IMG/VR virus record: IMGVR_UViG_3300017782_005987
Coordinates: 1 to 64,000 of that record
Length of the DNA: 64,000 nucleotides
Direction: 5' to 3' (one strand)
DNA from: a virus
A program made the position numbers and the translations under genes. Under the pieces are notes generated by a model that had not been told where the DNA came from, ran no database searches, and saw only the letters and a list, made by a program, of their open reading frames with translations. Shown here in pieces: positions 1 through 64,000 of the stretch (positions within the stretch are counted from its first letter, which is position 1; each line of letters begins with the position of its first letter).

Positions 1-263
1 TCTAAAGCTTCTTTTTTAGCATTATTAATTGCTATTACAGACCCCTCTTGTATTCTATCAAAACCTGCTACATGCCAAGCATCTACACTCCAATGAATTT
101 GATCTACATAAGGATTATTATCAAAAAGCTTTGCAGGTTTAAAACGATCAAGCATCATCCACCCTATATAATTTCCTGTAGATTCTTTGTATTTTTTAAT
201 AGCAGGTGTTGCTAGAATGTTATCTCCAAGTCCGTGCCAAAATAGAAATAATGTTTTACTCAT
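1..263 (-). CDS. Glycosyltransferase family 9-like protein (N-terminal part; runs off window)
   Basis: This is the first 87 codons of a protein that continues beyond the left edge. It opens with MSKTLFLFWHGLGDNILATP, the N-terminal strand and glycine-rich turn (GLGDNILATPAIKKYK) typical of GT-B heptosyltransferase-like enzymes (GT9), which transfer heptose from ADP-heptose. Its ATG overlaps the stop of the upstream heptose kinase gene by four bases (ATGA), so the two are probably translationally coupled. Placement at the end of an ADP-heptose gene run supports a sugar-transfer role. The acceptor, and whether this copy is active, cannot be judged from the fragment. Confidence 0.7.
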   Translation of the reverse strand, partial: MSKTLFLFWHGLGDNILATPAIKKYKESTGNYIGWMMLDRFKPAKLFDNNPYVDQIHWSVDAWHVAGFDRIQEGSVIAINNAKKEAL

Positions 264-994
264 GATATATTGATTAAATCCTTTTTTGTTAAACTATAAA
301 CACCGCTGTGCTGTACAGTAATTGCTGCTGCTTTATTTGCAAAATTTATTGATGCTATCATATCTTTTGAATTTATGTATTTACATACTAAAGCAGATAA
401 GAAGGTGTCTCCGGCCCCACAAACATCGAATACTTCTACTTTAGGCGCTGGTATAATATTATCTTTATATAAAACTCCATTAGACCCTAAAGTAACAATG
501 ATATTATTACAATCACTTGTTCTATTTTTAAATTCTCGTTCATTAATCTTTACTATTGCGTTCTTAAACCTTTTTAAATCTCGCTTTTTAGTATCAATAA
601 ATACCGGTACTTTAGAAGTATTAATAATTTGCTCTATATGATTATAAGATAAGAAACCTTTATTATAATCACTAATAACTATTGCAGTATATTTATCTAG
701 TTTTGGTAATTCATTAATTTCTTTTAGGGTCTTTTCTTTATCAACTCTTAACAAATGTTGTCCGGTTTTAATATCTAAAAATCTGGTTTTTGTTATAGGT
801 TCTTCATTAGTAATAAAATCAGTGTCTATATTAAAAGCTTTAAGGTTATTATTTACATTTGCAGCCATCCCAGGGCATGTTAATAAGTTTTTTGTTAATA
901 AAACCGGTATAGGTGCTTCTGGACTAATTCTATCTATAGTGCCATAGTGATAAATATCTGTACAACTATCTCCTATTAATAAAACTTTACTCAT
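260..994 (-). CDS. hldA: D-glycero-beta-D-manno-heptose-7-phosphate kinase (HldE N-terminal domain type)
   Basis: This PfkB/ribokinase-family kinase would phosphorylate heptose 7-phosphate at C1 in ADP-heptose synthesis. It shows the family start (IGDSCTDIYHYG, residues 7-18), the RISPEAPIPV segment and CPGMAANV that match HldE kinase signatures, and the catalytic anion-hole motif CGAGDTF at about 192-198. At 244 residues it is shorter than the roughly 315-residue HldE kinase domain, missing mostly the middle. The adenylyltransferase half of HldE is not fused; a separate gene for it lies at 45197. The ATG overlaps the end of the epimerase gene upstream, placing both in one operon. Confidence 0.85.
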   Translation of the reverse strand: MSKVLLIGDSCTDIYHYGTIDRISPEAPIPVLLTKNLLTCPGMAANVNNNLKAFNIDTDFITNEEPITKTRFLDIKTGQHLLRVDKEKTLKEINELPKLDKYTAIVISDYNKGFLSYNHIEQIINTSKVPVFIDTKKRDLKRFKNAIVKINEREFKNRTSDCNNIIVTLGSNGVLYKDNIIPAPKVEVFDVCGAGDTFLSALVCKYINSKDMIASINFANKAAAITVQHSGVYSLTKKDLINIS

Positions 995-1805
995 TATAAT
1001 CTTTCTTTATATAGTCTAGAATATTTACCCACTCAATATTTAGGTGTTTGTTAAGTTTATCTAAGTTTGCTTTAGTAAATTCTTGATATTGTCCTTTTAA
1101 ATTATTAGGCATCTCGATTTCGTAAATTTTGACTTTATACTTTTCAGCAATTGCATTTGCTACTTCATAAAAACTAGTAGTAGTTCCTGTACCTACATTA
1201 TATATATCATTCTCTTTTACTTTTAGCATTTGCTTGTGTACCTTGCAAACATCTTCAACGCATACAAAATCTCTTTTATATTTATCCGAATTTTTAAATA
1301 TAGTTACGCTTTTTTCTGTTTTAGCTTGTTCTATAAATTTTGTATAAGGACTCGCTTGATTTCCTTTATGATCTTCATTAGGTCCGTATACATTAAAATA
1401 TCTAAAACCTTGAACAATAATATTTTTTGGTTGTTTTGTAACCCACCTATCAAATAAATATTTACTCCAAGCATATGGAGATTGTGGTTGTTTAGGGGCG
1501 TCTTCTTTAAAATTAGTATTAGTACCGTATACACTAGCACTAGAAGAATATTGAAGATTTACATTCTTTTTATTGCACTCATCAAATAACCACTGAGAAA
1601 ATTCATAGTTTTGTAACATTACTTTATTTACATCTTTTTCAGTAGTACTAGAAATAGCACCTAAATGAATAACCCAGTCGTATCCATGTACTTCGGGATA
1701 CTCATAAGGATACCATTCATAGGTGTAAAGATCGTGGTCTTTTTCTAAAGTTTTATATAAGTTTTGTCCTATAAAACCTTTATGTCCTGTAATTAATATC
1801 TTCAT
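987..1805 (-). CDS. hldD: ADP-L-glycero-D-manno-heptose 6-epimerase (SDR family)
   Basis: This extended short-chain dehydrogenase would interconvert ADP-D,D- and ADP-L,D-heptose. The Rossmann motif GHKGFIG is at residues 7-13. SSSASVYG, the catalytic YAWSK (Y-x3-K), and the strongly HldD-like FRYFNVYGPNEDHKGNQAS and RDFVCVEDV follow in order. I use ATG at 1805 rather than an upstream in-frame ATG at 1835, because 1805 overlaps the preceding stop codon as ATGA and starts exactly at the Rossmann strand. That gives 272 residues against about 310 in bacteria. It lies between glycosyltransferase and kinase genes of the same pathway. Confidence 0.88.
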   Translation of the reverse strand: MKILITGHKGFIGQNLYKTLEKDHDLYTYEWYPYEYPEVHGYDWVIHLGAISSTTEKDVNKVMLQNYEFSQWLFDECNKKNVNLQYSSSASVYGTNTNFKEDAPKQPQSPYAWSKYLFDRWVTKQPKNIIVQGFRYFNVYGPNEDHKGNQASPYTKFIEQAKTEKSVTIFKNSDKYKRDFVCVEDVCKVHKQMLKVKENDIYNVGTGTTTSFYEVANAIAEKYKVKIYEIEMPNNLKGQYQEFTKANLDKLNKHLNIEWVNILDYIKKDYNE

Positions 1806-2650
1806 ATTATTGGCTTTACTATGTTTTTTGCCCAATTATCAGTACTAAATCTTTGTACTTTTTTTCTTCCTTGTTCTGCTATTTCGTGTCTTTCTTTTTG
1901 ATTTTTTAAATAATAACCTATTTTGTCTTTTAAATCACTAATAGAACTAAAACAAACAAAATCTTTTCCTACATCCCAATCGTTTTCCATATATTTCCAA
2001 GGCTCTGTTAATAAAAATCCTCCTGCTGCTAAAATTTTATATGTCCTATCAGAAGTACCTTCATTATTTGTAGTAAATCCTAAATTTATTTTACTCTGTG
2101 CTACTATTTTTGTGTGTTCAAAACTATATTTATCATTAAAATTAGAAAATTTTAATTCTTTCCAATAACCTTGTCTTTGATCTTTTAACCATCCTAAAAA
2201 ACTTACATCATATTGTTTTTCTATCTTCATAAGTCTATGAATTGGTTTATGAAAACCTTCTTGAATATAAAAACTATTTTTATTAGTTTCTCTAAATATA
2301 TTTGCTAAGTGTTCATAAGCTGAAAAAATATAATCACTGTGTTTAACTTTTTCCATCCATTCACTATCTGCATTTACTAAAGGATCCATATACCAACAAG
2401 CAACTTTACAATATTCTTTTGCTTTTTTAATAACATCTATATTTATTGTGTTTCCTTTACTAATTAATAGTAAATCAGGAGTGTCTTTTTTAATGATATT
2501 TATAATAGCATTATCTCTTTGTGTGTATGTATAATTTCCTATATCTCGCATATCAAAGGTAGTTAGGTCACATATTTTATCAAGAGCTTCTGCCTGCCAA
2601 ACATTTGTTGAGTGTTCGCTAAAAACCCCAACATATAAAACTTTTTTCAT
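1802..2650 (-). CDS. CgeB-like glycosyltransferase (GT-B, glycosyl transferases group 1 type)
   Basis: The 282-residue protein has a GT-B layout. The N-terminal half reads a possible sugar or polypeptide site (KKVLYVGVF; YMDP; IFSAYEHLANIF). The C-terminal half carries the nucleotide-sugar-binding pattern of CgeB/DUF3880 proteins: YDVSFLGWLKDQRQGYW, SKINLGF, GTSDRTYKILAAGGFLLTE and a terminal helix ending in RFSTDNWAKNI. Such proteins are putative glycosyltransferases with unknown acceptors. It overlaps its neighbours by four bases on both sides and probably uses the heptose or another sugar made by this operon. The fold family is fairly clear; the substrate is inference. Confidence 0.7.
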   Translation of the reverse strand: MKKVLYVGVFSEHSTNVWQAEALDKICDLTTFDMRDIGNYTYTQRDNAIINIIKKDTPDLLLISKGNTINIDVIKKAKEYCKVACWYMDPLVNADSEWMEKVKHSDYIFSAYEHLANIFRETNKNSFYIQEGFHKPIHRLMKIEKQYDVSFLGWLKDQRQGYWKELKFSNFNDKYSFEHTKIVAQSKINLGFTTNNEGTSDRTYKILAAGGFLLTEPWKYMENDWDVGKDFVCFSSISDLKDKIGYYLKNQKERHEIAEQGRKKVQRFSTDNWAKNIVKPII

Positions 2651-3519
2651 AATAGATTTTCTATTCTATTTAATACTGTTTCTGTTTTTGGGTTATATCC
2701 TTCTTCATAGAGAATCTCTCTAGGAGTATTAAAAGGATTCCAGTCTGTTTTATATCTATCAATATTAGCTTTATTAGTTAATACAACTAAAGGTGTACCA
2801 CATAAAGAAGCTAGGTGTGCTGGCCCGCTGCAACAAGATACTAACATTTTGCTATAGTTTAAGTATGAGACCACATTTTCTAAATCAATATTTCTAAGGT
2901 CTTCACACTCTTCTGGTAAATGGGCTCCTTCTTTACTTCCTATAGCAGCTAAACTGTATCCTTTATTCTTTAGATAGTTACACACAGTATTCCATTTTTC
3001 TATAGGCCAATTCTTTTCTCCTGTGTTGTGGTGAAAGCTGTGTCTAGCATGAATTAATATATCAAAAGGTTTATCTTCAATATTATTATTTTCATATTTA
3101 ATAAACTTTTGAGATCCTAAAAACTTTTCTAGTCTTTCTTCTCTTCCAGGTCCTGCAGCATGATAATCAACTAAGAAGTGTTGAGTAGGTATATATAAAT
3201 AATTATCTAAGCCTAAAGATTTAGTTACAGAAGGAATTATTTGTTTATCCGGTTTCCAATCTAGACAAAGTGCTCCTGTAATGTTATGACCTGGACAATC
3301 GTATTCAATATATGAATCGCAGAAATCCTCGTATAAAAAACTTCTTCCCGTTCTGCTAATTATGTGAAATGATTTTATATGTGTATAATCTTCTCTTAAT
3401 TTTCTTAAATAACCCTGACAGCCGAATAACTCCCAGCCTAATTCTCCTACCCAAGGTCCATAAATAACGTGTTCAACTTTCTCTATATTACTGTGAAGAT
3501 CTTGCTGGTTAAGATGCAT
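2647..3519 (-). CDS. Glycosyltransferase family 9-like (heptosyltransferase-like) protein
   Basis: The 290-residue protein has a GT9-type C-terminal half: DILIHARHSFHH, then NWPIEKWNTVCNYLKNKGY, AAIGSKEG and the nucleotide-sugar motif SCCSGPAHLASLCGTPLVVL, closely resembling the D-heptose transferase consensus. The N-terminal half (HVIYGPWVGELGWELFG) resembles phage-encoded relatives rather than the classic GLGDxxxxTP start. It is a second GT9-like gene in this operon after the fragment at 1-263. The start ATG lies 11 bases inside the preceding gene. It would transfer a heptose-like sugar; the acceptor (host surface, virion protein or DNA) is not visible. Confidence 0.72.
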   Translation of the reverse strand: MHLNQQDLHSNIEKVEHVIYGPWVGELGWELFGCQGYLRKLREDYTHIKSFHIISRTGRSFLYEDFCDSYIEYDCPGHNITGALCLDWKPDKQIIPSVTKSLGLDNYLYIPTQHFLVDYHAAGPGREERLEKFLGSQKFIKYENNNIEDKPFDILIHARHSFHHNTGEKNWPIEKWNTVCNYLKNKGYSLAAIGSKEGAHLPEECEDLRNIDLENVVSYLNYSKMLVSCCSGPAHLASLCGTPLVVLTNKANIDRYKTDWNPFNTPREILYEEGYNPKTETVLNRIENLL

Positions 3520-4216
3520 TGATATTAATATTATTCCATAAAGCGTCCCAATCTATTACAGGACTTAAATGATGAGGGGTTAAATGAGAGGAACACCCTG
3601 GTACAGGAGAAATACACGGATGAGTTTGAAACATTTCTTTTGTAGGGTTATGAGGAGCAGTGTTGTTAATTATATCCCAACATTCTAACCAGGTTTTTGT
3701 TTTGGCCGCAAAAGTATAAGTACCTGAAGGGTTAGTTCTCCAATGTCTATCTGTATCAACCATTAAAAAACATGGAGTTTTGTCCATAGTATATCTATCA
3801 GGATAATCATATGTAGTAACAAAGTTATTCCACTTTGTAAAAATAAGTTTCATTGCTGAAATAGCGTCTGGGGTATGTAAATAATCATCTTCTACAATAT
3901 AGTGAACTTCTTCAGGATTGCTCGTATCTAGTTGGGTTTTTAAAAATTCTAGCATTTTAAATGTATGCAATCTGTCTTGTATATGGTGTTTAGGAATTTC
4001 TAAAAAAGTAGTATTTTCGTAAGAATGTTCTTCAATAAAATCTAATGTTTCTTGTGTTACTTCATCATGTAAAATAAATACCTCATCAGATTCGTCAATA
4101 CCTTCATAAATTGATTTCCAACATTTACGAACAGTTTTCCATTTAGGAATTTCTTCCCAACGATTAACACCGCTTACTGTTTCTTGTTTTTCACAGCATC
4201 GAAAGTAAATTTTCAT
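3509..4216 (-). CDS. Putative GT-A-type glycosyltransferase of marine-phage type
   Basis: The 235-residue protein starts MKIYFRCCEKQETVSGVNR and contains a central VEDDYLHTPDAI segment that looks like the acidic metal-binding DxD-type site of GT-A glycosyltransferases, preceded by a helix-rich region (DRLHTFKMLEFLKTQL). Tryptophan and proline-rich C-terminal text (SPVIDWDALW) is typical of similar uncharacterised phage proteins. The operon context, between a methyltransferase and GT9-like genes, supports a sugar role. I do not recognise a specific family member, so the assignment rests on the acidic motif and neighbours. Confidence 0.5.
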   Translation of the reverse strand: MKIYFRCCEKQETVSGVNRWEEIPKWKTVRKCWKSIYEGIDESDEVFILHDEVTQETLDFIEEHSYENTTFLEIPKHHIQDRLHTFKMLEFLKTQLDTSNPEEVHYIVEDDYLHTPDAISAMKLIFTKWNNFVTTYDYPDRYTMDKTPCFLMVDTDRHWRTNPSGTYTFAAKTKTWLECWDIINNTAPHNPTKEMFQTHPCISPVPGCSSHLTPHHLSPVIDWDALWNNININAS

Positions 4217-4931
4217 TTATTACTACTCCTAGTCCACAGCTTCCATAAAAGCCAAAGTGTTTATAATTATTTTCTATATATTCATCTTCAAAAGCTTTTC
4301 TTTCCCAAAATTGTTTTATCCATTCTGGTCTAGAAATATATTTTAATTCTTCTTCCTCCGCGTTTACGGAAAAAGACCATTCATGATATACTATAGTAGC
4401 TTTTGGGTGTTTTTGTTTGATTATTTTAGCAATCTCAGTACAAAAAGTTTCTCTATGGTCTGCATCAACAAAGATTAAATCATAGTTCTCCGTAGTCTCT
4501 TTAACAAACTCTATGGCATCCCCTTTATAAAAATTTATCTGATCGCTTTCTAGATATTCTTTATACTTGTCACATATATTATGGGGTAATTTCATATCTA
4601 TTCCATCAAAGTGAGAATCTATAGGAAGAGATTCTCTAATTAAGCTTCCACTAACACCTTGAGCTACCCCTATTTCTAATACTCTTTGTGGCTTTAGCTT
4701 TTTAAGTAAAGTGTATATAATTCTGGCTTCATTATAGTCTAAAGTACCAGATCCTGCCCATTCTCCATCATAATCTGCATGTGCCTTAATAGACTGTTCT
4801 AGAAACCAATCATCCCAAATTTTGTTAAACTCTTCTGTTTCTTTTTCCCACGCGGAAAAAAAATTATTTAATTGAGAAATTATAGGTAAAGTAACTTCGG
4901 AATATTCTTTTGTGTCTTTTTGTTTAATCAT
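4191..4931 (-). CDS. Class I SAM-dependent methyltransferase (cephalosporin-hydroxylase/FkbM-like type)
   Basis: This 246-residue protein is the first gene of the left-hand minus-strand operon and follows a good promoter (4952-4979). Residues around 85-100 hold the SAM-binding loop VLEIGVAQGVSGSLI. Later come the acidic strand DGIDMKLP, the motif GDAIEFVKE and DLIFVDADHRE, where an Asp-His pair follows the fourth strand as in Methyltransf_24-type enzymes. YHEWSF follows. Such enzymes methylate sugars or small molecules in glycan clusters. Its stop lies inside the next gene (26-base overlap). The acceptor is unknown. Confidence 0.75.
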   Translation of the reverse strand: MIKQKDTKEYSEVTLPIISQLNNFFSAWEKETEEFNKIWDDWFLEQSIKAHADYDGEWAGSGTLDYNEARIIYTLLKKLKPQRVLEIGVAQGVSGSLIRESLPIDSHFDGIDMKLPHNICDKYKEYLESDQINFYKGDAIEFVKETTENYDLIFVDADHRETFCTEIAKIIKQKHPKATIVYHEWSFSVNAEEEELKYISRPEWIKQFWERKAFEDEYIENNYKHFGFYGSCGLGVVINENLLSML

Positions 4932-4951
4932 TTTATACCTCTTTATATAGT

Positions 4952-4979
4952 ATTATACACAAATTTTTAAAATTTTCAA
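4952..4979 (-). promoter_or_regulatory. Sigma-70-like promoter of the left heptose/glycosyltransferase operon
   Basis: On the minus strand TTGAAA (4974-4979), a 16-bp spacer and TATAAT (4952-4957) precede the methyltransferase ATG at 4931 by about 20 bases. An AGAGGT ribosome-binding site lies between them. The -10 is a perfect consensus match. Confidence 0.75.
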
Positions 4980-5015
4980 GTTACTACTTTGGTGGGTAAG
5001 CTATAAAAATTAAAA

Positions 5016-5042
5016 AAAAGGAGGTAACTATTACCTCCTTTT
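5016..5042 (-). terminator. Rho-independent terminator
   Basis: AAAAGGAGGTAA and TTACCTCCTTTT form a perfect 12-bp inverted repeat around a 3-base loop. Read on the minus strand it is followed by eight T residues, so it ends the transcript that carries the small gene at 5067-5246. It lies just upstream of the promoter for the next operon. Confidence 0.85.
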
Positions 5043-5066
5043 GATTATTATATTTTGTTTTAATAT

Positions 5067-5246
5067 TTACTCGTTTTCTTTATCCATTTTAACACAGAAA
5101 CATTTAGAATCGGGATTATCAAAGCCGTATTCGGTTATAGCTACATGACAGCTAGACACCCAGTCATAAGTATCATGAACTACAGCTTTAACTTCGCTTG
5201 TATTAATCGAAAGTATACAAATCGCTGCTACGCTGCTAATTGACAT
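5067..5246 (-). CDS. Small secreted cysteine-containing protein (59 aa), unknown function
   Basis: The start is at 5246, inside the 3' end of the oxygenase gene (19-base overlap). The product begins with a hydrophobic stretch (MSISSVAAICILSI) that could be a signal peptide, then has TYDWVSSCHVAITEYGF and ends CFCVKMDKENE. Three cysteines lie in the mature part. Two other small proteins here (6495-6683 and 53626-53790) share the plan of a hydrophobic start, a central Cys and a Cys near the end, so they may be a family of small periplasmic proteins. Function is unknown. Confidence 0.55.
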   Translation of the reverse strand: MSISSVAAICILSINTSEVKAVVHDTYDWVSSCHVAITEYGFDNPDSKCFCVKMDKENE

Positions 5247-6304
5247 GGTCTACCTGCATCTAATCCCATCCACTTGCTCCACTCTGCATAGTAATGACGC
5301 ATACCAACTTCGTCATGGATTGTACTATTTTCATGACGTCCGTGTAGAATGTTCCTAGATTCGGTACCCTCTCTCATAGTAGTACCTTGACCAGCTACAC
5401 CAATAAGGTCTTCATGTAGGTTGCGACCGAAGGGTCCCCAAATAGAGTTGTGGTGTTTGATACGAGTTTGTCTTTCTTCTGGTGTATCTTTCTTTAATCC
5501 ATATCCTCTAAATTCAATAAGCACCTTATTAGGTCCAAGAGGCGTTACTGAGTCTGAACGATAGGCAGAACCACGAAGGTTAAAGTTATATCCTGGGAAG
5601 AGATCTACCATATACCACTGGTTGGGCGGTAGATTGGGAAAAGATAGTTCCCCGCGATCTTCAAACCCATCATACTCTTCATAATTAACAGTAAAGCTAG
5701 ACACGTTAACGTGACCATTATCAAAAGGAATATTTTTTCTAGCGAAATATTCATCGTTGAATCCTGACACTCGATTAAAATAATGCATAAAATCGTGATA
5801 GAACTCAGAGTTAGTATCATGCCATAATTTATAGTTTGTATCTATAACTGCTTTATGATAGTGAAATACTTCCATCTCTTCAGTATCAATAGCATCTGCA
5901 ATACAATCAAAAGCTCCAGCTGTCCATTCTTCAACACTTTGCGTTGGATTAGGATCTAGTGTTACCCACACCATACCTCCGTGCTTTACTTCACAATGTA
6001 ATCTAGGTTCTGATGTTACTATAGGAGCAGCAAAAGTACCAGATACCTGTTTAATATCATAGTTCCTATACGCTCTAACTTCTTCGTCATTGAAATTATA
6101 AACAATAATGGAAACTCCAGCAATAGATGATGTTCTGAAGTTGCCTTCATTTGGCATCTCTGACATATGACAAACAGGAACCCAAACTTTTGAAAAAATA
6201 TCTTCTTGTTCTTGTTTGTAAATATCAAAACTATTATAAATTTCACTACTAATAGCTTCTACTTTTGGTTTTGTTAACCAGGACTTATGATTTCTTGGCG
6301 CCAT
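5228..6304 (-). CDS. Rieske-type ring-hydroxylating oxygenase alpha-subunit-like protein lacking the Rieske ligands
   Basis: The 358-residue protein follows the layout of Rieske non-haem oxygenase alpha subunits. An N-terminal Rieske-like domain (IFSKVWVPVCHMSEMP, about 36-51; VSIIVYNFNDEEVRAYRN, about 64-81) precedes a catalytic domain with NYKLWHDTNSEFYHDFMH (157-174) and HEDLIGVAGQG (297-307), giving candidate iron ligands H170, H174 and D299. The CxH...CxxH pair that should bind the 2Fe-2S cluster after RAYRN is missing; only HCEVKHGG remains nearby. The His spacing is H-x3-H rather than the usual H-x4-H. I choose ATG 6304 for its AAAGGAGGT site. It may be a cluster-free oxygenase or a non-enzymatic relative. 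It lies right after the tmRNA gene. Confidence 0.7.
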   Translation of the reverse strand: MAPRNHKSWLTKPKVEAISSEIYNSFDIYKQEQEDIFSKVWVPVCHMSEMPNEGNFRTSSIAGVSIIVYNFNDEEVRAYRNYDIKQVSGTFAAPIVTSEPRLHCEVKHGGMVWVTLDPNPTQSVEEWTAGAFDCIADAIDTEEMEVFHYHKAVIDTNYKLWHDTNSEFYHDFMHYFNRVSGFNDEYFARKNIPFDNGHVNVSSFTVNYEEYDGFEDRGELSFPNLPPNQWYMVDLFPGYNFNLRGSAYRSDSVTPLGPNKVLIEFRGYGLKKDTPEERQTRIKHHNSIWGPFGRNLHEDLIGVAGQGTTMREGTESRNILHGRHENSTIHDEVGMRHYYAEWSKWMGLDAGRPCQLAA

Positions 6305-6317
6305 TTGTACCTCCTTT

Positions 6318-6493
6318 AAAAATGCCACTTTCTGTTGCTAGGCAGTGGCCGCCCCGTGAGATTATGCCGCTAAGCGGTAATCCTCGATTGCGAAATTATC
6401 ATTTGCAATTGTTGTTTTCTTGCGGTTAAGGTCGCTTGCGCACCTGTTTCTCGGTTTAGTTTTTACTACGTCTGTCGATCCTATTTCGCCCCC
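6318..6493 (-). ncRNA. ssrA: Permuted tmRNA, coding (mRNA-like) piece with tag ANDNFAIEDYRLAA
   Basis: Read on the minus strand this RNA starts GGGGGCGAAATAGGATCGAC, matching the tRNA-like 5' end of tmRNA. It then encodes a tag starting at the GCA resume codon (6404-6406) and ending LAA-type, ANDNFAIEDYRLAA, then TAA at 6362-6364. ANDN tags are typical of Alphaproteobacteria. The first seven bases pair fully with the 3' end of the acceptor piece at 6696-6735, including a G3-U70 wobble, the alanine-tRNA identity pair. A GCCACT/AGTGGC hairpin followed by five T residues (6318-6349) closes the 3' end. Gene order (acceptor first, coding second) shows circular permutation. Confidence 0.92.
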
Positions 6494-6494
6494 A

Positions 6495-6683
6495 TCATAA
6501 AGACACTGAGCCTTTTGGTTTACAAATATACTTAACACTTGTCCAATTTCCATCTAGAGGAATCTCTTCGTAAAGTTTTTTTGTTGCTTCACACGTGTTT
6601 TTATTATCAAACCACTGAACATCTTGAGTTCTACACTCAGAATTCATACAAGCTGTTAATAGTATATGCCAAATAATTTCCAT
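6495..6683 (-). CDS. Small Cys-containing protein encoded in the intervening segment of the permuted tmRNA
   Basis: The 62-codon ORF exactly fills the space between the acceptor piece (3' CCA at 6696) and the coding piece (5' G near 6493) of the permuted tmRNA. Its TGA stop abuts the coding-piece 5' end. An AAGGA site sits just before the ATG. The product starts with a short hydrophobic segment (MEIIWHILLTACM) and has four cysteines (ACMNSEC, NTCEATK, YICKPK), suggesting a small exported protein. Intervening segments in bacterial two-piece tmRNA genes are normally short and removed; an ORF there is unusual. Function unknown. Confidence 0.6.
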   Translation of the reverse strand: MEIIWHILLTACMNSECRTQDVQWFDNKNTCEATKKLYEEIPLDGNWTSVKYICKPKGSVSL

Positions 6684-6695
6684 TTAGTGTCCTTA

Positions 6696-6735
6696 TGGTG
6701 GAGGCGGCGGGTACTGCCCCCGCGTCCAGTCCGTT
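6696..6735 (-). ncRNA. ssrA: Permuted tmRNA, acceptor piece
   Basis: On the minus strand the segment contains a T-arm (GCGGG, loop GGCAGTA, CCCGC) followed by CGCCTCC, A and CCA. CGCCTCC pairs with GGGGGCG at the 5' end of the coding piece to rebuild an alanine-type acceptor stem. GGCAGTACCCGCCGCCTCCA resembles acceptor pieces of alphaproteobacterial tmRNA. It lies directly after the stop of the gene at 6740-7060, so it is probably co-transcribed with bS21 and its neighbours and cut out by tRNA-processing enzymes. Confidence 0.9.
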
Positions 6736-6739
6736 TATT

Positions 6740-7060
6740 CTACTGCTCCTCAGACGAAACAATATCTTTTTCTTTTGAAATAATCTTAGTAAACCAGTGA
6801 GATTCTTCTCCTAATTGTTCTTGTAGTTTAGAAGCAGACACTTTAGCTTTTGAATAAGAATCAAATTTAATAGGGTGTTGAACACCATCTATTTCGTCAG
6901 CCATGATTCCTATATCACTTGATTTCATGCTGTGTATTTCTACTATATAATACAATATTTTAGCTTTCTTAAATTCAGAAAAATTTATATCCTCTGTTTC
7001 AACCAGTATATAAACTCCTTCGGAATCTTTTTGTATACTGCTTTTTAGAGTATCTGTCAT
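6740..7060 (-). CDS. Hypothetical protein, 106 aa
   Basis: I do not recognise a family. The sequence is mixed alpha/beta (VYILVETEDINF; KILYYIVEIHSM) with an acidic C-terminal tail (KEKDIVSSEEQ) and no cysteines or membrane segments, so it is probably a soluble cytoplasmic protein. It sits two bases after the bS21 stop and its own stop is followed within about 5 bases by the tmRNA acceptor piece. One transcript therefore seems to carry a translation-related set: bS21, this protein and tmRNA. Confidence 0.6.
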   Translation of the reverse strand: MTDTLKSSIQKDSEGVYILVETEDINFSEFKKAKILYYIVEIHSMKSSDIGIMADEIDGVQHPIKFDSYSKAKVSASKLQEQLGEESHWFTKIISKEKDIVSSEEQ

Positions 7061-7062
7061 TA

Positions 7063-7260
7063 TTAATTTTCTTCTTCTTTTTTACGTTCCATTCTTCTTA
7101 TTCTTGCTACAGCTTCTTTGTGTTTTAATCTTCTTTTTTCACCTTTAGTCTGATGAAATCGTTTTTCTTTTAATTTTTTAAAAATACCTTCAGTATTAAG
7201 TTTTCTACTTAATGCTTTATAAGCTTTGCTTACATCATTATTTCTTACTTTTATGTACAT
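7063..7260 (-). CDS. rpsU: 30S ribosomal protein bS21
   Basis: The 65-residue protein is highly basic and collinear with bS21: IKVRNNDVSKAYKALSRKL at the start (bacterial consensus V.V.en.s.d.AlrrfKr), then EGIFKKLKEKRFHQTKGEKR and a long KHKEAVARIRRMERKK helix. bS21 binds the 30S platform near the anti-Shine-Dalgarno helix and affects initiation. Homologues are known in large marine phages, where they may replace host bS21 to favour phage mRNAs; that role here is inference. It is second in a minus-strand operon starting at 7511 and precedes the tmRNA. Confidence 0.88.
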   Translation of the reverse strand: MYIKVRNNDVSKAYKALSRKLNTEGIFKKLKEKRFHQTKGEKRRLKHKEAVARIRRMERKKEEEN

Positions 7261-7511
7261 TATAATCCCAACTTTTGTAATGATTCTTTTAATGTTAGTT
7301 TAGACTCTAACTTCTTATGTAGAGTATCATTTTTAAATACCAGTACGCAAGGAAAAAGTTTAATACTTAAGTCTATTGCTTTTTGTGACTGATAGTCGTA
7401 TATTTCTGATTGTGTAATAGAGGGGTGACGTTTTTTAATTAAATCAAATAATGCACTAATGTATGTACGATTATGTTCATTTTTATAGAATCCAACTAGT
7501 TTATAATTCAT
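7260..7511 (-). CDS. Thioredoxin-fold-like small protein without CxxC
   Basis: The 83-residue protein ends with FPCVLVFKNDTLHKKLESKLTLKESLQ, resembling the cis-proline strand, following beta-hairpin and last helix of thioredoxin/glutaredoxin folds. MNYKLVGFYKNEH could be the first strand. No CxxC is present where the active site should be, so a thiol-disulfide role is unlikely; a binding role is possible. It is the first gene of the operon that continues with bS21 and tmRNA, behind the consensus promoter at 7596-7624. Fold assignment is tentative. Confidence 0.45.
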   Translation of the reverse strand: MNYKLVGFYKNEHNRTYISALFDLIKKRHPSITQSEIYDYQSQKAIDLSIKLFPCVLVFKNDTLHKKLESKLTLKESLQKLGL

Positions 7512-7554
7512 ATTCGTTCTTGCCTATATGATAAGTTTTTGTTATTATATATCT

Positions 7555-7586
7555 AATGAGTTTTTAAGTATTATTTTTGACTCATT
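7555..7586. repeat. Inverted repeat in the leader of the bS21/tmRNA operon
   Basis: AATGAGT (7555-7561) and ACTCATT (7580-7586) are separated by 18 bases. They lie just downstream of the minus-strand -10 box, covering roughly +3 to +34 of that transcript. They could be an operator for a dimeric repressor or a leader hairpin; nothing in the sequence decides between these. Confidence 0.4.
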
Positions 7587-7595
7587 ATTTTAATT

Positions 7596-7624
7596 AGTAT
7601 ACAAAAATGTTGATTATCTGTCAA
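7596..7624 (-). promoter_or_regulatory. Consensus promoter of the bS21/tmRNA operon
   Basis: TTGACA (7619-7624), exactly 17 bp and TATACT (7596-7601) on the minus strand, about 85 bases before the ATG at 7511. It is one of the few promoters here with the classical TTGACA box, fitting a strongly or early expressed operon. Confidence 0.8.
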
Positions 7625-7663
7625 TATTTTTCTTAAATCAAACATAAAAAACAGCTTTTGCAT

Positions 7664-7692
7664 TTGCTAAAAGCTTAAAAATTACTTATAAT
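7664..7692 (+). promoter_or_regulatory. Phage TTGCTA-17-TATAAT promoter of the small-gene/mutM operon
   Basis: TTGCTA (7664-7669), 17 bp and TATAAT (7687-7692) lie 16 bases before the ATG at 7709. An inverted repeat (AGCTTTT...AAAAGCT) straddles the -35 box. The spacer start (AAAGCTTAAA) is the same as in the promoter at 50160. Confidence 0.8.
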
Positions 7693-7708
7693 AGGATTAT
7701 AAAATAAA

Positions 7709-7912
7709 ATGACAAAATACTTAGAAGCAAAAACATACTTTACAGACTTGTCTGATAAAGGGGTAGTTCAAGCAGATGAACTATTTGAAGAAGCAGAAAA
7801 TGTTAGATCATATCTAGGAGATATTGCTTATGCTAGATTCATAATTAATTGTTACGAAGATCTATTTACAGTTCAAATTCCAAATATTCAAAAAGGTAGT
7901 ATTAATGGTTAA
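7709..7912 (+). CDS. Hypothetical protein, 67 aa
   Basis: First gene of the 7709-10314 operon. It is a small, acidic, probably all-helical soluble protein (AKTYFTDLSDKGVVQADELF; EEAENVRSYLGDIAYARFI). No family is recognised. Its end overlaps the next gene by eight bases, indicating coupled translation. Confidence 0.6.
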   Translation: MTKYLEAKTYFTDLSDKGVVQADELFEEAENVRSYLGDIAYARFIINCYEDLFTVQIPNIQKGSING

Positions 7913-8198
7913 AAGTAAAACAAGCATGTTTAAAGGTTACTATTCTTTCAATTCTTTAATTGAAAATGTTTATTATCTAGCTAAATGGAATCCTAAAGAA
8001 GCCATGTCTTGGTTAGATGAAGCAAGAAGTTTAATTAATTCTGAAATTCGATTAGAGAGATATAACAAGGTAGTAGAACAAGTTAATTATTTTCTTGACC
8101 AGTTTGAAAAAAAACCTTATTATGATAAAAAAGAAGTTTGGGGAGCTTTTTCAGAAGAGCGAGCTTCTTACGCTTTTGAAATTAACGGAGATTATTAA
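7905..8198 (+). CDS. Hypothetical protein, 97 aa
   Basis: A helical, tryptophan-containing soluble protein (YYLAKWNPKEAMSWLDEARS; NKVVEQVNYFLDQFEKK). It resembles its upstream neighbour in size and composition, and both may be members of one small-protein family, but I cannot show homology by eye. It follows with an 8-base overlap and is two bases before the next gene. Confidence 0.6.
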   Translation: MVKSKTSMFKGYYSFNSLIENVYYLAKWNPKEAMSWLDEARSLINSEIRLERYNKVVEQVNYFLDQFEKKPYYDKKEVWGAFSEERASYAFEINGDY

Positions 8199-8200
8199 TT

Positions 8201-8560
8201 ATGATTAATCCTTATGAATTCGCATTAAAACGTATTAAAAAAATTGTAAACTATGACGCTACTGAAGAAGAAAAGCTTGAGGCTTTAGATAAAACCTTAG
8301 TTATACTAAGTACTAAAGTAAAAGACAAAAACTGGTTTTATAACCATCCGTCTTTTAATGATAGGTTTTACTCAGACTATGGTACTGAAAAAACTAGTAA
8401 TAAAATAAATCTTAATAATCCTTGGCATTTATTTTATGTATCATTACTATCAGTGACTTCACTAAAAGAAGTAGTAAAAGAAATTTGGTTCTTAGAAAAC
8501 TCAACTAACTATAGAGATTGGATTGTAGAAAATGTCCGAAAAAAGAGAATCTTATCATAA
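8201..8560 (+). CDS. Hypothetical protein, 119 aa
   Basis: A charged helical protein with many aromatic residues in the middle (DKNWFYNHPSFNDRFYSDYG, then LNNPWHLFYVSLLSVTSL). No domain is recognised and there is no membrane segment or cysteine. Its last codons overlap the next gene by 29 bases. Confidence 0.6.
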   Translation: MINPYEFALKRIKKIVNYDATEEEKLEALDKTLVILSTKVKDKNWFYNHPSFNDRFYSDYGTEKTSNKINLNNPWHLFYVSLLSVTSLKEVVKEIWFLENSTNYRDWIVENVRKKRILS

Positions 8561-8786
8561 CTATATGAAAAGAAAACTTAGAGAAGCGTGGGATAAAGAA
8601 GAAAAAGATAGAATTCTTTTTGGAACAAACTCTAGAGGTAAACAAGAAGATTTACTAAATTATGAAATACCACAGCTTAGAGCAAAAATAGCATCTCTTA
8701 CTCAAGAGGTAGAAATGTTAAAAACAGACAACGCTGAATTAACAAAATGTTATTATGAGATTTTAAGGAAATTAGACAATGCCTGA
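8532..8786 (+). CDS. Predicted coiled-coil protein, 84 aa
   Basis: The C-terminal half has heptad-like spacing (QLRAKIASLTQEVEMLKTDN, then ELTKCYYEILRKL) typical of a short coiled coil; the N-terminal half is very basic (RESYHNYMKRKLREAWDKEE). It overlaps the glycosylase gene by eight bases. Function is unknown; oligomerisation is likely. Confidence 0.6.
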   Translation: MSEKRESYHNYMKRKLREAWDKEEKDRILFGTNSRGKQEDLLNYEIPQLRAKIASLTQEVEMLKTDNAELTKCYYEILRKLDNA

Positions 8787-9639
8787 AGGCCCCGAATGTA
8801 CTATTGTAGCTAATCAATTACATGATTTTAGCGTTAATAAAACTTTAGAAAGTATTGATACTCTTACTGGTAGATATACAAGAAATTTACCTGCAGGATT
8901 TCTCGATTTTACTTCAACTCTTCCTAAAAAAATATTAAGTGTTTCTAATAAAGGTAAATTTATTTATATGACTACCGAACCTAAAGGAGTAATTTTTATT
9001 ACTTTAGGTATGTCGGGTACTTTTAAAACAGAAATTAATAAATATGCGCGTGTAAAATTTTCTTTTAATGACAAATCAGAACTTTTCTATTCTGATATGA
9101 GAAATTTTGGAACATTAAAGTTTTTTACAGGAGACGATGTAGATATTGCTTTACAGAAAAAATTAAAAGAAATTGGCCCGGATATGCTAAATGATCCATG
9201 CCAATGGTCGGATTGGTTAAAAATTTGTCGTAGACGGAATACAAATTCTATGGTAAAATTCTTAATGAATCAAAAAAATATTTCCGGTGTTGGAAATATA
9301 TATAAAAGTGAAGCACTATTTCTAGCTGGTATTGACCCAAGACGTACTATTGAGTCTTGTTCTGATGAAGAACTAAATAAACTATATACAGCTGTTAAAG
9401 AGGTATTAAAAAGTAGTTATGAATCTGGGGGTTCTACTATAAGAAACTATAGTGATTTGTATAATAATCATGGTAAATATACTGCATTTCCTTCTCAACC
9501 ACAAGAAATGTTAGAATCACGTTGGGATAATAGAGTAATGATTTATGGAAGAAAACAAGATATTTATGGCAATGATGTAGTTAAACTACGTCTTGATGAT
9601 GCTAGAACAACATATTTTTCACCCAGTATACAAAAATGA
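8779..9639 (+). CDS. mutM: Formamidopyrimidine-DNA glycosylase (Fpg/Nei family) with a zinc-ligand-free finger
   Basis: This base-excision enzyme of 286 residues starts MPEGPE, giving the catalytic Pro2 and Glu3 of the Fpg/Nei family. SNKGKFIYM holds the beta-domain lysine, MSGTF and SDMRNFG follow, and the helix-two-turn-helix is clear in MNQKNISGVGNIYKSEALF. The C-terminal finger VMIYGRKQDIYGN...RTTYFSPSIQ aligns with the usual zinc finger but all four cysteines are replaced, while the DNA-contacting Arg (DDARTTYF) remains. Zincless fingers are known in NEIL1 and some viral members. It would remove oxidised purines from DNA. It is fifth in a plus-strand operon, overlapping both neighbours. 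Confidence 0.88.
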   Translation: MPEGPECTIVANQLHDFSVNKTLESIDTLTGRYTRNLPAGFLDFTSTLPKKILSVSNKGKFIYMTTEPKGVIFITLGMSGTFKTEINKYARVKFSFNDKSELFYSDMRNFGTLKFFTGDDVDIALQKKLKEIGPDMLNDPCQWSDWLKICRRRNTNSMVKFLMNQKNISGVGNIYKSEALFLAGIDPRRTIESCSDEELNKLYTAVKEVLKSSYESGGSTIRNYSDLYNNHGKYTAFPSQPQEMLESRWDNRVMIYGRKQDIYGNDVVKLRLDDARTTYFSPSIQK

Positions 9640-10073
9640 ATTATGAAAGTTTAAAAGATAAAATAGCTACTATTTTATTAGACCATCCTGCTGATTTGTT
9701 TGATGATGATAAGGGGTTATTATTTGAAACAGATACTTGGGAATTAGTAAATGATAGAGATCTTCCAGAATATACCGAGGATACTAATGATAAAGAGTAC
9801 GAAGATTTATTAAAAGAATGGGATGCAAAAGCTGTTGGATCTGCTAATTTAATAGTAGCCAATACTCTTTTAAAAAAAGTATTATCTCAGAACGTAGATA
9901 TTTTTAAGGAACTACAAAGAGTATCTGCTAATAATACATTATTTGAAACAAAAGAATCTACTGATGAGTTGTTTGACCTCATAATGTCAGATTTAGAAAA
10001 CGAAAAAATTATTAGAAAAAAACCAGAATTTATAAGACAAAGTTTTAAAATAGTAGGGGGAACAGATGTCTGA
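9636..10073 (+). CDS. Hypothetical acidic protein, 145 aa
   Basis: An acidic, helix-rich soluble protein (PADLFDDDKGLLFETDTWEL; NTLLKKVLSQNVDIFKELQR). It overlaps the glycosylase stop as ATGA and the next gene by eight bases. No domain recognised. Its place between a DNA glycosylase and a DsbA-like protein suggests a nucleic-acid-related role, which is only inference. Confidence 0.6.
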   Translation: MNYESLKDKIATILLDHPADLFDDDKGLLFETDTWELVNDRDLPEYTEDTNDKEYEDLLKEWDAKAVGSANLIVANTLLKKVLSQNVDIFKELQRVSANNTLFETKESTDELFDLIMSDLENEKIIRKKPEFIRQSFKIVGGTDV

Positions 10074-10314
10074 ATCAATAGTGCAACTAGATAAAAATGA
10101 AGTAAAAACCGCAATTAACTCTATTGTTGATGTGATGTATGAGATTGAAGCAGCTAGAGAAACAGTTAATGAAGTTGTTAAAAAACTTAAAGCAGACTAT
10201 GGTTTAGCACCGTCTGTAGTTAGAGCAGCTGCTTCAGCTATTCATAAAAGAAATAAAGAAGAACTAGAAGAGAAAAATCAAGCTGTTCTAGAATTAGTAC
10301 ATTTATTTGACTAA
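10066..10314 (+). CDS. DsbA-like double-stranded-DNA-binding protein (T4 late-transcription type)
   Basis: The 82-residue helical protein resembles T4-like phage DsbA in length and in its C-terminal two-thirds: KKLKADYGLAPSVVRAAASA, then IHKRNKEELEEKNQAVLELV aligns with the T4 pattern of K-E-LG followed by LYHKDNRDVFEAE..VVELYD. In T4, DsbA binds DNA near late promoters. Similarity is modest and judged by eye, so the role is tentative. It is the last gene of the operon from 7709. Confidence 0.55.
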   Translation: MSESIVQLDKNEVKTAINSIVDVMYEIEAARETVNEVVKKLKADYGLAPSVVRAAASAIHKRNKEELEEKNQAVLELVHLFD

Positions 10315-10319
10315 TTATA

Positions 10320-10465
10320 TCTTGGCATAACCCATGCCTTAAAAGTGGTAGCGTCGGGGAAAGACCCGAGGTATTGCTAACCTCAAGCAAATTTTTAAAA
10401 TTAAATATAGGCTCTGCGACAACTTGTCACGGCGCCTATTAGCACGTCTACGTGCTGGTTTAGGA
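10320..10465 (+). ncRNA. Structured leader or small RNA upstream of three small genes
   Basis: No ORF fits here. Several short hairpins follow one another: GGCAT/ATGCC, TCGGG/CCCGA, GAGGT/ACCTC and a perfect AGCACGT-CT-ACGTGCT stem (10441-10456) just before the AGGAG site of the gene at 10473. GC content is higher than in flanking genes. It may be a cis-regulatory leader or a small RNA; I see no known riboswitch signature. Confidence 0.45.
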
Positions 10466-10472
10466 GATAAAA

Positions 10473-10631
10473 ATGAAAAATCTTATTAATTTGTTAAGAA
10501 AATTTAATAATAGATCAGGAGATGCTGATTTATTACGTTGGGCACAAACAGAATATGGAAACGACTGGCAATATGCGTACAGTCAAATGAAACAAACAGG
10601 TAAAGCACCAATTACAGGAGTAAAAAACTAA
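10473..10631 (+). CDS. Hypothetical protein, 52 aa
   Basis: Start supported by TTTAGGAGATAAAA before the ATG. The product begins with a basic amphipathic helix (MKNLINLLRKFNNR) and is otherwise soluble (WAQTEYGNDWQYAYSQMKQ). It is the first of three tightly linked small genes (TAATG junction to the next) downstream of the structured leader. No family recognised. Confidence 0.6.
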   Translation: MKNLINLLRKFNNRSGDADLLRWAQTEYGNDWQYAYSQMKQTGKAPITGVKN

Positions 10632-10807
10632 TGCAAGCGATAATGACACAAACATACTGCACATTCTGTGATGCAGTAACAAACACACTAAATAAAATGA
10701 TGAGCATAACCGAAAGCATCGGCAAAGCAAGAGCAGCAAGTGCGCTTGCACAGATGGGTTATTACGAACAAGCAAAAAACTTAATGATGGAGAACAAAAA
10801 TGACTAA
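10631..10807 (+). CDS. Small protein with CxxC motif, 58 aa
   Basis: The ATG shares its A with the stop of the preceding gene. An N-terminal YCTFCDAV pair of cysteines is followed by two helices (TLNKMMSITESIGKARAASA; LAQMGYYEQAKNLMME). Base composition is less AT-rich than its neighbours. A metal or redox function for the single CxxC is possible but not shown. Confidence 0.6.
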   Translation: MQAIMTQTYCTFCDAVTNTLNKMMSITESIGKARAASALAQMGYYEQAKNLMMENKND

Positions 10808-10970
10808 ATTATTAAAGAATATCTTTAAAATGAACTTTACAGATGCAAAAACTGGTGGATGGCCAGGCACCCCTATGGGACAACCATTAAAGTATCGTGA
10901 AGCAGTTTATACAGTAGCAGAACTTGAAAAGCGTTTAAATGCTGAAGTAAACGGATTTACACAGCGATAG
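10800..10970 (+). CDS. Hypothetical protein, 56 aa
   Basis: The third gene of the set, overlapping the second by eight bases. It has a Gly/Pro-rich centre (TGGWPGTPMGQPL) between a basic N-terminus (MTKLLKNIFKMNF) and a C-terminal helix (YTVAELEKRLNAEV). It is followed by a clear terminator. No family recognised. Confidence 0.58.
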   Translation: MTKLLKNIFKMNFTDAKTGGWPGTPMGQPLKYREAVYTVAELEKRLNAEVNGFTQR

Positions 10971-11007
10971 AGTATTTTTACACTAGATAAGAAAACGGTT
11001 AGTTATT

Positions 11008-11035
11008 GGGCGTCTAAGTTAGACGCCCTTTCTTT
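11008..11035 (+). terminator. Rho-independent terminator after the three small genes
   Basis: GGGCGTCTAA-G-TTAGACGCCC forms a 10-bp stem with a single unpaired loop base in the strict reading (in practice a 3-5 base loop), followed by TTTCTTT. It separates the small-gene transcript from the promoter at 11046. Confidence 0.85.
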
Positions 11036-11045
11036 CATAAAATAC

Positions 11046-11074
11046 TTGCTAAAAATTCATAATTATAGTATAAT
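11046..11074 (+). promoter_or_regulatory. TTGCTA-17-TATAAT promoter with almost no leader
   Basis: TTGCTA (11046-11051), 17 bp, TATAAT (11069-11074). The only sensible ATG for the next gene is at 11082, seven bases after the -10 box, so the transcript should start at or next to the start codon. Confidence 0.8.
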
Positions 11075-11081
11075 AATAGTT

Positions 11082-11240
11082 ATGAAAAAAGAAATAATTT
11101 ATGTTAATGATCCCATAGTTTTATCTTGTCCAGATAAATCACACCCTTTATTTACCATTAATATAACAGAAGAAAAACCTATTGCAGTTTGTTATTACTG
11201 TAGTAAAACATGGATTTTAAATAATGGAAAACTTAGATAA
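11082..11240 (+). CDS. zf-CHCC-type zinc-finger protein, 52 aa
   Basis: The protein reads IVLSCPDKSHPLFTINI and then AVCYYCSKTWIL, giving C, H, C, C in the spacing of the zf-CHCC fold (NDUFS6-like: cysteine, HPxxxI, CxYC). The start at 11082 is chosen because an upstream in-frame TTG lies inside the promoter. It overlaps the nuclease gene by 17 bases. Leaderless translation is likely from the promoter position. The partner or nucleic acid it binds is unknown. Confidence 0.62.
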   Translation: MKKEIIYVNDPIVLSCPDKSHPLFTINITEEKPIAVCYYCSKTWILNNGKLR

Positions 11241-11904
11241 ATACGATTATACAACAACTGTAAAAACCGAAACTCTTACTACAGGCAGAACCTACTTTAC
11301 TCCTGATGGAGATTATGCTAGTATTACTACTCTTTTAGGTAAAACAGCAGACAAAGCGTGGTTACAGGCATGGATTGATAAGGTAGGCGAAGAAGAGGCT
11401 AGACGTGTATCAAAAGAAGCAACCGATAGAGGAACTCTTGTTCACGAAATAGCAGAAAATTATTTTAATGGTGAAGATGTCACAGAAGAAATAGCGAAAC
11501 AAGAACTTGTTACCGCACAGATGACTCGTAACTTAATTAAAGCGGTATCAACAGGTGTAGAAGAAATATGGGGACAAGAAGCTGTATTATGGAGTAAAAA
11601 ATTAAAATATGCGGGACGCTCAGATATGATTGGTATTTGGAAAGGCAAACCTGCTATCATTGATTTTAAAACTTCTCGCCGTAAAAAATATGTAAAACAA
11701 ATTAAAGATTATTTTTTACAAGGAACAGCATATGCTTTTGCGCACAACGAAATGTATGGAACTGATATTAGAAATTTAGCTATTGTTATTACTGTTGAAA
11801 ACGGAGAACCACAAATATTTGAAACTAGTGCAGTACATCATTTTTCTGACTTACAAAATAGAATTAAACAATATCATAAAATGAAAAAAGAAGGAGTAAT
11901 TTAA
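11224..11904 (+). CDS. PD-(D/E)XK nuclease (Cas4/RecB-like exonuclease)
   Basis: The 226-residue protein has the catalytic core of the PD-(D/E)XK superfamily: a helix with a conserved His (DRGTLVHEIAENYF, about 68-81), KLKYAGRSDMIGI supplying the first acid, then PAIIDFKTSRRKK with the D-x-K catalytic pair, and the QGTAYAF helix with the motif-IV Gln. This matches single-domain phage exonucleases related to RecB and MGME1. It would degrade or process DNA ends in replication, recombination or host-DNA breakdown. It follows the zf-CHCC gene on the same transcript. Confidence 0.8.
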   Translation: MENLDKYDYTTTVKTETLTTGRTYFTPDGDYASITTLLGKTADKAWLQAWIDKVGEEEARRVSKEATDRGTLVHEIAENYFNGEDVTEEIAKQELVTAQMTRNLIKAVSTGVEEIWGQEAVLWSKKLKYAGRSDMIGIWKGKPAIIDFKTSRRKKYVKQIKDYFLQGTAYAFAHNEMYGTDIRNLAIVITVENGEPQIFETSAVHHFSDLQNRIKQYHKMKKEGVI

Positions 11905-12000
11905 ATGACTTGGACTAAGAAATAAAAAATTATAACGGTCTTCGAGTAATAAAAAGAGTTGACTAATAATGTAATTTTAAAATAAAACAGGTTGACAAAT

Positions 12001-12201
12001 ATGTGGAAAAAGGGTAAAAATTATATAGATAGAAAATTAGAAACTTATTTTATGAGTCGTCCAAATTTAACAGATGCAGACGCTCGTTTAATACGTAGTC
12101 TAATTAGAGATCAAATGAAGTATGGCAAACTAACTACTAATAAGTGGAATTTAGTAAAAAAACTATATGACCAATATCAAGAAAAAGGAAGATATGGGTA
12201 A
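12001..12201 (+). CDS. Hypothetical basic helical protein, 66 aa
   Basis: I start at ATG 12001, nine bases after an AGG site, rather than at an upstream TTG. The protein is basic and helical (ADARLIRSLIRDQMKYG, NKWNLVKKLYDQYQ). Its end overlaps the A-type carrier gene by eight bases. No family is recognised; a nucleic-acid-binding role is possible from composition. Confidence 0.58.
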   Translation: MWKKGKNYIDRKLETYFMSRPNLTDADARLIRSLIRDQMKYGKLTTNKWNLVKKLYDQYQEKGRYG

Positions 12202-12547
12202 CATATTAGACCAATTACAAGAGCATAAAATAACACCGCCTAGCATTATTTTAACTGATAGTGCAAAAACATATATGAAAGAGATGGCTGACTATCATAA
12301 GCAGCGTTATGTTTTTTTATCTGTTACCGGAGGTGGTTGTAGTGGCTTTCAGTATAAATGGGATTTTTCTGATATAAAAGGTTTAGGAATTCTTGTAGAC
12401 GATGTTTTAGTTATTGATGATATGGCTGAAATGTTTGTTTTAGGATGTACAATAGATTACGTAAAGGAATTAGGAGGATCATACTTAAAAGTGGTCAATC
12501 CTAACGCTACAGCATCGTGTGGTTGTGGTGAAAGTTTTGCAGTGTGA
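12194..12547 (+). CDS. A-type iron-sulfur carrier protein (IscA/ErpA/HesB family)
   Basis: The 117-residue protein matches the family end to end: ILTDSAKTYMKEM, FLSVTGGGCSGFQYKWDF, the IDYVKELGGSYLKVVNPN segment and the C-terminal CGCGESF. The three cluster-binding cysteines are at about 49, 109 and 111. Such proteins pass Fe-S clusters to apo-enzymes, and homologues occur in marine phages. Start ATG 12194 (after GGAAG, overlapping the previous stop) fits the family better than an upstream ATG at 12167. The phage encodes several radical SAM proteins needing 4Fe-4S clusters (22-33 kb and 48 kb), which it might serve; this link is inference. Confidence 0.88.
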   Translation: MGNILDQLQEHKITPPSIILTDSAKTYMKEMADYHKQRYVFLSVTGGGCSGFQYKWDFSDIKGLGILVDDVLVIDDMAEMFVLGCTIDYVKELGGSYLKVVNPNATASCGCGESFAV

Positions 12548-14745
12548 CAATTACAAAAATACCATTAACAATGTTAGGAGCACAAACGGCTGATAAAGAC
12601 GGTCATAGGCTTACTTATGTTGCAGCAAATAATGCTATTGAGCTTGTTCCTACTACCGACCCTGTTTTTAGTATTCCAGATTCTTCTTTTGTTACTGACA
12701 GTAGATATACAAATTTTTTATTACAGGCAGACCCAGCTGGAACAGATAATCAAGTTGATGCCTCTACCGGCGCACATACTATTACAGAATATGGTGGTGT
12801 AACTTCAACTGCATTTTCACCATATCATTCAGGTGGGTATAGCGTTGAATTTAACGCTACAGATGCTTCAATTACAGTACCTGCAGCAACTGGTAGTGAA
12901 TATAGACTAGGTCCCGATACTGGTTGGACTTTAGAGTTTTGGGTAAATTCAATTGATTTTTCCCAAACGCAAATTATATATCTTCAAAGAAATGCAGTTG
13001 CTGCACAGGGTACAATACTAAACATATCTACTAGCGGTCTTATCACTTTCTATCAAGGAGATGCTGACACAGGTGGGTGGGAAGTACAAATATCTTGTGG
13101 TACTATAGCTATCAATACTTGGAACCACGTAGCAATAGTAAGAAATGGTAGCGGTTCAAATAATTTTACAACATATCTTAATGGCACTCAACAAAATCAA
13201 GCTACGTGGTCAGGTAGTAGTGTTAATAAACAAGTTGCTGGTTATATAGGCGGAGGTAATAGTTCTTATAACTCTGATAATAGAGAATTTGTAGGTTTTC
13301 TGAGAGATTTTAGATATTCAGAAGAAGCTGTTTATACAAGTGATTTTACTGCTCCTACAGAGCCTCTAACTGTTCTTGCTACCACTAAATTATTGTACTT
13401 TAACGGAGAGCCTTACATTGCAGACAAAGCAAGTGTTTATGGGGCTCCTACTGTTACTACTAATGTTAGTACTGTAAGGGTTGGACCTTATAACTACTAT
13501 CCTTACACAAAAGCAGAACATGGTGGTTCTGTATTTATTGATGGTACTGATGATTATTTATCAGTAGCTCATAGCACTGACCATACTTTTGGTAGCGGGT
13601 TGTTCACACTCGAAGCTTGGGTATATATGACCGCATACGAAAGTACAGGTTTTGATACCATTTTAATGAAAAGTGATGGAGTAGCTTTAGATTGGCAGTT
13701 TGATTATAAAAACAGCGCAAACCAATTAAGATTTATTCCATATGTAAGTGGTACTCCTGACACAAGTTCTGGTGTTGCAACAGCAACACTTGGTTTAAAT
13801 CAGTGGCACCATGTTGCAGCTTCAAGAGATGGAAGTAATAATTTACGAATATTCCATAACGGCACGCTTCTTAAGACAGCTACTTATTCAAGTACAATAG
13901 ATTCTGATGGAAGTGCTACATTAGATATCGGTACTAGAGATAATAATGGAACACATGATAGGTTTTTTGAAGGCTTTATAGCTGATGTAAGAGTAGTAAA
14001 AGGTGCAGCAGTTTATACATCCGCATTTACTCCGCCAACTGCCCCGTTAACTGAAGTAACTAATACAACACTGCTTACCTGTACAAATAAGAATAAGTTC
14101 TATGATGCAAGCATTTCTAACCCGGTGTTGACAGCATATAATAATATTACCACCAGTACTTCAGAAGTTGCATATACCGGTACATCGCTGTATGCTGCCG
14201 GAAGATCGGATTATATAGCTTTTAATACAACTCTATCAGCAATTAATACTCTTCCTGGTGATTTTACTATAGAACTAGAATGTAAGCTAACTTCTTCTAC
14301 TATGGCATATGCCTTTCTCGTTAATTTATATGATGGTGGAACTGCTGGAAATGCTAGAATAAGGTTTGGAGATTCTGGTTATGGTTATCATTTGCAATTC
14401 GTTATTAATAATGGTGGTGGTACAAGCTCAGTATATAGTGTTAATTTAGTTCAATCAGATTTTACTACTGATTTTAGGCATATAGCATGGACAAGAGAAA
14501 GCGGTGTAAATAGAATCTTTGTTGATGGTACACAGTATAATGTTGCAACAGGAGCAAACCCATCAACATTCTCAAGTGCATCATGGTCAGATTCTACAAC
14601 AATTGATTTTAATCATTCACAAGGTATTAGAATAGGAGTAGCATCTTATGCAGCTCTTGGATACTTACAAAATATTAGAATAACAAATGGTCTTGCAAGA
14701 TACACAGCAGCATTTACACCACCAACCGCAGAATTTACAGGATAA
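12544..14745 (+). CDS. Large LamG/concanavalin-like adhesin or tail-fibre protein
   Basis: The 733-residue protein starts with GTG overlapping the previous stop (GTGA). It holds three similar jelly-roll units: about 115-275 (TLEFWVNS, NTWNHVAIVRNGSG, FVGFLRDFRYSEEAVYTSDF), 340-510 (FTLEAWVYM, QWHHVAASRDGS, FIADVRVVKGAAVYTSAF) and 560-730 (FTIELECKL, FRHIAWTRESGVN, YLQNIRITNGLARYTAAF). This is the LamG/concanavalin-A-like repeat, each ending in a PPTAPL-like linker. Such domains bind sugars on fibres. The fibre genes that follow support a virion role in receptor binding. Confidence 0.75.
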   Translation: MTITKIPLTMLGAQTADKDGHRLTYVAANNAIELVPTTDPVFSIPDSSFVTDSRYTNFLLQADPAGTDNQVDASTGAHTITEYGGVTSTAFSPYHSGGYSVEFNATDASITVPAATGSEYRLGPDTGWTLEFWVNSIDFSQTQIIYLQRNAVAAQGTILNISTSGLITFYQGDADTGGWEVQISCGTIAINTWNHVAIVRNGSGSNNFTTYLNGTQQNQATWSGSSVNKQVAGYIGGGNSSYNSDNREFVGFLRDFRYSEEAVYTSDFTAPTEPLTVLATTKLLYFNGEPYIADKASVYGAPTVTTNVSTVRVGPYNYYPYTKAEHGGSVFIDGTDDYLSVAHSTDHTFGSGLFTLEAWVYMTAYESTGFDTILMKSDGVALDWQFDYKNSANQLRFIPYVSGTPDTSSGVATATLGLNQWHHVAASRDGSNNLRIFHNGTLLKTATYSSTIDSDGSATLDIGTRDNNGTHDRFFEGFIADVRVVKGAAVYTSAFTPPTAPLTEVTNTTLLTCTNKNKFYDASISNPVLTAYNNITTSTSEVAYTGTSLYAAGRSDYIAFNTTLSAINTLPGDFTIELECKLTSSTMAYAFLVNLYDGGTAGNARIRFGDSGYGYHLQFVINNGGGTSSVYSVNLVQSDFTTDFRHIAWTRESGVNRIFVDGTQYNVATGANPSTFSSASWSDSTTIDFNHSQGIRIGVASYAALGYLQNIRITNGLARYTAAFTPPTAEFTG

Positions 14746-14758
14746 TAAAGGATATATT

Positions 14759-15106
14759 ATGGCAAAATATGAGAGAACTTCTTCTGGCAAGATAAAATAC
14801 TCTGGACGTACCTTTGAAGGTTTTAATAAACCTCGTCGTAGTGATAGAGATGGTAAAAAAGGTATGGTTCTTGCAAAAGAAGGTGAAAAAATTAAACTAA
14901 TTCATTTTGGTGATTCGTCTATGGGTCACAATTATTCTCCAGAAGCTCGCAAGTCTTTTAAGGCTCGTCATGCAAAAAACATTGCAAAAGGTAAAATGAG
15001 TGCAGCTTATTGGGCAGATAAAGTATACTGGGCAGGTCCTAGTGGTTCTAAAAAATCACCACCAAAATCTCAAAAATATACAAGAGGTATTAAAAGGAGA
15101 GACTAA
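14759..15106 (+). CDS. Small basic phage protein of the FGD..SFKARH..YW family
   Basis: ATG 14759 follows AAAGGATAT and is preferred over an upstream in-frame start inside the LamG gene. The 115-residue product is rich in Lys and Gly and contains KLIHFGDSSMGHNYSPEARK, SFKARHAKN and AAYWADKVYW. Similar short basic proteins with FGD, a K/R-rich SF(R/K)ARH stretch and A-YW-K-W are common in marine phages, with unclear roles, possibly capsid- or DNA-associated. Its stop shares bases with the next start (TAATGG). The function is not known. Confidence 0.6.
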   Translation: MAKYERTSSGKIKYSGRTFEGFNKPRRSDRDGKKGMVLAKEGEKIKLIHFGDSSMGHNYSPEARKSFKARHAKNIAKGKMSAAYWADKVYWAGPSGSKKSPPKSQKYTRGIKRRD

Positions 15107-16212
15107 TGGCCGGTATTAAACGAGTAGATTTTTCTAACCTTGATACTACAGGTGTTTCTGCAGGTCAGCAAGCAGTTTACATTGCTGCAAATTCTCGTTT
15201 TGAGTTTGCAGCCGCTGATTATGTCGCTGTTGCCGGTGGAGGAGGTGCTCCATCCGCTCCTATAGTGCTACAAGGGCAAACTTCTACTACTTATGGTGGT
15301 GGACAATTAGCATCTGGAAGCCCTAATCAAGGACTAATCATGGAAAAATTACCTTTTTCCTCTGATACACCAACTACAGATATTGGAGAAATTTCTGCCC
15401 CTATTTTTGCTACTGGAACTATGTCTTCTGAAACAGATGGTTATTACGGCGGTGGGCCAACCTATAATCCTAATGCTTATGATTGGAAGTTTTATAAAAA
15501 ATCGTTCTCATCTTCGAGCGGTTCTGCCAGCCTTGAAACTACCGAGTTTACTAATTCTTTACATGGATATTCTTGGGGTCTTAATTCTGATCCAGCTAAT
15601 GGTTTTTGGTTTGGTAGGGGTGGAACTAATAGTGGTAAGTTTGCGTACTCTTCTGACTCTTTTACTAGCGAAGGCTGGGTATCTGCTGAACCCAACCTTC
15701 AGTTGTGGGCAGCTACCTCTTCTAGTTCTACTCATGGGTATTGTTTTGCAGGATCTCCAGGTGTTTCCCCTACTAGCCCAAACTATGGTGCAATTAGAAA
15801 GTTTACTTTTGCAACTTCTGGAAGCTATACTTGGATAGGAGATTTATCTACAGGAAGATATACTGGTGGTGGTACACAGTCTGATACACACGGTTATGGT
15901 TATGGAGGTATGAGTAGAGTACCAGGCACTTGGGACTCACACGAAACCATAGAAAAATTTCCTTTTGCCTCAGACGAAGGTGGAGCACTTACCGGTAATT
16001 TGCTAGTTCCTTATGGTGCTTATACAAATGTAGGTCATTCTGGTAGTACTACACATGGGTATTCTGCAGGTGGTTCAGGAGGTCCCTCAGATGGAGGAAC
16101 CCCTAGTTATCATGGTAAGATAGATAAATTTCCTTTTTCATCCGATAGTAACTCTACAGATGTCGGGGATTTAATAGCTGTTGCTCGTAGCACATCTGCA
16201 ACATCGGTGTAG
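15106..16212 (+). CDS. Kelch-like repeat tail-fibre/adhesin protein
   Basis: The 368-residue protein starts GIKRVDFSNLDTTGVSAGQQ, a fibre-type attachment leader shared with the next gene (RNLDIASLDTSGAQYG), then carries at least five repeats of the form KFPFSSD...T-x-IG-L followed by an HGY-x-GG turn. These resemble Kelch-type beta-propeller blades. The same repeat ends the protein at 37968-40844. A receptor-binding role is likely from context. Gly, Ser and Thr dominate its composition. Confidence 0.72.
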   Translation: MAGIKRVDFSNLDTTGVSAGQQAVYIAANSRFEFAAADYVAVAGGGGAPSAPIVLQGQTSTTYGGGQLASGSPNQGLIMEKLPFSSDTPTTDIGEISAPIFATGTMSSETDGYYGGGPTYNPNAYDWKFYKKSFSSSSGSASLETTEFTNSLHGYSWGLNSDPANGFWFGRGGTNSGKFAYSSDSFTSEGWVSAEPNLQLWAATSSSSTHGYCFAGSPGVSPTSPNYGAIRKFTFATSGSYTWIGDLSTGRYTGGGTQSDTHGYGYGGMSRVPGTWDSHETIEKFPFASDEGGALTGNLLVPYGAYTNVGHSGSTTHGYSAGGSGGPSDGGTPSYHGKIDKFPFSSDSNSTDVGDLIAVARSTSATSV

Positions 16213-16221
16213 GAGAATATT

Positions 16222-17235
16222 ATGTCAGTTAGAAATTTAGATATTGCTAGTTTAGATACTTCAGGAGCTCAGTACGGAGCTAATTTAACCTATGTAGCAT
16301 CTAATGCTGCTTTTGAATGGGTTTCGGGTACGTATACGATCGCTCCCTCTTCTGAGCCCTTTCAAGGAGAGATAGCCGGTTATAACACTAATGGTAATAA
16401 CCCCTCTACAGCACTCATTCAAAAATACTCTTTTACTTCTGATACAGGTAGTACTAATATAGGAAATAGAACTATTGCTGTATATGGATCAATTGGAACA
16501 TCTGGTGCAACACATGGCTATACAGCAGGAGGTACTTCTCCAGGACCCGGTACGCTAGATACGGTAGATAAGTTTTCTTTTACTTCAGACTCAAACGCTG
16601 TAGATGTGTTTGAATTAACATCAGCTAGAATTTATGGAACAGGGCATGCTTCTACTAGCAATGGCTATATAACTGGGCCTGGGGGTCATCCCACTATCGG
16701 TATAGATAAATTTCCGTTTTCTACAGATACTCCTACTACAGGCATAGGATATTTAACACCATCTTCTCCTTATTATCCTAATAGAGCAGGTGTTTCAAGT
16801 GCGACAGATGGCTACTCAGTTCATACTTTAGCAATGGATAAGTTTCCTTTTTCTTCTGACACAGATTCAACTAATATTGGAACTATGGGTGCTCCCACAA
16901 CAAGAACACATGGTACGGCCGGACAAAATTCTGATACAAATGGATATGCTTCAGGATTTTTAACTCCTCCTGCCCCTTCAGGTACATATAATAATTATAT
17001 TAGTAAATTTCCTTTTGCTTCAGATACTAATGCTGTTTCAAATGTCGCAGCATTAACGCAAGGACGTTCTCGAGCAACAGGTACTTCTTCTACAACCGGG
17101 GGGTATACAGCTGGCGGTTGGACGCCTGGTGCTTCAAATAGAATAGATAAATTCCCCTTTGCCTCAGATTCTCCTGCTAGTACAGTAGGAAATTTGGGAA
17201 CTGGAACCCAATACGCAGCTTCTCAACAAGTATAA
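16222..17235 (+). CDS. Kelch-like repeat tail-fibre/adhesin protein, paralogue of the preceding gene
   Basis: The 337-residue protein shares the N-terminal leader and the KFPFASD...S-x-VGNL / GYTAGG repeat with its neighbour (repeats at about 60-110, 110-160, 160-205, 205-265, 265-335). The pair probably arose by duplication. It starts after AGGAGAATATT. It may be an alternative or partner fibre; expression of both from one transcript is suggested by the 9-base gap. Confidence 0.72.
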   Translation: MSVRNLDIASLDTSGAQYGANLTYVASNAAFEWVSGTYTIAPSSEPFQGEIAGYNTNGNNPSTALIQKYSFTSDTGSTNIGNRTIAVYGSIGTSGATHGYTAGGTSPGPGTLDTVDKFSFTSDSNAVDVFELTSARIYGTGHASTSNGYITGPGGHPTIGIDKFPFSTDTPTTGIGYLTPSSPYYPNRAGVSSATDGYSVHTLAMDKFPFSSDTDSTNIGTMGAPTTRTHGTAGQNSDTNGYASGFLTPPAPSGTYNNYISKFPFASDTNAVSNVAALTQGRSRATGTSSTTGGYTAGGWTPGASNRIDKFPFASDSPASTVGNLGTGTQYAASQQV

Positions 17236-17256
17236 ACGGCAGGAGTATAAGCAAAA

Positions 17257-17385
17257 ATGAAATGTAAAAAATGTGAGCACGATTGCCACTGTAATTGGGA
17301 TGCGTGTGATTGTGGGTGTGATGTGTGTCATTGTGGTCGTACAATTACTGAAGATAATTATCCAAGCGAATTACAAGAAGATTAG
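17257..17385 (+). CDS. Metallothionein-like cysteine-rich peptide, 42 aa
   Basis: Nine of the first 26 residues are cysteines (3, 6, 10, 12, 17, 19, 21, 24, 26), with additional His at 8, 11 and 25: KCKKCEHDCHC, ACDCGCDVCHCG, then an acidic tail. CxxC, CxC and CHC spacing is that of small metallothioneins. It would bind several zinc, copper or cadmium ions. A site (GGCAGGAG) precedes it. It lies between the fibre genes and the lysis region. A double treble-clef zinc finger is an alternative, but the density of CxC favours a metallothionein. Confidence 0.65.
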   Translation: MKCKKCEHDCHCNWDACDCGCDVCHCGRTITEDNYPSELQED

Positions 17386-17393
17386 GAGGAATC

Positions 17394-17609
17394 ATGCGTA
17401 GAAATCAACCAAAAAAAGTTGAAGAATATATCGAAATTAGAGTATCTCAACTAAAAGATGATATGAATAAAGCACATGATGATCATGATAAAAACTGGTA
17501 TAATAGACTTATACAAGAATTAAATTGGGTTAAAAATCAACATCATAATTGTTATATAGAAGAAAATATTTCTTCAGACGCTATTAGATCAAATATGAAT
17601 AACTTTTAG
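17394..17609 (+). CDS. Hypothetical charged helical protein, 71 aa
   Basis: A strong TTAGGAGGAATC site precedes the ATG. The sequence is helical and charged (KVEEYIEIRVSQLKDDMNKA, then DHDKNWYNRLIQELNWVKNQ) with His-rich HDDHDK and NQHHNC patches that might bind metal. No family recognised. It is the first gene before the lysozyme. Confidence 0.58.
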   Translation: MRRNQPKKVEEYIEIRVSQLKDDMNKAHDDHDKNWYNRLIQELNWVKNQHHNCYIEENISSDAIRSNMNNF

Positions 17610-17622
17610 TAAAGGAGTAAAA

Positions 17623-18063
17623 ATGAATATTGATAAATTAAGAGAGGAAATTGCAGCAGATGAAGGTGAAGTACATGAAATATATCTCGATCATCTCGGC
17701 CTTCCTACTTTTGGCATTGGTCATCTGGTTAGGGACGACGATCCAGAACATGGATGGGAAGTCGGCACAGCCGTCAGTAATGATAGATGTGTTGAAGCCT
17801 TCAATGAAGATATCAAAACAGTCGTGTCTGACTGCTACAAACTATACCCAGACTTTGACGATTTGCCAGAAGAAGCTAAAAGAATAATCGCTAACATGAT
17901 GTTCAACATGGGTCGCCCTCGTTTATCTAAATTTAAGGGAATGAAACGTGGTGTAGACGCTCGTGATTGGAACGCAGCAGCAGATGAAATGGTTGACTCG
18001 CGATGGTATCGTCAAGTAACAAATCGTGCTGAACGCTTAGTTAAACGTATGAGGTTGGTATGA
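17623..18063 (+). CDS. T4-type phage lysozyme (glycoside hydrolase family 24 endolysin)
   Basis: The 146-residue protein matches T4 lysozyme: EEIAADEG (catalytic Glu14), YLDHLGLPTFGIGHL (Asp23 and Thr29 in the E-8-D-5-T spacing), NMMFNMG and WYRQVTNRAERLVKRM at the C-terminus. It cuts the MurNAc-GlcNAc bond of peptidoglycan. It has no signal peptide, so it should need the holin encoded nearby. It leads a lysis cassette that continues with a small membrane protein, overlapping spanins, a secreted nuclease and a lipase. Confidence 0.92.
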   Translation: MNIDKLREEIAADEGEVHEIYLDHLGLPTFGIGHLVRDDDPEHGWEVGTAVSNDRCVEAFNEDIKTVVSDCYKLYPDFDDLPEEAKRIIANMMFNMGRPRLSKFKGMKRGVDARDWNAAADEMVDSRWYRQVTNRAERLVKRMRLV

Positions 18064-18146
18064 TCTGGTTAGAAAATTTTTTTATAAGATTATTTAAAAT
18101 GAAAGAACAACCTAAATACTTAGGAGGTAAAAATGAAGTGGATTAA
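18060..18146 (+). CDS. Possible leader peptide, 28 aa
   Basis: The ATG overlaps the lysozyme stop as ATGA. The short product (MIWLENFFIRLFKMKE...) has an amphipathic aromatic helix and ends inside the next gene, spanning that gene's TTAGGAGG site. It may serve translation coupling rather than make a functional protein. Confidence 0.3.
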   Translation: MIWLENFFIRLFKMKEQPKYLGGKNEVD

Positions 18147-18285
18147 AAACAGATTATTAGAAAGAACTTCTTGGGACGGAATAGTTCTTATTGTTACAGG
18201 AATAGCAATGATTATAACTCCTGTAACTCTTATCGCTTATGGAATGATTGCTTATGGCGCATGGACTATCTGGAAGAGTGAGTAA
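18133..18285 (+). CDS. Small membrane protein, 50 aa (lysis-region)
   Basis: A very strong TTAGGAGGTAAAA site precedes the ATG. The product has a basic N-terminus (MKWIKNRLLERTSW), two hydrophobic segments around a proline (IVLIVTGIAMIITPVTLIAYG) and a short C-tail (WTIWKSE). It could be a holin or antiholin component of the adjacent lysis cassette, but no specific family is recognised. Its stop overlaps the next start by one base (TAATG). Confidence 0.6.
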   Translation: MKWIKNRLLERTSWDGIVLIVTGIAMIITPVTLIAYGMIAYGAWTIWKSE

Positions 18286-18788
18286 TGTTTAGACTATATG
18301 TGCTAATTTTTATTGTAGCGATACTGGGTGGTGTTGGTTATAGTGCAAAGTACTATTACGATACCACCCAAAACACTATAGCCACATTAAGAGATAATAA
18401 TGCAAAACTAGAAGTTGCTGTTGATACTGCGCAAACCAGTGTAGAAACATTACAAGGCGATATAGTTAAATTAGGTAAGCTAAATAAATCTTTACAACAA
18501 GATTTACAAAAAGCTGAACAATATGGAGACGAACTCAGAGCAAAACTATCGAAGTTAGATCTGGTGGTAGAAGCTCTTAAAGGTTCAAAAAGTTTAGAAG
18601 GAAAGATGAATGGTGCGACAGCAAATTTGTGGCGTGACTTCATGGGCGATACTGGCGGTAATGCTAAGCGTCCTCTTCCTAACTGGTTGCAGCCGGTTCC
18701 AGCCGGAGCCGGAAGTCAAAGTAGTAACCAAAGTGGAGAGAACTCAGATACCAACAGTAGCAGCACCGAAGCCGCTAGCTCTCAGTGA
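18285..18788 (+). CDS. Inner-membrane spanin subunit (Rz-like)
   Basis: The 167-residue protein has one N-terminal membrane helix (YVLIFIVAILGGVGYSA, 5-21), a long coiled coil (NTIATLRDNNAKLEVAVDTA; LGKLNKSLQQDLQKAEQYGD) and a Pro/Ser/Asn-rich periplasmic tail. This is the i-spanin plan. A lipoprotein gene begins inside its 3' half in the +1 frame (18610), the classic Rz/Rz1 overlap. Together they would bridge and fuse inner and outer membranes at the last lysis step, consistent with a Gram-negative host. Confidence 0.8.
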   Translation: MFRLYVLIFIVAILGGVGYSAKYYYDTTQNTIATLRDNNAKLEVAVDTAQTSVETLQGDIVKLGKLNKSLQQDLQKAEQYGDELRAKLSKLDLVVEALKGSKSLEGKMNGATANLWRDFMGDTGGNAKRPLPNWLQPVPAGAGSQSSNQSGENSDTNSSSTEAASSQ

Positions 18789-18993
18789 TACTAGAGTTTT
18801 TGTAGTTACAAAAGATAATTATGATGAATTCGTAAAAGAGTTCACTGAAACATACGGTGATCTTGCTTTTGTGGCTCTCAGTATGAAAGATTATGAAAAC
18901 CTGGCACTAAATATATCAGATATCAAAAGATACTTGGAACAACAAAAACAGATAATCTTATACTATGAGAAAGCTGTAACTGAAAAGGATTAA
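18610..18993 (+). CDS. Outer-membrane spanin lipoprotein (Rz1-like) with extended periplasmic domain
   Basis: Starting after AGAAGGAAAG, the protein has a lipoprotein signal (WAILAVMLSVLFLTGCS) with lipobox LTG-C at about residues 24-27, then a Pro-rich mature start (RFQPEPEVKVVTKVERTQIP). It overlaps the i-spanin frame for 179 bases. The C-terminal part (KDNYDEFVKEFTETYG; MKDYENLALNISDIKRYLEQ) is longer than in lambda Rz1 and helical, probably reaching the i-spanin. It pairs functionally with the gene at 18285. Confidence 0.78.
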   Translation: MVRQQICGVTSWAILAVMLSVLFLTGCSRFQPEPEVKVVTKVERTQIPTVAAPKPLALSDTRVFVVTKDNYDEFVKEFTETYGDLAFVALSMKDYENLALNISDIKRYLEQQKQIILYYEKAVTEKD

Positions 18994-18995
18994 AA

Positions 18996-19421
18996 ATGAA
19001 ATATAGTTTAGCTATGTTTGCAACGCTTTTTGTAATGTCACAAGCGGTTGCAGATGATTTTTTACAAATGAGAGAATTTAGAAATAACCTTTGTTATGAC
19101 GGCGATACTTGTTATGTAATTGCCCCTACACTTCCAGAACCGCTTCAAAAAATGAGTGTCAGAATTTTAGGAATTGATACTCCAGAAATTAGAGCCAAAT
19201 GTGATGAAGAAAAGAAGTTAGCACTTGAAGCCAGAGCTTTAGCTAATAAACTATTTAGAGAAGCAAAAGATATTGAATTTGCTAACTTAAAATGGGATAA
19301 ATATGGTGGTCGAGTACTAGTCGATGTTTATCTTGATGGTAAGTTATACAAAGACGAAATTATTAATGCTGGATTAGCTAGGCCTTATGACGGTGGGACT
19401 AAAGAAGAATGGTGTAAATAA
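18996..19421 (+). CDS. Secreted thermonuclease-like (SNase) endonuclease
   Basis: A signal peptide (MKYSLAMFATLFVMSQAVA) precedes a staphylococcal-nuclease OB-fold: CYDGDTCYVI, VRILGIDTPEIRAK (Arg and Asp of the active site plus the PE turn), EARALANKLF and DKYGGRVLVDVYLDG with the second catalytic Arg. C-terminal NAGLARPYDGG completes the family pattern. It would cut DNA or RNA in the periplasm or outside the cell. Placement next to the spanins suggests action during or after lysis, e.g. reducing viscosity, which is inference. Confidence 0.85.
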   Translation: MKYSLAMFATLFVMSQAVADDFLQMREFRNNLCYDGDTCYVIAPTLPEPLQKMSVRILGIDTPEIRAKCDEEKKLALEARALANKLFREAKDIEFANLKWDKYGGRVLVDVYLDGKLYKDEIINAGLARPYDGGTKEEWCK

Positions 19422-19735
19422 TGATTGCAAAAATGTTTGAAGATACTTTATGGATTTATACTGCTATAGCAGGCTCTCTTTTAGGTGCGGCTTTTTTAGC
19501 TTATTTTAAAGATACAAAAGCTGGTTTGTGGTGTTACGCTAAACTTGATATATTTCTTGATTATTTAGTAGAGCGCTATAGTTGGAATTGGTTAAAACAA
19601 CCTAAAGATGCTTGGAGAAAAAAGTATCCTCATGTAACTAAAAAAATTGATGAGTTAGAAACTAGAATTAGAATACTAGAGAATCAAAAATTAGATAACA
19701 AACCCTCAGAAAATAGTTATCAAGATTCAATATAA
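19421..19735 (+). CDS. Membrane-anchored coiled-coil protein, 104 aa
   Basis: One N-terminal membrane segment (LWIYTAIAGSLLGAAFLAYF, 10-29) is followed by a cytoplasmic-like basic region and a C-terminal coiled coil (KKIDELETRIRILENQKL). Its TAATG junction with the nuclease indicates coupling. The layout resembles small phage lysis accessory or holin-partner proteins, but no family is recognised. Confidence 0.6.
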   Translation: MIAKMFEDTLWIYTAIAGSLLGAAFLAYFKDTKAGLWCYAKLDIFLDYLVERYSWNWLKQPKDAWRKKYPHVTKKIDELETRIRILENQKLDNKPSENSYQDSI

Positions 19736-19749
19736 GAAAGGATTAAAAA

Positions 19750-20073
19750 ATGGCAGAAGATATTAAAGAAGCAGGATTTCACCCTGCAGATTCTAATGGT
19801 GATGGCACTGTAAGTAACGAAGAACACGCAATGTACTTAGAATTTAAAAGAAAAGAAATGGAAGATGCCGATGCTCAAAGAGATGCTATGAGAAAAATGA
19901 CTTGGTTTGCTTTAGCAGGTATGTTATTATACCCAGCTGTTATTTTAGGAACTTCTTTTTTAGGCTATGATAAGGCTGCTAATATTATCGGAGATATTGC
20001 ACCTACTTATTTTGTGGCAATTTCTGCATTAGTCGCAGCATTTTTTGGTGCTGACGCACTAAAGAAGAAATAG
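19750..20073 (+). CDS. EF-hand membrane protein, holin candidate, 107 aa
   Basis: The N-terminus carries an EF-hand loop, DSNGDGTVSNEEH (about 14-26), matching D-x-N-x-D-G-x-V/I-x-x-x-E. Two membrane segments follow (WFALAGMLLYPAVILGTSFL and TYFVAISALVAAFFGADAL). Calcium-binding loops on small two-helix membrane proteins of this size occur near marine phage lysozymes and are thought to be holins; the role in this phage is inferred from context. It could tie lysis timing to calcium or envelope state. Confidence 0.62.
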   Translation: MAEDIKEAGFHPADSNGDGTVSNEEHAMYLEFKRKEMEDADAQRDAMRKMTWFALAGMLLYPAVILGTSFLGYDKAANIIGDIAPTYFVAISALVAAFFGADALKKK

Positions 20074-20080
20074 GTGACAT

Positions 20081-20827
20081 ATGAGGAATCAAATTATAGA
20101 ACAAGCAGAGTTTTGCTCAAAACTTTCTGACATAGTATATACAAATGAATCTAAAATTAGAAGTAGGTTTTTGGGATCTGTTGAAGATATCAATAACTTT
20201 GTTTTTATTTCCAAAGAAGGAACCCAAGCTGTTTGCTTTACTCAAAGAGGTAATAAATATATTGTTTTCAGAGGTACGGAACCTACCCAGTTTAAGGATA
20301 TTAAGGCAGATTTAAAAGCATATAAAAGACGTTCTGAAACAACAGGTAGAGTTCACGCAGGTTTTAAAGATGCTTTAGACCTAGTATGGAAAAACATTGA
20401 AGGATGGTTAAAAAAACTTCCAACACAAGGACATATTTATGTGTGTGGACATTCTTTGGGAGGAGGTTTAGCTACTCTCGCAGGTTCTAGAATAAAACAT
20501 AGTATTGTTTATACGTTTGGATCACCTCGTGTAGGTAGTTGGTCTTGGTGTAAAGCACAAACATTTGAACACCATAGGTTTGTAAACAATAACGATGTTG
20601 TTACTAAAGTACCTTTTTTCTTGCTAGGATATAAACATTATGGTAATCTACATTATATAAATTATTATGGAAATATAAGAAAATTAACTTACTGGCAAAG
20701 AGTTAAAGACCAGTGGAGAGGAAGATATCGTGCTTTACAAAAAATGCAATGGTTTGACGGTATTTTTGACCATAATATTAGTCTTTACCACAGCAAGATA
20801 GAAAATGTATTACGTAGCTCTAGTTAA
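20081..20827 (+). CDS. Class 3 lipase (alpha/beta hydrolase)
   Basis: The 248-residue protein has the class 3 lipase core: KYIVFRGTEP (oxyanion strand), VHAGFKDAL, the nucleophile elbow CGHSLGGGLATLAGS (Ser125), YTFGSPRVG, RFVNNNDVVTKVP (Asp172) and HNISLYHSKI supplying the His (231 or 237). It lacks a signal peptide. It lies in the lysis cassette, where a phospholipase could help break the envelope after holin action; substrate and timing are inference. The next small gene starts 23 bases before its stop. Confidence 0.88.
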   Translation: MRNQIIEQAEFCSKLSDIVYTNESKIRSRFLGSVEDINNFVFISKEGTQAVCFTQRGNKYIVFRGTEPTQFKDIKADLKAYKRRSETTGRVHAGFKDALDLVWKNIEGWLKKLPTQGHIYVCGHSLGGGLATLAGSRIKHSIVYTFGSPRVGSWSWCKAQTFEHHRFVNNNDVVTKVPFFLLGYKHYGNLHYINYYGNIRKLTYWQRVKDQWRGRYRALQKMQWFDGIFDHNISLYHSKIENVLRSSS

Positions 20828-20999
20828 ATGCCCGCATTGCGGCACCAATCAAAATACTATTGTAGGGAAGGGGTCATTCTTCCCTACAAATATTTTAAAT
20901 TGTGAAATGTGTTCTAACTTATTTGAACAACGATCACAGCTTTATAATATTCCTTATCGTTCTGTATTTAATAAAAGTAATAATCATCTTGCTTCTTAG
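20805..20999 (+). CDS. Zinc-ribbon protein, 64 aa
   Basis: LVKCPHCGTNQNTIVG and ILNCEMCSNLFEQ give two CxxC knuckles about 25 residues apart, the zinc-ribbon pattern. The gene overlaps the lipase 3' end. Small zinc ribbons in phages often contact RNA polymerase or nucleic acid, but nothing here identifies a partner. Confidence 0.6.
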   Translation: MYYVALVKCPHCGTNQNTIVGKGSFFPTNILNCEMCSNLFEQRSQLYNIPYRSVFNKSNNHLAS

Positions 21000-21017
21000 T
21001 CTTTGATTTGTTATAAT
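20989..21017 (+). promoter_or_regulatory. TTGCTT-17-TATAAT promoter before the thyX operon
   Basis: TTGCTT (20989-20994), 17 bp, TATAAT (21012-21017). The -35 box lies in the end of the zinc-ribbon gene. About 26 bases separate the -10 from the ATG at 21044, which has an AAAAGGAGAACCAA site. Confidence 0.78.
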
Positions 21018-21043
21018 TTCTTATAAACTAAAAGGAGAACCAA

Positions 21044-21310
21044 ATGGCTAAGAAAAAATCAAGAGCGCATCAAGTGTCAAAAGGTGAGCGTAAGTCAACA
21101 GCTAGAAAAACAACTTTAGCTATAAAAAATGCTCGTTCTTTGGAATGGAAGATGGAAAACCTAATAAAAAGCTGGTCTAAAGGATTAAATCCTTGGATTA
21201 CAGTTAATAATCCTAATAAAGAAGAGACTAATAAACGTACGATCCGTATTCGTACTAATGATTATTGGGGTTATCCAAAACCAGCCCAATTAAAAATGAG
21301 ATTATCGTGA
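21044..21310 (+). CDS. Very basic small protein, 88 aa
   Basis: Nearly a third of residues are Lys or Arg (MAKKKSRAHQVSKGERKSTA...), with a helical centre (SLEWKMENLIKSWSKG) and a basic C-terminus. A nucleic-acid-binding role is likely from composition. It heads an operon with a DUF3310-like gene and thyX. No family recognised. Confidence 0.58.
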   Translation: MAKKKSRAHQVSKGERKSTARKTTLAIKNARSLEWKMENLIKSWSKGLNPWITVNNPNKEETNKRTIRIRTNDYWGYPKPAQLKMRLS

Positions 21311-21588
21311 AAATAAATTATAAATATAATGAACCCGCTTTATTAGAAGAGATTAGTGATTATATTGACAATACGTATAATCAACACTATTCGATGAATA
21401 ATTTTCAAGCTACAGAATTTATTATTGATTCTGGTATGGGAGAAGGCTTTACTCTAGGTAATGTTATGAAATACTCTCAACGTTATGGTAAAAAGGCAGG
21501 TAAAAATAGAGCGGATTTATTAAAAATTATTCATTATGGTATATTAGCGTTGCATAATCACGATGTATTAGATAAGGAGAATAAGTAA
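21307..21588 (+). CDS. DUF3310-like protein, 93 aa
   Basis: GTG 21307, overlapping the preceding stop as GTGA, gives a product with GFTLGNVMKYSQRYGKKAG and NRADLLKIIHYGILALHN, matching the phage DUF3310 signature (GN-x-KY-x-R-x-G-K, then D-L-K-A-x-x-Y). The family is widespread near nucleotide-metabolism genes in phages; the neighbour here is thyX. An upstream in-frame ATG at 21265 is less likely because it lies deep in the previous gene. Confidence 0.65.
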   Translation: MKINYKYNEPALLEEISDYIDNTYNQHYSMNNFQATEFIIDSGMGEGFTLGNVMKYSQRYGKKAGKNRADLLKIIHYGILALHNHDVLDKENK

Positions 21589-22244
21589 TGAATGTAAGAC
21601 TAATTAGTTATAGTCAACCTCCAAAAGACTTATATGTGGGCGAAGATATGCAAGAATTAGTAGCATATTGTGCTAGAGTAAGTAATCCTAATAATCAAAT
21701 GAATAGTGAGACTAGTTCTAAATTAATTAAATATTTAATTAATAATCAACACTGGTCGCCCCTTGAAATGGTAAATGTGTGTTTAGAAATTAATACTACT
21801 CGTGATATTGCTCATCAAATTGTGCGTCACCGCTCTTTTTCTTTTCAAGAATTTTCACAGCGTTATGCAGAGCCTAAAGAAATGGGAGAGCAGTTTGTAA
21901 GACGTGAAGCCAGACTTCAAGATAGTAAAAACAGACAAAATTCAATAGAAACAGATGATGAAACTTTAAAGAATCAGTGGTTAATCCAACAAGATCATGT
22001 TATCGTAGCAGCTAATAAAGCTTATCAGTGGGCTATTGAAAACGGTATAGCTAAAGAACAAGCCCGTGTTGTATTACCTGAAGGTCTTACTAAGACACGT
22101 TTGTATATGAATGGTACGCTTCGTAGTTGGATTCATTATATTGATTTACGTGGTGCAAATGGTACACAAAAAGAACATATGGAAATTGCACATGCTTGTT
22201 CTAAAGTTATTGTAGAAGTGTTTCCTCTAGCTGAATTTTTATAA
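21588..22244 (+). CDS. thyX: Flavin-dependent thymidylate synthase ThyX
   Basis: The 218-residue protein has the ThyX signature RHRSFSFQEFSQR at residues 80-92, plus NNQHWSPLEMVNVCLEI upstream and LPEGLTKTRLYMNGTLRSW and LRGANGTQKEHMEIA downstream. It methylates dUMP to dTMP using methylenetetrahydrofolate and FAD. Phages with large AT-rich genomes often carry it to raise the thymidine supply. It shares a TAATG junction with the DUF3310 gene. Its stop overlaps, tail to tail, the last gene of the minus-strand radical SAM operon by six bases with no terminator between. Confidence 0.93.
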   Translation: MNVRLISYSQPPKDLYVGEDMQELVAYCARVSNPNNQMNSETSSKLIKYLINNQHWSPLEMVNVCLEINTTRDIAHQIVRHRSFSFQEFSQRYAEPKEMGEQFVRREARLQDSKNRQNSIETDDETLKNQWLIQQDHVIVAANKAYQWAIENGIAKEQARVVLPEGLTKTRLYMNGTLRSWIHYIDLRGANGTQKEHMEIAHACSKVIVEVFPLAEFL

Positions 22245-22883
22245 ACAAGCCCTGTCTGTCATTTCTAAATGAAAAGGAAATAAGTATCTTTTTACTTTAA
22301 TTAAACCGCAATCGTCAGCTTTAAACGTAATCCCGTAACATTTTGTTGCGGGATTTTCATATGGTTCTTTTATGTTAGGAACTTTTTCTTTCCAAAAATT
22401 TTTTACAATATCATCTTCTGAATTGAATAAGTAGATATCTCTATAATCTATATCTGATCCATGAGTTCTGCCTACTCCAAGTTGCGAAGCTATAGCTGAT
22501 TTATTGGGGAGCTGAGGCAAGCTATAATAAAACATATCTAAATCATATGTTTTTAATATTCTTTTTTTACTGTTTAAATAATATTTTATCGCATAACAAT
22601 CTAGTGAATTAAAATCTGTTATATTAAATTCTTTTCTTAAATACTGAGGACATTTTTCGTTAAAAACTACTACAATAGAGTCTTCTTTATAACTATTTCC
22701 ATTAGCTTTGTGATAACTAATCATGTCATAAGAATGTGATAAGTCTTCTGCAATAACTTCTTTAAAATCTACATATAGTTTATTTTTCATCTCTAATACC
22801 TTAGAGTCATTACTATTTCCTCTGTAAGAGTATTCAATTATGTTGTCAGAATCACACTGTATTTCTATTAGATTATTAGTCAT
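22239..22883 (-). CDS. Hypothetical protein at the 3' end of the radical SAM operon, 214 aa
   Basis: No family is recognised. The protein is mixed alpha/beta, with KANGNSYKEDSIVVVFNEKC and SQLGVGRTHGSDIDYRDIYL, and has five cysteines but no membrane segment. I start at ATG 22883, whose overlap with the preceding stop fits the operon style; an ATG at 22910 is also in frame. As the last gene of a ten-kilobase operon it may act in the same modification system as a substrate-binding or structural partner, but this is inferred only from position. Confidence 0.55.
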   Translation of the reverse strand: MTNNLIEIQCDSDNIIEYSYRGNSNDSKVLEMKNKLYVDFKEVIAEDLSHSYDMISYHKANGNSYKEDSIVVVFNEKCPQYLRKEFNITDFNSLDCYAIKYYLNSKKRILKTYDLDMFYYSLPQLPNKSAIASQLGVGRTHGSDIDYRDIYLFNSEDDIVKNFWKEKVPNIKEPYENPATKCYGITFKADDCGLIKVKRYLFPFHLEMTDRACL

Positions 22884-23559
22884 ATCCGTGTTCCATTTTT
22901 TCTTTAACAAATTTTGCTAATCTTTTTATCCAAAAGCGTCTTGTATAGTGTACAAATAAAGTTTTAGGATTATAACCTTGTATTATCGCTCCCCCTATCA
23001 ATATTCTACAAAAATACCATTTTTTATATTTTCTACCGAAACAATAATTCCAATTTTCTGTTTCTCTATCTAAAACATTCTGGTCTATTTTTGTATGTCC
23101 ATCAGTCCAGTATATTTCATCATTTATTTTGAACCAGTTCTGACTTTCGTCAGTTGTAGGATCCTCTGTAATAATTTCTGTTTTAGTAAAGGGATTATAT
23201 ACATTTATGTTTATTTGTGATTCTTGAAAAAATATTCTATATTGAGGTATAGTAGCTTTTATCATTTGTTGCGCAAAACGGTTTCTTGATTCTTCTGAAC
23301 CAAAACAAATTACTACAAAAGCTTCTTCTTTCCAATCGTGTGCTTCACACGAAGAACAAGGCAAGTATTGTTTATTTATAAGTTCTTTTACTAGAGGCCA
23401 TATACCTGGATCAATTTGTGATTGAAAATCTTTCATATATGGAGAAATAGAAACACCTACCCAGTTAGTACCTTCAGTCGTACTGTTTACTCTTCCATTT
23501 TCATGAAGCCAGTTCTTTTTTTCATAATGTAGTTTTTTATAAAATTCTTTTTTATTCAT
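22876..23559 (-). CDS. Hypothetical protein of the radical SAM operon, 227 aa
   Basis: ATG 23559 overlaps the preceding stop as ATGA. The protein has an early GTNWVGVSISPYM, a CSSCEAHDWKEEAF region (C-x2-C-x3-H, possibly metal-binding), and aromatic, basic C-terminal text (WYFCRILIGG; LFVHYTRRFWIKRLAKFVKE) that could be a membrane-surface helix. I do not recognise a family. It is encoded between an oxygenase and another unknown gene. Confidence 0.55.
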   Translation of the reverse strand: MNKKEFYKKLHYEKKNWLHENGRVNSTTEGTNWVGVSISPYMKDFQSQIDPGIWPLVKELINKQYLPCSSCEAHDWKEEAFVVICFGSEESRNRFAQQMIKATIPQYRIFFQESQININVYNPFTKTEIITEDPTTDESQNWFKINDEIYWTDGHTKIDQNVLDRETENWNYCFGRKYKKWYFCRILIGGAIIQGYNPKTLFVHYTRRFWIKRLAKFVKEKMEHGYD

Positions 23560-24059
23560 ACTATTGTTGTAATACATAAATTATAGTGGTTAGTTTTTAG
23601 AGGGTTAGTACCATGTAACCAAGTTTTATTTAGTTGATCACAAAATATTACTAATCCTGTATAAGGTTTTATTACGTTTATATTCTTTTCTGTGCCATAT
23701 AATAGTTCTCTACCTTTTAATCCTTCTTCTATATAGTATATCATTATTTGGACTAAACCTCCAAAAGAAGAATCTGTATGCATTTCAAAATATTCTTCTT
23801 TGGCAGTTTTATAGGCATCAAATTGTTTTATCTTAGATACTATAGATAGTAAATAAGGGTCTACTATATTTTTTAACTCACACACTAAGTGATTTCTTAT
23901 TTTAGAAGATACATTATAATGACAGTAACTAACTTCTTTTCCTAATTTTGCTTCTTTGTTTTTATGTAGATTAAGAGATAATAATTGCTTTTCTATAGGA
24001 AGTAAATCTATACTTCCAAAATCAAATCCTTTTTCTAATATTTTACTATATTTTATCAT
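23556..24059 (-). CDS. Probable Fe(II)/2-oxoglutarate oxygenase (prolyl-4-hydroxylase-like)
   Basis: The 167-residue protein has the double-stranded beta-helix markers: EYFEMHTDSSFGG (HxD, His at about 94), IMIYYIEEGLKGRELLYGT, then KPYTGLVIFCDQ and TWLHGTNPL with the distal iron-binding His. This is the pattern of small 2OG-Fe(II) hydroxylases that modify peptidyl Pro, Lys or other side chains. It overlaps both neighbours as ATGA. Its presence beside radical SAM genes suggests it hydroxylates the same target. The 2OG-binding Arg is not obvious. Confidence 0.65.
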   Translation of the reverse strand: MIKYSKILEKGFDFGSIDLLPIEKQLLSLNLHKNKEAKLGKEVSYCHYNVSSKIRNHLVCELKNIVDPYLLSIVSKIKQFDAYKTAKEEYFEMHTDSSFGGLVQIMIYYIEEGLKGRELLYGTEKNINVIKPYTGLVIFCDQLNKTWLHGTNPLKTNHYNLCITTIV

Positions 24060-24712
24060 TTTACAACTAATAATCCTATAAAATTATATGCTTTCCAAAA
24101 ACAATCAACTCTTTTAAAACCTATATCTTTAATTTCGTCTATTAAATTATTTATTCCTAATATATTCATAGCAGCTCTTAGTTCTTTTTCTTTATTAAGT
24201 ATCTCTTCGTGTGAAAAATATTTAGTTTTATAATCATAGTTAGAAAAAGTAAACACATCTTGTATTAGTGGATCTTCAGAATAAACTTTTTCACATAAAA
24301 TTAACGCCCCGTTTGTTATTAAAGATTCATATATTTCTTTCAGTATATTTTTTCTTTCATATGTTGTTAAAAACTGTAAAGTAAACATAGATAACATCAA
24401 TGAACTGTTTTTTTTAAATTTGTAATTTTTTAAGTCTTCAATTAAATATTGTATATCTGCGTCTTTCCAATGCTTGGAAAACCTTTCTTCTTTGTCTATT
24501 CCAATAAATGTAATATTTTTTGCCCAGTTTTCTTCTTTTAATTTTTTAAGTGTTCTACCTGTTGAACACCCTAAATCATATACTGTTGTATTATCTTGGA
24601 TAAAAAACCTGGACATAGTAATAATCATAGGCACAAGTTTGTCATAAGAAATAATACTTCTATTAATGTGTTGATCGAAATCATTTATATGGTCTGAAAA
24701 ACTAAAACGCAT
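24056..24712 (-). CDS. Class I SAM methyltransferase, CmoA-like
   Basis: The 218-residue protein has the SAM loop TVYDLGCSTGRTLKKL, the acidic ITFIGIDKEERF strand and SLMLSMFTLQFL, a layout near that of CmoA, whose motif is DLGCSLG and whose end resembles CFWKAYNFIGLLVVK here. A late NGALILCEKVYSED strand also matches CmoA. CmoA makes carboxy-SAM; whether this copy methylates or carboxymethylates is unknown. Within the operon it overlaps a radical SAM gene by 11 bases, so a role in target modification is plausible. Confidence 0.7.
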   Translation of the reverse strand: MRFSFSDHINDFDQHINRSIISYDKLVPMIITMSRFFIQDNTTVYDLGCSTGRTLKKLKEENWAKNITFIGIDKEERFSKHWKDADIQYLIEDLKNYKFKKNSSLMLSMFTLQFLTTYERKNILKEIYESLITNGALILCEKVYSEDPLIQDVFTFSNYDYKTKYFSHEEILNKEKELRAAMNILGINNLIDEIKDIGFKRVDCFWKAYNFIGLLVVK

Positions 24713-25616
24713 TACAATACCTACTCAATAAATTTATATAACCATTACAGCTATCTTTTAAATCTTTAACATGTCTATAGTGCTCAGTTAAACAATGTCC
24801 TTTCCAAGAACAGTTTTGACACACTGTTGAAAGGTTTCTTTTTTCTGTCCATGCCCACTGTTCAAAATTTGAATAATTAGAAAATTCTAAAAAATACTCT
24901 TTATCTTCTGAATCAAAATCTAAAACAGCATACTTTCCATTTGGAGTAATATAAATATGGTCATCTGAATAAGCATTGTACTCTTTTTTAATGCTTCTTT
25001 TTAACCTGTTTAAATTTTGAAATTCAAAACGTTTTTGTATAGGACTATCTATCCACTTTATGATAAATTCTTCAAAATTTTTATGAGTTACAGGTTGTTT
25101 ATTAGCTTGATTGATACTATACGGTTTTATTTCTACAGATATAATTGATTTACACGTATTTAACTGTTTAATCATATTATCAACATTCATTTTTAATACT
25201 TCTTGTGAAGCTAATATTAATACTGATAAAGGTTTAGGGCTCATTAACATATTATTATACACTAAACTTGACTTTTCTCTTGCTGAAAAATCATATGAGA
25301 CGGAAAGAGTGATGTCATCTTCGAAGAATCTATCGTCAAGCATAGAAAAATTAGTATTAATATTGATATAATCATTATAGTATTTGCGTATAACGGTTTT
25401 AATTTCTTCATAGTATGATTTTTTAAGCGCTCCAATTTCTCCCCCATATAAATCGACATGATCTATTTTTGGTATTTCAGATAGTAGTTTGTCTAGTTTT
25501 TTAGGATCAATTCTTTTTTGATCTCCAAGTTGTTCTGGAGTTAGATAACAGAAATCACATCTAAAATTACAAAAGTAACTAGGATTTATTGAGACTGAAA
25601 ACGGTTTATCCACCAT
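24702..25616 (-). CDS. Radical SAM protein with C-terminal Cys-rich (SPASM-like) region
   Basis: The 304-residue enzyme has the radical SAM cluster motif SYFCNFRCDFCYL (CX3CX2C at about 14-21) and VDLYGGEIG, the GGE-type SAM-binding strand. The C-terminal part has VCQNCSWKGHCLTEHY and a further Cys in DSCNGY, consistent with a shortened SPASM/twitch auxiliary-cluster domain. Such enzymes install thioether, C-C or epimerised linkages in peptides. It precedes the CmoA-like gene and follows the GNAT-like gene with a 31-base overlap. Target unknown. Confidence 0.85.
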   Translation of the reverse strand: MVDKPFSVSINPSYFCNFRCDFCYLTPEQLGDQKRIDPKKLDKLLSEIPKIDHVDLYGGEIGALKKSYYEEIKTVIRKYYNDYININTNFSMLDDRFFEDDITLSVSYDFSAREKSSLVYNNMLMSPKPLSVLILASQEVLKMNVDNMIKQLNTCKSIISVEIKPYSINQANKQPVTHKNFEEFIIKWIDSPIQKRFEFQNLNRLKRSIKKEYNAYSDDHIYITPNGKYAVLDFDSEDKEYFLEFSNYSNFEQWAWTEKRNLSTVCQNCSWKGHCLTEHYRHVKDLKDSCNGYINLLSRYCNAF

Positions 25617-26008
25617 CTATATTTAACTCCTTTAATTATTTCATATTCTTTTGGTTTAAATCCGAATTTTTCTAATAGTATATCAATTCTTTTATACTTG
25701 CTTAATCCCCATAAAGGATTTCCGTTTTTGGGGTGAACAGCTATTTTACCTAATTCTATAATAGCTTCTGTATGTTGGTATTTTTTATCTATTAACACTG
25801 TTTCTAAATAGTTACCTTTTTTATGTTTTATGATTGTATAGTAACCAATTGCTAGATTATCAAGATACAATATCTCAACTATTTCATTATCAATAAGATA
25901 TTTAAGATCATCTTTTTCATACATCTCATCTTTTTTCATATTATATGAAAGAGCTATTAATATATTTAAATCTTTTAGAGTCGCTTTTTTACACGTATAT
26001 TTTTTCAT
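25586..26008 (-). CDS. Putative GNAT-type N-acetyltransferase, 140 aa
   Basis: The layout suggests a GNAT fold: KKATLKDLNILIALSYNM (first strand and helices), VEILYLDNLAIGYYTI with the beta-bulge strand pair, LETVLIDKKYQ as strand 4, and a C-terminal LLEKFGFKPKEYEIIKG like the last GNAT helix and strand. The pyrophosphate-binding Q/RxxGxG/A loop is not seen, so acetyl-CoA binding is uncertain. It overlaps the radical SAM gene that follows. A modifying role on the shared target is inferred. Confidence 0.5.
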   Translation of the reverse strand: MKKYTCKKATLKDLNILIALSYNMKKDEMYEKDDLKYLIDNEIVEILYLDNLAIGYYTIIKHKKGNYLETVLIDKKYQHTEAIIELGKIAVHPKNGNPLWGLSKYKRIDILLEKFGFKPKEYEIIKGVKYRWWINRFQSQ

Positions 26009-26720
26009 TGCCTGTTTTTGGTATTATTTTTGCGTCCCAAGAAATGCTTACCCTGGGCATGTTACTTATGTTTGGTTCTACTTCATGCCATATATAAGAA
26101 GGGAATATTACAAATTTACCTATTTCTGGTTTAATAGAATAAGTTACTTTACTAGTGTTCTTATCAGAAGGGACATGGTAATCTACATAATCGCCATATA
26201 AATCTTTATTACCGTATAACCAATCTTGAGCATAATATGCCATCCCTGTTGCTTTAAACTTAACTTTTTCAAGAGCAATTCCTTTTTTGATGAGATTTTC
26301 TAAATCTACATAACCAAAATCCATCATATTAGCATTGCCTCTGGGATCTATCATTAGTAAATGAGCATCACTGTCGTTTAACCATAAAGTTCCAGAAATA
26401 TGATTTCCGGGATGGTTATGAATACCTACATTCATACCTTTTTGTAAATACTGTGGCCAAGCATATACTTTTAAATCATAATGATTTTCTATGTTTAATA
26501 TCTCTTTTATATATTCTTTTATATAAGGTACTAAATGATTTTTGCGAAACTTTTGAATTGACTCACACTCTAAAGTAAATAGATTTAAAACATCGCATTT
26601 ATCTTCCTTATTATAGCCCTCTGTTGTTACATCTAAAAATAGTTGTTTTGCTAATTCTTTATCTATATAACCAGTCATTATGGTTGTAGGCCATAGCTTA
26701 GTATAATTAAGCTTCTTCAT
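25989..26720 (-). CDS. 2OG-Fe(II) oxygenase family protein (2OG-FeII_Oxy_5-like)
   Basis: The 243-residue protein reads LWPTTIMTGYI at the start, YAWPQYLQKGMNVGIHNHPG with the first iron ligand, SGTLWLNDSDAHLLMIDPRG, then KPEIGKFVIFPSYIWHEVEP with the distal His and PRVSISWDAKI with the 2OG-binding Arg. This is the pattern of the phage and bacterial putative 2OG-Fe(II) oxygenase family (WxxxxxxGxxxxxH-H-p, SGxxYL, PxxGxLxxFPxxxxHxVxP). It is one of three oxygenase-like genes in the operon. The target is not known. Confidence 0.8.
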   Translation of the reverse strand: MKKLNYTKLWPTTIMTGYIDKELAKQLFLDVTTEGYNKEDKCDVLNLFTLECESIQKFRKNHLVPYIKEYIKEILNIENHYDLKVYAWPQYLQKGMNVGIHNHPGNHISGTLWLNDSDAHLLMIDPRGNANMMDFGYVDLENLIKKGIALEKVKFKATGMAYYAQDWLYGNKDLYGDYVDYHVPSDKNTSKVTYSIKPEIGKFVIFPSYIWHEVEPNISNMPRVSISWDAKIIPKTGNEKIYV

Positions 26721-27774
26721 TTATATACTCCGTTACTTTCTCTTTTAATCCACATATTTCTATAATGTCTGGAGCAAGAGATTTCATTTTTCTACAATGT
26801 GTTTCAGTCAATTTTAGTCTTTTTAAATCACTAATAGTTTTTCTACATCCATTACAGATTTTAAACATAGGACAAGTGAAACAAGATTTTTTTAAAGATA
26901 ATAATTCAATAGAACTCTGTAGAGGAGTTTCTACTTTATCTTGTTTCATTTCTTTATTAAAATCTATTTCATACTCTTTATCATCTCCAAACGCTCCACA
27001 AGAATAATAGTCTCCGCCAGGATTTAAATTTCTAATATTTTCATCACACTTTCGATTTTGAGGACAAGTAGTATTAGAAGAAAATCTCTTTAACAATTGA
27101 GTAGTATTATATTCCCAATCTGCTAATCCTTGTTTATATATTTTAAGATAGATTTCATATATATCTGCTAAAAGATAAGTATAGTTTTCTAATCCCATTT
27201 TAATTCCATTAAGAAATTTTATTTCTGGGCCGCTTGCGACAGCATAGTTTAGTTTACACACTACTCCCATTTCTTTAGCTAAGAGTACATTATCTATTGC
27301 TCTGTCTTCATTTTCTTTTGTGATTACGGAAATAAAATCAGGTCTGTAACCTACAAGATCTAACATTTTATCTGAAACATTCCAAAAATCTTTTTCACTA
27401 AATTCTGTAAAATCTCCTTTTAATCTGCCTCCCCCATATTGAAAAGAAGTACAAACTCCTACTCTAGGGTGTTGAAAAAGAGATAACCATTTAGATGGTT
27501 TAGTATAAAAAGGCCATAAATTAGTTGTTAAAGATATTGTAGTATCCAAATTATTATCTTCTAAATATTTAATTATTTTCCAATAGTAACTAGGTTTCAT
27601 CATTAAGGGATCACCACCATTCACAATAATAGTATTAGTGTGTGGAAACCTTTTTAAAAAAGTAAATATTTTTTTGTGTTCCAGTTCGACAGATTTAGAA
27701 TCTGCAATTTTTGTACTAGAACAGAAAGTACATTTAAAATTGCAACGTTCTGTCGGTTTAATTATGAGTTCCAT
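26707..27774 (-). CDS. Radical SAM/SPASM protein
   Basis: The 355-residue enzyme starts with KPTERCNFKCTFCSSTK (CX3CX2C at about 11-18), then IIVNGGDPLMMKPSYY (GGDP SAM motif). The C-terminal SPASM region has NTTCPQNRKCDENI, DYYSCGAF, KKSCFTCPMFKICNGC and THCRKM, enough cysteines for one or two auxiliary 4Fe-4S clusters. This is the architecture of peptide-modifying maturases. It overlaps the neighbouring radical SAM gene by 17 bases and the oxygenase by 14, so the three are likely expressed together. Confidence 0.88.
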   Translation of the reverse strand: MELIIKPTERCNFKCTFCSSTKIADSKSVELEHKKIFTFLKRFPHTNTIIVNGGDPLMMKPSYYWKIIKYLEDNNLDTTISLTTNLWPFYTKPSKWLSLFQHPRVGVCTSFQYGGGRLKGDFTEFSEKDFWNVSDKMLDLVGYRPDFISVITKENEDRAIDNVLLAKEMGVVCKLNYAVASGPEIKFLNGIKMGLENYTYLLADIYEIYLKIYKQGLADWEYNTTQLLKRFSSNTTCPQNRKCDENIRNLNPGGDYYSCGAFGDDKEYEIDFNKEMKQDKVETPLQSSIELLSLKKSCFTCPMFKICNGCRKTISDLKRLKLTETHCRKMKSLAPDIIEICGLKEKVTEYINEEA

Positions 27775-28747
27775 CTAACCACTCCCAATAATCTTTAATC
27801 CAGCAATGTTCCATAGTACTTTTTTCTGGCAAAATATGATTTTCTTGAAAACAACCTAATCCACACCTACTAAAATGATCACACATTAAGCAATTAAAGC
27901 CTTCTATCCATTTAGCTTCCATTTTATCTCTACTATCATGGGCTAATGCTCTATAGTTGCCTCCAACTAGTAAATTACAGTGACCTATTTCTCCATCAGC
28001 AGCTATTACTTTTGTTCTTTGACAAGTTAAATTTTTCTTAGTTTCTCCAGATAAATACTTGTTTATTGGTGCTACTTTAGGATAATTACTAGACAAATAC
28101 TTAAATATGTTTAATAGTTCTACGTCTGTAGGACAGTTTATACTAGCGTTTTTTTCAGGAGTATAATAGTCAAAGTATACATTAAAATGTTCGTACAGAT
28201 AATCAAAACCTATTATTTCATCAGATAAGAATTTATAAATGTTAGGAGCAGTTAATATTATATTTACCGTAGTGATATACTCTTTGAAGTATTTAACATT
28301 ACCCATAAACTGTTCAAATTGCTTAGTATTAAAGCGGCCTGCAGGGTCGTAACTAACTGCTAGTTTGATATTCAATCTATCTAGTATTTGTTTTACTCTA
28401 TCTCTGTTACTCCATACCATATTGGAGGTTATTAGAAATTCACTGTTTTCAAATGATTGCTGACATCTAAGAATTAAATCTTCAATTTTATTCAAAATTT
28501 GATTTGAAATCTGATCACTCAAAATCTCTCCGCCCATAAAATGAAATGAAAATTGTTCTTTATTTTGTGAGCGTAAGTCTTCGTAGACGCTTTTTATCGC
28601 AAAGTATTTTTCTGGGATAGATTCTACACCCTCAAATGAATTATGATTTTGAGAACAAAAACTACACGCAAGATTACAGTGTTCAAACAGTGTTACTATA
28701 ACCTCACCTAGAGTAGACGCTTTTTTATCTAAAATTGTATTATACAT
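27758..28747 (-). CDS. Radical SAM/SPASM protein
   Basis: The 329-residue enzyme has LFEHCNLACSFCSQNH (CX3CX2C at about 24-31), FHFMGGEILS (GGE) and ITSNMVW. The C-terminal SPASM segment has NLTCQRTKVIAADGEIGHCN and FNCLMCDHFSRCGLGCFQEN followed by EHCWIKDYW. It resembles the radical SAM gene that follows in cluster arrangement, and both could have arisen by duplication, but the sequences have diverged. It overlaps the unknown gene upstream by eight bases. Confidence 0.88.
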   Translation of the reverse strand: MYNTILDKKASTLGEVIVTLFEHCNLACSFCSQNHNSFEGVESIPEKYFAIKSVYEDLRSQNKEQFSFHFMGGEILSDQISNQILNKIEDLILRCQQSFENSEFLITSNMVWSNRDRVKQILDRLNIKLAVSYDPAGRFNTKQFEQFMGNVKYFKEYITTVNIILTAPNIYKFLSDEIIGFDYLYEHFNVYFDYYTPEKNASINCPTDVELLNIFKYLSSNYPKVAPINKYLSGETKKNLTCQRTKVIAADGEIGHCNLLVGGNYRALAHDSRDKMEAKWIEGFNCLMCDHFSRCGLGCFQENHILPEKSTMEHCWIKDYWEWLDGTHN

Positions 28748-29876
28748 AGCCTTCTCTAAAACTATGATGATCTTTTAATGTCCATTCTCTTACTTTTTTA
28801 GTACTTCTTTTTTCTTTGTTTACAAAAGGTTTAAATTTTGAGGTTTTTTCTTCTAATGAGTACTCATATAGTTTATCATACCTCTTCTCTTTACAGAGTA
28901 AGTAAAAATAACGAAGTAAGTAATGAGTAACTTTATCTTGATACTGATATTCTCCTATATTACCTCCTGCATATATGGTGTTAATATCTATATTTATTAT
29001 TTCTCTTAATTTTACTTTATCTTCTATAAAAAGTTCCATTAATTTTTCACTATTATAAAAACCATTATGACCGTACTTCATTACTGACTTTCTGTATAGT
29101 TTAAATATAGTTTTTAAATCATAATTATTAAGTACATACTCTAAATCTGGATAAGCTTTAACATTTGAGTCCATTAACCAATTATACTCTTTAGGTATAT
29201 TTAAATCTTCATAGTTTGCATTTTCATATAAATGTGATCCGTAATCTACTCCTTCTATTAAGTCTCCAAGCTCAAATAATTGACACATGACATTCATTTT
29301 CCAATAAGTTATTTCATTTAAGGCTGTAGCAGTTATCACTTTGTATAGTTTTTTATATAAAACATCTTTATATAAAGTTTTTGTATTAGATAGATAGCTC
29401 GCTAACTGTAATTCTATACAAGCACCTTTTTTATATGATTCATCTAAATAGTGTATACTACATTCGTTGTATATCTTAGTAAATTCTTCTAAAGATAGAA
29501 AAACAATACTATCCCATGGTGAATTTAAATTTATAGAAGCATCATCGTGTGCTAAACACGATCTACCATGAAGATATGCATGTTTTTGGTATAGAAGTTT
29601 ATAAAAATGATAAAGGGAATTTATAGTATGATTTGGAAGTATAGATTTTAGATAAGTGGTTAATATTTTTACATAATCATCTTGGTTAGCTAGAACTAAT
29701 ATTTCTGTCTCTTTCTTTATGTTTTTTAATGTGTTACTATTAAAAAAAGAATCTACAGTTGTAAAAATATTCCAAGCATTAGGTATTGAGTCGTTACAAC
29801 CTACTAATATTTTAGGAGTTTCATTTGTATAACAAAAATTATAGTCTAAATAAACTTTATTTACTAGGCAAAACAC
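28740..29876 (-). CDS. Large hypothetical protein of the radical SAM operon, 378 aa
   Basis: I recognise no family. The N-terminal part (KILVGCNDSIPNAWNIFTTV; ETEILVLANQDDYVKILTTY) is alpha/beta, and the rest is mostly helical, with many Tyr, Asn and Leu and several cysteines. There is no signal peptide or membrane segment. It sits between the precursor-like gene's partner at 29857 and a radical SAM gene. In RiPP clusters such proteins can be recognition or leader-binding factors; here that is only a suggestion. Confidence 0.5.
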   Translation of the reverse strand: MFCLVNKVYLDYNFCYTNETPKILVGCNDSIPNAWNIFTTVDSFFNSNTLKNIKKETEILVLANQDDYVKILTTYLKSILPNHTINSLYHFYKLLYQKHAYLHGRSCLAHDDASINLNSPWDSIVFLSLEEFTKIYNECSIHYLDESYKKGACIELQLASYLSNTKTLYKDVLYKKLYKVITATALNEITYWKMNVMCQLFELGDLIEGVDYGSHLYENANYEDLNIPKEYNWLMDSNVKAYPDLEYVLNNYDLKTIFKLYRKSVMKYGHNGFYNSEKLMELFIEDKVKLREIINIDINTIYAGGNIGEYQYQDKVTHYLLRYFYLLCKEKRYDKLYEYSLEEKTSKFKPFVNKEKRSTKKVREWTLKDHHSFREGYV

Positions 29877-30555
29877 CAGAAGCTATCCCCGTTACAAAAA
29901 CTAATAAAGGTACATTATGTTTATCCATCCACCCATAAAGATTTAATTCATCGTAAATATACTCTTCAGAATAGTGTTTAAAATATCTTTTTCTACTACC
30001 AGAAGTTTTGTATAGTTGAAAAGTAAAGGGGTTATTTAGTAGGTTTACTACATTTTTACCTAAAATTTCAGGGTCTTCTACGATATCGTAGTTTTTCAAC
30101 TCTTGATTAACAAACTCTTTTAAAGCATCTACATATGATAAAGCCGTTATTGGAAGAGATTCTAAAAAATCTGTGGTATTTAGTAACGGTATTCTATGTT
30201 CTTCAATAAATTTATCTGTCCATTCTTCATCTAAAATAGAAAAAGAATAAAAGTCTTCAGTATTACAGTTATTATATTTTAATACTATATAAGTTAGTCC
30301 TAGTTCAAGTTGTTTACAATTTACTAATAGATTAGTCGTAAAATAAATACTTAATAGTTCATATCTTTCTTCTTGTGTAGTTTTATAAAAGTTTATTTCA
30401 AAATTAATATCTAAATTAGCAACATAATTGATAAAAGTTTTTCCTTTTATATCACTATCGAAATACATTATATCAAAAATAATTTTTTCTTCTGAAGAAA
30501 AATACTCTTGTAAGTACTCCACATCAATAGGAGCTTTTGTTTTAATTATTCTCAT
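29857..30555 (-). CDS. Hypothetical protein translationally coupled to the CHxx-repeat gene, 232 aa
   Basis: ATG 30555 overlaps the stop of the CHxx-repeat gene as ATGA, so translation of the two should be linked. The product is acidic and soluble, with SSEEKIIFDIMYFDSDIKGK and LGLTYIVLKYNNCNTEDFYS, a KTSGSRKRYFKHYSEEY patch and a hydrophobic end (VPLLVFVTGIASGVLPSK). No family recognised. Coupling suggests it acts directly on, or is made in fixed ratio to, the repeat protein, for example as chaperone or substrate-recognition partner. Confidence 0.55.
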   Translation of the reverse strand: MRIIKTKAPIDVEYLQEYFSSEEKIIFDIMYFDSDIKGKTFINYVANLDINFEINFYKTTQEERYELLSIYFTTNLLVNCKQLELGLTYIVLKYNNCNTEDFYSFSILDEEWTDKFIEEHRIPLLNTTDFLESLPITALSYVDALKEFVNQELKNYDIVEDPEILGKNVVNLLNNPFTFQLYKTSGSRKRYFKHYSEEYIYDELNLYGWMDKHNVPLLVFVTGIASGVLPSK

Positions 30556-31151
30556 CGTCTTCCCCTCGAACCGTGACAATTTCCATGACAACTAGCATGA
30601 CAGGTATCTACTAATACCGTTACTCTATTATTTTTTAGTGAATTCCACTGACTATATAAATCTGCTATATAACCTTCAAAGTCTGATGCATCTATTAAAT
30701 CACCTTCTTCAATGTTATATGTGGCACTACTGTCTGCAACTGTTTGTTTATAAGCATTTCCGTCATAATGTACATAATCTGTAGTTCTATAAGATATAAC
30801 TTTTTGCCCGTTTCCGCTAGGATATCCTGTTCTATTAAACCTATATCTGTATGTTGTTATTCTAACTCCACTATAATCACGAGTTAAATTTCTTAAATAA
30901 GTCGCAAGATCAGATGCGTCTACAATAGTATCTAGTCCTCCAGTAACAGCTGGCGCTACAGTAGGGGTTCCGATTACTGAAAAAGGAACTCCTCCACTAG
31001 GCACGTTAGTAAATTTATTATAATTACCACTACTAAAAGATGTTGAAGTTCCTACATTAATTATTGGATTAATCTGACTTCTCATAACTTCATTAAATCT
31101 ATTTACTACAGCGGTTTTACTTACCTCATCTCCTGTATTAATTGCTGACAT
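30552..31151 (-). CDS. Putative modified-peptide precursor or virion protein with C-terminal CHxx repeats
   Basis: The 199-residue protein has a Ser/Thr/Gly-rich beta-type body (GTSTSFSSGNYNKFTNVPSG; VISYRTTDYVHYDGNAYK) that reads like a phage structural protein. It ends abruptly in CHASCHGNCHGSRGRR: three tandem C-H-x-x units and a basic tail at residues 184-199. No cysteine lies elsewhere. Repeated Cys or His spaced by a fixed step at the C-terminus beside radical SAM/SPASM genes is the usual look of a RiPP core. Its ATG lies inside the end of a radical SAM gene (14-base overlap). A metal-binding tail without modification is the main alternative. Confidence 0.65.
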   Translation of the reverse strand: MSAINTGDEVSKTAVVNRFNEVMRSQINPIINVGTSTSFSSGNYNKFTNVPSGGVPFSVIGTPTVAPAVTGGLDTIVDASDLATYLRNLTRDYSGVRITTYRYRFNRTGYPSGNGQKVISYRTTDYVHYDGNAYKQTVADSSATYNIEEGDLIDASDFEGYIADLYSQWNSLKNNRVTVLVDTCHASCHGNCHGSRGRR

Positions 31152-32175
31152 AATACTCTCCTTGTTTTAACTCCTTTATAGGGGTGTTTTTTAATAATCT
31201 AAATAGCTCTTTTGGCGATGGACAATGTGTTTCGTCCCACTCAAGCTGATGACAACCACTTCCGCAAATATCAAAAACATCACATTCATAACATCTAGGA
31301 TCTCGTGCTGCTTCACAAGCAATTATTTTCATTCGCTTTGGATTAACTATAAGTTCCCAAATTTCTTCTTCTATTGTTCCATATACTTCTTCAGGTGCTG
31401 AGTTAGGACAACCACTAATACTACCATCTGCATTAATGGTAAATAGTTTTTGTTCACAATCTCTGCAAAAAGTTGCGGTTTGATTACCATTAACTCTAGT
31501 ATTAACCATTGATTTAATAAAAGAATCTTCCCAATTTTTTTTACTGGTGTTTTTATATAATTTTAGAAACCAATTACTTTGTTCTTTATTAGTTGGGAAT
31601 ATTTCTGGGTGCAGTTGTGCGTTACCGTGTCCCGTTAATCTTTCAAAATCTACAATATCAACATTGAGAGTATTTATATACTCTATAATTTCTTGAGTAT
31701 CAGTGTTACAAAGCTGTTTTGTAACGCTGACAAATAGTGTTATGTAAGCTCCCAAATTTTTTAATCTTAGTACATTTTCTTCCCATAATGCTTTTTGTTT
31801 TTCGTTAGAAAATCTAATACTCATGTCCCAAGATGTTCCTATGACACCTTTTAAATCTTCCATAATAAAATTTATTTTGTCTTCAGTTAGTTTAAAAGTA
31901 AGATTACTAGTAATACCAAAAGAAATATTCTCCCAGTCTCTTGTTTGACTAACTATATACCTCATATCAGATAGAGGAGCTAAAAAAGGTTCTCCACCGT
32001 GAAACTCAAAATGAATATGACTATCTTTATAGAACTCTCTTAATTTTTTCATCCAACTAAGAGTTTTTTCTGAATTAAAAAATATTTTTTTACCATTTAT
32101 ACCATTGGTAAAACAATGTTTACAATTTAATTGACAAGTTTCAGTTGTTTTCAGATATACTGTTATATTCTTCAT
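31138..32175 (-). CDS. Radical SAM/SPASM protein adjacent to the CHxx-repeat gene (likely maturase)
   Basis: The 345-residue enzyme has LKTTETCQLNCKHCFTNG (CX3CX2C at about 14-21), HFEFHGGEPFLAP (GGEP) and a full SPASM region: ATFCRDCEQKLFTINADG, GSISGCPNS, DPRCYECDVFDICGSGCHQL and a last Cys in THCPSP. This matches peptide-maturase radical SAM proteins of the anaerobic sulfatase-maturase type. It overlaps the oxygenase gene before it by 35 bases and the repeat-protein gene after it by 14, so it is the closest enzyme to the putative substrate. Confidence 0.88.
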   Translation of the reverse strand: MKNITVYLKTTETCQLNCKHCFTNGINGKKIFFNSEKTLSWMKKLREFYKDSHIHFEFHGGEPFLAPLSDMRYIVSQTRDWENISFGITSNLTFKLTEDKINFIMEDLKGVIGTSWDMSIRFSNEKQKALWEENVLRLKNLGAYITLFVSVTKQLCNTDTQEIIEYINTLNVDIVDFERLTGHGNAQLHPEIFPTNKEQSNWFLKLYKNTSKKNWEDSFIKSMVNTRVNGNQTATFCRDCEQKLFTINADGSISGCPNSAPEEVYGTIEEEIWELIVNPKRMKIIACEAARDPRCYECDVFDICGSGCHQLEWDETHCPSPKELFRLLKNTPIKELKQGEYYVSN

Positions 32176-32734
32176 CTTTTTCCATCTGTAATGTTTGTAA
32201 CTTTAAATCTATTTCTTTATAATATCTTCTGATACCAAAGCTTAAAGAAACATTTTCTGTTAAATTGTCTGCATAATGTGCTTTATTACCTGGTATATAC
32301 ACAATCTCTCCTGGATTTAGTATGATTTCTTCGTTAGTATCAGGAAATATCATTTTTTTATTTCCCGATAGTAATAAAATTACTACATCATAAGGATCTA
32401 CATGACTTATAAAACTAGATTTTCCTACTTTCCCCCAATATAGATGGCAGTCTATATATTCTTTTTTATTTTGGTAATTACATATATCTGATATAAACTC
32501 ATCATACTTTTCAAAGGCTTCTACTTTAAATGTGTTCTTGCTCTTTGCTTTTATTTTTGATATAGTATTTTTATAAGAGTTTGGAAACACCATATTTTCT
32601 TCAGCATTTTCAATATAAAATACTTTACCATCTCTTATAAAATGATAATTAGTAATAATTTCTATTGGGTTTACTTTTTTATATTTTTCGTATAACTGTT
32701 GTGAAAACTTTTGTATATGTTTGGATAATTTCAT
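32141..32734 (-). CDS. JmjC/cupin-like Fe(II) oxygenase, first gene of the radical SAM operon
   Basis: The 197-residue protein has the JmjC-type cupin core: CHLYWGKVGKSSFISHVDPY with HxD, VVILLLSGNKKMIFPD (the GxKxxxLxxP-like strand), LNPGEIVYIPGNKAHYADN with the distal His, then VSLSFGIRRY. Such enzymes hydroxylate protein side chains with 2-oxoglutarate. The predicted transcription start falls on the A of its ATG, so the mRNA is probably leaderless. It begins back-to-back with a plus-strand gene with no bases between. Confidence 0.72.
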   Translation of the reverse strand: MKLSKHIQKFSQQLYEKYKKVNPIEIITNYHFIRDGKVFYIENAEENMVFPNSYKNTISKIKAKSKNTFKVEAFEKYDEFISDICNYQNKKEYIDCHLYWGKVGKSSFISHVDPYDVVILLLSGNKKMIFPDTNEEIILNPGEIVYIPGNKAHYADNLTENVSLSFGIRRYYKEIDLKLQTLQMEKDEEYNSISENN

Positions 32735-32953
32735 ATGACTATGATAACACTAAATAACAATTTTAGCAAGAAAAATTTTACTGCAATTTGTGAAGACTGC
32801 GGAGACGACTTCTCTATAAGGAGAAAACAATTAGGTTACAATACGTGCCTAGATTGTGGCGAAGAAAAGCGTATTTTTCCTACTGCTCCTGCGTTTAATA
32901 AAGGAGCTTATACTATTGTAACCATGAACAACATAAAGGATATAGGTAAATGA
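32735..32953 (+). CDS. Zinc-ribbon protein, 72 aa
   Basis: TAICEDCGDDFSIRRKQ and NTCLDCGEEKRIF give a CxxC-(about 17)-CxxC zinc ribbon as in DksA/TraR-type and other small phage zinc proteins. It starts one base after the divergent minus-strand gene starts (CAT|ATG). A second in-frame ATG at 32741 is possible. It overlaps the metalloprotease gene start by four bases. No clear promoter is seen for it. Confidence 0.58.
   Translation: MTMITLNNNFSKKNFTAICEDCGDDFSIRRKQLGYNTCLDCGEEKRIFPTAPAFNKGAYTIVTMNNIKDIGK
32741..32769 (-). promoter_or_regulatory. TTGCTA-17-TATCAT promoter of the radical SAM operon, leaderless layout
   Basis: On the minus strand TTGCTA (32764-32769), 17 bp and TATCAT (32741-32746) lie inside the start of the plus-strand zinc-ribbon gene. 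Seven bases past the -10 is the A of the ATG at 32734, so transcription should begin on the start codon. Confidence 0.75.
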
Positions 32954-33498
32954 ATCGCAGATATTGGAACGAATTAGCAGATGATTATATCAACGATATA
33001 GAAAAATGGCTGCATACTCACTGTAAAATATCTAGTGCAAAGAAATTTGCTTTAATAGAAGCAAAACTTGATTGGTCGAAACGTCGTCGTTGTTCAAGAG
33101 GTGGGTGGCGTAATGGGGGACCAATTGTTTCTATAGCTATGAGTGTTGCTGTTCCTGACGAAAACTATAATGCTCCTCGCCGTGTTTATGAATATGCGTC
33201 TTTTGATTCTGATAAAGTTATTGGAGGTTTTTTTACAGACAATCTAGAACACAAACTATTACATCATATAACACATGAGATGGCTCATGCGGCTCAATAT
33301 AACCACAAATATTTTCATAAAATGAGCAGACTTAAACCTCATGGAAAAGAGTTTAAGATGTTTTATTCTGAACTGAGACAGGTATTTCTTAACCCCTTTT
33401 TACCAAATCAAGAGTTAATGGAAACAGAGTATAAAAAGCATAAAAATATGGCTATCACTAGTGAGTTAACAAATATGGTGGCAGCTAGTAGGGTTTAG
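32950..33498 (+). CDS. SprT-like zinc metalloprotease
   Basis: The 182-residue protein contains LLHHITHEMAHAAQYNHKYF, giving the HExxH zinc site (HEMAH), and RLKPHGKEFKMFYSELRQ, which provides the third ligand region (HG-x-x-F) as in SprT/SprTN-like proteases. N-terminal text (AKLDWSKRRRCSRGGWRNGG) is basic. SprT proteins cleave DNA-bound or crosslinked proteins; a phage role in removing proteins from DNA is possible. It overlaps the zinc-ribbon gene by four bases. Confidence 0.78.
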   Translation: MNRRYWNELADDYINDIEKWLHTHCKISSAKKFALIEAKLDWSKRRRCSRGGWRNGGPIVSIAMSVAVPDENYNAPRRVYEYASFDSDKVIGGFFTDNLEHKLLHHITHEMAHAAQYNHKYFHKMSRLKPHGKEFKMFYSELRQVFLNPFLPNQELMETEYKKHKNMAITSELTNMVAASRV

Positions 33499-33518
33499 TA
33501 TCAAAAGAAGGAAAAATA

Positions 33519-33632
33519 ATGAAAACGTTCTTGCTTATTCTACTTATTTTTGTTATACTTATACACATAATCGCTATTTATGATTACACGTATAGCGTCA
33601 CAAAAAAACTTTATGATTGGTCAAAGGAGTAA
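33519..33632 (+). CDS. Single-pass membrane peptide, 37 aa
   Basis: AGAAGGAAAAATA precedes ATG 33519. The product is one hydrophobic helix (FLLILLIFVILIHIIAI) followed by a short charged tail (DYTYSVTKKLYDWSKE). A TTGCTT-17-TATACT promoter lies inside the same DNA, so part of the coding signal could be coincidental. The strong ribosome-binding site and in-operon spacing favour a real small gene. Confidence 0.45.
   Translation: MKTFLLILLIFVILIHIIAIYDYTYSVTKKLYDWSKE
33531..33559 (+). promoter_or_regulatory. TTGCTT-17-TATACT promoter upstream of the tRNA-Arg/tRNA-Gly region
   Basis: TTGCTT (33531-33536), 17 bp, TATACT (33554-33559), inside the small membrane-peptide gene. It would drive the genes at 33635 and 33864 and the two tRNAs behind them. 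Confidence 0.65.
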
Positions 33633-33634
33633 AA

Positions 33635-33847
33635 ATGTATAATCTTAGAGAAACTTTAGTACGAGCTACTAGAAAACATTTAGAGGGGCATCTTGATAAA
33701 CATCTTGCTAATATAGAAGTATATCTAGCTAATCCTGCAGGAATCGGAGAACACCCTGATATTATGGAAGCAATTGAGGGTGAACTAGAGCAAGCTTCCA
33801 AATATGAAGATATGATTCATACTTTAGAAAACTATATCGAAGAATAG
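33635..33847 (+). CDS. Hypothetical helical protein, 70 aa
   Basis: CAAAGGAGTAAAA precedes ATG 33635, which I prefer to an upstream GTG. The product is amphipathic and helical (RETLVRATRKHLEGHLDKHL; EAIEGELEQASKYEDMIHTL) with several His. No family recognised. Confidence 0.58.
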   Translation: MYNLRETLVRATRKHLEGHLDKHLANIEVYLANPAGIGEHPDIMEAIEGELEQASKYEDMIHTLENYIEE

Positions 33848-33863
33848 TTATGGGTACACCTAA

Positions 33864-34019
33864 ATGATTATGCCACATCAGTCAGATGAGATCTGTGAAA
33901 AATTATCAGCAATAAAAGAAATATTAGAAGATCCTGCAGAAATAGTTCATTTACCAGATCAAATGGTTAAGATTAAAGAAATATTCCAAGAAATCGAGGA
34001 GATAATCGATTTAGATTAG
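33864..34019 (+). CDS. Hypothetical small helical protein, 51 aa
   Basis: Acidic helical product (EKLSAIKEILEDPAEIVHLP; MVKIKEIFQEIEEIIDLD). Its TAG stop ends one base before the tRNA-Arg 5' end, so both are on one transcript. No family recognised. Confidence 0.5.
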   Translation: MIMPHQSDEICEKLSAIKEILEDPAEIVHLPDQMVKIKEIFQEIEEIIDLD

Positions 34020-34096
34020 GGCTTCGTAGCTCAGCTGGATAGAGCAACAGCCTTCTAAGCTGTGGGTCGAGGGTTCGAATCCTTCCGAAGTCACCA
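34020..34096 (+). tRNA. tRNA-Arg (TCT)
   Basis: A 77-nt cloverleaf: acceptor GGCTTCG/CGAAGTC, anticodon stem ACAGC/GCTGT with loop CTTCTAA, T-arm GAGGG-TTCGAAT-CCTTC and encoded CCA. It reads AGA/AGG, which is abundant in this AT-rich genome and rare in many hosts. Confidence 0.95.
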
Positions 34097-34098
34097 AT

Positions 34099-34172
34099 GC
34101 GGCATTAGCATAGTGGTAATGCACTAGCCTTCCAAGCTATGTAGAGGAGTTCGATTCTCCTATGCCGCTCCA
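34099..34172 (+). tRNA. tRNA-Gly (TCC)
   Basis: A 74-nt cloverleaf two bases after tRNA-Arg: acceptor GCGGCAT/ATGCCGC, anticodon loop CTTCCAA, T-arm GAGGA-GTTCGATT-CTCC-like pairing and encoded CCA. One outer anticodon-stem pair (C-T) is mismatched. Confidence 0.92.
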
Positions 34173-34190
34173 ATTTGTGAGAAATTAAAT

Positions 34191-34997
34191 ATGACAAATA
34201 AGTATGTAGCAGTAAGCGGGGGTTTTGACCCTGTTCACAAAGGTCATTTAGAGATGATTGAGGAAGCAGCAGAATTAGGTAATGTAGTTATTTTACTTAA
34301 TTCTGATAGTTGGCTTGCTAACAAAAAGGGCAAACCTTTTATGGATGAGGATCAAAGACAATATATTATGAACTCTATCAAAGGAGTTTGTGAAGTTATT
34401 GTGATGAGTGACAGTGATGGTACTGCTCTAAGTGGGCTAAAAGAGTTTAAAGACATATATGGTATAGAGGATAATCTTTTATATTTTGCTAACGGTGGGG
34501 ATAGGTCTAATACTAATGTTCCAGAAGTTGATTATTGTTTAGTTAATGATATCGAGCTACTATGGAACGTAGGAGGACAAAAAACCTCTTCTTCATCTCA
34601 TTTATTGTCTAATTGGGCAGGCGAGCATTGTGTTCGTGAGTGGGGAACATGGACTGTGTTAAAAGATTATGGGTCTGTTAAAGTAAAAGAACTTCATGTT
34701 TTACCAGATAAAGAATTATCTTTTCAGAAACATGAGCATAGGTCTGAACATTGGTATGTAGTTAAAGGAACTGCGTATGTGTATAATACACGAGTAGTAC
34801 CTGGTCAAATAGTAAAACAACATGAAACAATTGATATTGATCAAGGAAGTTGGCATCAATTATGTAATTACTCTACTACTGAGCCATTATTTATACTAGA
34901 AGTTCAGCAAGGAGACAAATGTATTGAAGAAGATATTGAGCGCGCTTCTTCTCCTACTTACGATTGGAGAAGCAAAAGGGATGGAATTACTAAGTAA
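34191..34997 (+). CDS. Fusion of a cytidylyltransferase-like nucleotidyltransferase and a mannose-6-phosphate isomerase-type cupin
   Basis: Residues 1-140 form a cytidylyltransferase-like domain: VAVSGGFDPVHKGHLEMIEE (HxGH), VVILLNSDSWLANKKGK, FMDEDQRQYIM and SGLKEF. Residues 150-268 form a type II PMI cupin: LSFQKHEHRSEHWYVVKGTA, GSWHQLCNY and LFILEVQQGDKCIEEDIERA. In ManC the PMI cupin follows a different, mannose-1-phosphate guanylyltransferase domain, so this pairing with a small glycerol-3-phosphate-cytidylyltransferase-type domain is unusual. It may activate and isomerise a sugar phosphate for surface glycans. It follows the tRNAs after an 18-base gap. Confidence 0.8.
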   Translation: MTNKYVAVSGGFDPVHKGHLEMIEEAAELGNVVILLNSDSWLANKKGKPFMDEDQRQYIMNSIKGVCEVIVMSDSDGTALSGLKEFKDIYGIEDNLLYFANGGDRSNTNVPEVDYCLVNDIELLWNVGGQKTSSSSHLLSNWAGEHCVREWGTWTVLKDYGSVKVKELHVLPDKELSFQKHEHRSEHWYVVKGTAYVYNTRVVPGQIVKQHETIDIDQGSWHQLCNYSTTEPLFILEVQQGDKCIEEDIERASSPTYDWRSKRDGITK

Positions 34998-35439
34998 TGA
35001 CTTAGACTGTTTAGCAACTAATGCTTATTTTGAGGCTAATACTCAATCTTTGGCAGGACAAATTGCTATAGTTTTAGTTGTATTAAATAGAGTAAAAAGC
35101 GAAAAATACCCTAACACAATTTGCGAAGTAGTATTAGAAGGACCTGTAAGGGAAAGCTGGAAAACACGCAAGGACAAAACACTAACAGATGATGAACGTA
35201 TTTTTTATCCCGTGAAAAATCGTTGTCAGTTTTCTTGGTATTGTGATGGAGTAAAAGACGTTATTAACAATCGAGAAATTTGGCTAGATATAAAGATACA
35301 TATAGAAGAATTTTTAGATACCGAAAGATACGACTTTACAGAAGGGTCTATTCATTATCATGCTTACTATGTATCTCCTGAATGGGCAGACGAAAAAAAA
35401 TTAACTACGATTATTGGAGACCATTTGTTTTATCGGTAG
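34924..35439 (+). CDS. Secreted SleB/CwlJ-like cell-wall hydrolase
   Basis: The mature domain reads CLATNAYFEANTQSLAGQIA, then VVLNRVKSEKYPNTICEVVL and NRCQFSWYCDGV, the SleB/Hydrolase_2 pattern (Glu of YFEA as catalytic acid). A TTG start at 34924, nine bases after GGAG, adds a good signal peptide (KKILSALLLLLTIGEAKG) that overlaps the preceding gene in another frame for 74 bases. ATG 34981 would give a protein without signal. I favour the TTG start. It should hydrolyse peptidoglycan from the periplasm. Confidence 0.75.
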   Translation: MKKILSALLLLLTIGEAKGMELLSNDLDCLATNAYFEANTQSLAGQIAIVLVVLNRVKSEKYPNTICEVVLEGPVRESWKTRKDKTLTDDERIFYPVKNRCQFSWYCDGVKDVINNREIWLDIKIHIEEFLDTERYDFTEGSIHYHAYYVSPEWADEKKLTTIIGDHLFYR

Positions 35440-35466
35440 TAAAAGCTAAAGTAACAAAAATACCAA

Positions 35467-35495
35467 TTGCCAAACTAAATTAATTCTTGTATCAT
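35467..35495 (+). promoter_or_regulatory. TTGCCA-17-TATCAT promoter of the large fibre operon, inside a terminator
   Basis: TTGCCA (35467-35472), 17 bp and TATCAT (35490-35495). The -10 box lies in the left arm and loop of the terminator at 35483-35518. It precedes the S74 fibre gene (35530). Confidence 0.65.
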
Positions 35496-35518
35496 ATCAA
35501 CATACAAGAATTTTTTTT
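35483..35518 (+). terminator. Rho-independent terminator after the SleB-like gene
   Basis: ATTCTTGTAT and ATACAAGAAT form a perfect 10-bp stem with a 9-base loop, followed by eight T residues. A promoter for the next operon overlaps it. Confidence 0.82.
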
Positions 35519-35529
35519 GAGAGGTATAA

Positions 35530-37968
35530 ATGGCAACTATAGTCCCAGTCTCCCTTGGTGGTACTGGCTCCAATAATATAAGTGGAGCAATTGATAATTT
35601 AGGTATTAGTGATTCTACAGTACAAACTTCCTTAGATAATGTTAATATTACTACTGTAACCATGCAAGGGTTAACCTTGAATGATAGCCCAGGCACGCCT
35701 TCTGTAGTAAATTCTAATTTACATATGTCACAAGGTACTCGTATTAATGGATTTCCTGTAATAGATAATGCTGTCTTAAACAATGCTTCTATTGAATCAG
35801 GAGGACTAACATTCACAACAGAAAATGGTAATGCTTTTGTTACTACTGCAAGAGTTATTTTTAAAACTGCTTATGAAAGTAATGTTAAATTTCCTTCTCC
35901 TATAACTTACAATGGATACTTTGCAGTAGATCATGCTCACAGTGCTGGGTTTTTTAGCGATGGTTATAAATATAATCGTATACTAACTGCTAATACCTCT
36001 ATTGTTCCAGATCGTAATCTTGGAGCATATGCTTTTAGTGACGAAGAAGGTCGAACAATACTATTTTCTTCTATGGATATTGGTAGCAGAGATGCAAAAG
36101 TTAGAAACATAAATATGCATGGAGCATTACGCGGTGCAAACATTATCTCTGTTAATGAATCGTTTATATGCGGTGATCAAAACAATGGGTTTAGATTTAT
36201 AGCTAATGATGAATTTGGTGATCAAACTGTTGTGGGTCCTGGAGGCTTAGAACCTGGGTTTCAGTTTCAGATTAACGGTAATTTAAGAATTAATGGTAAC
36301 CTTACTATCATTGGTGCTACGCTTACTCAAGATATTGCAGCAGGAAGAGTTCAAACTAATCTACATCATTTTGCTTCTACAACAAACACAACCATAAATT
36401 CTTTAATATTTGGGGTAGATGCTGCTAATACTAATATTGATACTGTTCAAGGGAATGTTAATTCTTTAGGATCATATTCTAATTCTCGTATTAATATTAT
36501 TCAAGGAAACGTTCATGCGCTAGGTGCTTACTCTAATACTAGATTTAGCTCTGTTCATGCTGACATTTCTAGTAATGTCAATTTAGTACAAGGCAACCTT
36601 CATCATTTTGCTACAACAGCTAACACAGCGTCACAAGGATTACATGCTGATTTAACTTCTAATATTAATACAGTACAAGATAATGTAACTGCTATTCATT
36701 CTGGTTCTCAAAACTTTACTGTTGATAAAACCTTTGAACAAGATGTGCTTGTAGAAGGTAATTTCGTAGTTCAAGGCTCAACATTTACTTCTGATGCTAC
36801 TAACCTTTTAGTACAAGATCCTTTAATTGTTGTTGCTAATAATCAGGCTGCTCCTGCTTCTTATGATGCTGGGCTATTAGTGTACCGTCCTTCTGTGGAC
36901 AATATGGCTTGGGTTTGGGATGAAGCAAACGATGGTTGGTCTGCTTTTAGTACTACTGATGACGGTACAACAGCAGGTTCTCTTTCAGTTACTGGTTATC
37001 AAGACGTATACGCAAGAGATGTTCGTCCTCAAAGAGATTTAATATCTCCAAATGTTTATGTAACAGGACAAACTATAAATCGAGTTTTATATACAGGAAC
37101 AAGTGGTCAAATAGTTACTGATGCAGATTTGACATTTAATGGTACTACTCTTACCGCTCAGTCTGTTGATATTAATGGTGGATCTATAGATGACGTCACT
37201 ATTGGTACGAACTCAGTCGCTACTAATATTTTAGTTGATCAGTTACAACTTAATGGAAGAACTATAAGTTCTACTGACACTAATGGTGATATAATTTTAT
37301 CTCCTAACGGTTCTGGTAATGTTCATGTTAAACAAGGAACACAGCTAAAAGTAGCTTCTGCTAATGTGGCTGATTTAACTTCTGGTAGAGTTATTTATGC
37401 TGGTGCTAGTGGAGAATTGCAAGACGCCTCTACCTTTACCTTTAATGGTACAACAGTTACTATAAATACAGTAAATATTGATGGAGGCGCTATTGATGGA
37501 ACTAATGTAGGAGCTACAACACCCGGTACAGGTAACTTTACTACTCTCGAGTCCGACTCACTTTCTGTAACAGATGCTACCGCATCAACTTCAAAAGATA
37601 CAGGTGCTCTTATCATTACAGCAGGTGGTTTAGGGGTCGAAGGAGCTATTCACGCAGGTGGAGATGTCGAAGCATTTAATACTTCTGATTCTCGTTTAAA
37701 GAAAAATATAACCCCAATTGTTTCCGCATTAGATAAAGTAGATTCTATTACCGGAGTTGAGTTTGATTGGAACGCAAGGGAGGCCGGCCTTAATTACAAG
37801 CATTTAGAGGGTCACGATGTGGGCGTAATTGCACAAAGTCTTCAAGAAATACTCCCAGAAGCAGTAAAAACTAGAGAAGATGGTTATTTAGCTGTTGATT
37901 ATAGTAGAGTTGTGCCTCTTCTCATTCAAGCTATTAAAGAATTAAAAGCAAAAATTGAGGAAAAATAA
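35530..37968 (+). CDS. Tail fibre with C-terminal S74 intramolecular chaperone
   Basis: The 812-residue protein is repetitive and beta-rich, with a trimeric-helix-like middle of NxxxIxGNxHxLGAYSN repeats (about 270-400). The last 95 residues are the endosialidase-type chaperone: DSRLKKNITPIVSALDKVDS, VEFDWNAREAGLNY, HDVGVIAQSLQEILPEAV and VDYSRVVPLLIQAIKEL. The Ser before RLKKN is where these chaperones cut themselves off after trimer folding. An RBS (TGAGAGGTATAA) precedes ATG 35530. It would form a receptor-binding fibre. It is followed, TAATG, by another giant fibre gene. Confidence 0.88.
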   Translation: MATIVPVSLGGTGSNNISGAIDNLGISDSTVQTSLDNVNITTVTMQGLTLNDSPGTPSVVNSNLHMSQGTRINGFPVIDNAVLNNASIESGGLTFTTENGNAFVTTARVIFKTAYESNVKFPSPITYNGYFAVDHAHSAGFFSDGYKYNRILTANTSIVPDRNLGAYAFSDEEGRTILFSSMDIGSRDAKVRNINMHGALRGANIISVNESFICGDQNNGFRFIANDEFGDQTVVGPGGLEPGFQFQINGNLRINGNLTIIGATLTQDIAAGRVQTNLHHFASTTNTTINSLIFGVDAANTNIDTVQGNVNSLGSYSNSRINIIQGNVHALGAYSNTRFSSVHADISSNVNLVQGNLHHFATTANTASQGLHADLTSNINTVQDNVTAIHSGSQNFTVDKTFEQDVLVEGNFVVQGSTFTSDATNLLVQDPLIVVANNQAAPASYDAGLLVYRPSVDNMAWVWDEANDGWSAFSTTDDGTTAGSLSVTGYQDVYARDVRPQRDLISPNVYVTGQTINRVLYTGTSGQIVTDADLTFNGTTLTAQSVDINGGSIDDVTIGTNSVATNILVDQLQLNGRTISSTDTNGDIILSPNGSGNVHVKQGTQLKVASANVADLTSGRVIYAGASGELQDASTFTFNGTTVTINTVNIDGGAIDGTNVGATTPGTGNFTTLESDSLSVTDATASTSKDTGALIITAGGLGVEGAIHAGGDVEAFNTSDSRLKKNITPIVSALDKVDSITGVEFDWNAREAGLNYKHLEGHDVGVIAQSLQEILPEAVKTREDGYLAVDYSRVVPLLIQAIKELKAKIEEK

Positions 37969-40844
37969 TGGGAACTCCAACTTCAGGACCAATCTCCCTT
38001 CAAAACCTTAAGGATTTATACTCTCCCCTTAGAACAGCCCCTGGATCGTTAGACGACTATCGTGTTGGAAATGTTCTTGCACCAGGGGAGAAGTATGGGT
38101 ATGGCACTTCTAGCGATCCTTTTGTAACATCTTCGATACCTTCCACTCCAGGAACTACTATCTCTTTAGATGAACTTCATAATATTCAAGCCACTGTTCA
38201 CCCTGCTCCTGTTATTACAGCTGCTACTTCTGAAGATACTTTTTTTGGCTTTGATATTTCATGGACTGAGAATACTAATGGAGAGACTGCTGATAGTTGG
38301 GCAATAGGGTATAGATCAGCCCCTGCTGGCGGAGCCTATAATTACTTATATGTAGATCATAATGGTACTCCTATTACCTCTTCTCCTACTACTATTCAAA
38401 TACCAAATGCTACAACACCCCAAGGACTTCTTCATGAGTTTGTAGTTACAGGTATTAATGATGCTGGAACAGGGTCTCCTAGTGAAAATACTTCTACTGC
38501 TTATAAAAAAGCAGGTGTTGTTGATATGGCTTTTGACGCTCCTTCTGCTCCTTTAGGGTCTACAGTAGGTGATTTAGTAGGAGAAGGAGTATCTACAGTA
38601 CAAATTTGGACTGCAATCGGTGCTGGGGGTAGCACAGGCCCTTATCTTTATACTGGTGGAGATGGTCCTGGAGGTGTTGAAGCTCCTACTAGTTATGATG
38701 GAGGGCTGTGGTGGGTGCCTCATTATACTTATCAAACAGACATGGCAGGAGCTGGAGGAGGAGGAGCAGGTGCTCATGGTTATCATCCTGTCTCTATACC
38801 TGTTACACCTGCTACTCCAATTTCGGTTAGCATAGGATCAGCCCCTACAGACGGTAGTGGAGGTACTACTACAGTTAATATTAATGGTACTAACTACGTA
38901 GTAGCTGGTGGAGGTCTTCAAGGTAAACGAGGAGGTATGCTAGAGGGAAACGCTGATGCTGCTGATGCAGGTATGCCTTATGCCGTAGGATTTATACCCT
39001 CTACTCCTTATACGAACGCAACAGATGGTCCTGCACAGCAACTTTCTTTTTTACAAAAAGGTTATAGACGTCATGGATGGGATACTCAGCCAGAGTTAGC
39101 TTCTCCTGCGCCTACAGAAAGTCCTTATGCTATATCTATTACAGACAGGTCTATGTTAGCACTTAAACTAGGACAAGCCGGAGATGGGGGTAATGCAGGA
39201 TCCTTACCTGCAGGAACAAGCGCTAAAACACCTACACACACTAATGACGGTGCTGGATATGCAGGTGTCAATTTAGAACATAATAGACCTATATCGGCAT
39301 GGCCTGGAACTTTCGGACAGATGCAAGGAGCTGGAGGTGTAGGATATACTCTTACTTTTCCTAATACTATGACAGTATCTGGGTTTCCAGGAAATGTACC
39401 TATCACAGGTCCGGCATATCCTGGATCAGGCTCTTTAACCGTTAATAAAGGTTCGGGAGGAAATTGGAAAGCTCCTGTTTTTCCAGCTACTTACGGTAAA
39501 ATTTATACAAGCGGTAGCAGACAAGGGCCTGTAAGTTTTCCTGGGCATGAGGGATTTAGTGACACCCCTACTGCTATAATGGGAAATAGTTCTTATGCAG
39601 ATCAAGCTCAACCAGGTTTTGCTTACCTTAGATTTAACACTAATGTTCCTTCTGTGCCAGCTTATTCTTATTCACAATACGTACCAACCTCAACACCTAC
39701 TCAGCACACTGCTAATGCTGCCTCTGTTCCAAGTGCAGGAGATGTTTATTTTAATAGAATGATTAATTACCCACCTGTAGGTCCTTATAGTGGAGAACCT
39801 GGTTACTATTATCCTAATCACTCTGCTGGATCAAATAAAGCATATGGAGGCTCTATAGGCGGCGGCGGCATTAATGAGCCTTCAAACACTTCTTTAAGAA
39901 AGGTAACTTACTTTCCACTTACCTCTGGAAGTGGGGTCGCTGTAGACCCAGGAACTCTAACTAGTTCTCATACTTTTACTAACCATGCAGTGTTAATATC
40001 TCCAGATAGTACTAATAAAGCTTACTCAGCGGGAGGATATGGGCATTATAATTCTCCTACTAATGAAGGAATGACTACGGATATTGCTTCTTTTACTTTT
40101 CCTAGTACTACAATAGCATCTTCAGTAGACACACTAACTACTGGTAGAGCCATGCACGGAGGATTTTCTTTAGGTACTAGTAATAGAGGTTATGTAGCAG
40201 GTGGTTGGACAGGTAATATCACAGGTCCAAAAGCAGCAGTTAGTACTATGGAACAGTTTGTCTTTCCTTCTGAAACTAATGCTGCTGAATCTAGTACTCT
40301 AACTACTTCTAGAATGGAACAAGCTTCAGGCGCTAGTATGGATTATGGTTATCAAATAGCGGGTGCTTCTAAATATCCTAGTGATGCCGGAAATACTAAT
40401 TATAATGATATTGATAGGTTTGCAGGAGCTTCTGGTTCTTCCTCTATCACTAAAACTGATTTAGGATCTTTTCCAGAAAGCGGTAGAATGTACGCTTGGA
40501 GTAACCTTGGTTATATTGTTACAAGTACTCCTGGTTTAACAGGTTTTTCGGTTATACCCTTGGCTAGTTATAGTAGAACAGTCGGTTACGGTGAAAATAG
40601 AGATCAATGGTTTGGAGAACTAAGAGGGCCTCAAGCGCCACAGGCTCCTTATGTACACACTCAACAATCTAAAGGCACTGCTATATCAGGTGCTTATGAA
40701 GCTTATTTAATGACTGATTCAAGCGGGACTAATAAGATTGAAAGATTTCCTTTTGCTTCTGGGTATTATGCAGTAGATTCTGTTTTTGAATTATCACCGA
40801 CAGGTCCTCAAGCATTAGGTTTTGGATCGCCAGGAGTAGGATAA
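37968..40844 (+). CDS. Large multi-domain adhesin: fibronectin type III-like, Gly-rich and Kelch-like repeats
   Basis: The 958-residue protein has an N-terminal anchor region (SGPISLQNLKDLYSP; SDPFVTSSIPSTPGTTISLD), a fibronectin type III-like domain at about 80-175 (DISWTENTNGETADSWAIGY; HEFVVTGINDAGTGSPSENT), a long Gly-rich region (about 185-600) including AGAGGGGAGAHGYHP, and a C-terminal beta-propeller part with the same FPLTSGS...TL / NRGYVAGGW repeats as the proteins at 15106 and 16222. It is probably a receptor-binding tail protein. Confidence 0.75.
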   Translation: MGTPTSGPISLQNLKDLYSPLRTAPGSLDDYRVGNVLAPGEKYGYGTSSDPFVTSSIPSTPGTTISLDELHNIQATVHPAPVITAATSEDTFFGFDISWTENTNGETADSWAIGYRSAPAGGAYNYLYVDHNGTPITSSPTTIQIPNATTPQGLLHEFVVTGINDAGTGSPSENTSTAYKKAGVVDMAFDAPSAPLGSTVGDLVGEGVSTVQIWTAIGAGGSTGPYLYTGGDGPGGVEAPTSYDGGLWWVPHYTYQTDMAGAGGGGAGAHGYHPVSIPVTPATPISVSIGSAPTDGSGGTTTVNINGTNYVVAGGGLQGKRGGMLEGNADAADAGMPYAVGFIPSTPYTNATDGPAQQLSFLQKGYRRHGWDTQPELASPAPTESPYAISITDRSMLALKLGQAGDGGNAGSLPAGTSAKTPTHTNDGAGYAGVNLEHNRPISAWPGTFGQMQGAGGVGYTLTFPNTMTVSGFPGNVPITGPAYPGSGSLTVNKGSGGNWKAPVFPATYGKIYTSGSRQGPVSFPGHEGFSDTPTAIMGNSSYADQAQPGFAYLRFNTNVPSVPAYSYSQYVPTSTPTQHTANAASVPSAGDVYFNRMINYPPVGPYSGEPGYYYPNHSAGSNKAYGGSIGGGGINEPSNTSLRKVTYFPLTSGSGVAVDPGTLTSSHTFTNHAVLISPDSTNKAYSAGGYGHYNSPTNEGMTTDIASFTFPSTTIASSVDTLTTGRAMHGGFSLGTSNRGYVAGGWTGNITGPKAAVSTMEQFVFPSETNAAESSTLTTSRMEQASGASMDYGYQIAGASKYPSDAGNTNYNDIDRFAGASGSSSITKTDLGSFPESGRMYAWSNLGYIVTSTPGLTGFSVIPLASYSRTVGYGENRDQWFGELRGPQAPQAPYVHTQQSKGTAISGAYEAYLMTDSSGTNKIERFPFASGYYAVDSVFELSPTGPQALGFGSPGVG

Positions 40845-40845
40845 C

Positions 40846-40998
40846 ATGAGTACGCTGAAAGAAGAGCTTAATACAATAAAAGACAGAGTATTAAAGTTAG
40901 AAATAGAAAAACAACTATTAAAAGAAACAATTGATCATATATCTGAACAATTAGAAACTATAATAAGAAAGGAGGGGGAATTAGAAAATGATAACTAA
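40846..40998 (+). CDS. Short coiled-coil protein, 50 aa
   Basis: The ATG lies one base after the stop of the large adhesin and the stop lies inside the peroxiredoxin gene. The sequence is a single heptad-patterned helix (LKEELNTIKDRVLKLEIEKQ; LLKETIDHISEQLETIIRK). It may trimerise with or assist the adjacent fibre. No family recognised. Confidence 0.58.
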   Translation: MSTLKEELNTIKDRVLKLEIEKQLLKETIDHISEQLETIIRKEGELENDN

Positions 40999-41485
40999 AC
41001 TTCCGAACACAATCTTCAAAATTAGAGAAAATGGAGAATGGGTAGAGGCTGCTACAGAAAACTACTTTATAGGTAGGAATATTTTGTTTGCAGTTCCTGG
41101 TGCGTATACACCTACTTGTTCTTCTACTCATTTACCACAATTTGATTTATTATACGAAGATATTAAAGCACACGGTATTGACAATGTGTTTTGTTTATCT
41201 GTTAATGATTCTCATGTAATGAACGCATGGGCAAAAGAGTTAGGCATTAAGAATATTAAAATGTTACCAGATGGTAATGCAGATTTTACTCGTCAAATTG
41301 GCATGTTAGTAGATAAGTCTAGTAAAGGATATGGATACCGTTCTTGGAGATATGCTATTATTACCAAAGGAATGAATATTGAAAAAACTTTTATTGAGAA
41401 AGGAAAAGAAGACAACCCATCAGAAGAACCTTTTGAAGTTTCAAGCGCTACTAGTGTTTTAAACTATTTAAGAGCTGGTGAATGA
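40988..41485 (+). CDS. Peroxiredoxin (Prx5/AhpC-TSA type)
   Basis: The 165-residue enzyme has the peroxidatic motif FAVPGAYTPTCSSTHLPQF with P37, T41 and C44, plus FCLSVNDSHVMNAWAKELG, MLPDGNADFTRQIGM and YRSWRYAIITKG, all Prx5 features. There is no obvious resolving Cys, so it is probably a 1-Cys or partner-dependent type. It would reduce hydrogen peroxide or organic peroxides during infection. The ribosome-binding site AAGGAGGGGG lies within the upstream coiled-coil gene. It is unusual to see it between tail-fibre genes and phoH. Confidence 0.88.
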   Translation: MITKLPNTIFKIRENGEWVEAATENYFIGRNILFAVPGAYTPTCSSTHLPQFDLLYEDIKAHGIDNVFCLSVNDSHVMNAWAKELGIKNIKMLPDGNADFTRQIGMLVDKSSKGYGYRSWRYAIITKGMNIEKTFIEKGKEDNPSEEPFEVSSATSVLNYLRAGE

Positions 41486-41542
41486 GTATAGCCTCAAAAA
41501 AAGATAGAAAAAATATCAAGAAATTACTAAAATTAGTAATTG

Positions 41543-41571
41543 ATAGAGGTCTCGATGACCTCTATTTTTTT
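41543..41571 (+). terminator. Rho-independent terminator between peroxiredoxin and phoH
   Basis: ATAGAGGTC and GACCTCTAT (9 bp) with a 5-base loop, followed by seven T residues. It lies between the peroxiredoxin stop and the AAAGGAG site of phoH, so a longer phoH reading that starts at 41482 would run through it and is unlikely. Confidence 0.72.
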
Positions 41572-41589
41572 AACTCAAAGGAGAAATTT

Positions 41590-42294
41590 ATGTCGAGAAA
41601 AACTACACAATTTAAGTTAGTTGATAATAATTTAGCAACAATTAGACCAAGTAAGAAAGTTACTATTGAGCCAAAAAATGAAAGACAGAACTACTATTTA
41701 AGGTTAATGAATGATATACACACTCATATAATTATAGCAACAGGCCCAAGCGGTACAGGAAAAACACTACTTGCAGTATCTAAAGGTGCAGAAGAGTTTC
41801 AAGATAGACATTTTGATAGAATAGTAATAACTCGTCCAGCAGTATCAGTAGATGAAGAACATGGTTACTTACCAGGCGATATACTTGAAAAAATGGATCC
41901 TTGGATGAAACCTATTACTGATATACTTAAAACATATTTTTCTCCTCAACAACTTGAATACTTTATGAAAGAAGAAAAAATAGAAGTTGCTCCTCTTGCT
42001 TATATGCGAGGGCGTACCTTTAAACACTCTTGGGTTATTGCAGACGAAATGCAGAACGCAACACGTGAACAAGTAAAAATGTTACTAACTAGGTTAGGAG
42101 AAGGCTCTAAATTTATACTTACAGGAGATTTAGATCAGCATGATAATGGGTATGAAGAAAACGGATTAGCTCATTTTATGGATTGTTTAGTTCATCATGG
42201 TGCTACAGACTATATTAAGTATTTAGAATTTAAACATGAAGATATTGAAAGACATCCTGTTGTCAAAGAGGTACTAACTATATATGAAAAATAA
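41590..42294 (+). CDS. phoH: PhoH-family ATPase
   Basis: From ATG 41590 (site CAAAGGAGAAATTT) the protein has 234 residues with Walker A GPSGTGKT at 52-59, VITRPAVSVDEEHGYLPGD, YMRGRTFKHSWVIADEMQN (Walker B) and ILTGDLDQHD, the standard PhoH core. PhoH-like ATPases are common in marine phages; their role, possibly in RNA metabolism or phosphate stress, is not settled. An upstream in-frame ATG at 41482 would add 36 residues across a terminator hairpin. It is the last gene before the non-coding RNA region. Confidence 0.88.
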   Translation: MSRKTTQFKLVDNNLATIRPSKKVTIEPKNERQNYYLRLMNDIHTHIIIATGPSGTGKTLLAVSKGAEEFQDRHFDRIVITRPAVSVDEEHGYLPGDILEKMDPWMKPITDILKTYFSPQQLEYFMKEEKIEVAPLAYMRGRTFKHSWVIADEMQNATREQVKMLLTRLGEGSKFILTGDLDQHDNGYEENGLAHFMDCLVHHGATDYIKYLEFKHEDIERHPVVKEVLTIYEK

Positions 42295-42326
42295 AACCAA
42301 ATACTAAACTTAAAATAATTTTTAGT

Positions 42327-42355
42327 TTGCTTAATCGTTAAATTTCTTATATTAT
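42327..42355 (+). promoter_or_regulatory. TTGCTT-17-TATTAT promoter of RNA A
   Basis: TTGCTT (42327-42332), 17 bp, TATTAT (42350-42355). Ten bases downstream is ATTGAG, a start sequence shared with three other RNAs of this region. Confidence 0.72.
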
Positions 42356-42361
42356 ATATTT

Positions 42362-42600
42362 ATTGATTGAGCGATAAATCTAGCTGCAACTCACTGAGCT
42401 CGCGACGTTAGGTTTGTTAGTACCTAGCTCTAAGCTAAAATCAATCGTGCTTGTGCCATACGATAGGCACAGCGTATTGTGAAAACGACACTTTCACCGC
42501 GTATAAGTTTTTCATTGAGTAGAGGTGGACTAGTCCAGTATACGCTTGCGCTCGAATTTGAAAACTTGGGGAGACGCGTGATTCTCCCCACCACTTTTTT
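42362..42600 (+). ncRNA. Structured non-coding RNA A (about 240 nt)
   Basis: There is no credible ORF between this promoter and the next. The RNA begins TTGATTGAGCG and is rich in local stems: GTGCC/GGCAC, GTGAA/TTCAC, GCGTATA/TATACGC enclosing GGACTAGTCC, and at the end GGGGAGA/TCTCCCC (42568-42589) followed by ACCACTTTTTT, which looks like its terminator. GC content is higher than in neighbouring genes. I do not recognise a known family. Confidence 0.6.
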
Positions 42601-42601
42601 A

Positions 42602-42630
42602 TTGCTTAATGCTAAAATTTATTATATTAT
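42602..42630 (+). promoter_or_regulatory. TTGCTT-17-TATTAT promoter of RNA B
   Basis: TTGCTT (42602-42607), 17 bp, TATTAT (42625-42630), starting two bases after the T-run of RNA A. The close packing shows RNA A and RNA B are separate transcription units. Confidence 0.72.
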
Positions 42631-42636
42631 GTTTAT

Positions 42637-42795
42637 AGAAGTTTTAAGGATAACCTTCTTCAAAAAAACCTTTTGTAAAGTCAAGGGGCGAGTGCTACGA
42701 GTAGGGAACGCAAGACAAGCCCATGATGTGTGATAACACTAGGCACTATTCAAAAACACTCTTCGCTAGTACGGAAACTACTCTCGCCCGTGATT
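42637..42795 (+). ncRNA. Structured non-coding RNA B (about 155 nt)
   Basis: The RNA opens with GAAG-TTTT-AAGG-ATAA-CCTT-CTTC, a two-step hairpin, then AAAAAAACCTT. A closing stem GGGCGAG (42686-42692) with CTCGCCC (42783-42789), backed by GAGTAG/CTACTC, holds the rest. The first 36 bases (42645-42680) recur with few changes at 43270-43304 in RNA C. No ORF with a start signal fits. Confidence 0.6.
42645..42680 (+). repeat. RNA repeat element, copy 1 (in RNA B)
   Basis: TAAGGATAACCT then TCTTC, seven A, CCTT and AAAG. It aligns with 43270-43304 with one indel and five substitutions. The AGG-ATAA-CCT hairpin is retained in both. Confidence 0.65.
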
Positions 42796-42801
42796 TTATA
42801 T

Positions 42802-42830
42802 TTGCTAAATGATTAAAAATATTCTATAAT
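42802..42830 (+). promoter_or_regulatory. TTGCTA-17-TATAAT promoter of RNA C
   Basis: TTGCTA (42802-42807), 17 bp, TATAAT (42825-42830), followed by AAGTTATAAAGATTGAGAAG, a 20-base stretch identical to that behind the RNA D promoter. Confidence 0.78.
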
Positions 42831-42837
42831 AAGTTAT

Positions 42838-43581
42838 AAAGATTGAGAAGGGGATCATCCTCCGAGCATATGCAACCTTCGGGTATACGTGCGCAAGATA
42901 AATTCGGTTAATGATGCAACGGAAGGGACGGAACCGCCCTTCATCCTTTCTCTCTCCGCCCTGACTTGGAGGCGGTCTATAAATACTCCTTGTACCGTTT
43001 CCTCTAGGTTGGGTTCACGTCAAAACCAAAAAGCTAGGCGCCAAGATAGATTTTACCTATAGGGGTAGGGTTGAAATTCTAAGAGGGGCGTTAATACCTC
43101 GCTTCGAAGCGCTGAACATGAATTAAGTTTCTGGCAGCTGGAAAAGTCCTGGTCTGATTACTTAGGTAAGAGCAATTAGAGCCGCCAGGCAGTTATATAA
43201 GAAAGAGCAGGTAGTCCAGTCATAGACGGACCTTAGTTTAATCGCTCTCCTCTTTCTGAGTAGTTTCGGTAAGGATAACCTACTTAAAAAAACCTTCCGC
43301 AAAGAAGTAGCCTATTCTAGATAACTCTTCTTTGACGCACTAAGTTGTCTTGTTTTCGAACTTCGACTTTACTTAGTCCCCGCCGTTGGCTGTAAAGCAT
43401 GATCAGGGGGTTCTGGTTACAGGAAGCAATCTGTAAGTCGGGGAGGAACAACAGCGTGTATGCTGCCTCAAAGGTGACTGACGAGGTTGGTGGTGGTCAC
43501 TACTTATCTATGTAGGCTAACTGCGATTGAGTAGTTTATGTAACAAACGAAAGGGTCGGAGTAGATAAGTTAACTTTATAC
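42838..43581 (+). ncRNA. Large structured non-coding RNA C (about 740 nt)
   Basis: A 740-base stretch without a usable ORF follows a perfect -10 promoter. It is GC-richer than genes around it and full of paired segments, including a terminal ACTTATCTA/TAGATAAGT stem (about 43501-43570). It contains the repeat shared with RNA B. Size, phage origin and position in an RNA-rich region resemble the large ornate RNAs GOLLD and ROOL, which phages carry near tRNAs, but I cannot match either by eye. Processing into several RNAs is possible. Confidence 0.6.
43270..43304 (+). repeat. RNA repeat element, copy 2 (in RNA C)
   Basis: The 35-base partner of the element at 42645-42680. Its survival in two otherwise unlike RNAs suggests a functional motif such as a protein-binding or interaction loop. 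Confidence 0.65.
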
Positions 43582-43610
43582 TTGCTTAGTGTATCTTTTT
43601 ATGCTAATAT
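43582..43610 (+). promoter_or_regulatory. TTGCTT-17-TAATAT promoter of RNA D
   Basis: TTGCTT (43582-43587), 17 bp, TAATAT (43605-43610), followed by AAGTTATAAAGATTGAGAAG as at the RNA C promoter. Confidence 0.75.
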
Positions 43611-43616
43611 AAGTTA

Positions 43617-43975
43617 TAAAGATTGAGAAGTCGCTCTTCTCATAGCTCTTCTGCGAGGGGGAGACGTAGTGGAGGTTTCGGCCTCGCGACTACACCCCAT
43701 TCAGGTTAGTTTACATGGGGGGGCAATACATGAGATGTACGGACTTCATCCACCTGTATATCACTAGTACTTGTGTTGGTGTAAACGGTTAAACGGCGGG
43801 CGGGTGCTGGTTTAACATTCAAAATTTGGTAAGCTACCCCTCATGTGAGGCCAAGCCGCTGAATTAGATTCGGGCGAAAGATAGCGAACAACAAAAGGAG
43901 AACTCTAGAAGATTGGGCAACCAGGTTTCTAGAAGTAATTGGGCGTAACCTAGTGTTGCGCCCTTTTGCTTTTTA
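43617..43975 (+). ncRNA. Structured non-coding RNA D (about 355 nt)
   Basis: The RNA starts AAGATTGAGAAG. GAGAAG/CTTCTC near its start, TCTAGAA/TTCTAGA near its end, and a strong final terminator are visible: GGGCGTAAC (43941-43949), loop CTAGT, GTTGCGCCC (43955-43963), then TTTTGCTTTTT. No ORF fits. Its start is the same as that of RNA C but the bodies differ. Not recognised as RNase P, 6S or SRP RNA. Confidence 0.65.
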
Positions 43976-44004
43976 GTAAAATATAAATTTAGGCAAAATT
44001 ACAC

Positions 44005-44033
44005 TTGCTAGTCTCTCGAATTTTTGGTAATAT
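44005..44033 (+). promoter_or_regulatory. TTGCTA-17-TAATAT promoter of the SWIM-protein transcript
   Basis: TTGCTA (44005-44010), 17 bp, TAATAT (44028-44033), about 115 bases before the ATG at 44148. The transcript starts ACAAATTGAGGAG, again with the ATTGAG motif. Confidence 0.75.
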
Positions 44034-44042
44034 ATAATTAAC

Positions 44043-44133
44043 AAATTGAGGAGACGCACAATCTGCGGATCTCAACGCCAACTCAAAATCACTTGAAAAA
44101 CTGGAGTCCTGGCAGAATTCCGTCTCCTCACCT
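44043..44133 (+). promoter_or_regulatory. Closed, structured 5' leader of the SWIM-protein gene
   Basis: TTGAGGAGACG near the 5' end pairs perfectly with CGTCTCCTCA about 75 bases later, so a 10-bp stem encloses the whole leader. It ends 10-15 bases before the CGGAG site of the gene at 44148. It could be a cis-regulator or a small RNA processed off. The stem followed by CC recalls a tRNA acceptor, but the inner arms do not form a tRNA. Confidence 0.5.
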
Positions 44134-44147
44134 TAACGGAGTAATAA

Positions 44148-44393
44148 ATGTATTTAGTTAGACGCGCAAATTCTGGGTACGAAGTATCTTCTTGGGGAGA
44201 GGATAGCAAACCTCTCGCTGTCTATCATATCAGCAGTTACTGTAACTGTCCTTCCTATCGTAAGCCCTGCAAGCATCAAAGAATCGTCAAGAAGCATGTA
44301 TCATTAAACGAGCCATTAGGTCAGATTTATGATATCTCGCCTGCGAATCGCGTAGTCGCACTACATTCCCTTCTAGAATCCGCAAATTCTTAG
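44148..44393 (+). CDS. SWIM-type zinc-finger protein, 81 aa
   Basis: ISSYCNCPSYRKPCKHQRIV gives the CxCxnCxH signature of the SWIM zinc finger, which binds DNA or protein partners. The rest (YLVRRANSGYEVSSWGED; ANRVVALHSLLESANS) is short and lacks other domains. It is the only coding gene in the non-coding RNA block and has a long structured leader, so its expression is probably regulated at the RNA level. It might bind one of the RNAs; that is a guess. Confidence 0.62.
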   Translation: MYLVRRANSGYEVSSWGEDSKPLAVYHISSYCNCPSYRKPCKHQRIVKKHVSLNEPLGQIYDISPANRVVALHSLLESANS

Positions 44394-44409
44394 TTTTAGA
44401 ATTTTATCA

Positions 44410-44438
44410 TTGACCGAAGGTCAGAATTGTGTTACTCT
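44410..44438 (+). promoter_or_regulatory. TTGACC-17-TACTCT promoter of RNA E
   Basis: TTGACC (44410-44415), 17 bp, TACTCT (44433-44438). TGACC-GAA-GGTCA is a palindrome across the -35 box and may be an operator. The -10 match is moderate. Confidence 0.5.
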
Positions 44439-44444
44439 TAGGGA

Positions 44445-44655
44445 AGAAAAAAAAGAAACGGAGTTTCACAACGCAGGCGAAAACGCAATGAGATAACACA
44501 GCATCAACAAAATGTTTTATTTTACTTACAAGTGTGTGCAGTTGCTTCTCATTTAATTTATATTTCACTAAGCTAACAACTACAGTGATGAAATCACAAC
44601 TAGTGTCACGCCACCATTGCGTCCAAATTTTGGCTTGCATGAAGGTGGTTTTTTT
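44445..44655 (+). ncRNA. Non-coding RNA E (about 210 nt) with terminator
   Basis: No plausible ORF lies here on the plus strand. The segment ends with CCACC (44611-44615) and GGTGG (44644-44648) closing an inner CC/GG stem and followed by seven T residues, a rho-independent terminator. The next promoter's -35 box (44635) lies inside this hairpin. The 5' part (GAAGAAAAAAAAGAAACGG) is purine-rich and unpaired. A minus-strand ORF over it lacks a start signal. Confidence 0.5.
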
Positions 44656-44663
44656 GTTATTAT
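44635..44663 (+). promoter_or_regulatory. TTGCAT-17-TATTAT promoter overlapping the RNA E terminator
   Basis: TTGCAT (44635-44640), 17 bp, TATTAT (44658-44663). Its -35 and spacer are the right side and T-run of the preceding terminator. It drives the operon that starts at 44741. Confidence 0.65.
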
Positions 44664-44740
44664 AATAATACACTGTGGGCAATGTTTTGGGAAATGAAAT
44701 TTCCCCTAGTCTTCCACGGAGTGGAACAGGAGATGCTAAA

Positions 44741-45064
44741 ATGTCAAAATATGAAAATAATAATCGTATAGCTGATTTAAAAGGTAGCTTTGTTACTTTT
44801 TACGAAAATGATAAATTTATCGGAAGTATTGATTATTCAGACAAATCTGAATATTACATTAGAGATGCTTGTGAGAATTGGATTTCTGGAATTATGGCTT
44901 GTTCTACTGTAGTTTATCATAGTGAATTATCTCAGCAATTGGACTTTGATTTTGATGCTTATGGTGGTGGAGTAGAGCATTTTGGCAAACTTGATACAGA
45001 TGATAGGGAGGAAGTTCTTTTCGAAAGACGGCCCGCTAGAGATACCGGAGAAAGAAGCGACTAG
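44741..45064 (+). CDS. Hypothetical protein, 107 aa
   Basis: ATG 44741 follows CAGGAGATGCTAAA; an upstream in-frame ATG at 44675 lacks a site. The protein is acidic with a beta-rich start (RIADLKGSFVTFYENDKFIG) and a Cys-containing centre (RDACENWISGIMACSTVVYH). Its C-terminal tail (EEVLFERRPARDTGERSD) overlaps the next gene. No family recognised. Confidence 0.55.
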   Translation: MSKYENNNRIADLKGSFVTFYENDKFIGSIDYSDKSEYYIRDACENWISGIMACSTVVYHSELSQQLDFDFDAYGGGVEHFGKLDTDDREEVLFERRPARDTGERSD

Positions 45065-45197
45065 AGAAGCAGGTACTTTTATACTTTCAATGATGTCAGC
45101 TTTTATAGCTTCTATGTTTTTTAGCGAAGATGGTATCATAATTATTGGATTAGGTGTTTATGTTTTTCTAAGATACAAACAAAGAGGCTCTTCTTAA
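45000..45197 (+). CDS. Small membrane protein, 65 aa
   Basis: ATG 45000 lies inside the preceding gene. Two hydrophobic stretches (FILSMMSAFIASMFFS and IIIIGLGVYVFLRY) follow a charged N-terminus (KDGPLEIPEKEATREAG). Its stop overlaps the next start. Function is not known. Confidence 0.55.
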   Translation: MIGRKFFSKDGPLEIPEKEATREAGTFILSMMSAFIASMFFSEDGIIIIGLGVYVFLRYKQRGSS

Positions 45198-45682
45198 TGG
45201 AAATACAAAAAAGATTACTTGCAAGTCATAGCAAGTGGTATAGATTCTGTGCTAGAAAATATGGAAGAAGAATACAAAAAGTGGGTAAAGAATATACTAT
45301 TGTGTTTACTAATGGGTGTTTTGATATATTGCACACAGGACATTTTGAATTATTAAAGGCGGCTAAAGAAAAAGGTGATAAACTTATTGTAGGGCTTAAT
45401 GACGACAATAGTGTAAAACGATTGAAGGGCAATAGCAGACCAATTAATCCTGTAGAAATACGTAAAAAACAATTAGAAATTTTATCTTGGGTAGACGAAG
45501 TTATTGTGTTTAGCGAAGACACACCATACAATTTAATTAAATCACTAAAGCCAACCTTAATTGTAAAGGGTGGCGATTATAAAGTTAACGAAGTAGTAGG
45601 ACACGACTTAACTAGTGTATATATTGTTCCTACAGTTAAAGGCTTTTCAACTACAAGTATATTAGAGAAAATAAATAAATGA
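45197..45682 (+). CDS. hldC: D-glycero-beta-D-manno-heptose 1-phosphate adenylyltransferase (HldE C-terminal domain type)
   Basis: The 161-residue enzyme matches the HldE nucleotidyltransferase domain: VFTNGCFDILHTGHFELL (HxGH at 46-49), DKLIVGLNDDNSVKRLKGNS, RPINPVEIRKKQLEILSWVD, LIVKGGDY and GFSTTSILEKI. It would join AMP to heptose 1-phosphate, giving ADP-heptose. The kinase half and the epimerase are encoded 43 kb away at 260-1805. A heptose isomerase (GmhA) and phosphatase (GmhB) are not seen in this window, so the host may supply them. It is the third gene of its operon. Confidence 0.9.
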   Translation: MEIQKRLLASHSKWYRFCARKYGRRIQKVGKEYTIVFTNGCFDILHTGHFELLKAAKEKGDKLIVGLNDDNSVKRLKGNSRPINPVEIRKKQLEILSWVDEVIVFSEDTPYNLIKSLKPTLIVKGGDYKVNEVVGHDLTSVYIVPTVKGFSTTSILEKINK

Positions 45683-45951
45683 ATGATATACTAAAAATAT
45701 TTGATGAAGTCCCTATAGAGCCTGATACTCGTATTTTAGCAAAAGCTTACGGAGAAAAAGATTCTATACCTTTTAGAATTGAAGAGTGGTCTTGGGACGG
45801 TATCTATGGTAAAACTATTGTTATTTCCTCAAAACAATGTTCAACCCTCATAACAGAAGAAGATATAAAAACAAAATTTGAAATAAAGGGTGAGACTACT
45901 TTTAAGAAAGTCGGCCAATATTATTTTTTGAACTATGACTTTTCAATTTAA
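45679..45951 (+). CDS. Hypothetical protein, 90 aa
   Basis: Overlaps the heptose adenylyltransferase stop as ATGA and the next gene by 17 bases. A soluble alpha/beta protein (IPFRIEEWSWDGIYGKTIVI; SSKQCSTLITEEDIKTKFEI). No family recognised; coexpression with sugar genes is the only hint. Confidence 0.55.
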   Translation: MNDILKIFDEVPIEPDTRILAKAYGEKDSIPFRIEEWSWDGIYGKTIVISSKQCSTLITEEDIKTKFEIKGETTFKKVGQYYFLNYDFSI

Positions 45952-46411
45952 CGGTACAGCAGATAAAACACAAAAATTTGTGTTAACATATGTTGAATTA
46001 GATAAAAATATGATTATCAACCAACTTTCTAGAGATGAAAGATGGTATCGTGAAAGACACCAAGGTTGGACGCTTATATTAAATAAATTAATAGATAGCA
46101 TAAACAAAGATGGGTTAAAATACCCACTATGTGTAATATATAAAAACGATCAATATGTTTGTACACACGGAGGACAGAGACTTGCAGCTGCGCTTAAATC
46201 AAAACTTTCTACAGTACCTTGTATTGTTGCTTGGAGAGATTGGGATGTCGATAAAATCCCTGTTAACTATCATATCATTCAGGATATGCGAGAATTGGTG
46301 GGCTTTAATCATTCCGATGTTGATAGAGTTCATTTATCTGGGGCAGGCTTTGAAATTCTAGTACACGATCGTAAACACTGGGATCCGAACGATTATGAAA
46401 AATTTACTTAG
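45935..46411 (+). CDS. ParB/Srx-fold nuclease-like protein
   Basis: The 158-residue protein has the ParB N-terminal-domain pattern: LILNKLIDSINKDGLKYPLC, VIYKNDQYVCTHGGQRLAAA (the GxHRxxA-like box as HGGQR) and KLSTVPCIVAWRDWDV. ParB-like domains bind CTP or act as nucleases or kinases in phages. No HTH domain follows, so it is not a partition protein. It lies in a sugar/radical SAM operon and overlaps the secreted protein gene downstream by 17 bases. Confidence 0.65.
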   Translation: MTFQFNGTADKTQKFVLTYVELDKNMIINQLSRDERWYRERHQGWTLILNKLIDSINKDGLKYPLCVIYKNDQYVCTHGGQRLAAALKSKLSTVPCIVAWRDWDVDKIPVNYHIIQDMRELVGFNHSDVDRVHLSGAGFEILVHDRKHWDPNDYEKFT

Positions 46412-46742
46412 AACTATTATAGTTTTTACTACTTTTCTCTTTTCTTTTTCTGCTTTTGCAGAGACACAGTGGAGAGAAAAACCTGTACAATGTGGAGATC
46501 CCACCTCTCTTCATAAGTTTTTAGATGAAGCGGGTGAAAAAGCCATTTTAGGTGGTATAGGTGAAATACGTACCTCCCAACAAAAGAAAGAACTTTGGCC
46601 TGTATACGTATTTGTAAACACAGACACAGGAACTTTTACTATTGTAGAAATACATTTAGACAGTGATGAAGCTTGTATAATAGCTTATGGAGATAGAATA
46701 AGTTTTGATGTTCAAAAATATTTTGATAAGGAACAACTTTAA
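46395..46742 (+). CDS. Secreted hypothetical protein, 115 aa
   Basis: A clear signal peptide (LLRTIIVFTTFLFSFSAFAE, cleavage after AFA) precedes a mature domain with two cysteines (VQCGDPT; EACIIAYGD) that could form a disulfide in the periplasm. The mature part resembles no family I recognise. It overlaps its neighbours at both ends. Confidence 0.6.
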   Translation: MKNLLRTIIVFTTFLFSFSAFAETQWREKPVQCGDPTSLHKFLDEAGEKAILGGIGEIRTSQQKKELWPVYVFVNTDTGTFTIVEIHLDSDEACIIAYGDRISFDVQKYFDKEQL

Positions 46743-46834
46743 TGATAATTATTAGGTATAAAGATTATGGTTTACGAAAGCTAAAAGCCCGTCTAAAAAA
46801 GTCTAAACCTAAAAAAAGTAGTATTATAAAATGA
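46742..46834 (+). CDS. Basic peptide, 30 aa
   Basis: Overlaps the preceding stop and the next start (ATGA). More than a third of residues are Lys or Arg (RKLKARLKKSKPKKSS). It may be a real small gene or only a coupling ORF between its neighbours. Confidence 0.35.
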   Translation: MIIIRYKDYGLRKLKARLKKSKPKKSSIIK

Positions 46835-47499
46835 ATATTTACATCGGTTATGACCCTAAACAATCGGTTGCTTATGAAACCTGTGTTAACTCTATTTTTA
46901 GAAATACGGCTCATCCTAGTTTTTTTAAAGCCTATAAACTCGATCAAAACGATTTAAGAAACTCAAAAATTTATTGGAGAGAAGAAGACGATAGAGCTTC
47001 TACTCCTTTCTCTCTTACTCGTTTTTTAGTTCCTGCACTAAGCGGGTACAAAGGTTGGGCTGTTTATTGTGACTGTGACTTTTTATGGTTAGACGATATT
47101 TCTAACTTATTTGCTCTTAAAGACGATACTAAAGCAGTTCAAGTAGTTCAACATGTTTATACTCCTAAATCTGCTTCTAAAATGGACAATCAAATAAATC
47201 ATTTCTATCCAAAGAAGAACTGGTCATCCTTGATGTTATTTAATTGTGAACACGAGGCGTGTCGTCTTCTTACTCCTGAGTTAGTTAATAATTATGACCC
47301 TGCCGATCTTCATCAATTTGCTTGGTGTTATGACGGAGAAGTTGGTTCTTTGCCTATAGAGTGGAACTACTTATTAGGATACTACGATAAAGATATTAAA
47401 CCAAGTGCTGTTCATTTTACTGATGGAGGACCTTGGTTAGAGGGGTATGAAAACCAACCTTATGCCGATGAATGGAGAGATTATTGCTCTCAGAAATAA
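46831..47499 (+). CDS. Glycosyltransferase (GT8-like, GT-A fold)
   Basis: The 222-residue protein begins MNIYIGYDPKQSVAYETCVN, as in GT8-like phage and bacterial enzymes, has SLTRFLVPAL and then GWAVYCDCDFLWLDDI, whose D81-x-D83 is the metal-binding DxD motif. HFTDGGPWLEGY near the end is the usual acceptor-side motif. It would transfer a sugar from a nucleotide donor. The next gene overlaps its end by 28 bases. Confidence 0.78.
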   Translation: MNIYIGYDPKQSVAYETCVNSIFRNTAHPSFFKAYKLDQNDLRNSKIYWREEDDRASTPFSLTRFLVPALSGYKGWAVYCDCDFLWLDDISNLFALKDDTKAVQVVQHVYTPKSASKMDNQINHFYPKKNWSSLMLFNCEHEACRLLTPELVNNYDPADLHQFAWCYDGEVGSLPIEWNYLLGYYDKDIKPSAVHFTDGGPWLEGYENQPYADEWRDYCSQK

Positions 47500-48029
47500 T
47501 TGATTTTATTGATAATAGAGATATTTATATTGTATCATCAGGAGTTCCTTTAGACGGAGTTGTCATTGAAGGTGCTCCTGTTTTAGTTAGATTAAACTCT
47601 AGTCGTCGTTGGGGAGACTGTGATATTTGGTTTAACAACCAGTCACAAGATCCTAAATTTCAACACGATTCGCAGGGATCAGGAGGAGAGCGTTTTATTA
47701 TACGTGCTAATGGGGATAATAAAGGTGCAAATATGAGACGTAATTTTCCAACTGAGTGGGCTCATACCTACTTTTGGCCTGTAGAAGATTGGGAAATTAT
47801 GACAGAAAAAATGCAAGTACCTAGACCTTTAACAGGTACTATTGCTGCTTATTGGTTTCATAAATACACTACGTCAAAACTATTTTTAATAAACTATGAT
47901 TTTTATGAAACCAATAAAAGACATACTGTAAGAAATATACCACAACCTGCTCCTGTACATAAACCTTGGCTAGATAAAGCATACTTAGAAACTTTAGATA
48001 GGATTGAATATTCATGGATAACACCTTAA
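47472..48029 (+). CDS. Putative GT29-like (sialyltransferase-related) glycosyltransferase
   Basis: The 185-residue protein has VLVRLNSSRRWGDCDIWFNN, like the V-x-R-x-N...G-x-x-T/D segment of GT29-type enzymes, and VPRPLTGTIAAYWFHKYTTS followed by FLINYDFYE, like the PSTG...GFD-x-Y motif. This is short and diverged. Its neighbours are a GT8-like transferase and a radical SAM protein. I consider GT29-like the best guess; a diverged sugar-binding protein is also possible. Confidence 0.5.
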   Translation: MERLLLSEIIDFIDNRDIYIVSSGVPLDGVVIEGAPVLVRLNSSRRWGDCDIWFNNQSQDPKFQHDSQGSGGERFIIRANGDNKGANMRRNFPTEWAHTYFWPVEDWEIMTEKMQVPRPLTGTIAAYWFHKYTTSKLFLINYDFYETNKRHTVRNIPQPAPVHKPWLDKAYLETLDRIEYSWITP

Positions 48030-48982
48030 AACACGCATCTGTAGAAATTAATGGTGGATGTAACTACGCATGTCCGATGTGTCCTCAAACAGACGGTAGA
48101 GAAAAGTCCTTTCTTAAAAAATTACCTTTAGATACTTATCGCGATATTGTTTCTCAATTAGTAGAATTAGGGTGTAAGGAAATAAACCTTCAAGGAAGCG
48201 GAGAGCCTCTTTTAAATCGTAATATAGACGAGTATATTAGTTATGCTTTTAGTAAAGGTATAGACTGTAATATTGTTAGTAATGGGTTTAATTTAGATGA
48301 AACTATGTCTGAAAAACTAGTTCAGGCTGGTCTAAAAAATATTAGAGTTAGTGTAATTGGTTATAATCCTACTCAATATACTCATTGGATGAGTAAAGAT
48401 GCTTTTTCTACTGTTTACAGACAAGTTCATAGATTTATGCAAATTGCAAAAGCTTCTTATACTACGATTTCTTCTTATCATTTAATCTTAGATAATGATA
48501 GAATTGAGCATGAAATTAGTGAATACCGTCAAAATTGGATAGAACCTTTAGGAATTGACGCTGAAATTTGGCAGATGCACAATTGGGGCGGTCAGTATGA
48601 TACTCCATATGAAAGAGACAAAAAAGAAAAAAGATCTTGTGGTCGTCCTTTTGCACCTTATTTGAATGTAAGAGCAGGAGGTGTAGATGGTAAACATGCA
48701 GCAGTAGTTCCTTGTTGTTATGTTTTAGGACAAGATTCAAAAGCTGTATTAGGTCACTTAGAAGATCAAACTATTGTTGAAATTTGGAACTCCCCTGAGT
48801 ATAATAGTTTAAGGCAAGCACATAAAGAAAAACGTTTTGATGATATTGATTATTGTAAAGATTGTGATCAACTTTATGAAGCTCCAGATTCTTTAGTATG
48901 GTCTAATATTAAAGGTAAAGCTTATGGACAACATAAAATAGATAAATCATTTGATTTTAGGGATTATATAAAAAATGGTTAG
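48014..48982 (+). CDS. Radical SAM protein with SPASM-type C-terminus
   Basis: The 322-residue enzyme has NGGCNYACPMCPQTDG (CX3CX2C at about 14-21), INLQGSGEPLLNR (the GGEP-equivalent GSGEP) and IVSNGFN. The C-terminus has AAVVPCCYVLGQ, GHLEDQTIVEIWNSPEYNSL and IDYCKDCDQLYEA, a SPASM region as in enzymes modifying peptides or sugars. It overlaps the glycosyltransferase-like and methyltransferase genes on either side, so it likely works on the same product. It is separate from the four radical SAM genes at 24-32 kb. Confidence 0.85.
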   Translation: MDNTLKHASVEINGGCNYACPMCPQTDGREKSFLKKLPLDTYRDIVSQLVELGCKEINLQGSGEPLLNRNIDEYISYAFSKGIDCNIVSNGFNLDETMSEKLVQAGLKNIRVSVIGYNPTQYTHWMSKDAFSTVYRQVHRFMQIAKASYTTISSYHLILDNDRIEHEISEYRQNWIEPLGIDAEIWQMHNWGGQYDTPYERDKKEKRSCGRPFAPYLNVRAGGVDGKHAAVVPCCYVLGQDSKAVLGHLEDQTIVEIWNSPEYNSLRQAHKEKRFDDIDYCKDCDQLYEAPDSLVWSNIKGKAYGQHKIDKSFDFRDYIKNG

Positions 48983-49565
48983 TATACAAAAGAGAATTGA
49001 TTACAAATTATTAGATACTAATGTTCCTGCTATGACTGATACTAGCATTACTTATTTAGACAGTTATATTAACAAGTCTCATGTAATTTTTGAGTGGGGT
49101 TCTGGGGCTTCTACTTTTTGGTTTGCAGAGAGATGTAATACTATATGGAGTGTAGAGTACTTTAAGTCTTTTTTTGAAGAATTACAAATAAGAGCACAAG
49201 ACAAGATAAATATAAATTTAATTTTAAAAGAACCAGACGAAACTAAGCATCCTGGTTATATTGCTAAACACTCATCAGCGAGCGGTAAATCTTTTAAAGA
49301 TTTTGTACACTCTATAGATAAGTTTAAAGATAATTATTTCGATATTATAGTGATAGACGGTAGAGTTAGGAATCGTTGTTTAGATTTAGCAATACCAAAA
49401 CTTAAAAGAGGGGGTATGATAATTTATGATGATACTAATCGTGATCATTATTTCGATTATCTAATTCCTTTAGTTGAAAAACATTTTGAAAGTATCATGC
49501 AGTTTCCAGGAGTTACTATAGATAATAAAAGAAGTACTACCTCAGTCTTACTTAAAAAGAAATAA
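48975..49565 (+). CDS. Class I SAM-dependent methyltransferase
   Basis: The 196-residue protein reads VIFEWGSGASTFWFAERC (SAM loop with E-W-G-S-G), TIWSVEYFKSFFEELQ, YFDIIVIDGRVRNRCLDLAI and GGMIIYDDTNRDHY, a complete class I core without extra domains. It resembles small phage and sugar-cluster methyltransferases. It is the last gene of the operon and is followed by the HSP20 promoter. The acceptor is unknown. Confidence 0.72.
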   Translation: MVSIQKRIDYKLLDTNVPAMTDTSITYLDSYINKSHVIFEWGSGASTFWFAERCNTIWSVEYFKSFFEELQIRAQDKININLILKEPDETKHPGYIAKHSSASGKSFKDFVHSIDKFKDNYFDIIVIDGRVRNRCLDLAIPKLKRGGMIIYDDTNRDHYFDYLIPLVEKHFESIMQFPGVTIDNKRSTTSVLLKKK

Positions 49566-49568
49566 TAA

Positions 49569-49597
49569 TTGCTCTCTAGTTGTTTTTTTGATATATT
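49569..49597 (+). promoter_or_regulatory. TTGCTC-17-TATATT promoter of the small heat-shock protein gene
   Basis: TTGCTC (49569-49574), 17 bp, TATATT (49592-49597). The leader of about 60 bases runs to the AAGGAG site of HSP20. Confidence 0.68.
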
Positions 49598-49664
49598 ATA
49601 AATGTAAGGTTTGCCTAAGAGGGAACTTTACATTAAATTCTTGCTTAATAAGGAGATATGTAAG

Positions 49665-50099
49665 ATGACACGCTTAACTACACTTGACTTAAATAAACTC
49701 ACACCCTTTGCTGTTGGTTTTGATAGAATCTTCCATGATATGAATCGTTACATGGAGCACCAAACCACCTCTACAGCATTTCCTCCCTATAATATTATTA
49801 AAGACGGTAATAAATTTCAAATTGAAATGGCACTAGCTGGTGTTAGTAAAGAAGATTTGAAACTAGAAATTGCTGATGGAGTTTTAACTATTGAACATAA
49901 CCCTGCGGAGGCTAATGTTAATAGTGATAAATGGGAATGGTTACATAAAGGAATATCTCAGCGTAAATTTCGTCGTAAGTTTACTCTTGCTGACGATATT
50001 GTTGTAAATTCTGCAGAAATGGCAAACGGTATGCTTTACGTAGAACTTGAACGCATTATTCCAGAAGAAAAGAAACCAAAACTAATTGAGATCAAATGA
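49665..50099 (+). CDS. Small heat-shock protein (HSP20/IbpA family)
   Basis: From ATG 49665 (site AAGGAGATATG) the protein has 144 residues: LTPFAVGFDRIFHDM as in IbpA, then the alpha-crystallin domain (YNIIKDGNKFQIEMALAGVS; KEDLKLEIADGVLTIEHN; ISQRKFRRKFTLADDIVV) with NGMLYVELERIIPEEKK replacing the usual GxLxxxLP. HSP20 proteins hold unfolded proteins and occur in many marine phages. It forms its own unit, bounded by a promoter and a terminator. Confidence 0.9.
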   Translation: MTRLTTLDLNKLTPFAVGFDRIFHDMNRYMEHQTTSTAFPPYNIIKDGNKFQIEMALAGVSKEDLKLEIADGVLTIEHNPAEANVNSDKWEWLHKGISQRKFRRKFTLADDIVVNSAEMANGMLYVELERIIPEEKKPKLIEIK

Positions 50100-50124
50100 T
50101 TTAGTCTTAACATATTAAAGATAA

Positions 50125-50151
50125 AGAGAGCTTATGGGCTCTCTTTTTTTA
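50125..50151 (+). terminator. Rho-independent terminator after HSP20
   Basis: AGAGAGC (50125-50131), loop TTATGG, GCTCTCT (50138-50144), then seven T residues. Confidence 0.88.
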
Positions 50152-50159
50152 TATCTTAC

Positions 50160-50188
50160 TTGCCAAAAGCTTAAATATTTGATAGTAT
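50160..50188 (+). promoter_or_regulatory. TTGCCA-17-TAGTAT promoter of the 50-kb small-gene operon
   Basis: TTGCCA (50160-50165), 17 bp, TAGTAT (50183-50188). The spacer begins AAAGCTTAAA as at 7664, indicating related promoter copies. Confidence 0.72.
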
Positions 50189-50217
50189 AGGTTATAACTT
50201 GTGAAAAAGGAAGAATT

Positions 50218-50388
50218 ATGAAAAATGAGTTTGTAGTTCAGTTATATATAAATAGACTTAGAAACGTTCAAAATGTGATTGATAACTGTGCTCCTGATTC
50301 TTGGGCAGAAAAATATTGGATTAGAGTTTATAATAAACTTCAATATAATTTAGATAATTACTTAGTTGATGAAGGAGTTTTTGAATGA
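50218..50388 (+). CDS. Hypothetical protein, 56 aa
   Basis: AAAAAGGAAGAATT precedes the ATG. A helical soluble product (LYINRLRNVQNVIDNCAPDS; WAEKYWIRVYNKLQYNLDNY). Overlaps the next gene as ATGA. No family recognised. Confidence 0.58.
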   Translation: MKNEFVVQLYINRLRNVQNVIDNCAPDSWAEKYWIRVYNKLQYNLDNYLVDEGVFE

Positions 50389-50639
50389 GACAAGCAGGAT
50401 TAAAACCAAAAAACCATAATAGCGGTATTTATTGGATGAGAGCGAGTAATGCGGCTGGAGAATTATCTGGCAACGGCAGCAAAGGTAGTAAAGAAACTAC
50501 TGAGCAATCTTTTAGCTTAATGCAAAAAATAATCTTTCCTTTACTGCTTTTTCCTATATTTATGGTAATTTTTCCTTTTGTATATATAGGAGAACTATAT
50601 CAAGCCCTTAAATACACTAAAAAAAGTAGTAAAAATTAA
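50385..50639 (+). CDS. Membrane protein, 84 aa
   Basis: A Gly/Ser-rich N-terminus (NAAGELSGNGSKGSKETTEQ) precedes one long hydrophobic helix (IIFPLLLFPIFMVIFPFVYI) and a basic tail. The TAATG junction couples it to a second membrane protein gene. Function unknown. Confidence 0.58.
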   Translation: MRQAGLKPKNHNSGIYWMRASNAAGELSGNGSKGSKETTEQSFSLMQKIIFPLLLFPIFMVIFPFVYIGELYQALKYTKKSSKN

Positions 50640-50830
50640 TGTGGCCGCTTCACGTATTGCCTAAAAAATATATCCCCGCATACTTGACTAGATTACTTGT
50701 TATAGTATATTTTTTACCTTATTTCATGGGAGTGTCTGTGTCCGTACCAGGGTTTTTAGTTTGCTTTTTGCTTTTTGATTTGTTAGAATTTAGAAGAATT
50801 AAAGGATTGATAAAAGAAGGAGCTTTATGA
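50639..50830 (+). CDS. Small two-helix membrane protein, 63 aa
   Basis: Two hydrophobic segments (LTRLLVIVYFLPYFMGVSV and GFLVCFLLFDLLEF) flank a short loop; the C-terminus is basic (RRIKGLIKEG). The gene shares a base with the previous stop and overlaps the next by four. Function unknown. Confidence 0.58.
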   Translation: MWPLHVLPKKYIPAYLTRLLVIVYFLPYFMGVSVSVPGFLVCFLLFDLLEFRRIKGLIKEGAL

Positions 50831-51018
50831 TGGGTAAATTAAAAGATGCAGTGATTGAAGCAGAGCAATTTGCTATCGAACATTACAATATACCTAGATA
50901 CGAATTTATATTTGAACTCACAAAAAAATATGGAGGCACTGTTGGTACTTTGTCTAGAGTGTCTTTAGCTCATTGGGATAAGATACAACACGAACTTCAT
51001 ACCTACTTAAAGAATTAG
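50827..51018 (+). CDS. Hypothetical protein, 63 aa
   Basis: AGAAGGAGCTTT precedes ATGATG (second Met at 50830). Soluble and helical (AVIEAEQFAIEHYNIPRYEF; IQHELHTYLKN). No family recognised. Confidence 0.58.
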   Translation: MMGKLKDAVIEAEQFAIEHYNIPRYEFIFELTKKYGGTVGTLSRVSLAHWDKIQHELHTYLKN

Positions 51019-51035
51019 TTATAAGAGGCACTAAA

Positions 51036-51191
51036 ATGACATTAAATGCTAAAGACAAAGCTCTAGAGATGGTAGAAGAAGGCATAGTCTCTGCAGAAGT
51101 TATGTTGATCATGGCTCTGAAATATATGTCTACAGACGATGTAGAAGATATGTTAGACACAAATGAACTATCAGAAAGATTTAATAATTAG
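51036..51191 (+). CDS. Hypothetical acidic helical protein, 51 aa
   Basis: AAGAGGCACTAAA precedes the ATG. Product is Met-rich and helical (ALEMVEEGIVSAEVMLIMAL). Its TAG stop overlaps the first two bases of the tRNA-Trp gene, so mRNA and tRNA cannot both be intact from one transcript. Confidence 0.55.
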   Translation: MTLNAKDKALEMVEEGIVSAEVMLIMALKYMSTDDVEDMLDTNELSERFNN

Positions 51192-51263
51192 GGGATAAGT
51201 GTTACGGTAGCACAGCAGGTTCCAACTCTGCGGGCGTGGGTTCGACTCCTACATCCTCTGCCA
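51190..51263 (+). tRNA. tRNA-Trp (CCA)
   Basis: A 74-nt cloverleaf: acceptor AGGGGAT/ATCCTCT, anticodon stem GCAGG/TCTGC with loop TTCCAAC, T-arm GTGGG-TTCGACT-CCTAC, G73 and encoded CCA. Starts inside the stop codon of the preceding gene. Confidence 0.93.
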
Positions 51264-51269
51264 AATTAA

Positions 51270-51346
51270 GGGTTACTAGCTCAGCTGGATAGAGCATCTG
51301 ATTACGAATCAGAAGGTCAGGAGTTCGACTCTCTTGTAACCCTCCA
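51270..51346 (+). tRNA. tRNA-Arg (ACG)
   Basis: A 77-nt cloverleaf: acceptor GGGTTAC/GTAACCC, anticodon stem TCTGA/TCAGA with loop TTACGAA, encoded CCA. A34 should be edited to inosine to read CGN codons. Confidence 0.94.
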
Positions 51347-51354
51347 AAATAAAA

Positions 51355-51440
51355 GCCCCTGTGATGGAATGGTAGACATAACGGACTTAAAATCCGTGGC
51401 CAAATGCGGCGTGCGAGTTCGAATCTCGCTGGGGGTACCA
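51355..51440 (+). tRNA. tRNA-Leu (TAA)
   Basis: An 86-nt class II tRNA: anticodon stem ACGGA/TCCGT with loop CTTAAAA, long variable arm (GGCCAAATGCGGCGTGC), A73 and encoded CCA. Acceptor pairing has three wobble pairs. It reads UUA, the most frequent Leu codon in AT-rich genes. Confidence 0.93.
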
Positions 51441-51442
51441 TT

Positions 51443-51519
51443 GGTGATGTTAGTGTCAAGGGTTAGCACGCAAGTTTGTGGCACTTGTAGTATGAGTTCA
51501 AGTCTCGTACATCACCCCA
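51443..51519 (+). tRNA. tRNA-His (GTG)
   Basis: A 77-nt tRNA with the extra G-1 opposite C73 (GGTGATGT/ACATCACC), anticodon stem CAAGT/ACTTG with loop TTGTGGC and encoded CCA. The G-1/C73 pair confirms the His assignment. Confidence 0.93.
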
Positions 51520-51527
51520 ATTATACT

Positions 51528-51603
51528 ACTCGGTTAGTTCAGCGGTTAGAACCACGTGCTCATAACGCGTTTGTCGGGGGTTCGAATCCCTCACCGAGTA
51601 CCA
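51528..51603 (+). tRNA. tRNA-Met or tRNA-Ile2 (CAT)
   Basis: A 76-nt cloverleaf: acceptor ACTCGGT/ACCGAGT, anticodon stem ACGTG/CGCGT with loop CTCATAA, A73 and encoded CCA. The first pair is A-T, so it is not an initiator type with a 1-72 mismatch. Elongator Met and lysidine-modified Ile2 cannot be separated by eye. Confidence 0.9.
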
Positions 51604-51619
51604 ACTTAAAGGTAATTAC

Positions 51620-51745
51620 GTGTTGACAGATGCTCAAATAATTGATATGATAGATTATTATGGTGATAGATTACCTGACCCTGATAATTATCCTAAAACA
51701 TTTATGTTTTATATACAGATGTATAAATTTTTGAAAGGAATATAA
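51620..51745 (+). CDS. Hypothetical protein, 41 aa
   Basis: A GTG start follows AAAGGTAATTAC. Product MLTDAQIIDMIDYYGDRLPD, then PDNYPKTFMFYIQMYKFLKG, is like short phage proteins with an N-terminal helix and Pro-rich middle. No family recognised. Confidence 0.48.
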   Translation: MLTDAQIIDMIDYYGDRLPDPDNYPKTFMFYIQMYKFLKGI

Positions 51746-51748
51746 GCT

Positions 51749-51970
51749 ATGGAAGTACTAGCAATTATAGCAGCATTAGCAGCAGGAGCTCATTATCTCA
51801 ATAAAGATGATGTACCAGATAATATTGTTCATAGTTCACAAATTACACAAGAAATTGCAAACTTTGGAATTAATGATAACAGTCTTGCACAGATTGATTG
51901 GACTAAAGCAGGCAATTTTACTCAAACTTCGCATGAACATAATGTAGTATGGGTTTTCGTTACTAACTAA
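51749..51970 (+). CDS. Hypothetical secreted or membrane-anchored protein, 73 aa
   Basis: The N-terminus (VLAIIAALAAGAHYL) is hydrophobic and could be an anchor or signal. The rest is soluble (NIVHSSQITQEIANFGINDN). AAAGGAATATAAGCT precedes the ATG. No family recognised. Confidence 0.52.
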   Translation: MEVLAIIAALAAGAHYLNKDDVPDNIVHSSQITQEIANFGINDNSLAQIDWTKAGNFTQTSHEHNVVWVFVTN

Positions 51971-51987
51971 TTTTAATTAAGTAGGCT

Positions 51988-52239
51988 ATGAAAAAAAGAA
52001 AAGAACATAGAATAATATTTGATAAGTTATTTGATACAATGCACTTATTATTATTAAGACACGATGCTGAGTTGATTTCGAGTGTTATGTTAGCTATAAG
52101 TCATAGATTACTTAGAACAATACATGACGATGATGAAGAATATCTAAAAATGATGAACTACTTAGTAGATAATGCTATGCAAGTTGAGCCTTTTGAGTTT
52201 GAAGATGAAAGTGTACATGATGATACTACTTATCACTAA
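51988..52239 (+). CDS. Hypothetical helical protein, 83 aa
   Basis: A basic then acidic helical protein (KKRKEHRIIFDKLFDTMHLL; LLRTIHDDDEEYLKMMNYLV). Its TAA ends directly before the tRNA-Glu gene. No family recognised. Confidence 0.56.
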   Translation: MKKRKEHRIIFDKLFDTMHLLLLRHDAELISSVMLAISHRLLRTIHDDDEEYLKMMNYLVDNAMQVEPFEFEDESVHDDTTYH

Positions 52240-52314
52240 GTCCCGTTCGTCTAGCGGTTAGGACATCGCCCTTTCACGGCGGCAACAGGGGTTCGATTCC
52301 CCTACGGGATACCA
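52240..52314 (+). tRNA. tRNA-Glu (TTC)
   Basis: A 75-nt cloverleaf: acceptor GTCCCGT/ACGGGAT, anticodon stem TCGCC/GGCGG with loop CTTTCAC, encoded CCA. It abuts the upstream stop codon. Confidence 0.93.
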
Positions 52315-52330
52315 ATTATTGAGAGAAAAT

Positions 52331-52834
52331 ATGTATAAAGTAGCCGCTTATTTTAAAAATCAAATAGTGATAAAGTATTTTATCGACCAGTATGATGCTA
52401 TAGAGTTTAAAGATATAGCAGATGCTCACTATCCACTAAAAGTAACATTTGAAAAAGGAGTATATCCAGTGAGGACATTTGTAGTAAATAGTTGGAACGT
52501 TGTGATGGATCACAATAAAAATCCTTTGAGGCATATTCCAGATTTGAATACTAGACACATGGTTATGCAAGTATTAGCTTGGATGTGGTGTATTGTATTT
52601 AGTAGCTACTTTGGTAGTATGTGGATGTTTGGAATTACTGCCATTGCCCATGTTATCGTATTGGCAGCCGTTGCAATTACAGTAGGAACGTTTGCTGTAG
52701 CAAAAAACAATCCATCACTTTTTAACTTGCGCTCGGATGGTTATCATTCTGTAAGTCGCACACGCGGGCATATGTGGATCAATGGTAAAAAAGTTATGCT
52801 TGATCCAAACGATCCTGGCGGAGAACACGAATAA
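52331..52834 (+). CDS. Membrane protein, 167 aa
   Basis: ATG 52331 (site GAGAGAAAAT). The N-terminal half is soluble (MYKVAAYFKNQIVIKYFI...); the C-terminal half has two hydrophobic helices (VLAWMWCIVFSSYFGSMWMF; AIAHVIVLAAVAITVGTFAV) and then a charged tail ending LDPNDPGGEHE. No family recognised. Confidence 0.58.
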   Translation: MYKVAAYFKNQIVIKYFIDQYDAIEFKDIADAHYPLKVTFEKGVYPVRTFVVNSWNVVMDHNKNPLRHIPDLNTRHMVMQVLAWMWCIVFSSYFGSMWMFGITAIAHVIVLAAVAITVGTFAVAKNNPSLFNLRSDGYHSVSRTRGHMWINGKKVMLDPNDPGGEHE

Positions 52835-52857
52835 TTTACAATAAATAGGAGATAAAA

Positions 52858-53187
52858 ATGTCTAAAAAAGGATTTACTTTTAAAGCCTCTGGAGACCATT
52901 TATGCTATGATATTAAAATACATTTAGAAGAAGATTCTTCTTTAGAAGAAGTATTACATGCTTTTGAAAATTTTTTAAGATCTTCTGGGTTTTACATCAA
53001 TATGGATGATTATATAACTATTGAAGAAGGTATCGAGATAGATTTTACTCCTGAACCGGATGATCTTCTTACAGAAAAAGGATTAGATAAATTATTCAAA
53101 GATATAGACAAGACTATATCTAAGACTAGTAATGTAGTTTCTATGTACAAAAAATCAGATAAGGGAGATAAAAATGAAGATCAGTGA
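52858..53187 (+). CDS. Hypothetical acidic protein, 109 aa
   Basis: A strong TAGGAGATAAAA site precedes the ATG. Product is acidic, alpha/beta (KIHLEEDSSLEEVLHAFENF; LRSSGFYINMDDYITIEEGI) with a Lys-rich end. The compact beta-alpha start suggests a small globular domain common in phages, but no family is recognised. It overlaps the next gene by 14 bases. Confidence 0.58.
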   Translation: MSKKGFTFKASGDHLCYDIKIHLEEDSSLEEVLHAFENFLRSSGFYINMDDYITIEEGIEIDFTPEPDDLLTEKGLDKLFKDIDKTISKTSNVVSMYKKSDKGDKNEDQ

Positions 53188-53365
53188 TAAACTTAAGGAA
53201 GTAAATGATAGTATTACTATTTATCGTTACGATAATGGTTATATGGTAGACGTTAGTGGTCGTGATTCAAGCGATGACTATAAAAATGCTCGTATTTGTG
53301 TATCTTCTATTGAAGATGTAACTTCTTTAGTAGATGAGTTCTCTAGTATGAAAATTAATGACTAA
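53174..53365 (+). CDS. Hypothetical protein, 63 aa
   Basis: The AAGGGAGATAAAA site lies inside the preceding gene. Product is beta-rich (SITIYRYDNGYMVDVSGRDS) and acidic with one Cys (NARICVSSIEDVTSLVDEF). It shares a TAATG junction with the next gene. No family recognised. Confidence 0.56.
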   Translation: MKISDKLKEVNDSITIYRYDNGYMVDVSGRDSSDDYKNARICVSSIEDVTSLVDEFSSMKIND

Positions 53366-53601
53366 TGAGCGAGTTTAGATACGGTATATTCAAATTGTTA
53401 GCAAAGATACTAGGTGGTAATAGTGTAATGCTAGCTGTTGTGTATACTGTAGGACATATAGTGATTGCAATGACTTGCAATCGTATTATTACAGGAGCAG
53501 ATTGGGCTCTTGCAGGAGCAGATGCTATTATAGAGCCTTGTATAAACGGAGTTTGGTTTTATATACTACATAATGCTTGGAGAAAGCATAACGAAACTTA
53601 A
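53365..53601 (+). CDS. DUF2061-like membrane protein, 78 aa
   Basis: Two hydrophobic segments (SVMLAVVYTVGHIVIAMTCN; ADWALAGADAIIEPCINGVW) are joined by RIITGADWALAGADA and end FYILHNAWRKHNE. This matches the small DUF2061 membrane family (IxxITGxxxxA...xxEPxxxxxxYxxHxxxW). The family's role is unknown. TAATG coupled to the previous gene. Confidence 0.62.
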   Translation: MSEFRYGIFKLLAKILGGNSVMLAVVYTVGHIVIAMTCNRIITGADWALAGADAIIEPCINGVWFYILHNAWRKHNET

Positions 53602-53625
53602 TTAGATTAAAGAAAGATATATGTA

Positions 53626-53790
53626 TTGTTATTCGCAATTATTATTCAAGTTGGAGCTAGTATCTACTCTTACGATATGATGGTGTACTCAGACCTAGAA
53701 AAATGTGAGTACCATAAAGAAAAATTAGAACAGCTTTACTTTTACACTAAAAACGTTACGGTAACGTGTTATGAATATCAAACACTATAA
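53626..53790 (+). CDS. Small secreted-type protein with two cysteines, 54 aa
   Basis: TTG start after AAAGAAAG. A hydrophobic start (LLFAIIIQVGASIY) is followed by DLEKCEYHKEKLEQLY and VTVTCYEYQTL. The plan resembles the small Cys proteins at 5067 and 6495. The non-ATG start makes it uncertain, but no other gene fits this DNA. Confidence 0.42.
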   Translation: MLFAIIIQVGASIYSYDMMVYSDLEKCEYHKEKLEQLYFYTKNVTVTCYEYQTL

Positions 53791-53893
53791 TGCTTGGTTC
53801 CAAAAACTGCGCAAGCAATATGGAATCCTGACAGCGTTACAGTGCTTCATGTATAATGCTAAACATTACGACATAGATGGAAATTATAAATGA
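53771..53893 (+). CDS. Hypothetical peptide, 40 aa
   Basis: ATG lies inside the end of the previous ORF and TGA overlaps the cupin start. Product (MNIKHYNAWFQKLRKQYGIL...) is basic and aromatic. Real only if this run of overlapping genes is continuous. Confidence 0.4.
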   Translation: MNIKHYNAWFQKLRKQYGILTALQCFMYNAKHYDIDGNYK

Positions 53894-54216
53894 AATTTAG
53901 AACTGAAAGCATAGAGGGCGTAGTTGTTAAACACGATGAACGCTATATTGTTAAAGATAATACTTTATTGAATAACCTTGTTTTTAGCAGTACAAGATTA
54001 AATCCTCGTAAAAGCACTAGTGGACATAAACATAAAGGACAAGAAGAAGTTTATATATTTATAGAAGGTAGTGGTACTATGGATTTAGACGACACTACTT
54101 TCAATGTAAATGCTGGAGATACTGTATTAATCGAAGACGGCGTGTTTCACCGTGTACATGCAGGTAATGAAGAAGTTTATTTTGTTTGTGTATTTGATGG
54201 AAGGAGAACAAAATGA
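53890..54216 (+). CDS. Cupin-domain protein, 108 aa
   Basis: TSGHKHKGQEEVYIFIEGSG is the first cupin motif (GxxHxHxxxxE), and FNVNAGDTVLIEDGVFHRVH the second (PxxxxHxxxN variant), giving a His-His-Glu-His metal site. Cupins of this type bind small molecules or act as sugar isomerases or dioxygenases; the substrate is not clear. It overlaps the next gene as ATGA. Confidence 0.75.
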   Translation: MKFRTESIEGVVVKHDERYIVKDNTLLNNLVFSSTRLNPRKSTSGHKHKGQEEVYIFIEGSGTMDLDDTTFNVNAGDTVLIEDGVFHRVHAGNEEVYFVCVFDGRRTK

Positions 54217-54458
54217 AATTGAATACAGACTTTCCTTGGTTATGTGTTAAAGATGATGAGAGGTTTAATGGGGTAGTTTGGAGATTAGTAGGTGAGGTAA
54301 TTATAGAAGACCAAGAGGATGGTAGTGGTCTATTAAACTTTGATTTAGAAATAAATGATAGTACTAATCCTATAGAAGATGTAAAGGCTTTTCATCAATA
54401 TACTGGTGATTTTATAAGTAAAGCTATACAAAAAGGTCTTGAAATAGAAAAAACATAG
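54213..54458 (+). CDS. Hypothetical protein, 81 aa
   Basis: GAAGGAGAACAAA precedes the ATG. Acidic beta-rich protein (PWLCVKDDERFNGVVWRLVG) ending in a helix (AFHQYTGDFISKAIQKGLEI). The last gene before the promoter at 54459. No family recognised. Confidence 0.56.
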   Translation: MKLNTDFPWLCVKDDERFNGVVWRLVGEVIIEDQEDGSGLLNFDLEINDSTNPIEDVKAFHQYTGDFISKAIQKGLEIEKT

Positions 54459-54487
54459 TTGCATAATAGTTATTTCTTTGTTATGAT
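54459..54487 (+). promoter_or_regulatory. TTGCAT-17-TATGAT promoter of the kinase-like gene
   Basis: TTGCAT (54459-54464), 17 bp, TATGAT (54482-54487), 26 bases before the ATG at 54513 with a GAGGGATGACTA site between. Confidence 0.72.
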
Positions 54488-54512
54488 ACTTTATAACAAT
54501 GAGGGATGACTA

Positions 54513-55178
54513 ATGACTGCTTATAGGCTGATTAAAAATACTGCAAAAGCTGGTAATGCTATAATAGGAGCTGGGTGTTATGCTGCGGCTCTTGAATCAC
54601 ACGCAAGAGACGATACTGTTATCAAAATTGGTACCAATATGGCAGATCCTTGGATCTATTACTATGATATGATAATCTCTAAAATGCAAGACAATCCTTG
54701 TGTTCCTAAAGTGAAATCTTTTCACATTGATCATAGTAATGAGTATTATGTTTGTGTAATGGAACGTTTAGAAGAATCATGTCCTAATTATTGTCACCGT
54801 AATGGTTCTTATGATGCGATAAAAGAATATCTCTATGGAGATTTGAGAAAGAAAAAATTCTTAAAAATTGCCAAAAACAAGTATCCTGAGCAACTTCCAA
54901 ACCCTACTGCAATGCTTGAGGTACTGGATAACATTATTAGATTAACAGATGCGTTTACAGAAGAAGATGCGGAAGATATTGAATGTAATTGGGATGACCC
55001 AATGGACGCAAATAAACTAGATATGCATCACGGTAATGTAATGTTTAGGGAGGGGGCTGCTCTTGTTATTACAGATCCTTGGTGTAATGTAGATATGAGT
55101 AGTGTTCCTGATGTTTCTATGTGGATGGATGAAAATATGACTAGTGATACTGGCAAATATGAGTGGTTAGGGAGATAA
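54513..55178 (+). CDS. Protein-kinase-like phage protein (T7 0.7-related fold)
   Basis: The 221-residue protein has a kinase-like lobe arrangement: GAGCYAAALESH, TVIKIGTNMADPWIYYYDMI (the VIK lysine), YYVCVMERLEE (hinge), then NKLDMHHGNVMFREG (HxGNxM catalytic-loop analogue) and LVITDPWCN in place of DFG. Similar small kinases occur in T7-like and marine phages, some shutting off host transcription. Active-site residues look mostly kept, so phosphotransfer is plausible. Target not known. Confidence 0.66.
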   Translation: MTAYRLIKNTAKAGNAIIGAGCYAAALESHARDDTVIKIGTNMADPWIYYYDMIISKMQDNPCVPKVKSFHIDHSNEYYVCVMERLEESCPNYCHRNGSYDAIKEYLYGDLRKKKFLKIAKNKYPEQLPNPTAMLEVLDNIIRLTDAFTEEDAEDIECNWDDPMDANKLDMHHGNVMFREGAALVITDPWCNVDMSSVPDVSMWMDENMTSDTGKYEWLGR

Positions 55179-55179
55179 A

Positions 55180-55356
55180 ATGGACGAAGCTACTGAACTT
55201 AGTCAACGTTTATCAGTTGTACTTACTGAGATTCGTGATATAATGGAAAAACGAAAAGAACGTGTAGAAGAACTTCGCGATCAAATTTCATTTATTGAAA
55301 ACGAAAACGAAGATCTTGAACGTAAAATTAACGAATTGATTCAGGATGCGATTTAA
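55180..55356 (+). CDS. Coiled-coil protein, 58 aa
   Basis: One base after the kinase-like stop with GGGAGATAAA in front. Almost the whole product is heptad-patterned (RLSVVLTEIRDIMEKRKERV; QISFIENENEDLERKINELI). Overlap with the next ORF's optional start is trivial. Function unknown. Confidence 0.58.
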   Translation: MDEATELSQRLSVVLTEIRDIMEKRKERVEELRDQISFIENENEDLERKINELIQDAI

Positions 55357-55369
55357 AAGGAGAAATACA

Positions 55370-55657
55370 ATGATTGGAAAAGACTTTTGGGATGATATGG
55401 ATATGGATATCACCGAATTACAAATTGATATTGAACTTGCTGCACATAAACTTGTAAATGAGTATGGTAAATCTTTAACTGAAGGAGATTTACTTAAACT
55501 TAATGCTATGACTGACACTTCTCATAATGGTGTTGAGCGAGCCTATGCTAAGTCAGCATTACAGCACTATAAAACAAAAAACTTTACTCCAGAATTTATT
55601 CATCAGCATAAAACTATTTTCAAAAAATCTTGGTGGAAGTTTTGGAGAGCAGCATGA
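55370..55657 (+). CDS. Hypothetical protein, 95 aa
   Basis: ATG 55370 has AAAAGGAGAAATACA; an in-frame ATG at 55346 lies within the previous gene and lacks a site. Acidic helical N-terminus (DDMDMDITELQIDIELAAHK) and basic aromatic end (KTIFKKSWWKFWRAA) that could touch the membrane. Coupled to the next gene by ATGA. Confidence 0.56.
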   Translation: MIGKDFWDDMDMDITELQIDIELAAHKLVNEYGKSLTEGDLLKLNAMTDTSHNGVERAYAKSALQHYKTKNFTPEFIHQHKTIFKKSWWKFWRAA

Positions 55658-56019
55658 TGGAATTATTATTTTTCTTTTTTCTTACTATAAAACATTCTGT
55701 TGCAGATTTATATTTACAAGCTGCCTTACCTAAAGGTGGAAAAGATAATTTATACAACCCAAAAGGGTATATTCATGCAGGAGAGCACGCTCTTCTGACT
55801 TTTATAGTTGTTTTATTTTTTACAGCACATATGGGAATAGCTTTTGGTTTTTTAGTACTTGATTTCGTTCTTCATTTTTTAATTGATTACTGTAAAACTA
55901 TGATTGGCAAACGCTTATCTATTGAGTGGAACAGTCGTAGATTTTGGACTTTAACTACTGTAGATCAGATACTTCATTCTTTTTGTTACTTGTTATACAC
56001 CTATTTACTTTTCTTTTAG
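55654..56019 (+). CDS. DUF3307-like integral membrane protein
   Basis: ATG 55654 overlaps the previous stop. The 121-residue product has hydrophobic helices with ELLFFFFLTIKHSVADLYLQ, GYIHAGEHALLTFIVVLFF, LVLDFVLHFLIDYCKTMIG and TTVDQILHSFCYLLYTY. The H, D-x-x-x-Q, H, D-x-x-K and DQ-x-x-H pattern is that of DUF3307 phage membrane proteins. Function of the family is unknown. Confidence 0.66.
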   Translation: MMELLFFFFLTIKHSVADLYLQAALPKGGKDNLYNPKGYIHAGEHALLTFIVVLFFTAHMGIAFGFLVLDFVLHFLIDYCKTMIGKRLSIEWNSRRFWTLTTVDQILHSFCYLLYTYLLFF

Positions 56020-56021
56020 TC

Positions 56022-56050
56022 TTGCATCTTACTTTAATTTTTGATAGTAT
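56022..56050 (+). promoter_or_regulatory. TTGCAT-17-TAGTAT promoter
   Basis: TTGCAT (56022-56027), 17 bp, TAGTAT (56045-56050), 40 bases before the ATG at 56091 (AAGGAGATACTA site). Confidence 0.75.
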
Positions 56051-56090
56051 ATTACTATATTGAGAAATTAAGGATGATAAGGAGATACTA

Positions 56091-56777
56091 ATGCCAAACT
56101 GGTGTAACAATTCAGCCACATTTACTGCCCCTAGCACTCAAGCGTTTGACAACTTTGTTGCTCATATGGAGCGTCATTGGGCATGGGACCCTCAACACGA
56201 AGATACTGATGAGTATAGAGCCTCTGAAGAGCCAGGAGGTTTTTGTGATTACTTTGTGCCAGAACCAGATTATAATACCACTAGTGTTGACCCTGCTCAC
56301 CCTGATCTTCATAAAGACGGTGAGTTTACTATGCCTAGTTGGTGGGATTTTCGTGTTTCTAATTGGGGAACCAAGTGGGAAATCGGTACTGAACCTGATC
56401 AAATAACTTTTGATCGTGAAGATCTTTCTTTTCATATTTGGTTTGATAGTGCTTGGTCTCCTCCTACTGGTATTTATGAGGCTGCTACAGACCAAGATTG
56501 GAATGTAGAGGCTAATTATTTTGAAGCTGGAATGGATTTTATTGGGTATTTCTCCTCAGCTGAAGGTGAAAATTCTTATTCTATAGGTACTAGAAATAAT
56601 ACAGATGCTCCTGATTGGTTAGTAGAAATGTATGAGAATGACTACGAATGGATAGAAGAAATGACCCGTGAGCATGATGCAGAGGAGTTGTCTCGTGAAG
56701 ATTTCGTTGAGAAATGGACAGAAGAATTTGCAAATGAGTGGGACGATATCAATCAAAAGCAAGAAAACAGCAAGTAA
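56091..56777 (+). CDS. DUF1281/YubB-ferredoxin-like protein
   Basis: The 228-residue protein starts MPNWCNNSATFTA and contains WWDFRVSNWGTKWEIGTEP and HIWFDSAWSPPTGIYEAA, matching the YubB/DUF1281 family of plasmid and phage proteins (MPNWCxN; WxxxNWGTKW; FxTAWSPP). The C-terminal third is extremely acidic (YENDYEWIEEMTREHDAEEL). The family's role is not established; DNA-mimic behaviour of the acidic tail is a possibility. It is a single-gene unit between two promoters. Confidence 0.72.
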   Translation: MPNWCNNSATFTAPSTQAFDNFVAHMERHWAWDPQHEDTDEYRASEEPGGFCDYFVPEPDYNTTSVDPAHPDLHKDGEFTMPSWWDFRVSNWGTKWEIGTEPDQITFDREDLSFHIWFDSAWSPPTGIYEAATDQDWNVEANYFEAGMDFIGYFSSAEGENSYSIGTRNNTDAPDWLVEMYENDYEWIEEMTREHDAEELSREDFVEKWTEEFANEWDDINQKQENSK

Positions 56778-56785
56778 TAAAGTTC

Positions 56786-56814
56786 TGGACTTACAGTGTG
56801 TTTGGTGTTATAAT
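56786..56814 (+). promoter_or_regulatory. Promoter with TATAAT and weak -35
   Basis: TATAAT (56809-56814) is perfect; 17 bp upstream is TGGACT (56786-56791), a poor -35. It sits between the DUF1281 stop and the methyltransferase-like gene at 56846. Confidence 0.55.
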
Positions 56815-56845
56815 ACACTGTAATTCCAATTTTAAGAGGTGAATA

Positions 56846-57562
56846 ATGAAAACAATTACACAAATCTACGACAAAATGTTAGATGATAATTATACAGGAT
56901 TAGATAAATGGGTACACCATTTAGTAATATTTGAAGACTATCTAACAAAACTAAAACCAAAAAATTCTGTTACTAAGTTCAATCTAGTAAATATTAGTGA
57001 AAGTGTAGACTCTTCTATATTATTTCATAATTATGTTTCTCAATGGAATCTTGAAGAATTTCAGATCATCCATGTTCATGAGAATCCTAAAGACGTTTCT
57101 GAACTTAAAAAACTTGGTATTAAAACAATGCAGGGTTCGGCAGAAGATGAAAGCTTTTTGAGAAAAGTAGCTTCTGCTGCGGGCAGTTTTGACGTATTGG
57201 TTGATGATACTCATTATACTAATAAACAAAGAACTATTGTAAAGTTTTTATACCCTAGAATGGCGGATAACGGAGTTCTTTTTGTAGAAGATACTTATTT
57301 AGGTTTGAGAAAAGAATATGTTACTTCTAAACCTTCTTTTCTTGAGTATGTTCAAACTTTGTATAGAGAATTAGATGATTGGCATAATAACGCAATGCAA
57401 GATAAGCAATACCAGTTACCTGATCAACGAAGAGATATTGCAGAATATCGTCAGTTAACTCAATTTGCTAAAAACACTAAAGGTATCCATCTTTATAATG
57501 GTCTTGTAGTTTTAGAAAGATTAAGTATCGAACCACCTTATCAAAAAGTCAGACACTGGTAA
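56846..57562 (+). CDS. Class I SAM methyltransferase-like protein
   Basis: The 238-residue protein has TKFNLVNISESVDSSILFHN in place of a clean glycine loop, FQIIHVHENPKDVSELKKLG, then AGSFDVLVDDTHYTNKQRTI and LYPRMADNGVLFVEDTYLGL, the acidic-strand and VDDxxH motifs of macrocin-O-methyltransferase-like enzymes. The missing GxGxG makes SAM binding uncertain. C-terminal KNTKGIHLYNGLVVLERL is like the last two strands of the fold. Substrate unknown. Confidence 0.62.
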   Translation: MKTITQIYDKMLDDNYTGLDKWVHHLVIFEDYLTKLKPKNSVTKFNLVNISESVDSSILFHNYVSQWNLEEFQIIHVHENPKDVSELKKLGIKTMQGSAEDESFLRKVASAAGSFDVLVDDTHYTNKQRTIVKFLYPRMADNGVLFVEDTYLGLRKEYVTSKPSFLEYVQTLYRELDDWHNNAMQDKQYQLPDQRRDIAEYRQLTQFAKNTKGIHLYNGLVVLERLSIEPPYQKVRHW

Positions 57563-57574
57563 AAGGAAAACTAA

Positions 57575-57748
57575 ATGCACACATTAACAGTTCCTCTAGT
57601 TTTTAAGTATAAATGTAAACATTGTAAACAAGAAGCTGGTAAACCTGAGACCACTAAGGAAAACTCAGATTTTCCTGTTTGGCATGATTGTGAAAGTAAT
57701 GTTTGGAAGAAAGAACCTATAAAAGAAGAAATGAGAAAGGCAGCATAA
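57575..57748 (+). CDS. Zinc-binding small protein, 57 aa
   Basis: KYKCKHCKQEAG and WHDCESNVWK give C-x2-C...H-x-x... C-type zinc ligands. AAAAGGAAAACTAA precedes the ATG. Lys-rich ends. It shares one base with the next gene's start. Confidence 0.52.
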   Translation: MHTLTVPLVFKYKCKHCKQEAGKPETTKENSDFPVWHDCESNVWKKEPIKEEMRKAA

Positions 57749-57939
57749 TGGAAATCGACGGACCTTTTAAAACCGCTTTTGATCAGGGTAGTGTAGGGAT
57801 ACTTAGACGAGAACTAACTACTTATAAAAACCGTAATGGAACTTTAGTACGAGAAACAGTTGTTCGTACTTATTCATCAAATGGTGATTATAATGATTCT
57901 ACTGAAATCGCTATTCTTGAAGGGGGTTCTTGTGTATGA
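57748..57939 (+). CDS. Hypothetical protein, 63 aa
   Basis: ATG 57748 (TAATGG junction) is preferred to an upstream in-frame GTG. Beta-rich product (GILRRELTTYKNRNGTLVRE; TVVRTYSSNGDYNDSTEIAI). No family recognised. Confidence 0.52.
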   Translation: MEIDGPFKTAFDQGSVGILRRELTTYKNRNGTLVRETVVRTYSSNGDYNDSTEIAILEGGSCV

Positions 57940-58382
57940 GAGTAAAAGTAGAGCCCAAATATAAAAAGTCTGTAGAAGAGATTGAATGGTATCGTTTATC
58001 TGATACTACTATTTGGGCTCAATATGAGACTCTTTGGCGCTGGGGAACCTTTTATATTACTCTTGACGAAGAAGAATATACTCGTTTAGTAGAGGCTTCA
58101 AAAGAAGATACTTTTCAGATGGCGACTGAGATAACTGCTTACGAAGACTTTGATTTGCAAGATTGTTGGGATGGAATTAGTTGCGATACAACTATTTATA
58201 GCCATAAAGAAAAAGAAAAGGCAAAAGAACTACAAGAAAAACTAGAGAATGAGATTGAAAAAGAGTACTGCTATGACTTTTATGAGTGGTTAGAAAATCA
58301 CGATTTTGAACATAGTGGAGATTATGAGGTGTGGATACACGGCCCTCTTGTACTTACTATCGAAGAAACTGGAGATAATTAA
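57936..58382 (+). CDS. Hypothetical acidic protein, 148 aa
   Basis: ATG 57936 overlaps the previous stop. Product has many Trp, Tyr and Glu (EEIEWYRLSDTTIWAQYETL; DEEEYTRLVEASKEDTFQMA), is mostly helical, and ends in LVLTIEETGDN. No family recognised. It adjoins further small acidic proteins. Confidence 0.55.
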   Translation: MRVKVEPKYKKSVEEIEWYRLSDTTIWAQYETLWRWGTFYITLDEEEYTRLVEASKEDTFQMATEITAYEDFDLQDCWDGISCDTTIYSHKEKEKAKELQEKLENEIEKEYCYDFYEWLENHDFEHSGDYEVWIHGPLVLTIEETGDN

Positions 58383-58676
58383 ATGATATTTGAAAAGATT
58401 GAGCATCATAGCGTAAATCTTCATTATAAATATGAAGTCGATGATGAAACACTAATAGAAGTTTTTGGCTCAGTAAGTCGTTTTGAAGAATTGTTAGCTT
58501 ATCATTGTGATTATACAGGTGCTTCTGGGGTAGGAGACAACCCTGCCACCCCAGAAGAAGAAGAATTATTTATTGATTTTTGTTGTGAATTAGATCCTAC
58601 TGAGTCTGAAGAAGATTGGTGGTCAGCACGTAAGGGAGGATATGAAGTATCATGGAGTGAGATTGATGATACATAG
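58383..58676 (+). CDS. Hypothetical acidic protein, 97 aa
   Basis: Directly follows the previous stop. Product is rich in Glu and Asp with Cys pairs (IDFCCELDPTESEEDWWSAR). No known domain. Similar in size and charge to neighbours at 57936 and 58666; a shared role against a basic partner is possible. Confidence 0.52.
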   Translation: MIFEKIEHHSVNLHYKYEVDDETLIEVFGSVSRFEELLAYHCDYTGASGVGDNPATPEEEELFIDFCCELDPTESEEDWWSARKGGYEVSWSEIDDT

Positions 58677-58941
58677 TTTTGAGGAGCTTGTATTCGAAGA
58701 TGATCCTTGTGGTGTAGTAAATATTAAACGTGCTATAGCTACTTTTGGAGAATATAAACTTAGTGTTATACTTGAAAATAAAAAGACACTATATGAAGTA
58801 GCTGTTATTAAAGATAATAATTTTATTCATGTTCCAGGGATACACACTAATACTAAGGATGAAGTGATACCTTATCTTACTCCTGAAAATGTAACTGAAA
58901 TTATAAAAAAATTACATAATATAGTAGGAGAGAACATATGA
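58666..58941 (+). CDS. Hypothetical protein, 91 aa
   Basis: ATG 58666 overlaps the previous stop; 58642 is another in-frame ATG. Alpha/beta product (DDPCGVVNIKRAIATFGEYK; KTLYEVAVIKDNNFIHVPGI) ending in a helix. Overlaps the next gene as ATGA. Confidence 0.52.
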   Translation: MIHSFEELVFEDDPCGVVNIKRAIATFGEYKLSVILENKKTLYEVAVIKDNNFIHVPGIHTNTKDEVIPYLTPENVTEIIKKLHNIVGENI

Positions 58942-59495
58942 ATGATGATTGGAAATTACAAGCAAATACATGGATTGATATAGCATGGTCTTGTATGCTT
59001 ACCCCGCTTCTTCCAAAGTATCAGTATCATGTTTTAGATCGTTGTCTACGGGGAGCTTCTGATATTATCTCTTGTGAAACTACAGCAGTTCATTCTAATA
59101 CTGCATCTTTAATTCAGTGGTGTAAAACTTGGTCGTCTGAGGCATTATTTAAGTATCAAGATATAAAAGATGAATTAACAGAAGAGCGTAACGGAAAGCC
59201 TCCTACACATCGACAAATTTGCAATGCGCGAGATGATAGAAACAAAAGATGGTTCACTTGCGAACACGAGTATCCTATTATCATTCCAAAAAAAGGTGTG
59301 AGAGACTACGGCTGGACACGTTCGCAATTACGTGATTGGATGTGGCGATATTCTCGTGTGACAATCATTCTTAATTCAGAAAATGATAAGCTACTCCCTT
59401 TCACTGAAGATATGGAGTTAGCAAGCAAAAGATATACAGATGCTAATATCATAATTTGTAAGCATCCGCACCATTTAGAAAAAGAAGTTGCTTGA
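58938..59495 (+). CDS. Hypothetical protein, 185 aa
   Basis: The protein has a Trp/Cys-rich first half (WIDIAWSCMLTPLLPKYQYH; CETTAVHSNTASLIQWCKTW) and a basic Cys/His centre (ICNARDDRNKRWFTCEHEYP), possibly metal-binding, then a helical end. No family recognised. It is the last gene before the consensus promoter at 59492. Confidence 0.52.
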   Translation: MNDDWKLQANTWIDIAWSCMLTPLLPKYQYHVLDRCLRGASDIISCETTAVHSNTASLIQWCKTWSSEALFKYQDIKDELTEERNGKPPTHRQICNARDDRNKRWFTCEHEYPIIIPKKGVRDYGWTRSQLRDWMWRYSRVTIILNSENDKLLPFTEDMELASKRYTDANIIICKHPHHLEKEVA

Positions 59496-59520
59496 CAGTT
59501 TCTTTTTTATTTGATATTCT
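59492..59520 (+). promoter_or_regulatory. TTGACA-17-TATTCT promoter
   Basis: TTGACA (59492-59497), 17 bp, TATTCT (59515-59520), overlapping the preceding stop codon. It precedes the genes at 59542-60048. Confidence 0.8.
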
Positions 59521-59541
59521 ATTAAAAAGATGGAGAATTAA

Positions 59542-59646
59542 ATGGAACTAAAAGATTTTTGGAGCGGAGTATTTATAAGTGGTCTTCCTTTATATGGGAT
59601 TATTGTAGTTCATATACTTAGAGAAATAGGCTGGATACTAGTATGA
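59542..59646 (+). CDS. Single-pass membrane peptide, 34 aa
   Basis: GATGGAGAATTAA precedes the ATG. Product is one hydrophobic helix (FISGLPLYGIIVVHILREI). Overlaps the next gene as ATGA. Function unknown. Confidence 0.48.
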   Translation: MELKDFWSGVFISGLPLYGIIVVHILREIGWILV

Positions 59647-59888
59647 AAAAACAAGGATATTACTCTATTGGAGATCGTATTTTAACTCGTCATGGAATTG
59701 CTCATATCACCGAGATTGAACAAACCACTCCACAAGATCCTAAATATGGTTTTCCAGTATCAGAGATACCTATGAGTTATAAAGGTATGTGGGTTGTCAC
59801 TATGGATAATGGGCATTGGACTTATGGTAACTCAGTAATGACACATGCAGAGGAGATTTATCATGAATCCAGTAGCGCCATACATTGA
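59643..59888 (+). CDS. Hypothetical protein, 81 aa
   Basis: Product starts MKKQGYYSIGDRILTRHGIA and has a beta-rich SH3-like layout (GMWVVTMDNGHWTYGNSVMT) suggestive of a small barrel, but no family is recognised. Overlaps the next gene by 26 bases. Confidence 0.52.
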   Translation: MKKQGYYSIGDRILTRHGIAHITEIEQTTPQDPKYGFPVSEIPMSYKGMWVVTMDNGHWTYGNSVMTHAEEIYHESSSAIH

Positions 59889-60048
59889 GATTTATCCTTT
59901 CAAAAATGAATTTAACTCCGCATATCCTAGAGATATGTGGCAAATATTAGAACACGACCCTAGCGGTATTGTAAATGCTAGAACAGCTTTTTCTAGAAAA
60001 GAAGCTGAACTTATAAAACACAAATTTCAATCTAAGAATTCAAAATAA
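59863..60048 (+). CDS. Hypothetical protein, 61 aa
   Basis: ATG 59863 has the strong site AGAGGAGATTTATC inside the preceding gene. Product (MNPVAPYIEIYPFKNEFNSA; DPSGIVNARTAFSRKEAELI) is alpha/beta and soluble. No family recognised. Confidence 0.52.
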   Translation: MNPVAPYIEIYPFKNEFNSAYPRDMWQILEHDPSGIVNARTAFSRKEAELIKHKFQSKNSK

Positions 60049-60050
60049 AC

Positions 60051-60079
60051 TTGCTTTTTACTTAATTATATGTGATAAT
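60051..60079 (+). promoter_or_regulatory. TTGCTT-17-GATAAT promoter
   Basis: TTGCTT (60051-60056), 17 bp, GATAAT (60074-60079), 29 bases before the gene at 60109 (AAAAGGAGAATAGG site). Confidence 0.72.
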
Positions 60080-60108
60080 TAAACATAATCAGAAAAAAGG
60101 AGAATAGG

Positions 60109-60327
60109 ATGACTTTTGACGAGTGGAAAAAAGAAGTAGATGTAGTTTGTATCGGTGCTTTTGGAGTATCTTCAGACGATCTTCCTGATTGTTTGTGGTA
60201 TGATTACTGGCAAGACAGTATGTCTCCTTCTGAAGCTGTAGAATGTGCAGTAGAAGATAGTTGGGGCTTTGACAATTCTATGTATTATGAGCTGTGGTAT
60301 GGCTCGGCTGCGGTTGGAGCTGTATAA
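60109..60327 (+). CDS. Hypothetical acidic protein, 72 aa
   Basis: Rich in Asp, Trp and Tyr (SDDLPDCLWYDYWQDSMSPS; CAVEDSWGFDNSMYYELWYG) with two cysteines. Small proteins with this acidic aromatic pattern occur in cyanophages and pelagiphages, function unknown. Coupled to the next gene (TAATG). Confidence 0.55.
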   Translation: MTFDEWKKEVDVVCIGAFGVSSDDLPDCLWYDYWQDSMSPSEAVECAVEDSWGFDNSMYYELWYGSAAVGAV

Positions 60328-60506
60328 TGACTGATGAACAAGCCTCAAAAATACTAGACGCTGGACGTTTAAAAGAGATTATTGAGCGTCAAGGCACTAT
60401 CTGGGTTATAGAAACTGTTAATAACTCTATTTGGTCAGATAAGCAGCATCATGTTGCTACAAGCCCTGAAGAACAACGAATTTATGATTTAAGGAGAACA
60501 GACTAA
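60327..60506 (+). CDS. Hypothetical protein, 59 aa
   Basis: ATG 60327 shares a base with the previous stop. Product MTDEQASKILDAGRLKEIIE, then RQGTIWVIETVNNSIWSDKQ, soluble alpha/beta. No family recognised. Confidence 0.52.
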   Translation: MTDEQASKILDAGRLKEIIERQGTIWVIETVNNSIWSDKQHHVATSPEEQRIYDLRRTD

Positions 60507-60727
60507 TGTGGGTTGAATTAGATGACGAACAAACAGACGCTGTAGTAGTTCATTCATTAACAAACTGGATGATTCAATTACTAGATGACGAGGACACTCC
60601 AGAACGTTGGGATACTATTATGAATCTATATTGTGCTTTACAATATTACATAACACCAGAACAACTTGATAATATGTTTGAAGAATATCCAGAATTTGCT
60701 GAAATGTTTGACGAGGAGGATGAATAA
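60506..60727 (+). CDS. Hypothetical acidic helical protein, 73 aa
   Basis: TAATG coupling and AAGGAGAACAGACTA site. Strongly acidic (LDDEQTDAVVVHSLTNWMIQ; PEQLDNMFEEYPEFAEMFDE). No family recognised. Confidence 0.52.
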   Translation: MWVELDDEQTDAVVVHSLTNWMIQLLDDEDTPERWDTIMNLYCALQYYITPEQLDNMFEEYPEFAEMFDEEDE

Positions 60728-60909
60728 TGTATGAAGGTGTAACAATTCCGTGTGGTCTTAAAATAAAAAATGGTCAAATTGTAACTGAACCACAACATGA
60801 TTTTGAGGCAATCAAATCTTTTATTCTAAAGATCAATGCTGGGCCAATTCCGCAAACCGTTGCTAAACGCAAGGCTCGCGAAGAAGCATTGAACAAGAAA
60901 CGCAGATAA
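60727..60909 (+). CDS. Hypothetical protein, 60 aa
   Basis: Last gene of the right-hand plus-strand operon, TAATG coupled. Acidic first half and very basic end (AKRKAREEALNKKRR). Followed by a bidirectional terminator. No family recognised. Confidence 0.52.
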   Translation: MYEGVTIPCGLKIKNGQIVTEPQHDFEAIKSFILKINAGPIPQTVAKRKAREEALNKKRR

Positions 60910-60935
60910 TCCTATGTCTCTTAGAGACAAACTTA

Positions 60936-60960
60936 AGAGGGCTTACGCCCTCTTTTTTTA
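60936..60960. terminator. Bidirectional rho-independent terminator
   Basis: AGAGGGC (60936-60942), loop TTAC, GCCCTCT (60947-60953), then seven T residues on the plus strand; on the minus strand the flanking A-run gives fewer T residues (TTAAG). It ends the plus-strand operon and lies directly behind the minus-strand tRNA at 60965. Confidence 0.82.
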
Positions 60961-60964
60961 TTTT

Positions 60965-61051
60965 TGGCTCTGGGGGAAGGACTCGAACCTCCACACTATC
61001 TCAAGCACACGAGAAACAATCGTGCGTGTCTACCAATTTCACCACCCCAGA
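60965..61051 (-). tRNA. Class II (long variable arm) tRNA with anticodon GTT
   Basis: An 87-nt tRNA on the minus strand: perfect acceptor stem TCTGGGG/CCCCAGA, G73, encoded CCA; D-arm GGTGAAATTGGTAGACACG, the sequence typical of tRNA-Leu; anticodon stem CACGA/TCGTG, loop TTGTTTC giving GTT (Asn); 15-nt variable region TGCTTGAGATAGTGT; T-arm GGAGG-TTCGAGT-CCTTC. Asn tRNAs are class I, so body and anticodon disagree. G73 is used by Asn tRNAs, whereas Leu needs A73. U37 next to the anticodon is unusual (nearly always a purine). It starts 5 nt after the stop of the synthetase-like gene at 61057. Confidence 0.93.
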
Positions 61052-61056
61052 TTAAG

Positions 61057-61899
61057 TTATGCTGCCTGGGCTAAAGCCTGTTGCTTTTCTAGTGCAGGAA
61101 TCATACGTGTAATACCTATGCCTCCTCCTACTCTTTGAAAAAAGTCAAACTCTAAAAACTTTTCTAGTTCTGCTTCGACTCTTTCCTTACCAAATAGTTT
61201 GAATAGTAACTCTGCGTACTCCCCGTCTACAATACTGTGGAATGTATCGCGCATCATGTCAACATCACAAGAACGTTCTGCTGATCCAATGGTTTCCATA
61301 CCGCCTAGGATTACATCCATCTTCTTGGCTGTGTTGCCGTCATCGTTTCTTGCCATGTTCCAGAAAGGCGATGTTAGTTCAGGGAAGTTTGTAATAAGTG
61401 TTTGACCAAACTCTTTTTCCATTGCAAGTTCGTGTTCTGCTTCCATTTCTGTATCTGCACTTAGTCCAAAGTGTTGTTGCCATTCAGCATAAGTCTTTTC
61501 TGTAATGTTACCAAAACCTAAGTATTCACATAGTTCATACTCCATTGTTTTTAGATCATCTACACTGCCTGGCATTTCAAATTCAAACATTGGAAAGATG
61601 ATATCATGTCTGCCTGGAATTGCATTAGGTTCTTGCCTATATGATGTGGAGACACAAAAAAAGCCCTTTGAACAGGGCTGGGAAAGCAATTCATGTTCTA
61701 GCCACATTTGACCAGTTTGTGGAAGAGGCCAAACATTGCCTGCATAGTTATATGTCGCTACATTAAACGGATCTTCACATGCAGCAAGTATACTAAGTCT
61801 ATTTTGTGTGTGGACTTCTAAGAATCCTTTTTCCAAAAAAAATGACCTTAAAAGGCCAACAGTTTCAGTAAATTTTGTGGGTGATATTAGTTGTGTCAT
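61057..61899 (-). CDS. Class IIb aminoacyl-tRNA synthetase core (AsnRS/AspRS-like) without anticodon-binding domain
   Basis: The 280-residue protein consists only of a catalytic core: motif 2 around VSTSYRQEP...GRHD (R88, E90, R97), MFEFEM, the GGMETIGSAER segment (199-209) equivalent to the AsnRS/AspRS E-x-x-G-G-S-Q-R motif, and motif 3 GGGIGITR (258-265). Normal AsnRS or AspRS has an N-terminal OB-fold that reads the anticodon; none is present. The core resembles AsnRS-derived asparagine synthetases of Archaea and amino-acid ligase paralogues. It lies in an operon whose only other gene is the class II tRNA(GTT), 5 nt downstream, behind a perfect promoter. It may charge that tRNA or make asparagine. 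Confidence 0.85.
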   Translation of the reverse strand: MTQLISPTKFTETVGLLRSFFLEKGFLEVHTQNRLSILAACEDPFNVATYNYAGNVWPLPQTGQMWLEHELLSQPCSKGFFCVSTSYRQEPNAIPGRHDIIFPMFEFEMPGSVDDLKTMEYELCEYLGFGNITEKTYAEWQQHFGLSADTEMEAEHELAMEKEFGQTLITNFPELTSPFWNMARNDDGNTAKKMDVILGGMETIGSAERSCDVDMMRDTFHSIVDGEYAELLFKLFGKERVEAELEKFLEFDFFQRVGGGIGITRMIPALEKQQALAQAA

Positions 61900-61938
61900 T
61901 TCAATTCCTTTCTTTTGCTGAAAATTTCACTTCAGAAG

Positions 61939-61967
61939 ATTATAGCAAAATAATTAGAATATGTCAA
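61939..61967 (-). promoter_or_regulatory. Perfect TTGACA-17-TATAAT promoter of the synthetase/tRNA operon
   Basis: TTGACA (61962-61967), 17 bp, TATAAT (61939-61944) on the minus strand, the only promoter in the window matching both consensus boxes exactly. A GAAAGGAATTGAA site precedes the ATG at 61899. It lies directly behind the stop of the FG-GAP fibre gene. Confidence 0.88.
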
Positions 61968-61981
61968 TAACTTTTTTAATT

Positions 61982-63409
61982 TTAAGTTGCTTCAAAGAAA
62001 TAAGCTGCTCCAGATTCACTTCCGTTTTCGTCATCACCCCGTGCTGCAGCAAAGGCAACTGAACCATCACCACTAATATCTACAGCTTGTCCAAGATAAT
62101 CTCTATCATCAAGCAATCCGCCTGCATCTAATTTTCTTACTTGTGTCCAAGTTGTTCCATCTCTTGAATAAAGATAAGCTGCACCATGGAATGTTTTTGG
62201 ATCTCCATCACCGCCGTCTTCAAATGCTGCGCCAACAATAGCAAAACTACCATCAGTACTAATAGCACAAGCATATCCAAATGAATCTGTAGCACCTGCA
62301 TCTGATGCTACTAGCTTAGCTTGTTGAGCCCAGCTAGTACCTGATCTTAAATAGATATAGGCTGCTCCAGCTCTATCTATGGGGTCTCCACTACCACCAT
62401 CTTCCCAAGAAGTACCAACAATAGCATAGTTCCCATCACCGCTCATATCTGCGCCAAAACCTAGTCTATCTTCAAGTTGAGCATCTGAAGTTTGAAAATT
62501 TGCTTGTTGTGACCAGGTAGAGCCTGATCTGGTAAAGATATATGCCATACCCACATCTGACGCAGTTGTGTCTTCATATGGTGCGCAAGCGATAATATAA
62601 TCACCATCATCACTAATTCTCGTGCCAAAACCAAGTTTGTCCTGAGAACCAGCATTAGAAGCTGTTAATTTTTGTTGTTGTGACCATGTAGAGCCTGATC
62701 TTGTGAAAACATATACTGCCCCTAAGTTGGTTGATTGATCATATGGCGCACCAATTGCAACATAAGTACCATCAGCATTTATATCAACATTATACCCAAA
62801 TTGAGCGCCTTCATAAGCATCTGACGCTGTTAATTTTTGTTGTTGGGACCAAGAAGTGCCTGATCTTACAAAGATGTAAGCAGCTCCATGATTATCGTTT
62901 CCTGATCCTGTACCTCCATATTGTGCGCCAACAACAGCATAGGTTCCATCTTCGCTTAATGCTACATCATATCCAAAGGCATCGTTAACTTCTGCATCGG
63001 ACGCTGTTAATTTAGCTTGTTGTGACCAACTTCCACTGGATTTTAAATAAACATAAGCCGCACCAGCACCAGATGTTGGATCTCCTGATCCACCGTCTTC
63101 TTGTTCTGCGCCAACAATAGCATAGTTCCCATCTTTACTTATTCTTACTGAAGCACCAAAATTATCAGATGCTTGACCGTCTGATGCAGTTATTTTAGTT
63201 TGAGTAGGAGTATTAGTCCAGTCAAATGAGGCAGCTCCGCTAGAAATGTAAACATTAGATTGAAAAAAAGTGTTACTGACATAAGCATTTGAACCATCAT
63301 ATAAAAATAGACGGTTCTGCTCTATATCAATCACTATTTCACCATTAGCGCCTGGATATGTATTTGCTTTATTATATGAAGCGGCTCTCGCCCATTTAAT
63401 TATTGCCAT
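61982..63409 (-). CDS. FG-GAP-repeat tail-fibre/adhesin protein
   Basis: The 475-residue protein begins with a fibre attachment leader (YPGANGEIVIDIEQNRLFLY) like that of phage tropism determinants. Then come seven near-identical units: a KLTASDA/QQxKL strand, D-x-FGxxVxIS-x-DGxYAIVGA and a GAAYVY strand. This is the FG-GAP/integrin-type beta-propeller repeat; seven units would make one closed propeller (about residues 70-475). AAAGGATAAAAA precedes the ATG. It is probably a receptor-binding head. An equivalent protein is encoded upstream in the same strand. Confidence 0.8.
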   Translation of the reverse strand: MAIIKWARAASYNKANTYPGANGEIVIDIEQNRLFLYDGSNAYVSNTFFQSNVYISSGAASFDWTNTPTQTKITASDGQASDNFGASVRISKDGNYAIVGAEQEDGGSGDPTSGAGAAYVYLKSSGSWSQQAKLTASDAEVNDAFGYDVALSEDGTYAVVGAQYGGTGSGNDNHGAAYIFVRSGTSWSQQQKLTASDAYEGAQFGYNVDINADGTYVAIGAPYDQSTNLGAVYVFTRSGSTWSQQQKLTASNAGSQDKLGFGTRISDDGDYIIACAPYEDTTASDVGMAYIFTRSGSTWSQQANFQTSDAQLEDRLGFGADMSGDGNYAIVGTSWEDGGSGDPIDRAGAAYIYLRSGTSWAQQAKLVASDAGATDSFGYACAISTDGSFAIVGAAFEDGGDGDPKTFHGAAYLYSRDGTTWTQVRKLDAGGLLDDRDYLGQAVDISGDGSVAFAAARGDDENGSESGAAYFFEAT

Positions 63410-63420
63410 TTTTTATCCTT

Positions 63421-64000
63421 TTATACTTCAAAAATGTAACCTGCACCTGTCGAGGCGCCTGGATCACCTGATCCACCATCTTCATCAGCGGCACCGGCAA
63501 AAACAAACTTACCAGTATCACTAATTTCTATACTTTTACCAAACTTATCAGAGGCTTGCGCATCAGATGCTAATAATTTAGCTGCTTGTGTCCAAGATGT
63601 GCCGTCTCTTTCAAAAACATAAGCAGCTCCTGTGTCACTAGAACCTCCACTATCTGCTCGTTCTGCTCCAACAACAATAAGAGAACCAGTATTATTGATT
63701 GAGACATCTATACCAAATCGATCATATTGTGCTAGATCATCTGGTCTTACTTTTGCTTGTTGTGTCCAAGTTGTTCCTGAACGAGTAAAGATATAGGCAG
63801 AACCTGATAAGCTATATTCAGACCCACTAACAGTCAAAGAATCGCCATAAGCACCGACAACAGCATAAGTGGCGTCAGAATTTAAATCTACTCCGTGACC
63901 AAAGTAATCAGAAGCTGCTGCATCGTCTGCAGTTATTTTAGCTTGTTGAGCCCATGACGTACCAGTTCTTAAGAAGACGTATGCACTACCTGATGAATTT
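63421..64000 (-). CDS. FG-GAP-repeat fibre protein (C-terminal part; runs off window)
   Basis: The reading frame is open from the window edge (GSAYVFLRTGTSWAQQAKIT...) through three FG-GAP units to the stop at 63421. It shares the ASDAQASDKFGKSIEISDTG / YAVVGA pattern with the complete gene at 61982, which starts 11 bases after this stop. The pair looks like a tandem duplication. The N-terminus is outside the window. Confidence 0.78.
   Translation of the reverse strand, partial: NSSGSAYVFLRTGTSWAQQAKITADDAAASDYFGHGVDLNSDATYAVVGAYGDSLTVSGSEYSLSGSAYIFTRSGTTWTQQAKVRPDDLAQYDRFGIDVSINNTGSLIVVGAERADSGGSSDTGAAYVFERDGTSWTQAAKLLASDAQASDKFGKSIEISDTGKFVFAGAADEDGGSGDPGASTGAGYIFEV

Follow-up and report, generated by a model that had tools for sequence, protein, structure and literature searches.

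The standard-form tmRNAs of the mycobacteriophage Bxz1 group and Bacillus phage G are one-piece genes without an IVS, the stretch that in a permuted gene lies between the CCA of the acceptor piece and G1 of the coding piece. Like the locus described here, they are phage-encoded (PMC4131195). Two-piece, circularly permuted tmRNAs are known from Methylophilales phage Melnitz and from pelagimyophages, and 53 two-piece calls among 18,146 phage genomes are given in the same report (PMC9004378). Alphaproteobacterial permuted tmRNAs (RF01849, RF04321; Caulobacter, Orientia) share gene order, acceptor stem, and tag type with our locus, but the sampled bacterial IVSs are short and ORF-less. Cleavage of the precursor has been demonstrated for the Orientia permuted tmRNA (PMC7335160). 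A 2025 tmRNA database lists 79 phage sequences and records one IVS that contains a tRNA and another that contains a repeat (PMC11915505). These two cases, and tmRNA genes with a group I intron and a homing-endonuclease gene, resemble our locus in having extra genetic material within the tmRNA gene. At our locus, in contrast, the carrier is the discarded IVS and the cargo consists of small ordinary proteins; no intron or endonuclease match was found for this cargo.

We analyzed a 64,000-nucleotide stretch of DNA from a marine phage, positions 1 to 64,000 of IMG/VR record IMGVR_UViG_3300017782_005987, which we call the window. The Melnitz tmRNA is like that of the window in being phage-borne, permuted, and of the alpha type. 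In addition, a relative of the 62-codon gene described below lies directly upstream of the Melnitz tmRNA, and the 142-nt Melnitz IVS contains a 54-aa ORF that belongs to a different family and lies unannotated beneath the tmRNA annotation. No IVS gene is mentioned in the accessible tmRNA text of the Melnitz paper (PMC9004378). The two loci differ in that a glutamine riboswitch follows the Melnitz tmRNA, whereas an Rfam search of the window gave no such riboswitch (RF01739). We note that the riboswitch also directly follows the tmRNA in L322 (778-828) and is present in L177 (3601-3649).

Judging from sequence, we propose with a probability of about 0.8 that the window encodes a permuted tmRNA whose IVS is a slot for small genes, and that paired IVS ends make this slot tolerant of its cargo. 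The tmRNA itself belongs to a published kind; the nested-gene arrangement is new. We found no report of a protein gene or ORF in a tmRNA IVS in the searchable, mainly non-subscription literature or in the accessible text of the tmRNA database.

Results

A predicted permuted tmRNA on the minus strand

The minus strand at approximately 6797-6321 is identified as a permuted tmRNA by two covariance models, both curated, with scores that exceed the respective gathering values by more than 50 bits. RF04321 (permuted tmRNA) matched 6760-6362 with 105.1 bits (gathering 47, E 1.9e-19), and RF01849 (alpha_tmRNA) matched 6797-6321 with 104.1 bits (gathering 50, E 2.3e-27). The RF01849 alignment spans the full model, and a hairpin is seen at the tmRNA 3′ end. 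At least 15 ORF-bearing relatives likewise exceed the Rfam cut-offs. An ARAGORN run on the window did not report the tmRNA. The parts of the locus are as follows.

6696..6760, minus strand: tmRNA acceptor piece (RF04321 and RF01849 alignments, sequence; 5′ end model-based)
6723-6707, minus strand: T arm of the acceptor piece (RF04321 and RF01849 alignments, sequence)
6706-6700, minus strand: acceptor 3′ strand CGCCUCC (model alignments, sequence)
6699-6696, minus strand: encoded ACCA, with CCA at 6698-6696, directly after the acceptor 3′ strand (model alignments, sequence)
6494..6695, minus strand: IVS, 202 nt, between CCA and G1; missing from the mature tmRNA by homology
6321..6493, minus strand: tmRNA coding piece (RF01849, sequence; 3′ end model-based, terminal hairpin GCCACU...AGUGGC)
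6493-6487, minus strand: acceptor 5′ strand GGGGGCG, G1 at 6493 (RF01849, sequence)
6362..6406, minus strand: tag reading frame ANDNFAIEDYRLAA-stop (sequence, models, tmRNA comparison)

The gene order is permuted: the acceptor piece, ending at 6696, precedes the coding piece, which begins at 6493. All seven acceptor-stem pairs, G3-U70 included, form across the IVS (GGGGGCG/CGCCUCC). In relatives, the stem changes compensatorily while G3-U70 is invariant (GGGAGCG/CGCTTCC, GGGGTCG/CGACTCC, GGGGCCG/CGGCTCC, GGGGGTG/CACCTCC, and GGGGATG/CATCTCC). The tag frame has an alanine resume codon and ends in AA before its stop. When cofolded alone, the two pieces are little more stable than shuffles (z -1.4), and the tmRNA assignment therefore rests on the models and on covariation. 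From these sequence criteria, the locus appears to be a complete phage-encoded circularly permuted tmRNA. A tmRNA interrupted by a group I intron was rejected: the T arm is uninterrupted, there is no intron-family match, and neither Pfam nor PHROGs gave a match for the ORF.

An earlier note, made from the sequence without database searches, had read this DNA as a circularly permuted two-piece tmRNA with the acceptor piece first, seven acceptor-stem pairs with G3-U70, and an alpha-type tag, here placed at 6406-6362. Each of these points agrees with our analysis, and the search it named as a check, with the alphaproteobacterial tmRNA model, gave the full-length RF01849 match above. Its attribution to a phage is likewise supported, by tail-fiber and baseplate-type genes, 9 tRNAs, and the IMG/VR virus record. 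The span it gave, 6318-6735, is right to within approximately 60 nt, but its reading overlooked both the coding gene at 6683-6495 inside the IVS and the helix formed by the IVS ends.

The IVS contains a conserved 62-codon gene

An ORF fills nearly all of the 202-nt IVS, starting 12 nt past the CCA and ending with a stop codon 1 nt before G1.

6495..6683, minus strand: nested 62-codon gene of the MEIIWHILLTAC... family (55 related loci, dN/dS, AlphaFold2 fold)
6690..6694, minus strand: Shine-Dalgarno (SD) sequence AAGGA of the nested gene, within the IVS helix (sequence, fold)

The dN/dS of the nested ORF is 0.19-0.21 in frame, as against 0.71 and 1.23 for the alternative frames, which indicates that the gene is under purifying selection, i.e., that it is real coding cargo. 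AlphaFold2 predicts a beta-beta-alpha-beta protein with a mean pLDDT of 92.6, except for the last residues; these low-confidence residues are those encoded by the IVS helix strand. Pfam, PHROGs, and PDB searches gave no function for the protein, which structurally matches uncharacterised phage proteins best, with E values of 0.009 or worse.

Relatives of the gene were listed at 55 or more phage loci in our IMG/VR scan, and at least 13 distinct sequences among the matches listed hold a relative in the same tmRNA slot. Outside this slot, relatives directly follow a tRNA gene or lie between two of them, adjoin the tmRNA (on its upstream side in Melnitz and L018, on its downstream side in L008), or follow a Rieske gene. 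We note that where relatives immediately follow a phage tRNA gene or are flanked by two (L010, L013, L016, L030, L033, L036, L037, L043, L050, L054, and L055), they have an SD close behind the tRNA CCA, like the tmRNA slot. In L005, L006, L026, and L126 the gene is retained just after the Rieske gene, and a short-IVS tmRNA is seen on the same contig in L005, L006, and L126. The family tree forces at least three changes into or out of the IVS; it is poorly resolved and does not allow gains to be counted. A DNA search of the locus among annotated phages gave a 38-nt match only.

Phage IVSs carry different small genes

We found phage and bacterial permuted tmRNAs with the same motif. The median IVS length is 81 nt in phages (247 distinct permuted tmRNAs among the matches listed) versus 30 nt in bacteria (n=110). 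The 110 sampled bacterial IVSs are short and without such ORFs; the five that exceed 150 nt apparently reflect false matching of the acceptor. Among the listed phage matches with an IVS of at least 150 nt, 41 of 53 contain an ORF longer than in 95% of dinucleotide shuffles. Clustering of the ORFs on their in-IVS part gave many singletons and 15 groups of at least two members; one group consists of two overlapping predictions on a single contig, and hence we count at least 14 independent groups. Seven further IVS-ORF families have dN/dS values of 0.16-0.32. We discarded the 0.62 obtained for one 14-member cluster as an artefact of shared coding-piece sequence, the trimmed families giving 0.24-0.27. 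Among the encoded cargo are several short proteins of membrane type and a DUF2061-like protein, which falls just under the Pfam cut-off. Some of the IMG/VR contigs are incomplete and some contain bacterial DNA.

Comparison of mature tmRNAs, from which the IVS is excluded, separates the RNA from its cargo. The mature tmRNA of the window shares 99% identity with that of L002, which has the same ORF. Its identity is 88.6% with the tmRNA of L348, where the 29-nt IVS is empty, 85% with that of L112, which carries an unrelated 65-aa ORF, and 88% across 152 nt with the one in L101, which carries another ORF. Like tmRNAs with differing cargo are the most direct evidence that the IVS may act as a gene slot.

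The stop codon lies 1 nt from G1 in 20 of 50 significant IVS ORFs, and some ORFs overlap the coding piece (offsets -13 to -42). Among 46 ORF-bearing IVSs, the SD is in the helix in 18, after the helix in 16, and 12 have no SD-like motif.

Most cultured alphaproteobacterial phages examined have a permuted tmRNA without a convincing IVS ORF. The permuted tmRNAs of cultured Mesorhizobium, Ruegeria, Phaeobacter, Rhodobacter, Erythrobacter, and Sinorhizobium phages (L437-L444, L446, L448) are mostly unannotated, and the IVS of Sinorhizobium phage Phosso measures 410 nt. Caulobacter phage CcrBL9 (L445) has an acceptor-like tmRNA sequence with the coding piece absent, which could be a decayed or unusual tmRNA.

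The two ends of the IVS pair

In the predicted fold of the precursor, the IVS ends pair with each other and lengthen the acceptor stem.

6686..6697, minus strand: 5′ strand of the IVS-terminal helix, C75 A76 plus UAAGGACACU (fold, covariation)
6496..6507, minus strand: 3′ strand of the IVS-terminal helix, AGUGUCUUUAUG, also the last codons of the ORF (fold, covariation, family alignment)

We defined the helix register as position i past CCA pairing with position -(4+i) before G1. In this register, at least seven of eight positions are paired in 91% of 217 dereplicated phages among the matches listed, compared with 0-8% in slid registers. Every position shows several compensatory pair types above the shuffled expectation. 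The helix occurs in about 38% of sampled bacteria and is kept in 45 of 46 ORF-bearing IVSs. Its predicted stability is approximately -14.5 kcal/mol, or -31.7 kcal/mol when the acceptor stem is included. We found no description of an IVS processing helix in permuted tmRNA precursors in the searchable, mainly non-subscription literature.

In the window, the helix contains both the SD of the nested ORF and its last codons and stop. All 13 in-slot family members finish in TCTTTATGAT, even though serine and leucine have six codons each and synonymous choice is free; hence this one stretch is under constraint as RNA and as protein alike. We considered and rejected the TGAT before G1 as an ORF stop signal, as it is frequent without ORFs (153 of 191 phages versus 24 of 106 bacteria). 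It is better explained by complementarity to ACCA, with a single C-A mismatch.

Neighboring genes and host

The tmRNA lies in a co-directional series (7511 to 5228) in the order orf83, bS21, orf106, tmRNA with nested gene, and Rieske oxygenase.

7063..7260, minus strand: phage bS21, upstream of the tmRNA (PF01165, 50.5 bits)
6740..7060, minus strand: upstream ORF, 106 aa, its stop codon (6740-6742) inside the predicted acceptor piece (sequence)
5228..6304, minus strand: Rieske/ring-hydroxylating oxygenase, directly after the tmRNA, 73% identical to MsmA of phage HMO-2011

A promoter-like site is present at 7624-7596 (11/12 match) and a terminator-like stem at 5042-5016, past the Rieske gene. 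It is plausible from this arrangement that the tmRNA and bS21 share one transcript. Because the 106-aa ORF stops within the acceptor piece, translated frames touch the tmRNA on its 5′ side too.

The earlier note took the tag as a strong host hint. This is too strong, since Melnitz has an alpha-type permuted tmRNA and infects OM43 (PMC9004378). The exact tag ANDNFAIEDYRLAA matched phages only, with none among the 110 bacterial tmRNAs sampled. MsmA of HMO-2011, a SAR116 phage, is a methanesulfonate monooxygenase alpha subunit, and the 73% match to it is a separate hint that the host may be alphaproteobacterial. Of 228 phage tmRNA loci among the matches listed, 17 have a Rieske homologue no more than 3 kb from the tmRNA; no tmRNA motif was found around msmA of HMO-2011. 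Elsewhere, the window has several radical SAM genes (24702-28747, minus strand, and 48014-48982, plus strand), with three clustered on the minus strand, as well as glycosyltransferase genes.

Discussion

By analogy with known two-piece tmRNAs, the precursor would be cut on both sides of the IVS, by RNase P at G1 and by a 3′ processing nuclease at the CCA. The released pieces would then pair into a tmRNA that could be charged with alanine, presumably by the alanyl-tRNA synthetase of the host, and the phage tmRNA together with host SmpB would rescue ribosomes that stall in the infected cell. The 64.5-kb record, probably a fragment, was searched for an SmpB gene and gave none; the dependence on host SmpB is therefore an assumption. 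The cargo may be translated from the precursor or from the freed IVS. We envision the IVS as a slot for a small translated gene whose RBS and stop sit at the extreme IVS ends. The slot would tolerate cargo because the paired ends hold the acceptor and coding halves together, whatever lies between them.

Since SD, stop, and cleavage site coincide, mutual control of translation and maturation is an attractive addition to this anatomy. The precursor would be either mRNA or tmRNA precursor: the helix would hide the SD and stop, and a ribosome on the ORF would open the helix and cover G1, making translation and maturation mutually exclusive and letting tmRNA supply track ribosome availability. The SD inside the helix (in the window and 18 of 46 IVSs), the stop 1 nt from G1, the helix stability, and the shared TCTTTATGAT ending of all 13 in-slot members are consistent with this. 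However, the SD lies after the helix or is missing in the remaining IVSs (16 and 12 of 46), and empty IVSs retain the helix, which hence did not evolve for the ORF. Some coupling of ORF translation to tmRNA maturation is plausible; we consider mutual exclusion unlikely, and are equally hesitant, if not slightly more so, about a two-state precursor in which ORF translation opens the half-joining helix and rescue RNA is made only without ribosome loading on the ORF. We prefer a tolerant cargo site made safe by the helix.

The remaining alternatives concern what the tmRNA does and whether the ORF is a gene at all. The phage tmRNA might titrate host SmpB or alter tagging, a role that has been suggested for the DS6A form, which lacks a tag. 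A phage form with only the tRNA-like domain inhibits tmRNA (PMC4131195, citing Mao 2009), and the missing SmpB gene would also fit such a decoy. A decoy needs no tag, so the full tag frame with ANDN...LAA ends, maintained across phages along with G3-U70 and CCA, makes this role improbable. Publication of marine-phage permuted tmRNAs (PMC9004378) would suit an ordinary host-derived phage tmRNA with nothing further to it, which we find very improbable given the short, ORF-less bacterial IVSs in our sample and a tag matched there by phages only. Finally, the IVS could be a mere spacer and the nested ORF a chance frame or decayed insertion, as the IVS ORFs that continue into the coding piece might suggest; frame-specific purifying selection, the 55 or more related loci, free-standing genes among them, and a confident predicted fold leave this hardly credible. 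The cargo-tolerant gene slot accounts for these observations best in our judgment.

These results suggest that a spacer thrown away by a maturing non-coding RNA can be a genuine protein gene, and that phages have reused the same spot in the IVS many times with different cargo. The IVS is thus a place to seek overlooked small phage proteins, one of which is hidden by the Melnitz tmRNA annotation. Our analysis also predicts a processing helix for permuted tmRNA precursors. If the two-state reading were true, the locus would be a built-in sensor of translation capacity with exchangeable coding cargo. It may offer a simple system for asking how a single RNA acts as both mRNA and tmRNA precursor.
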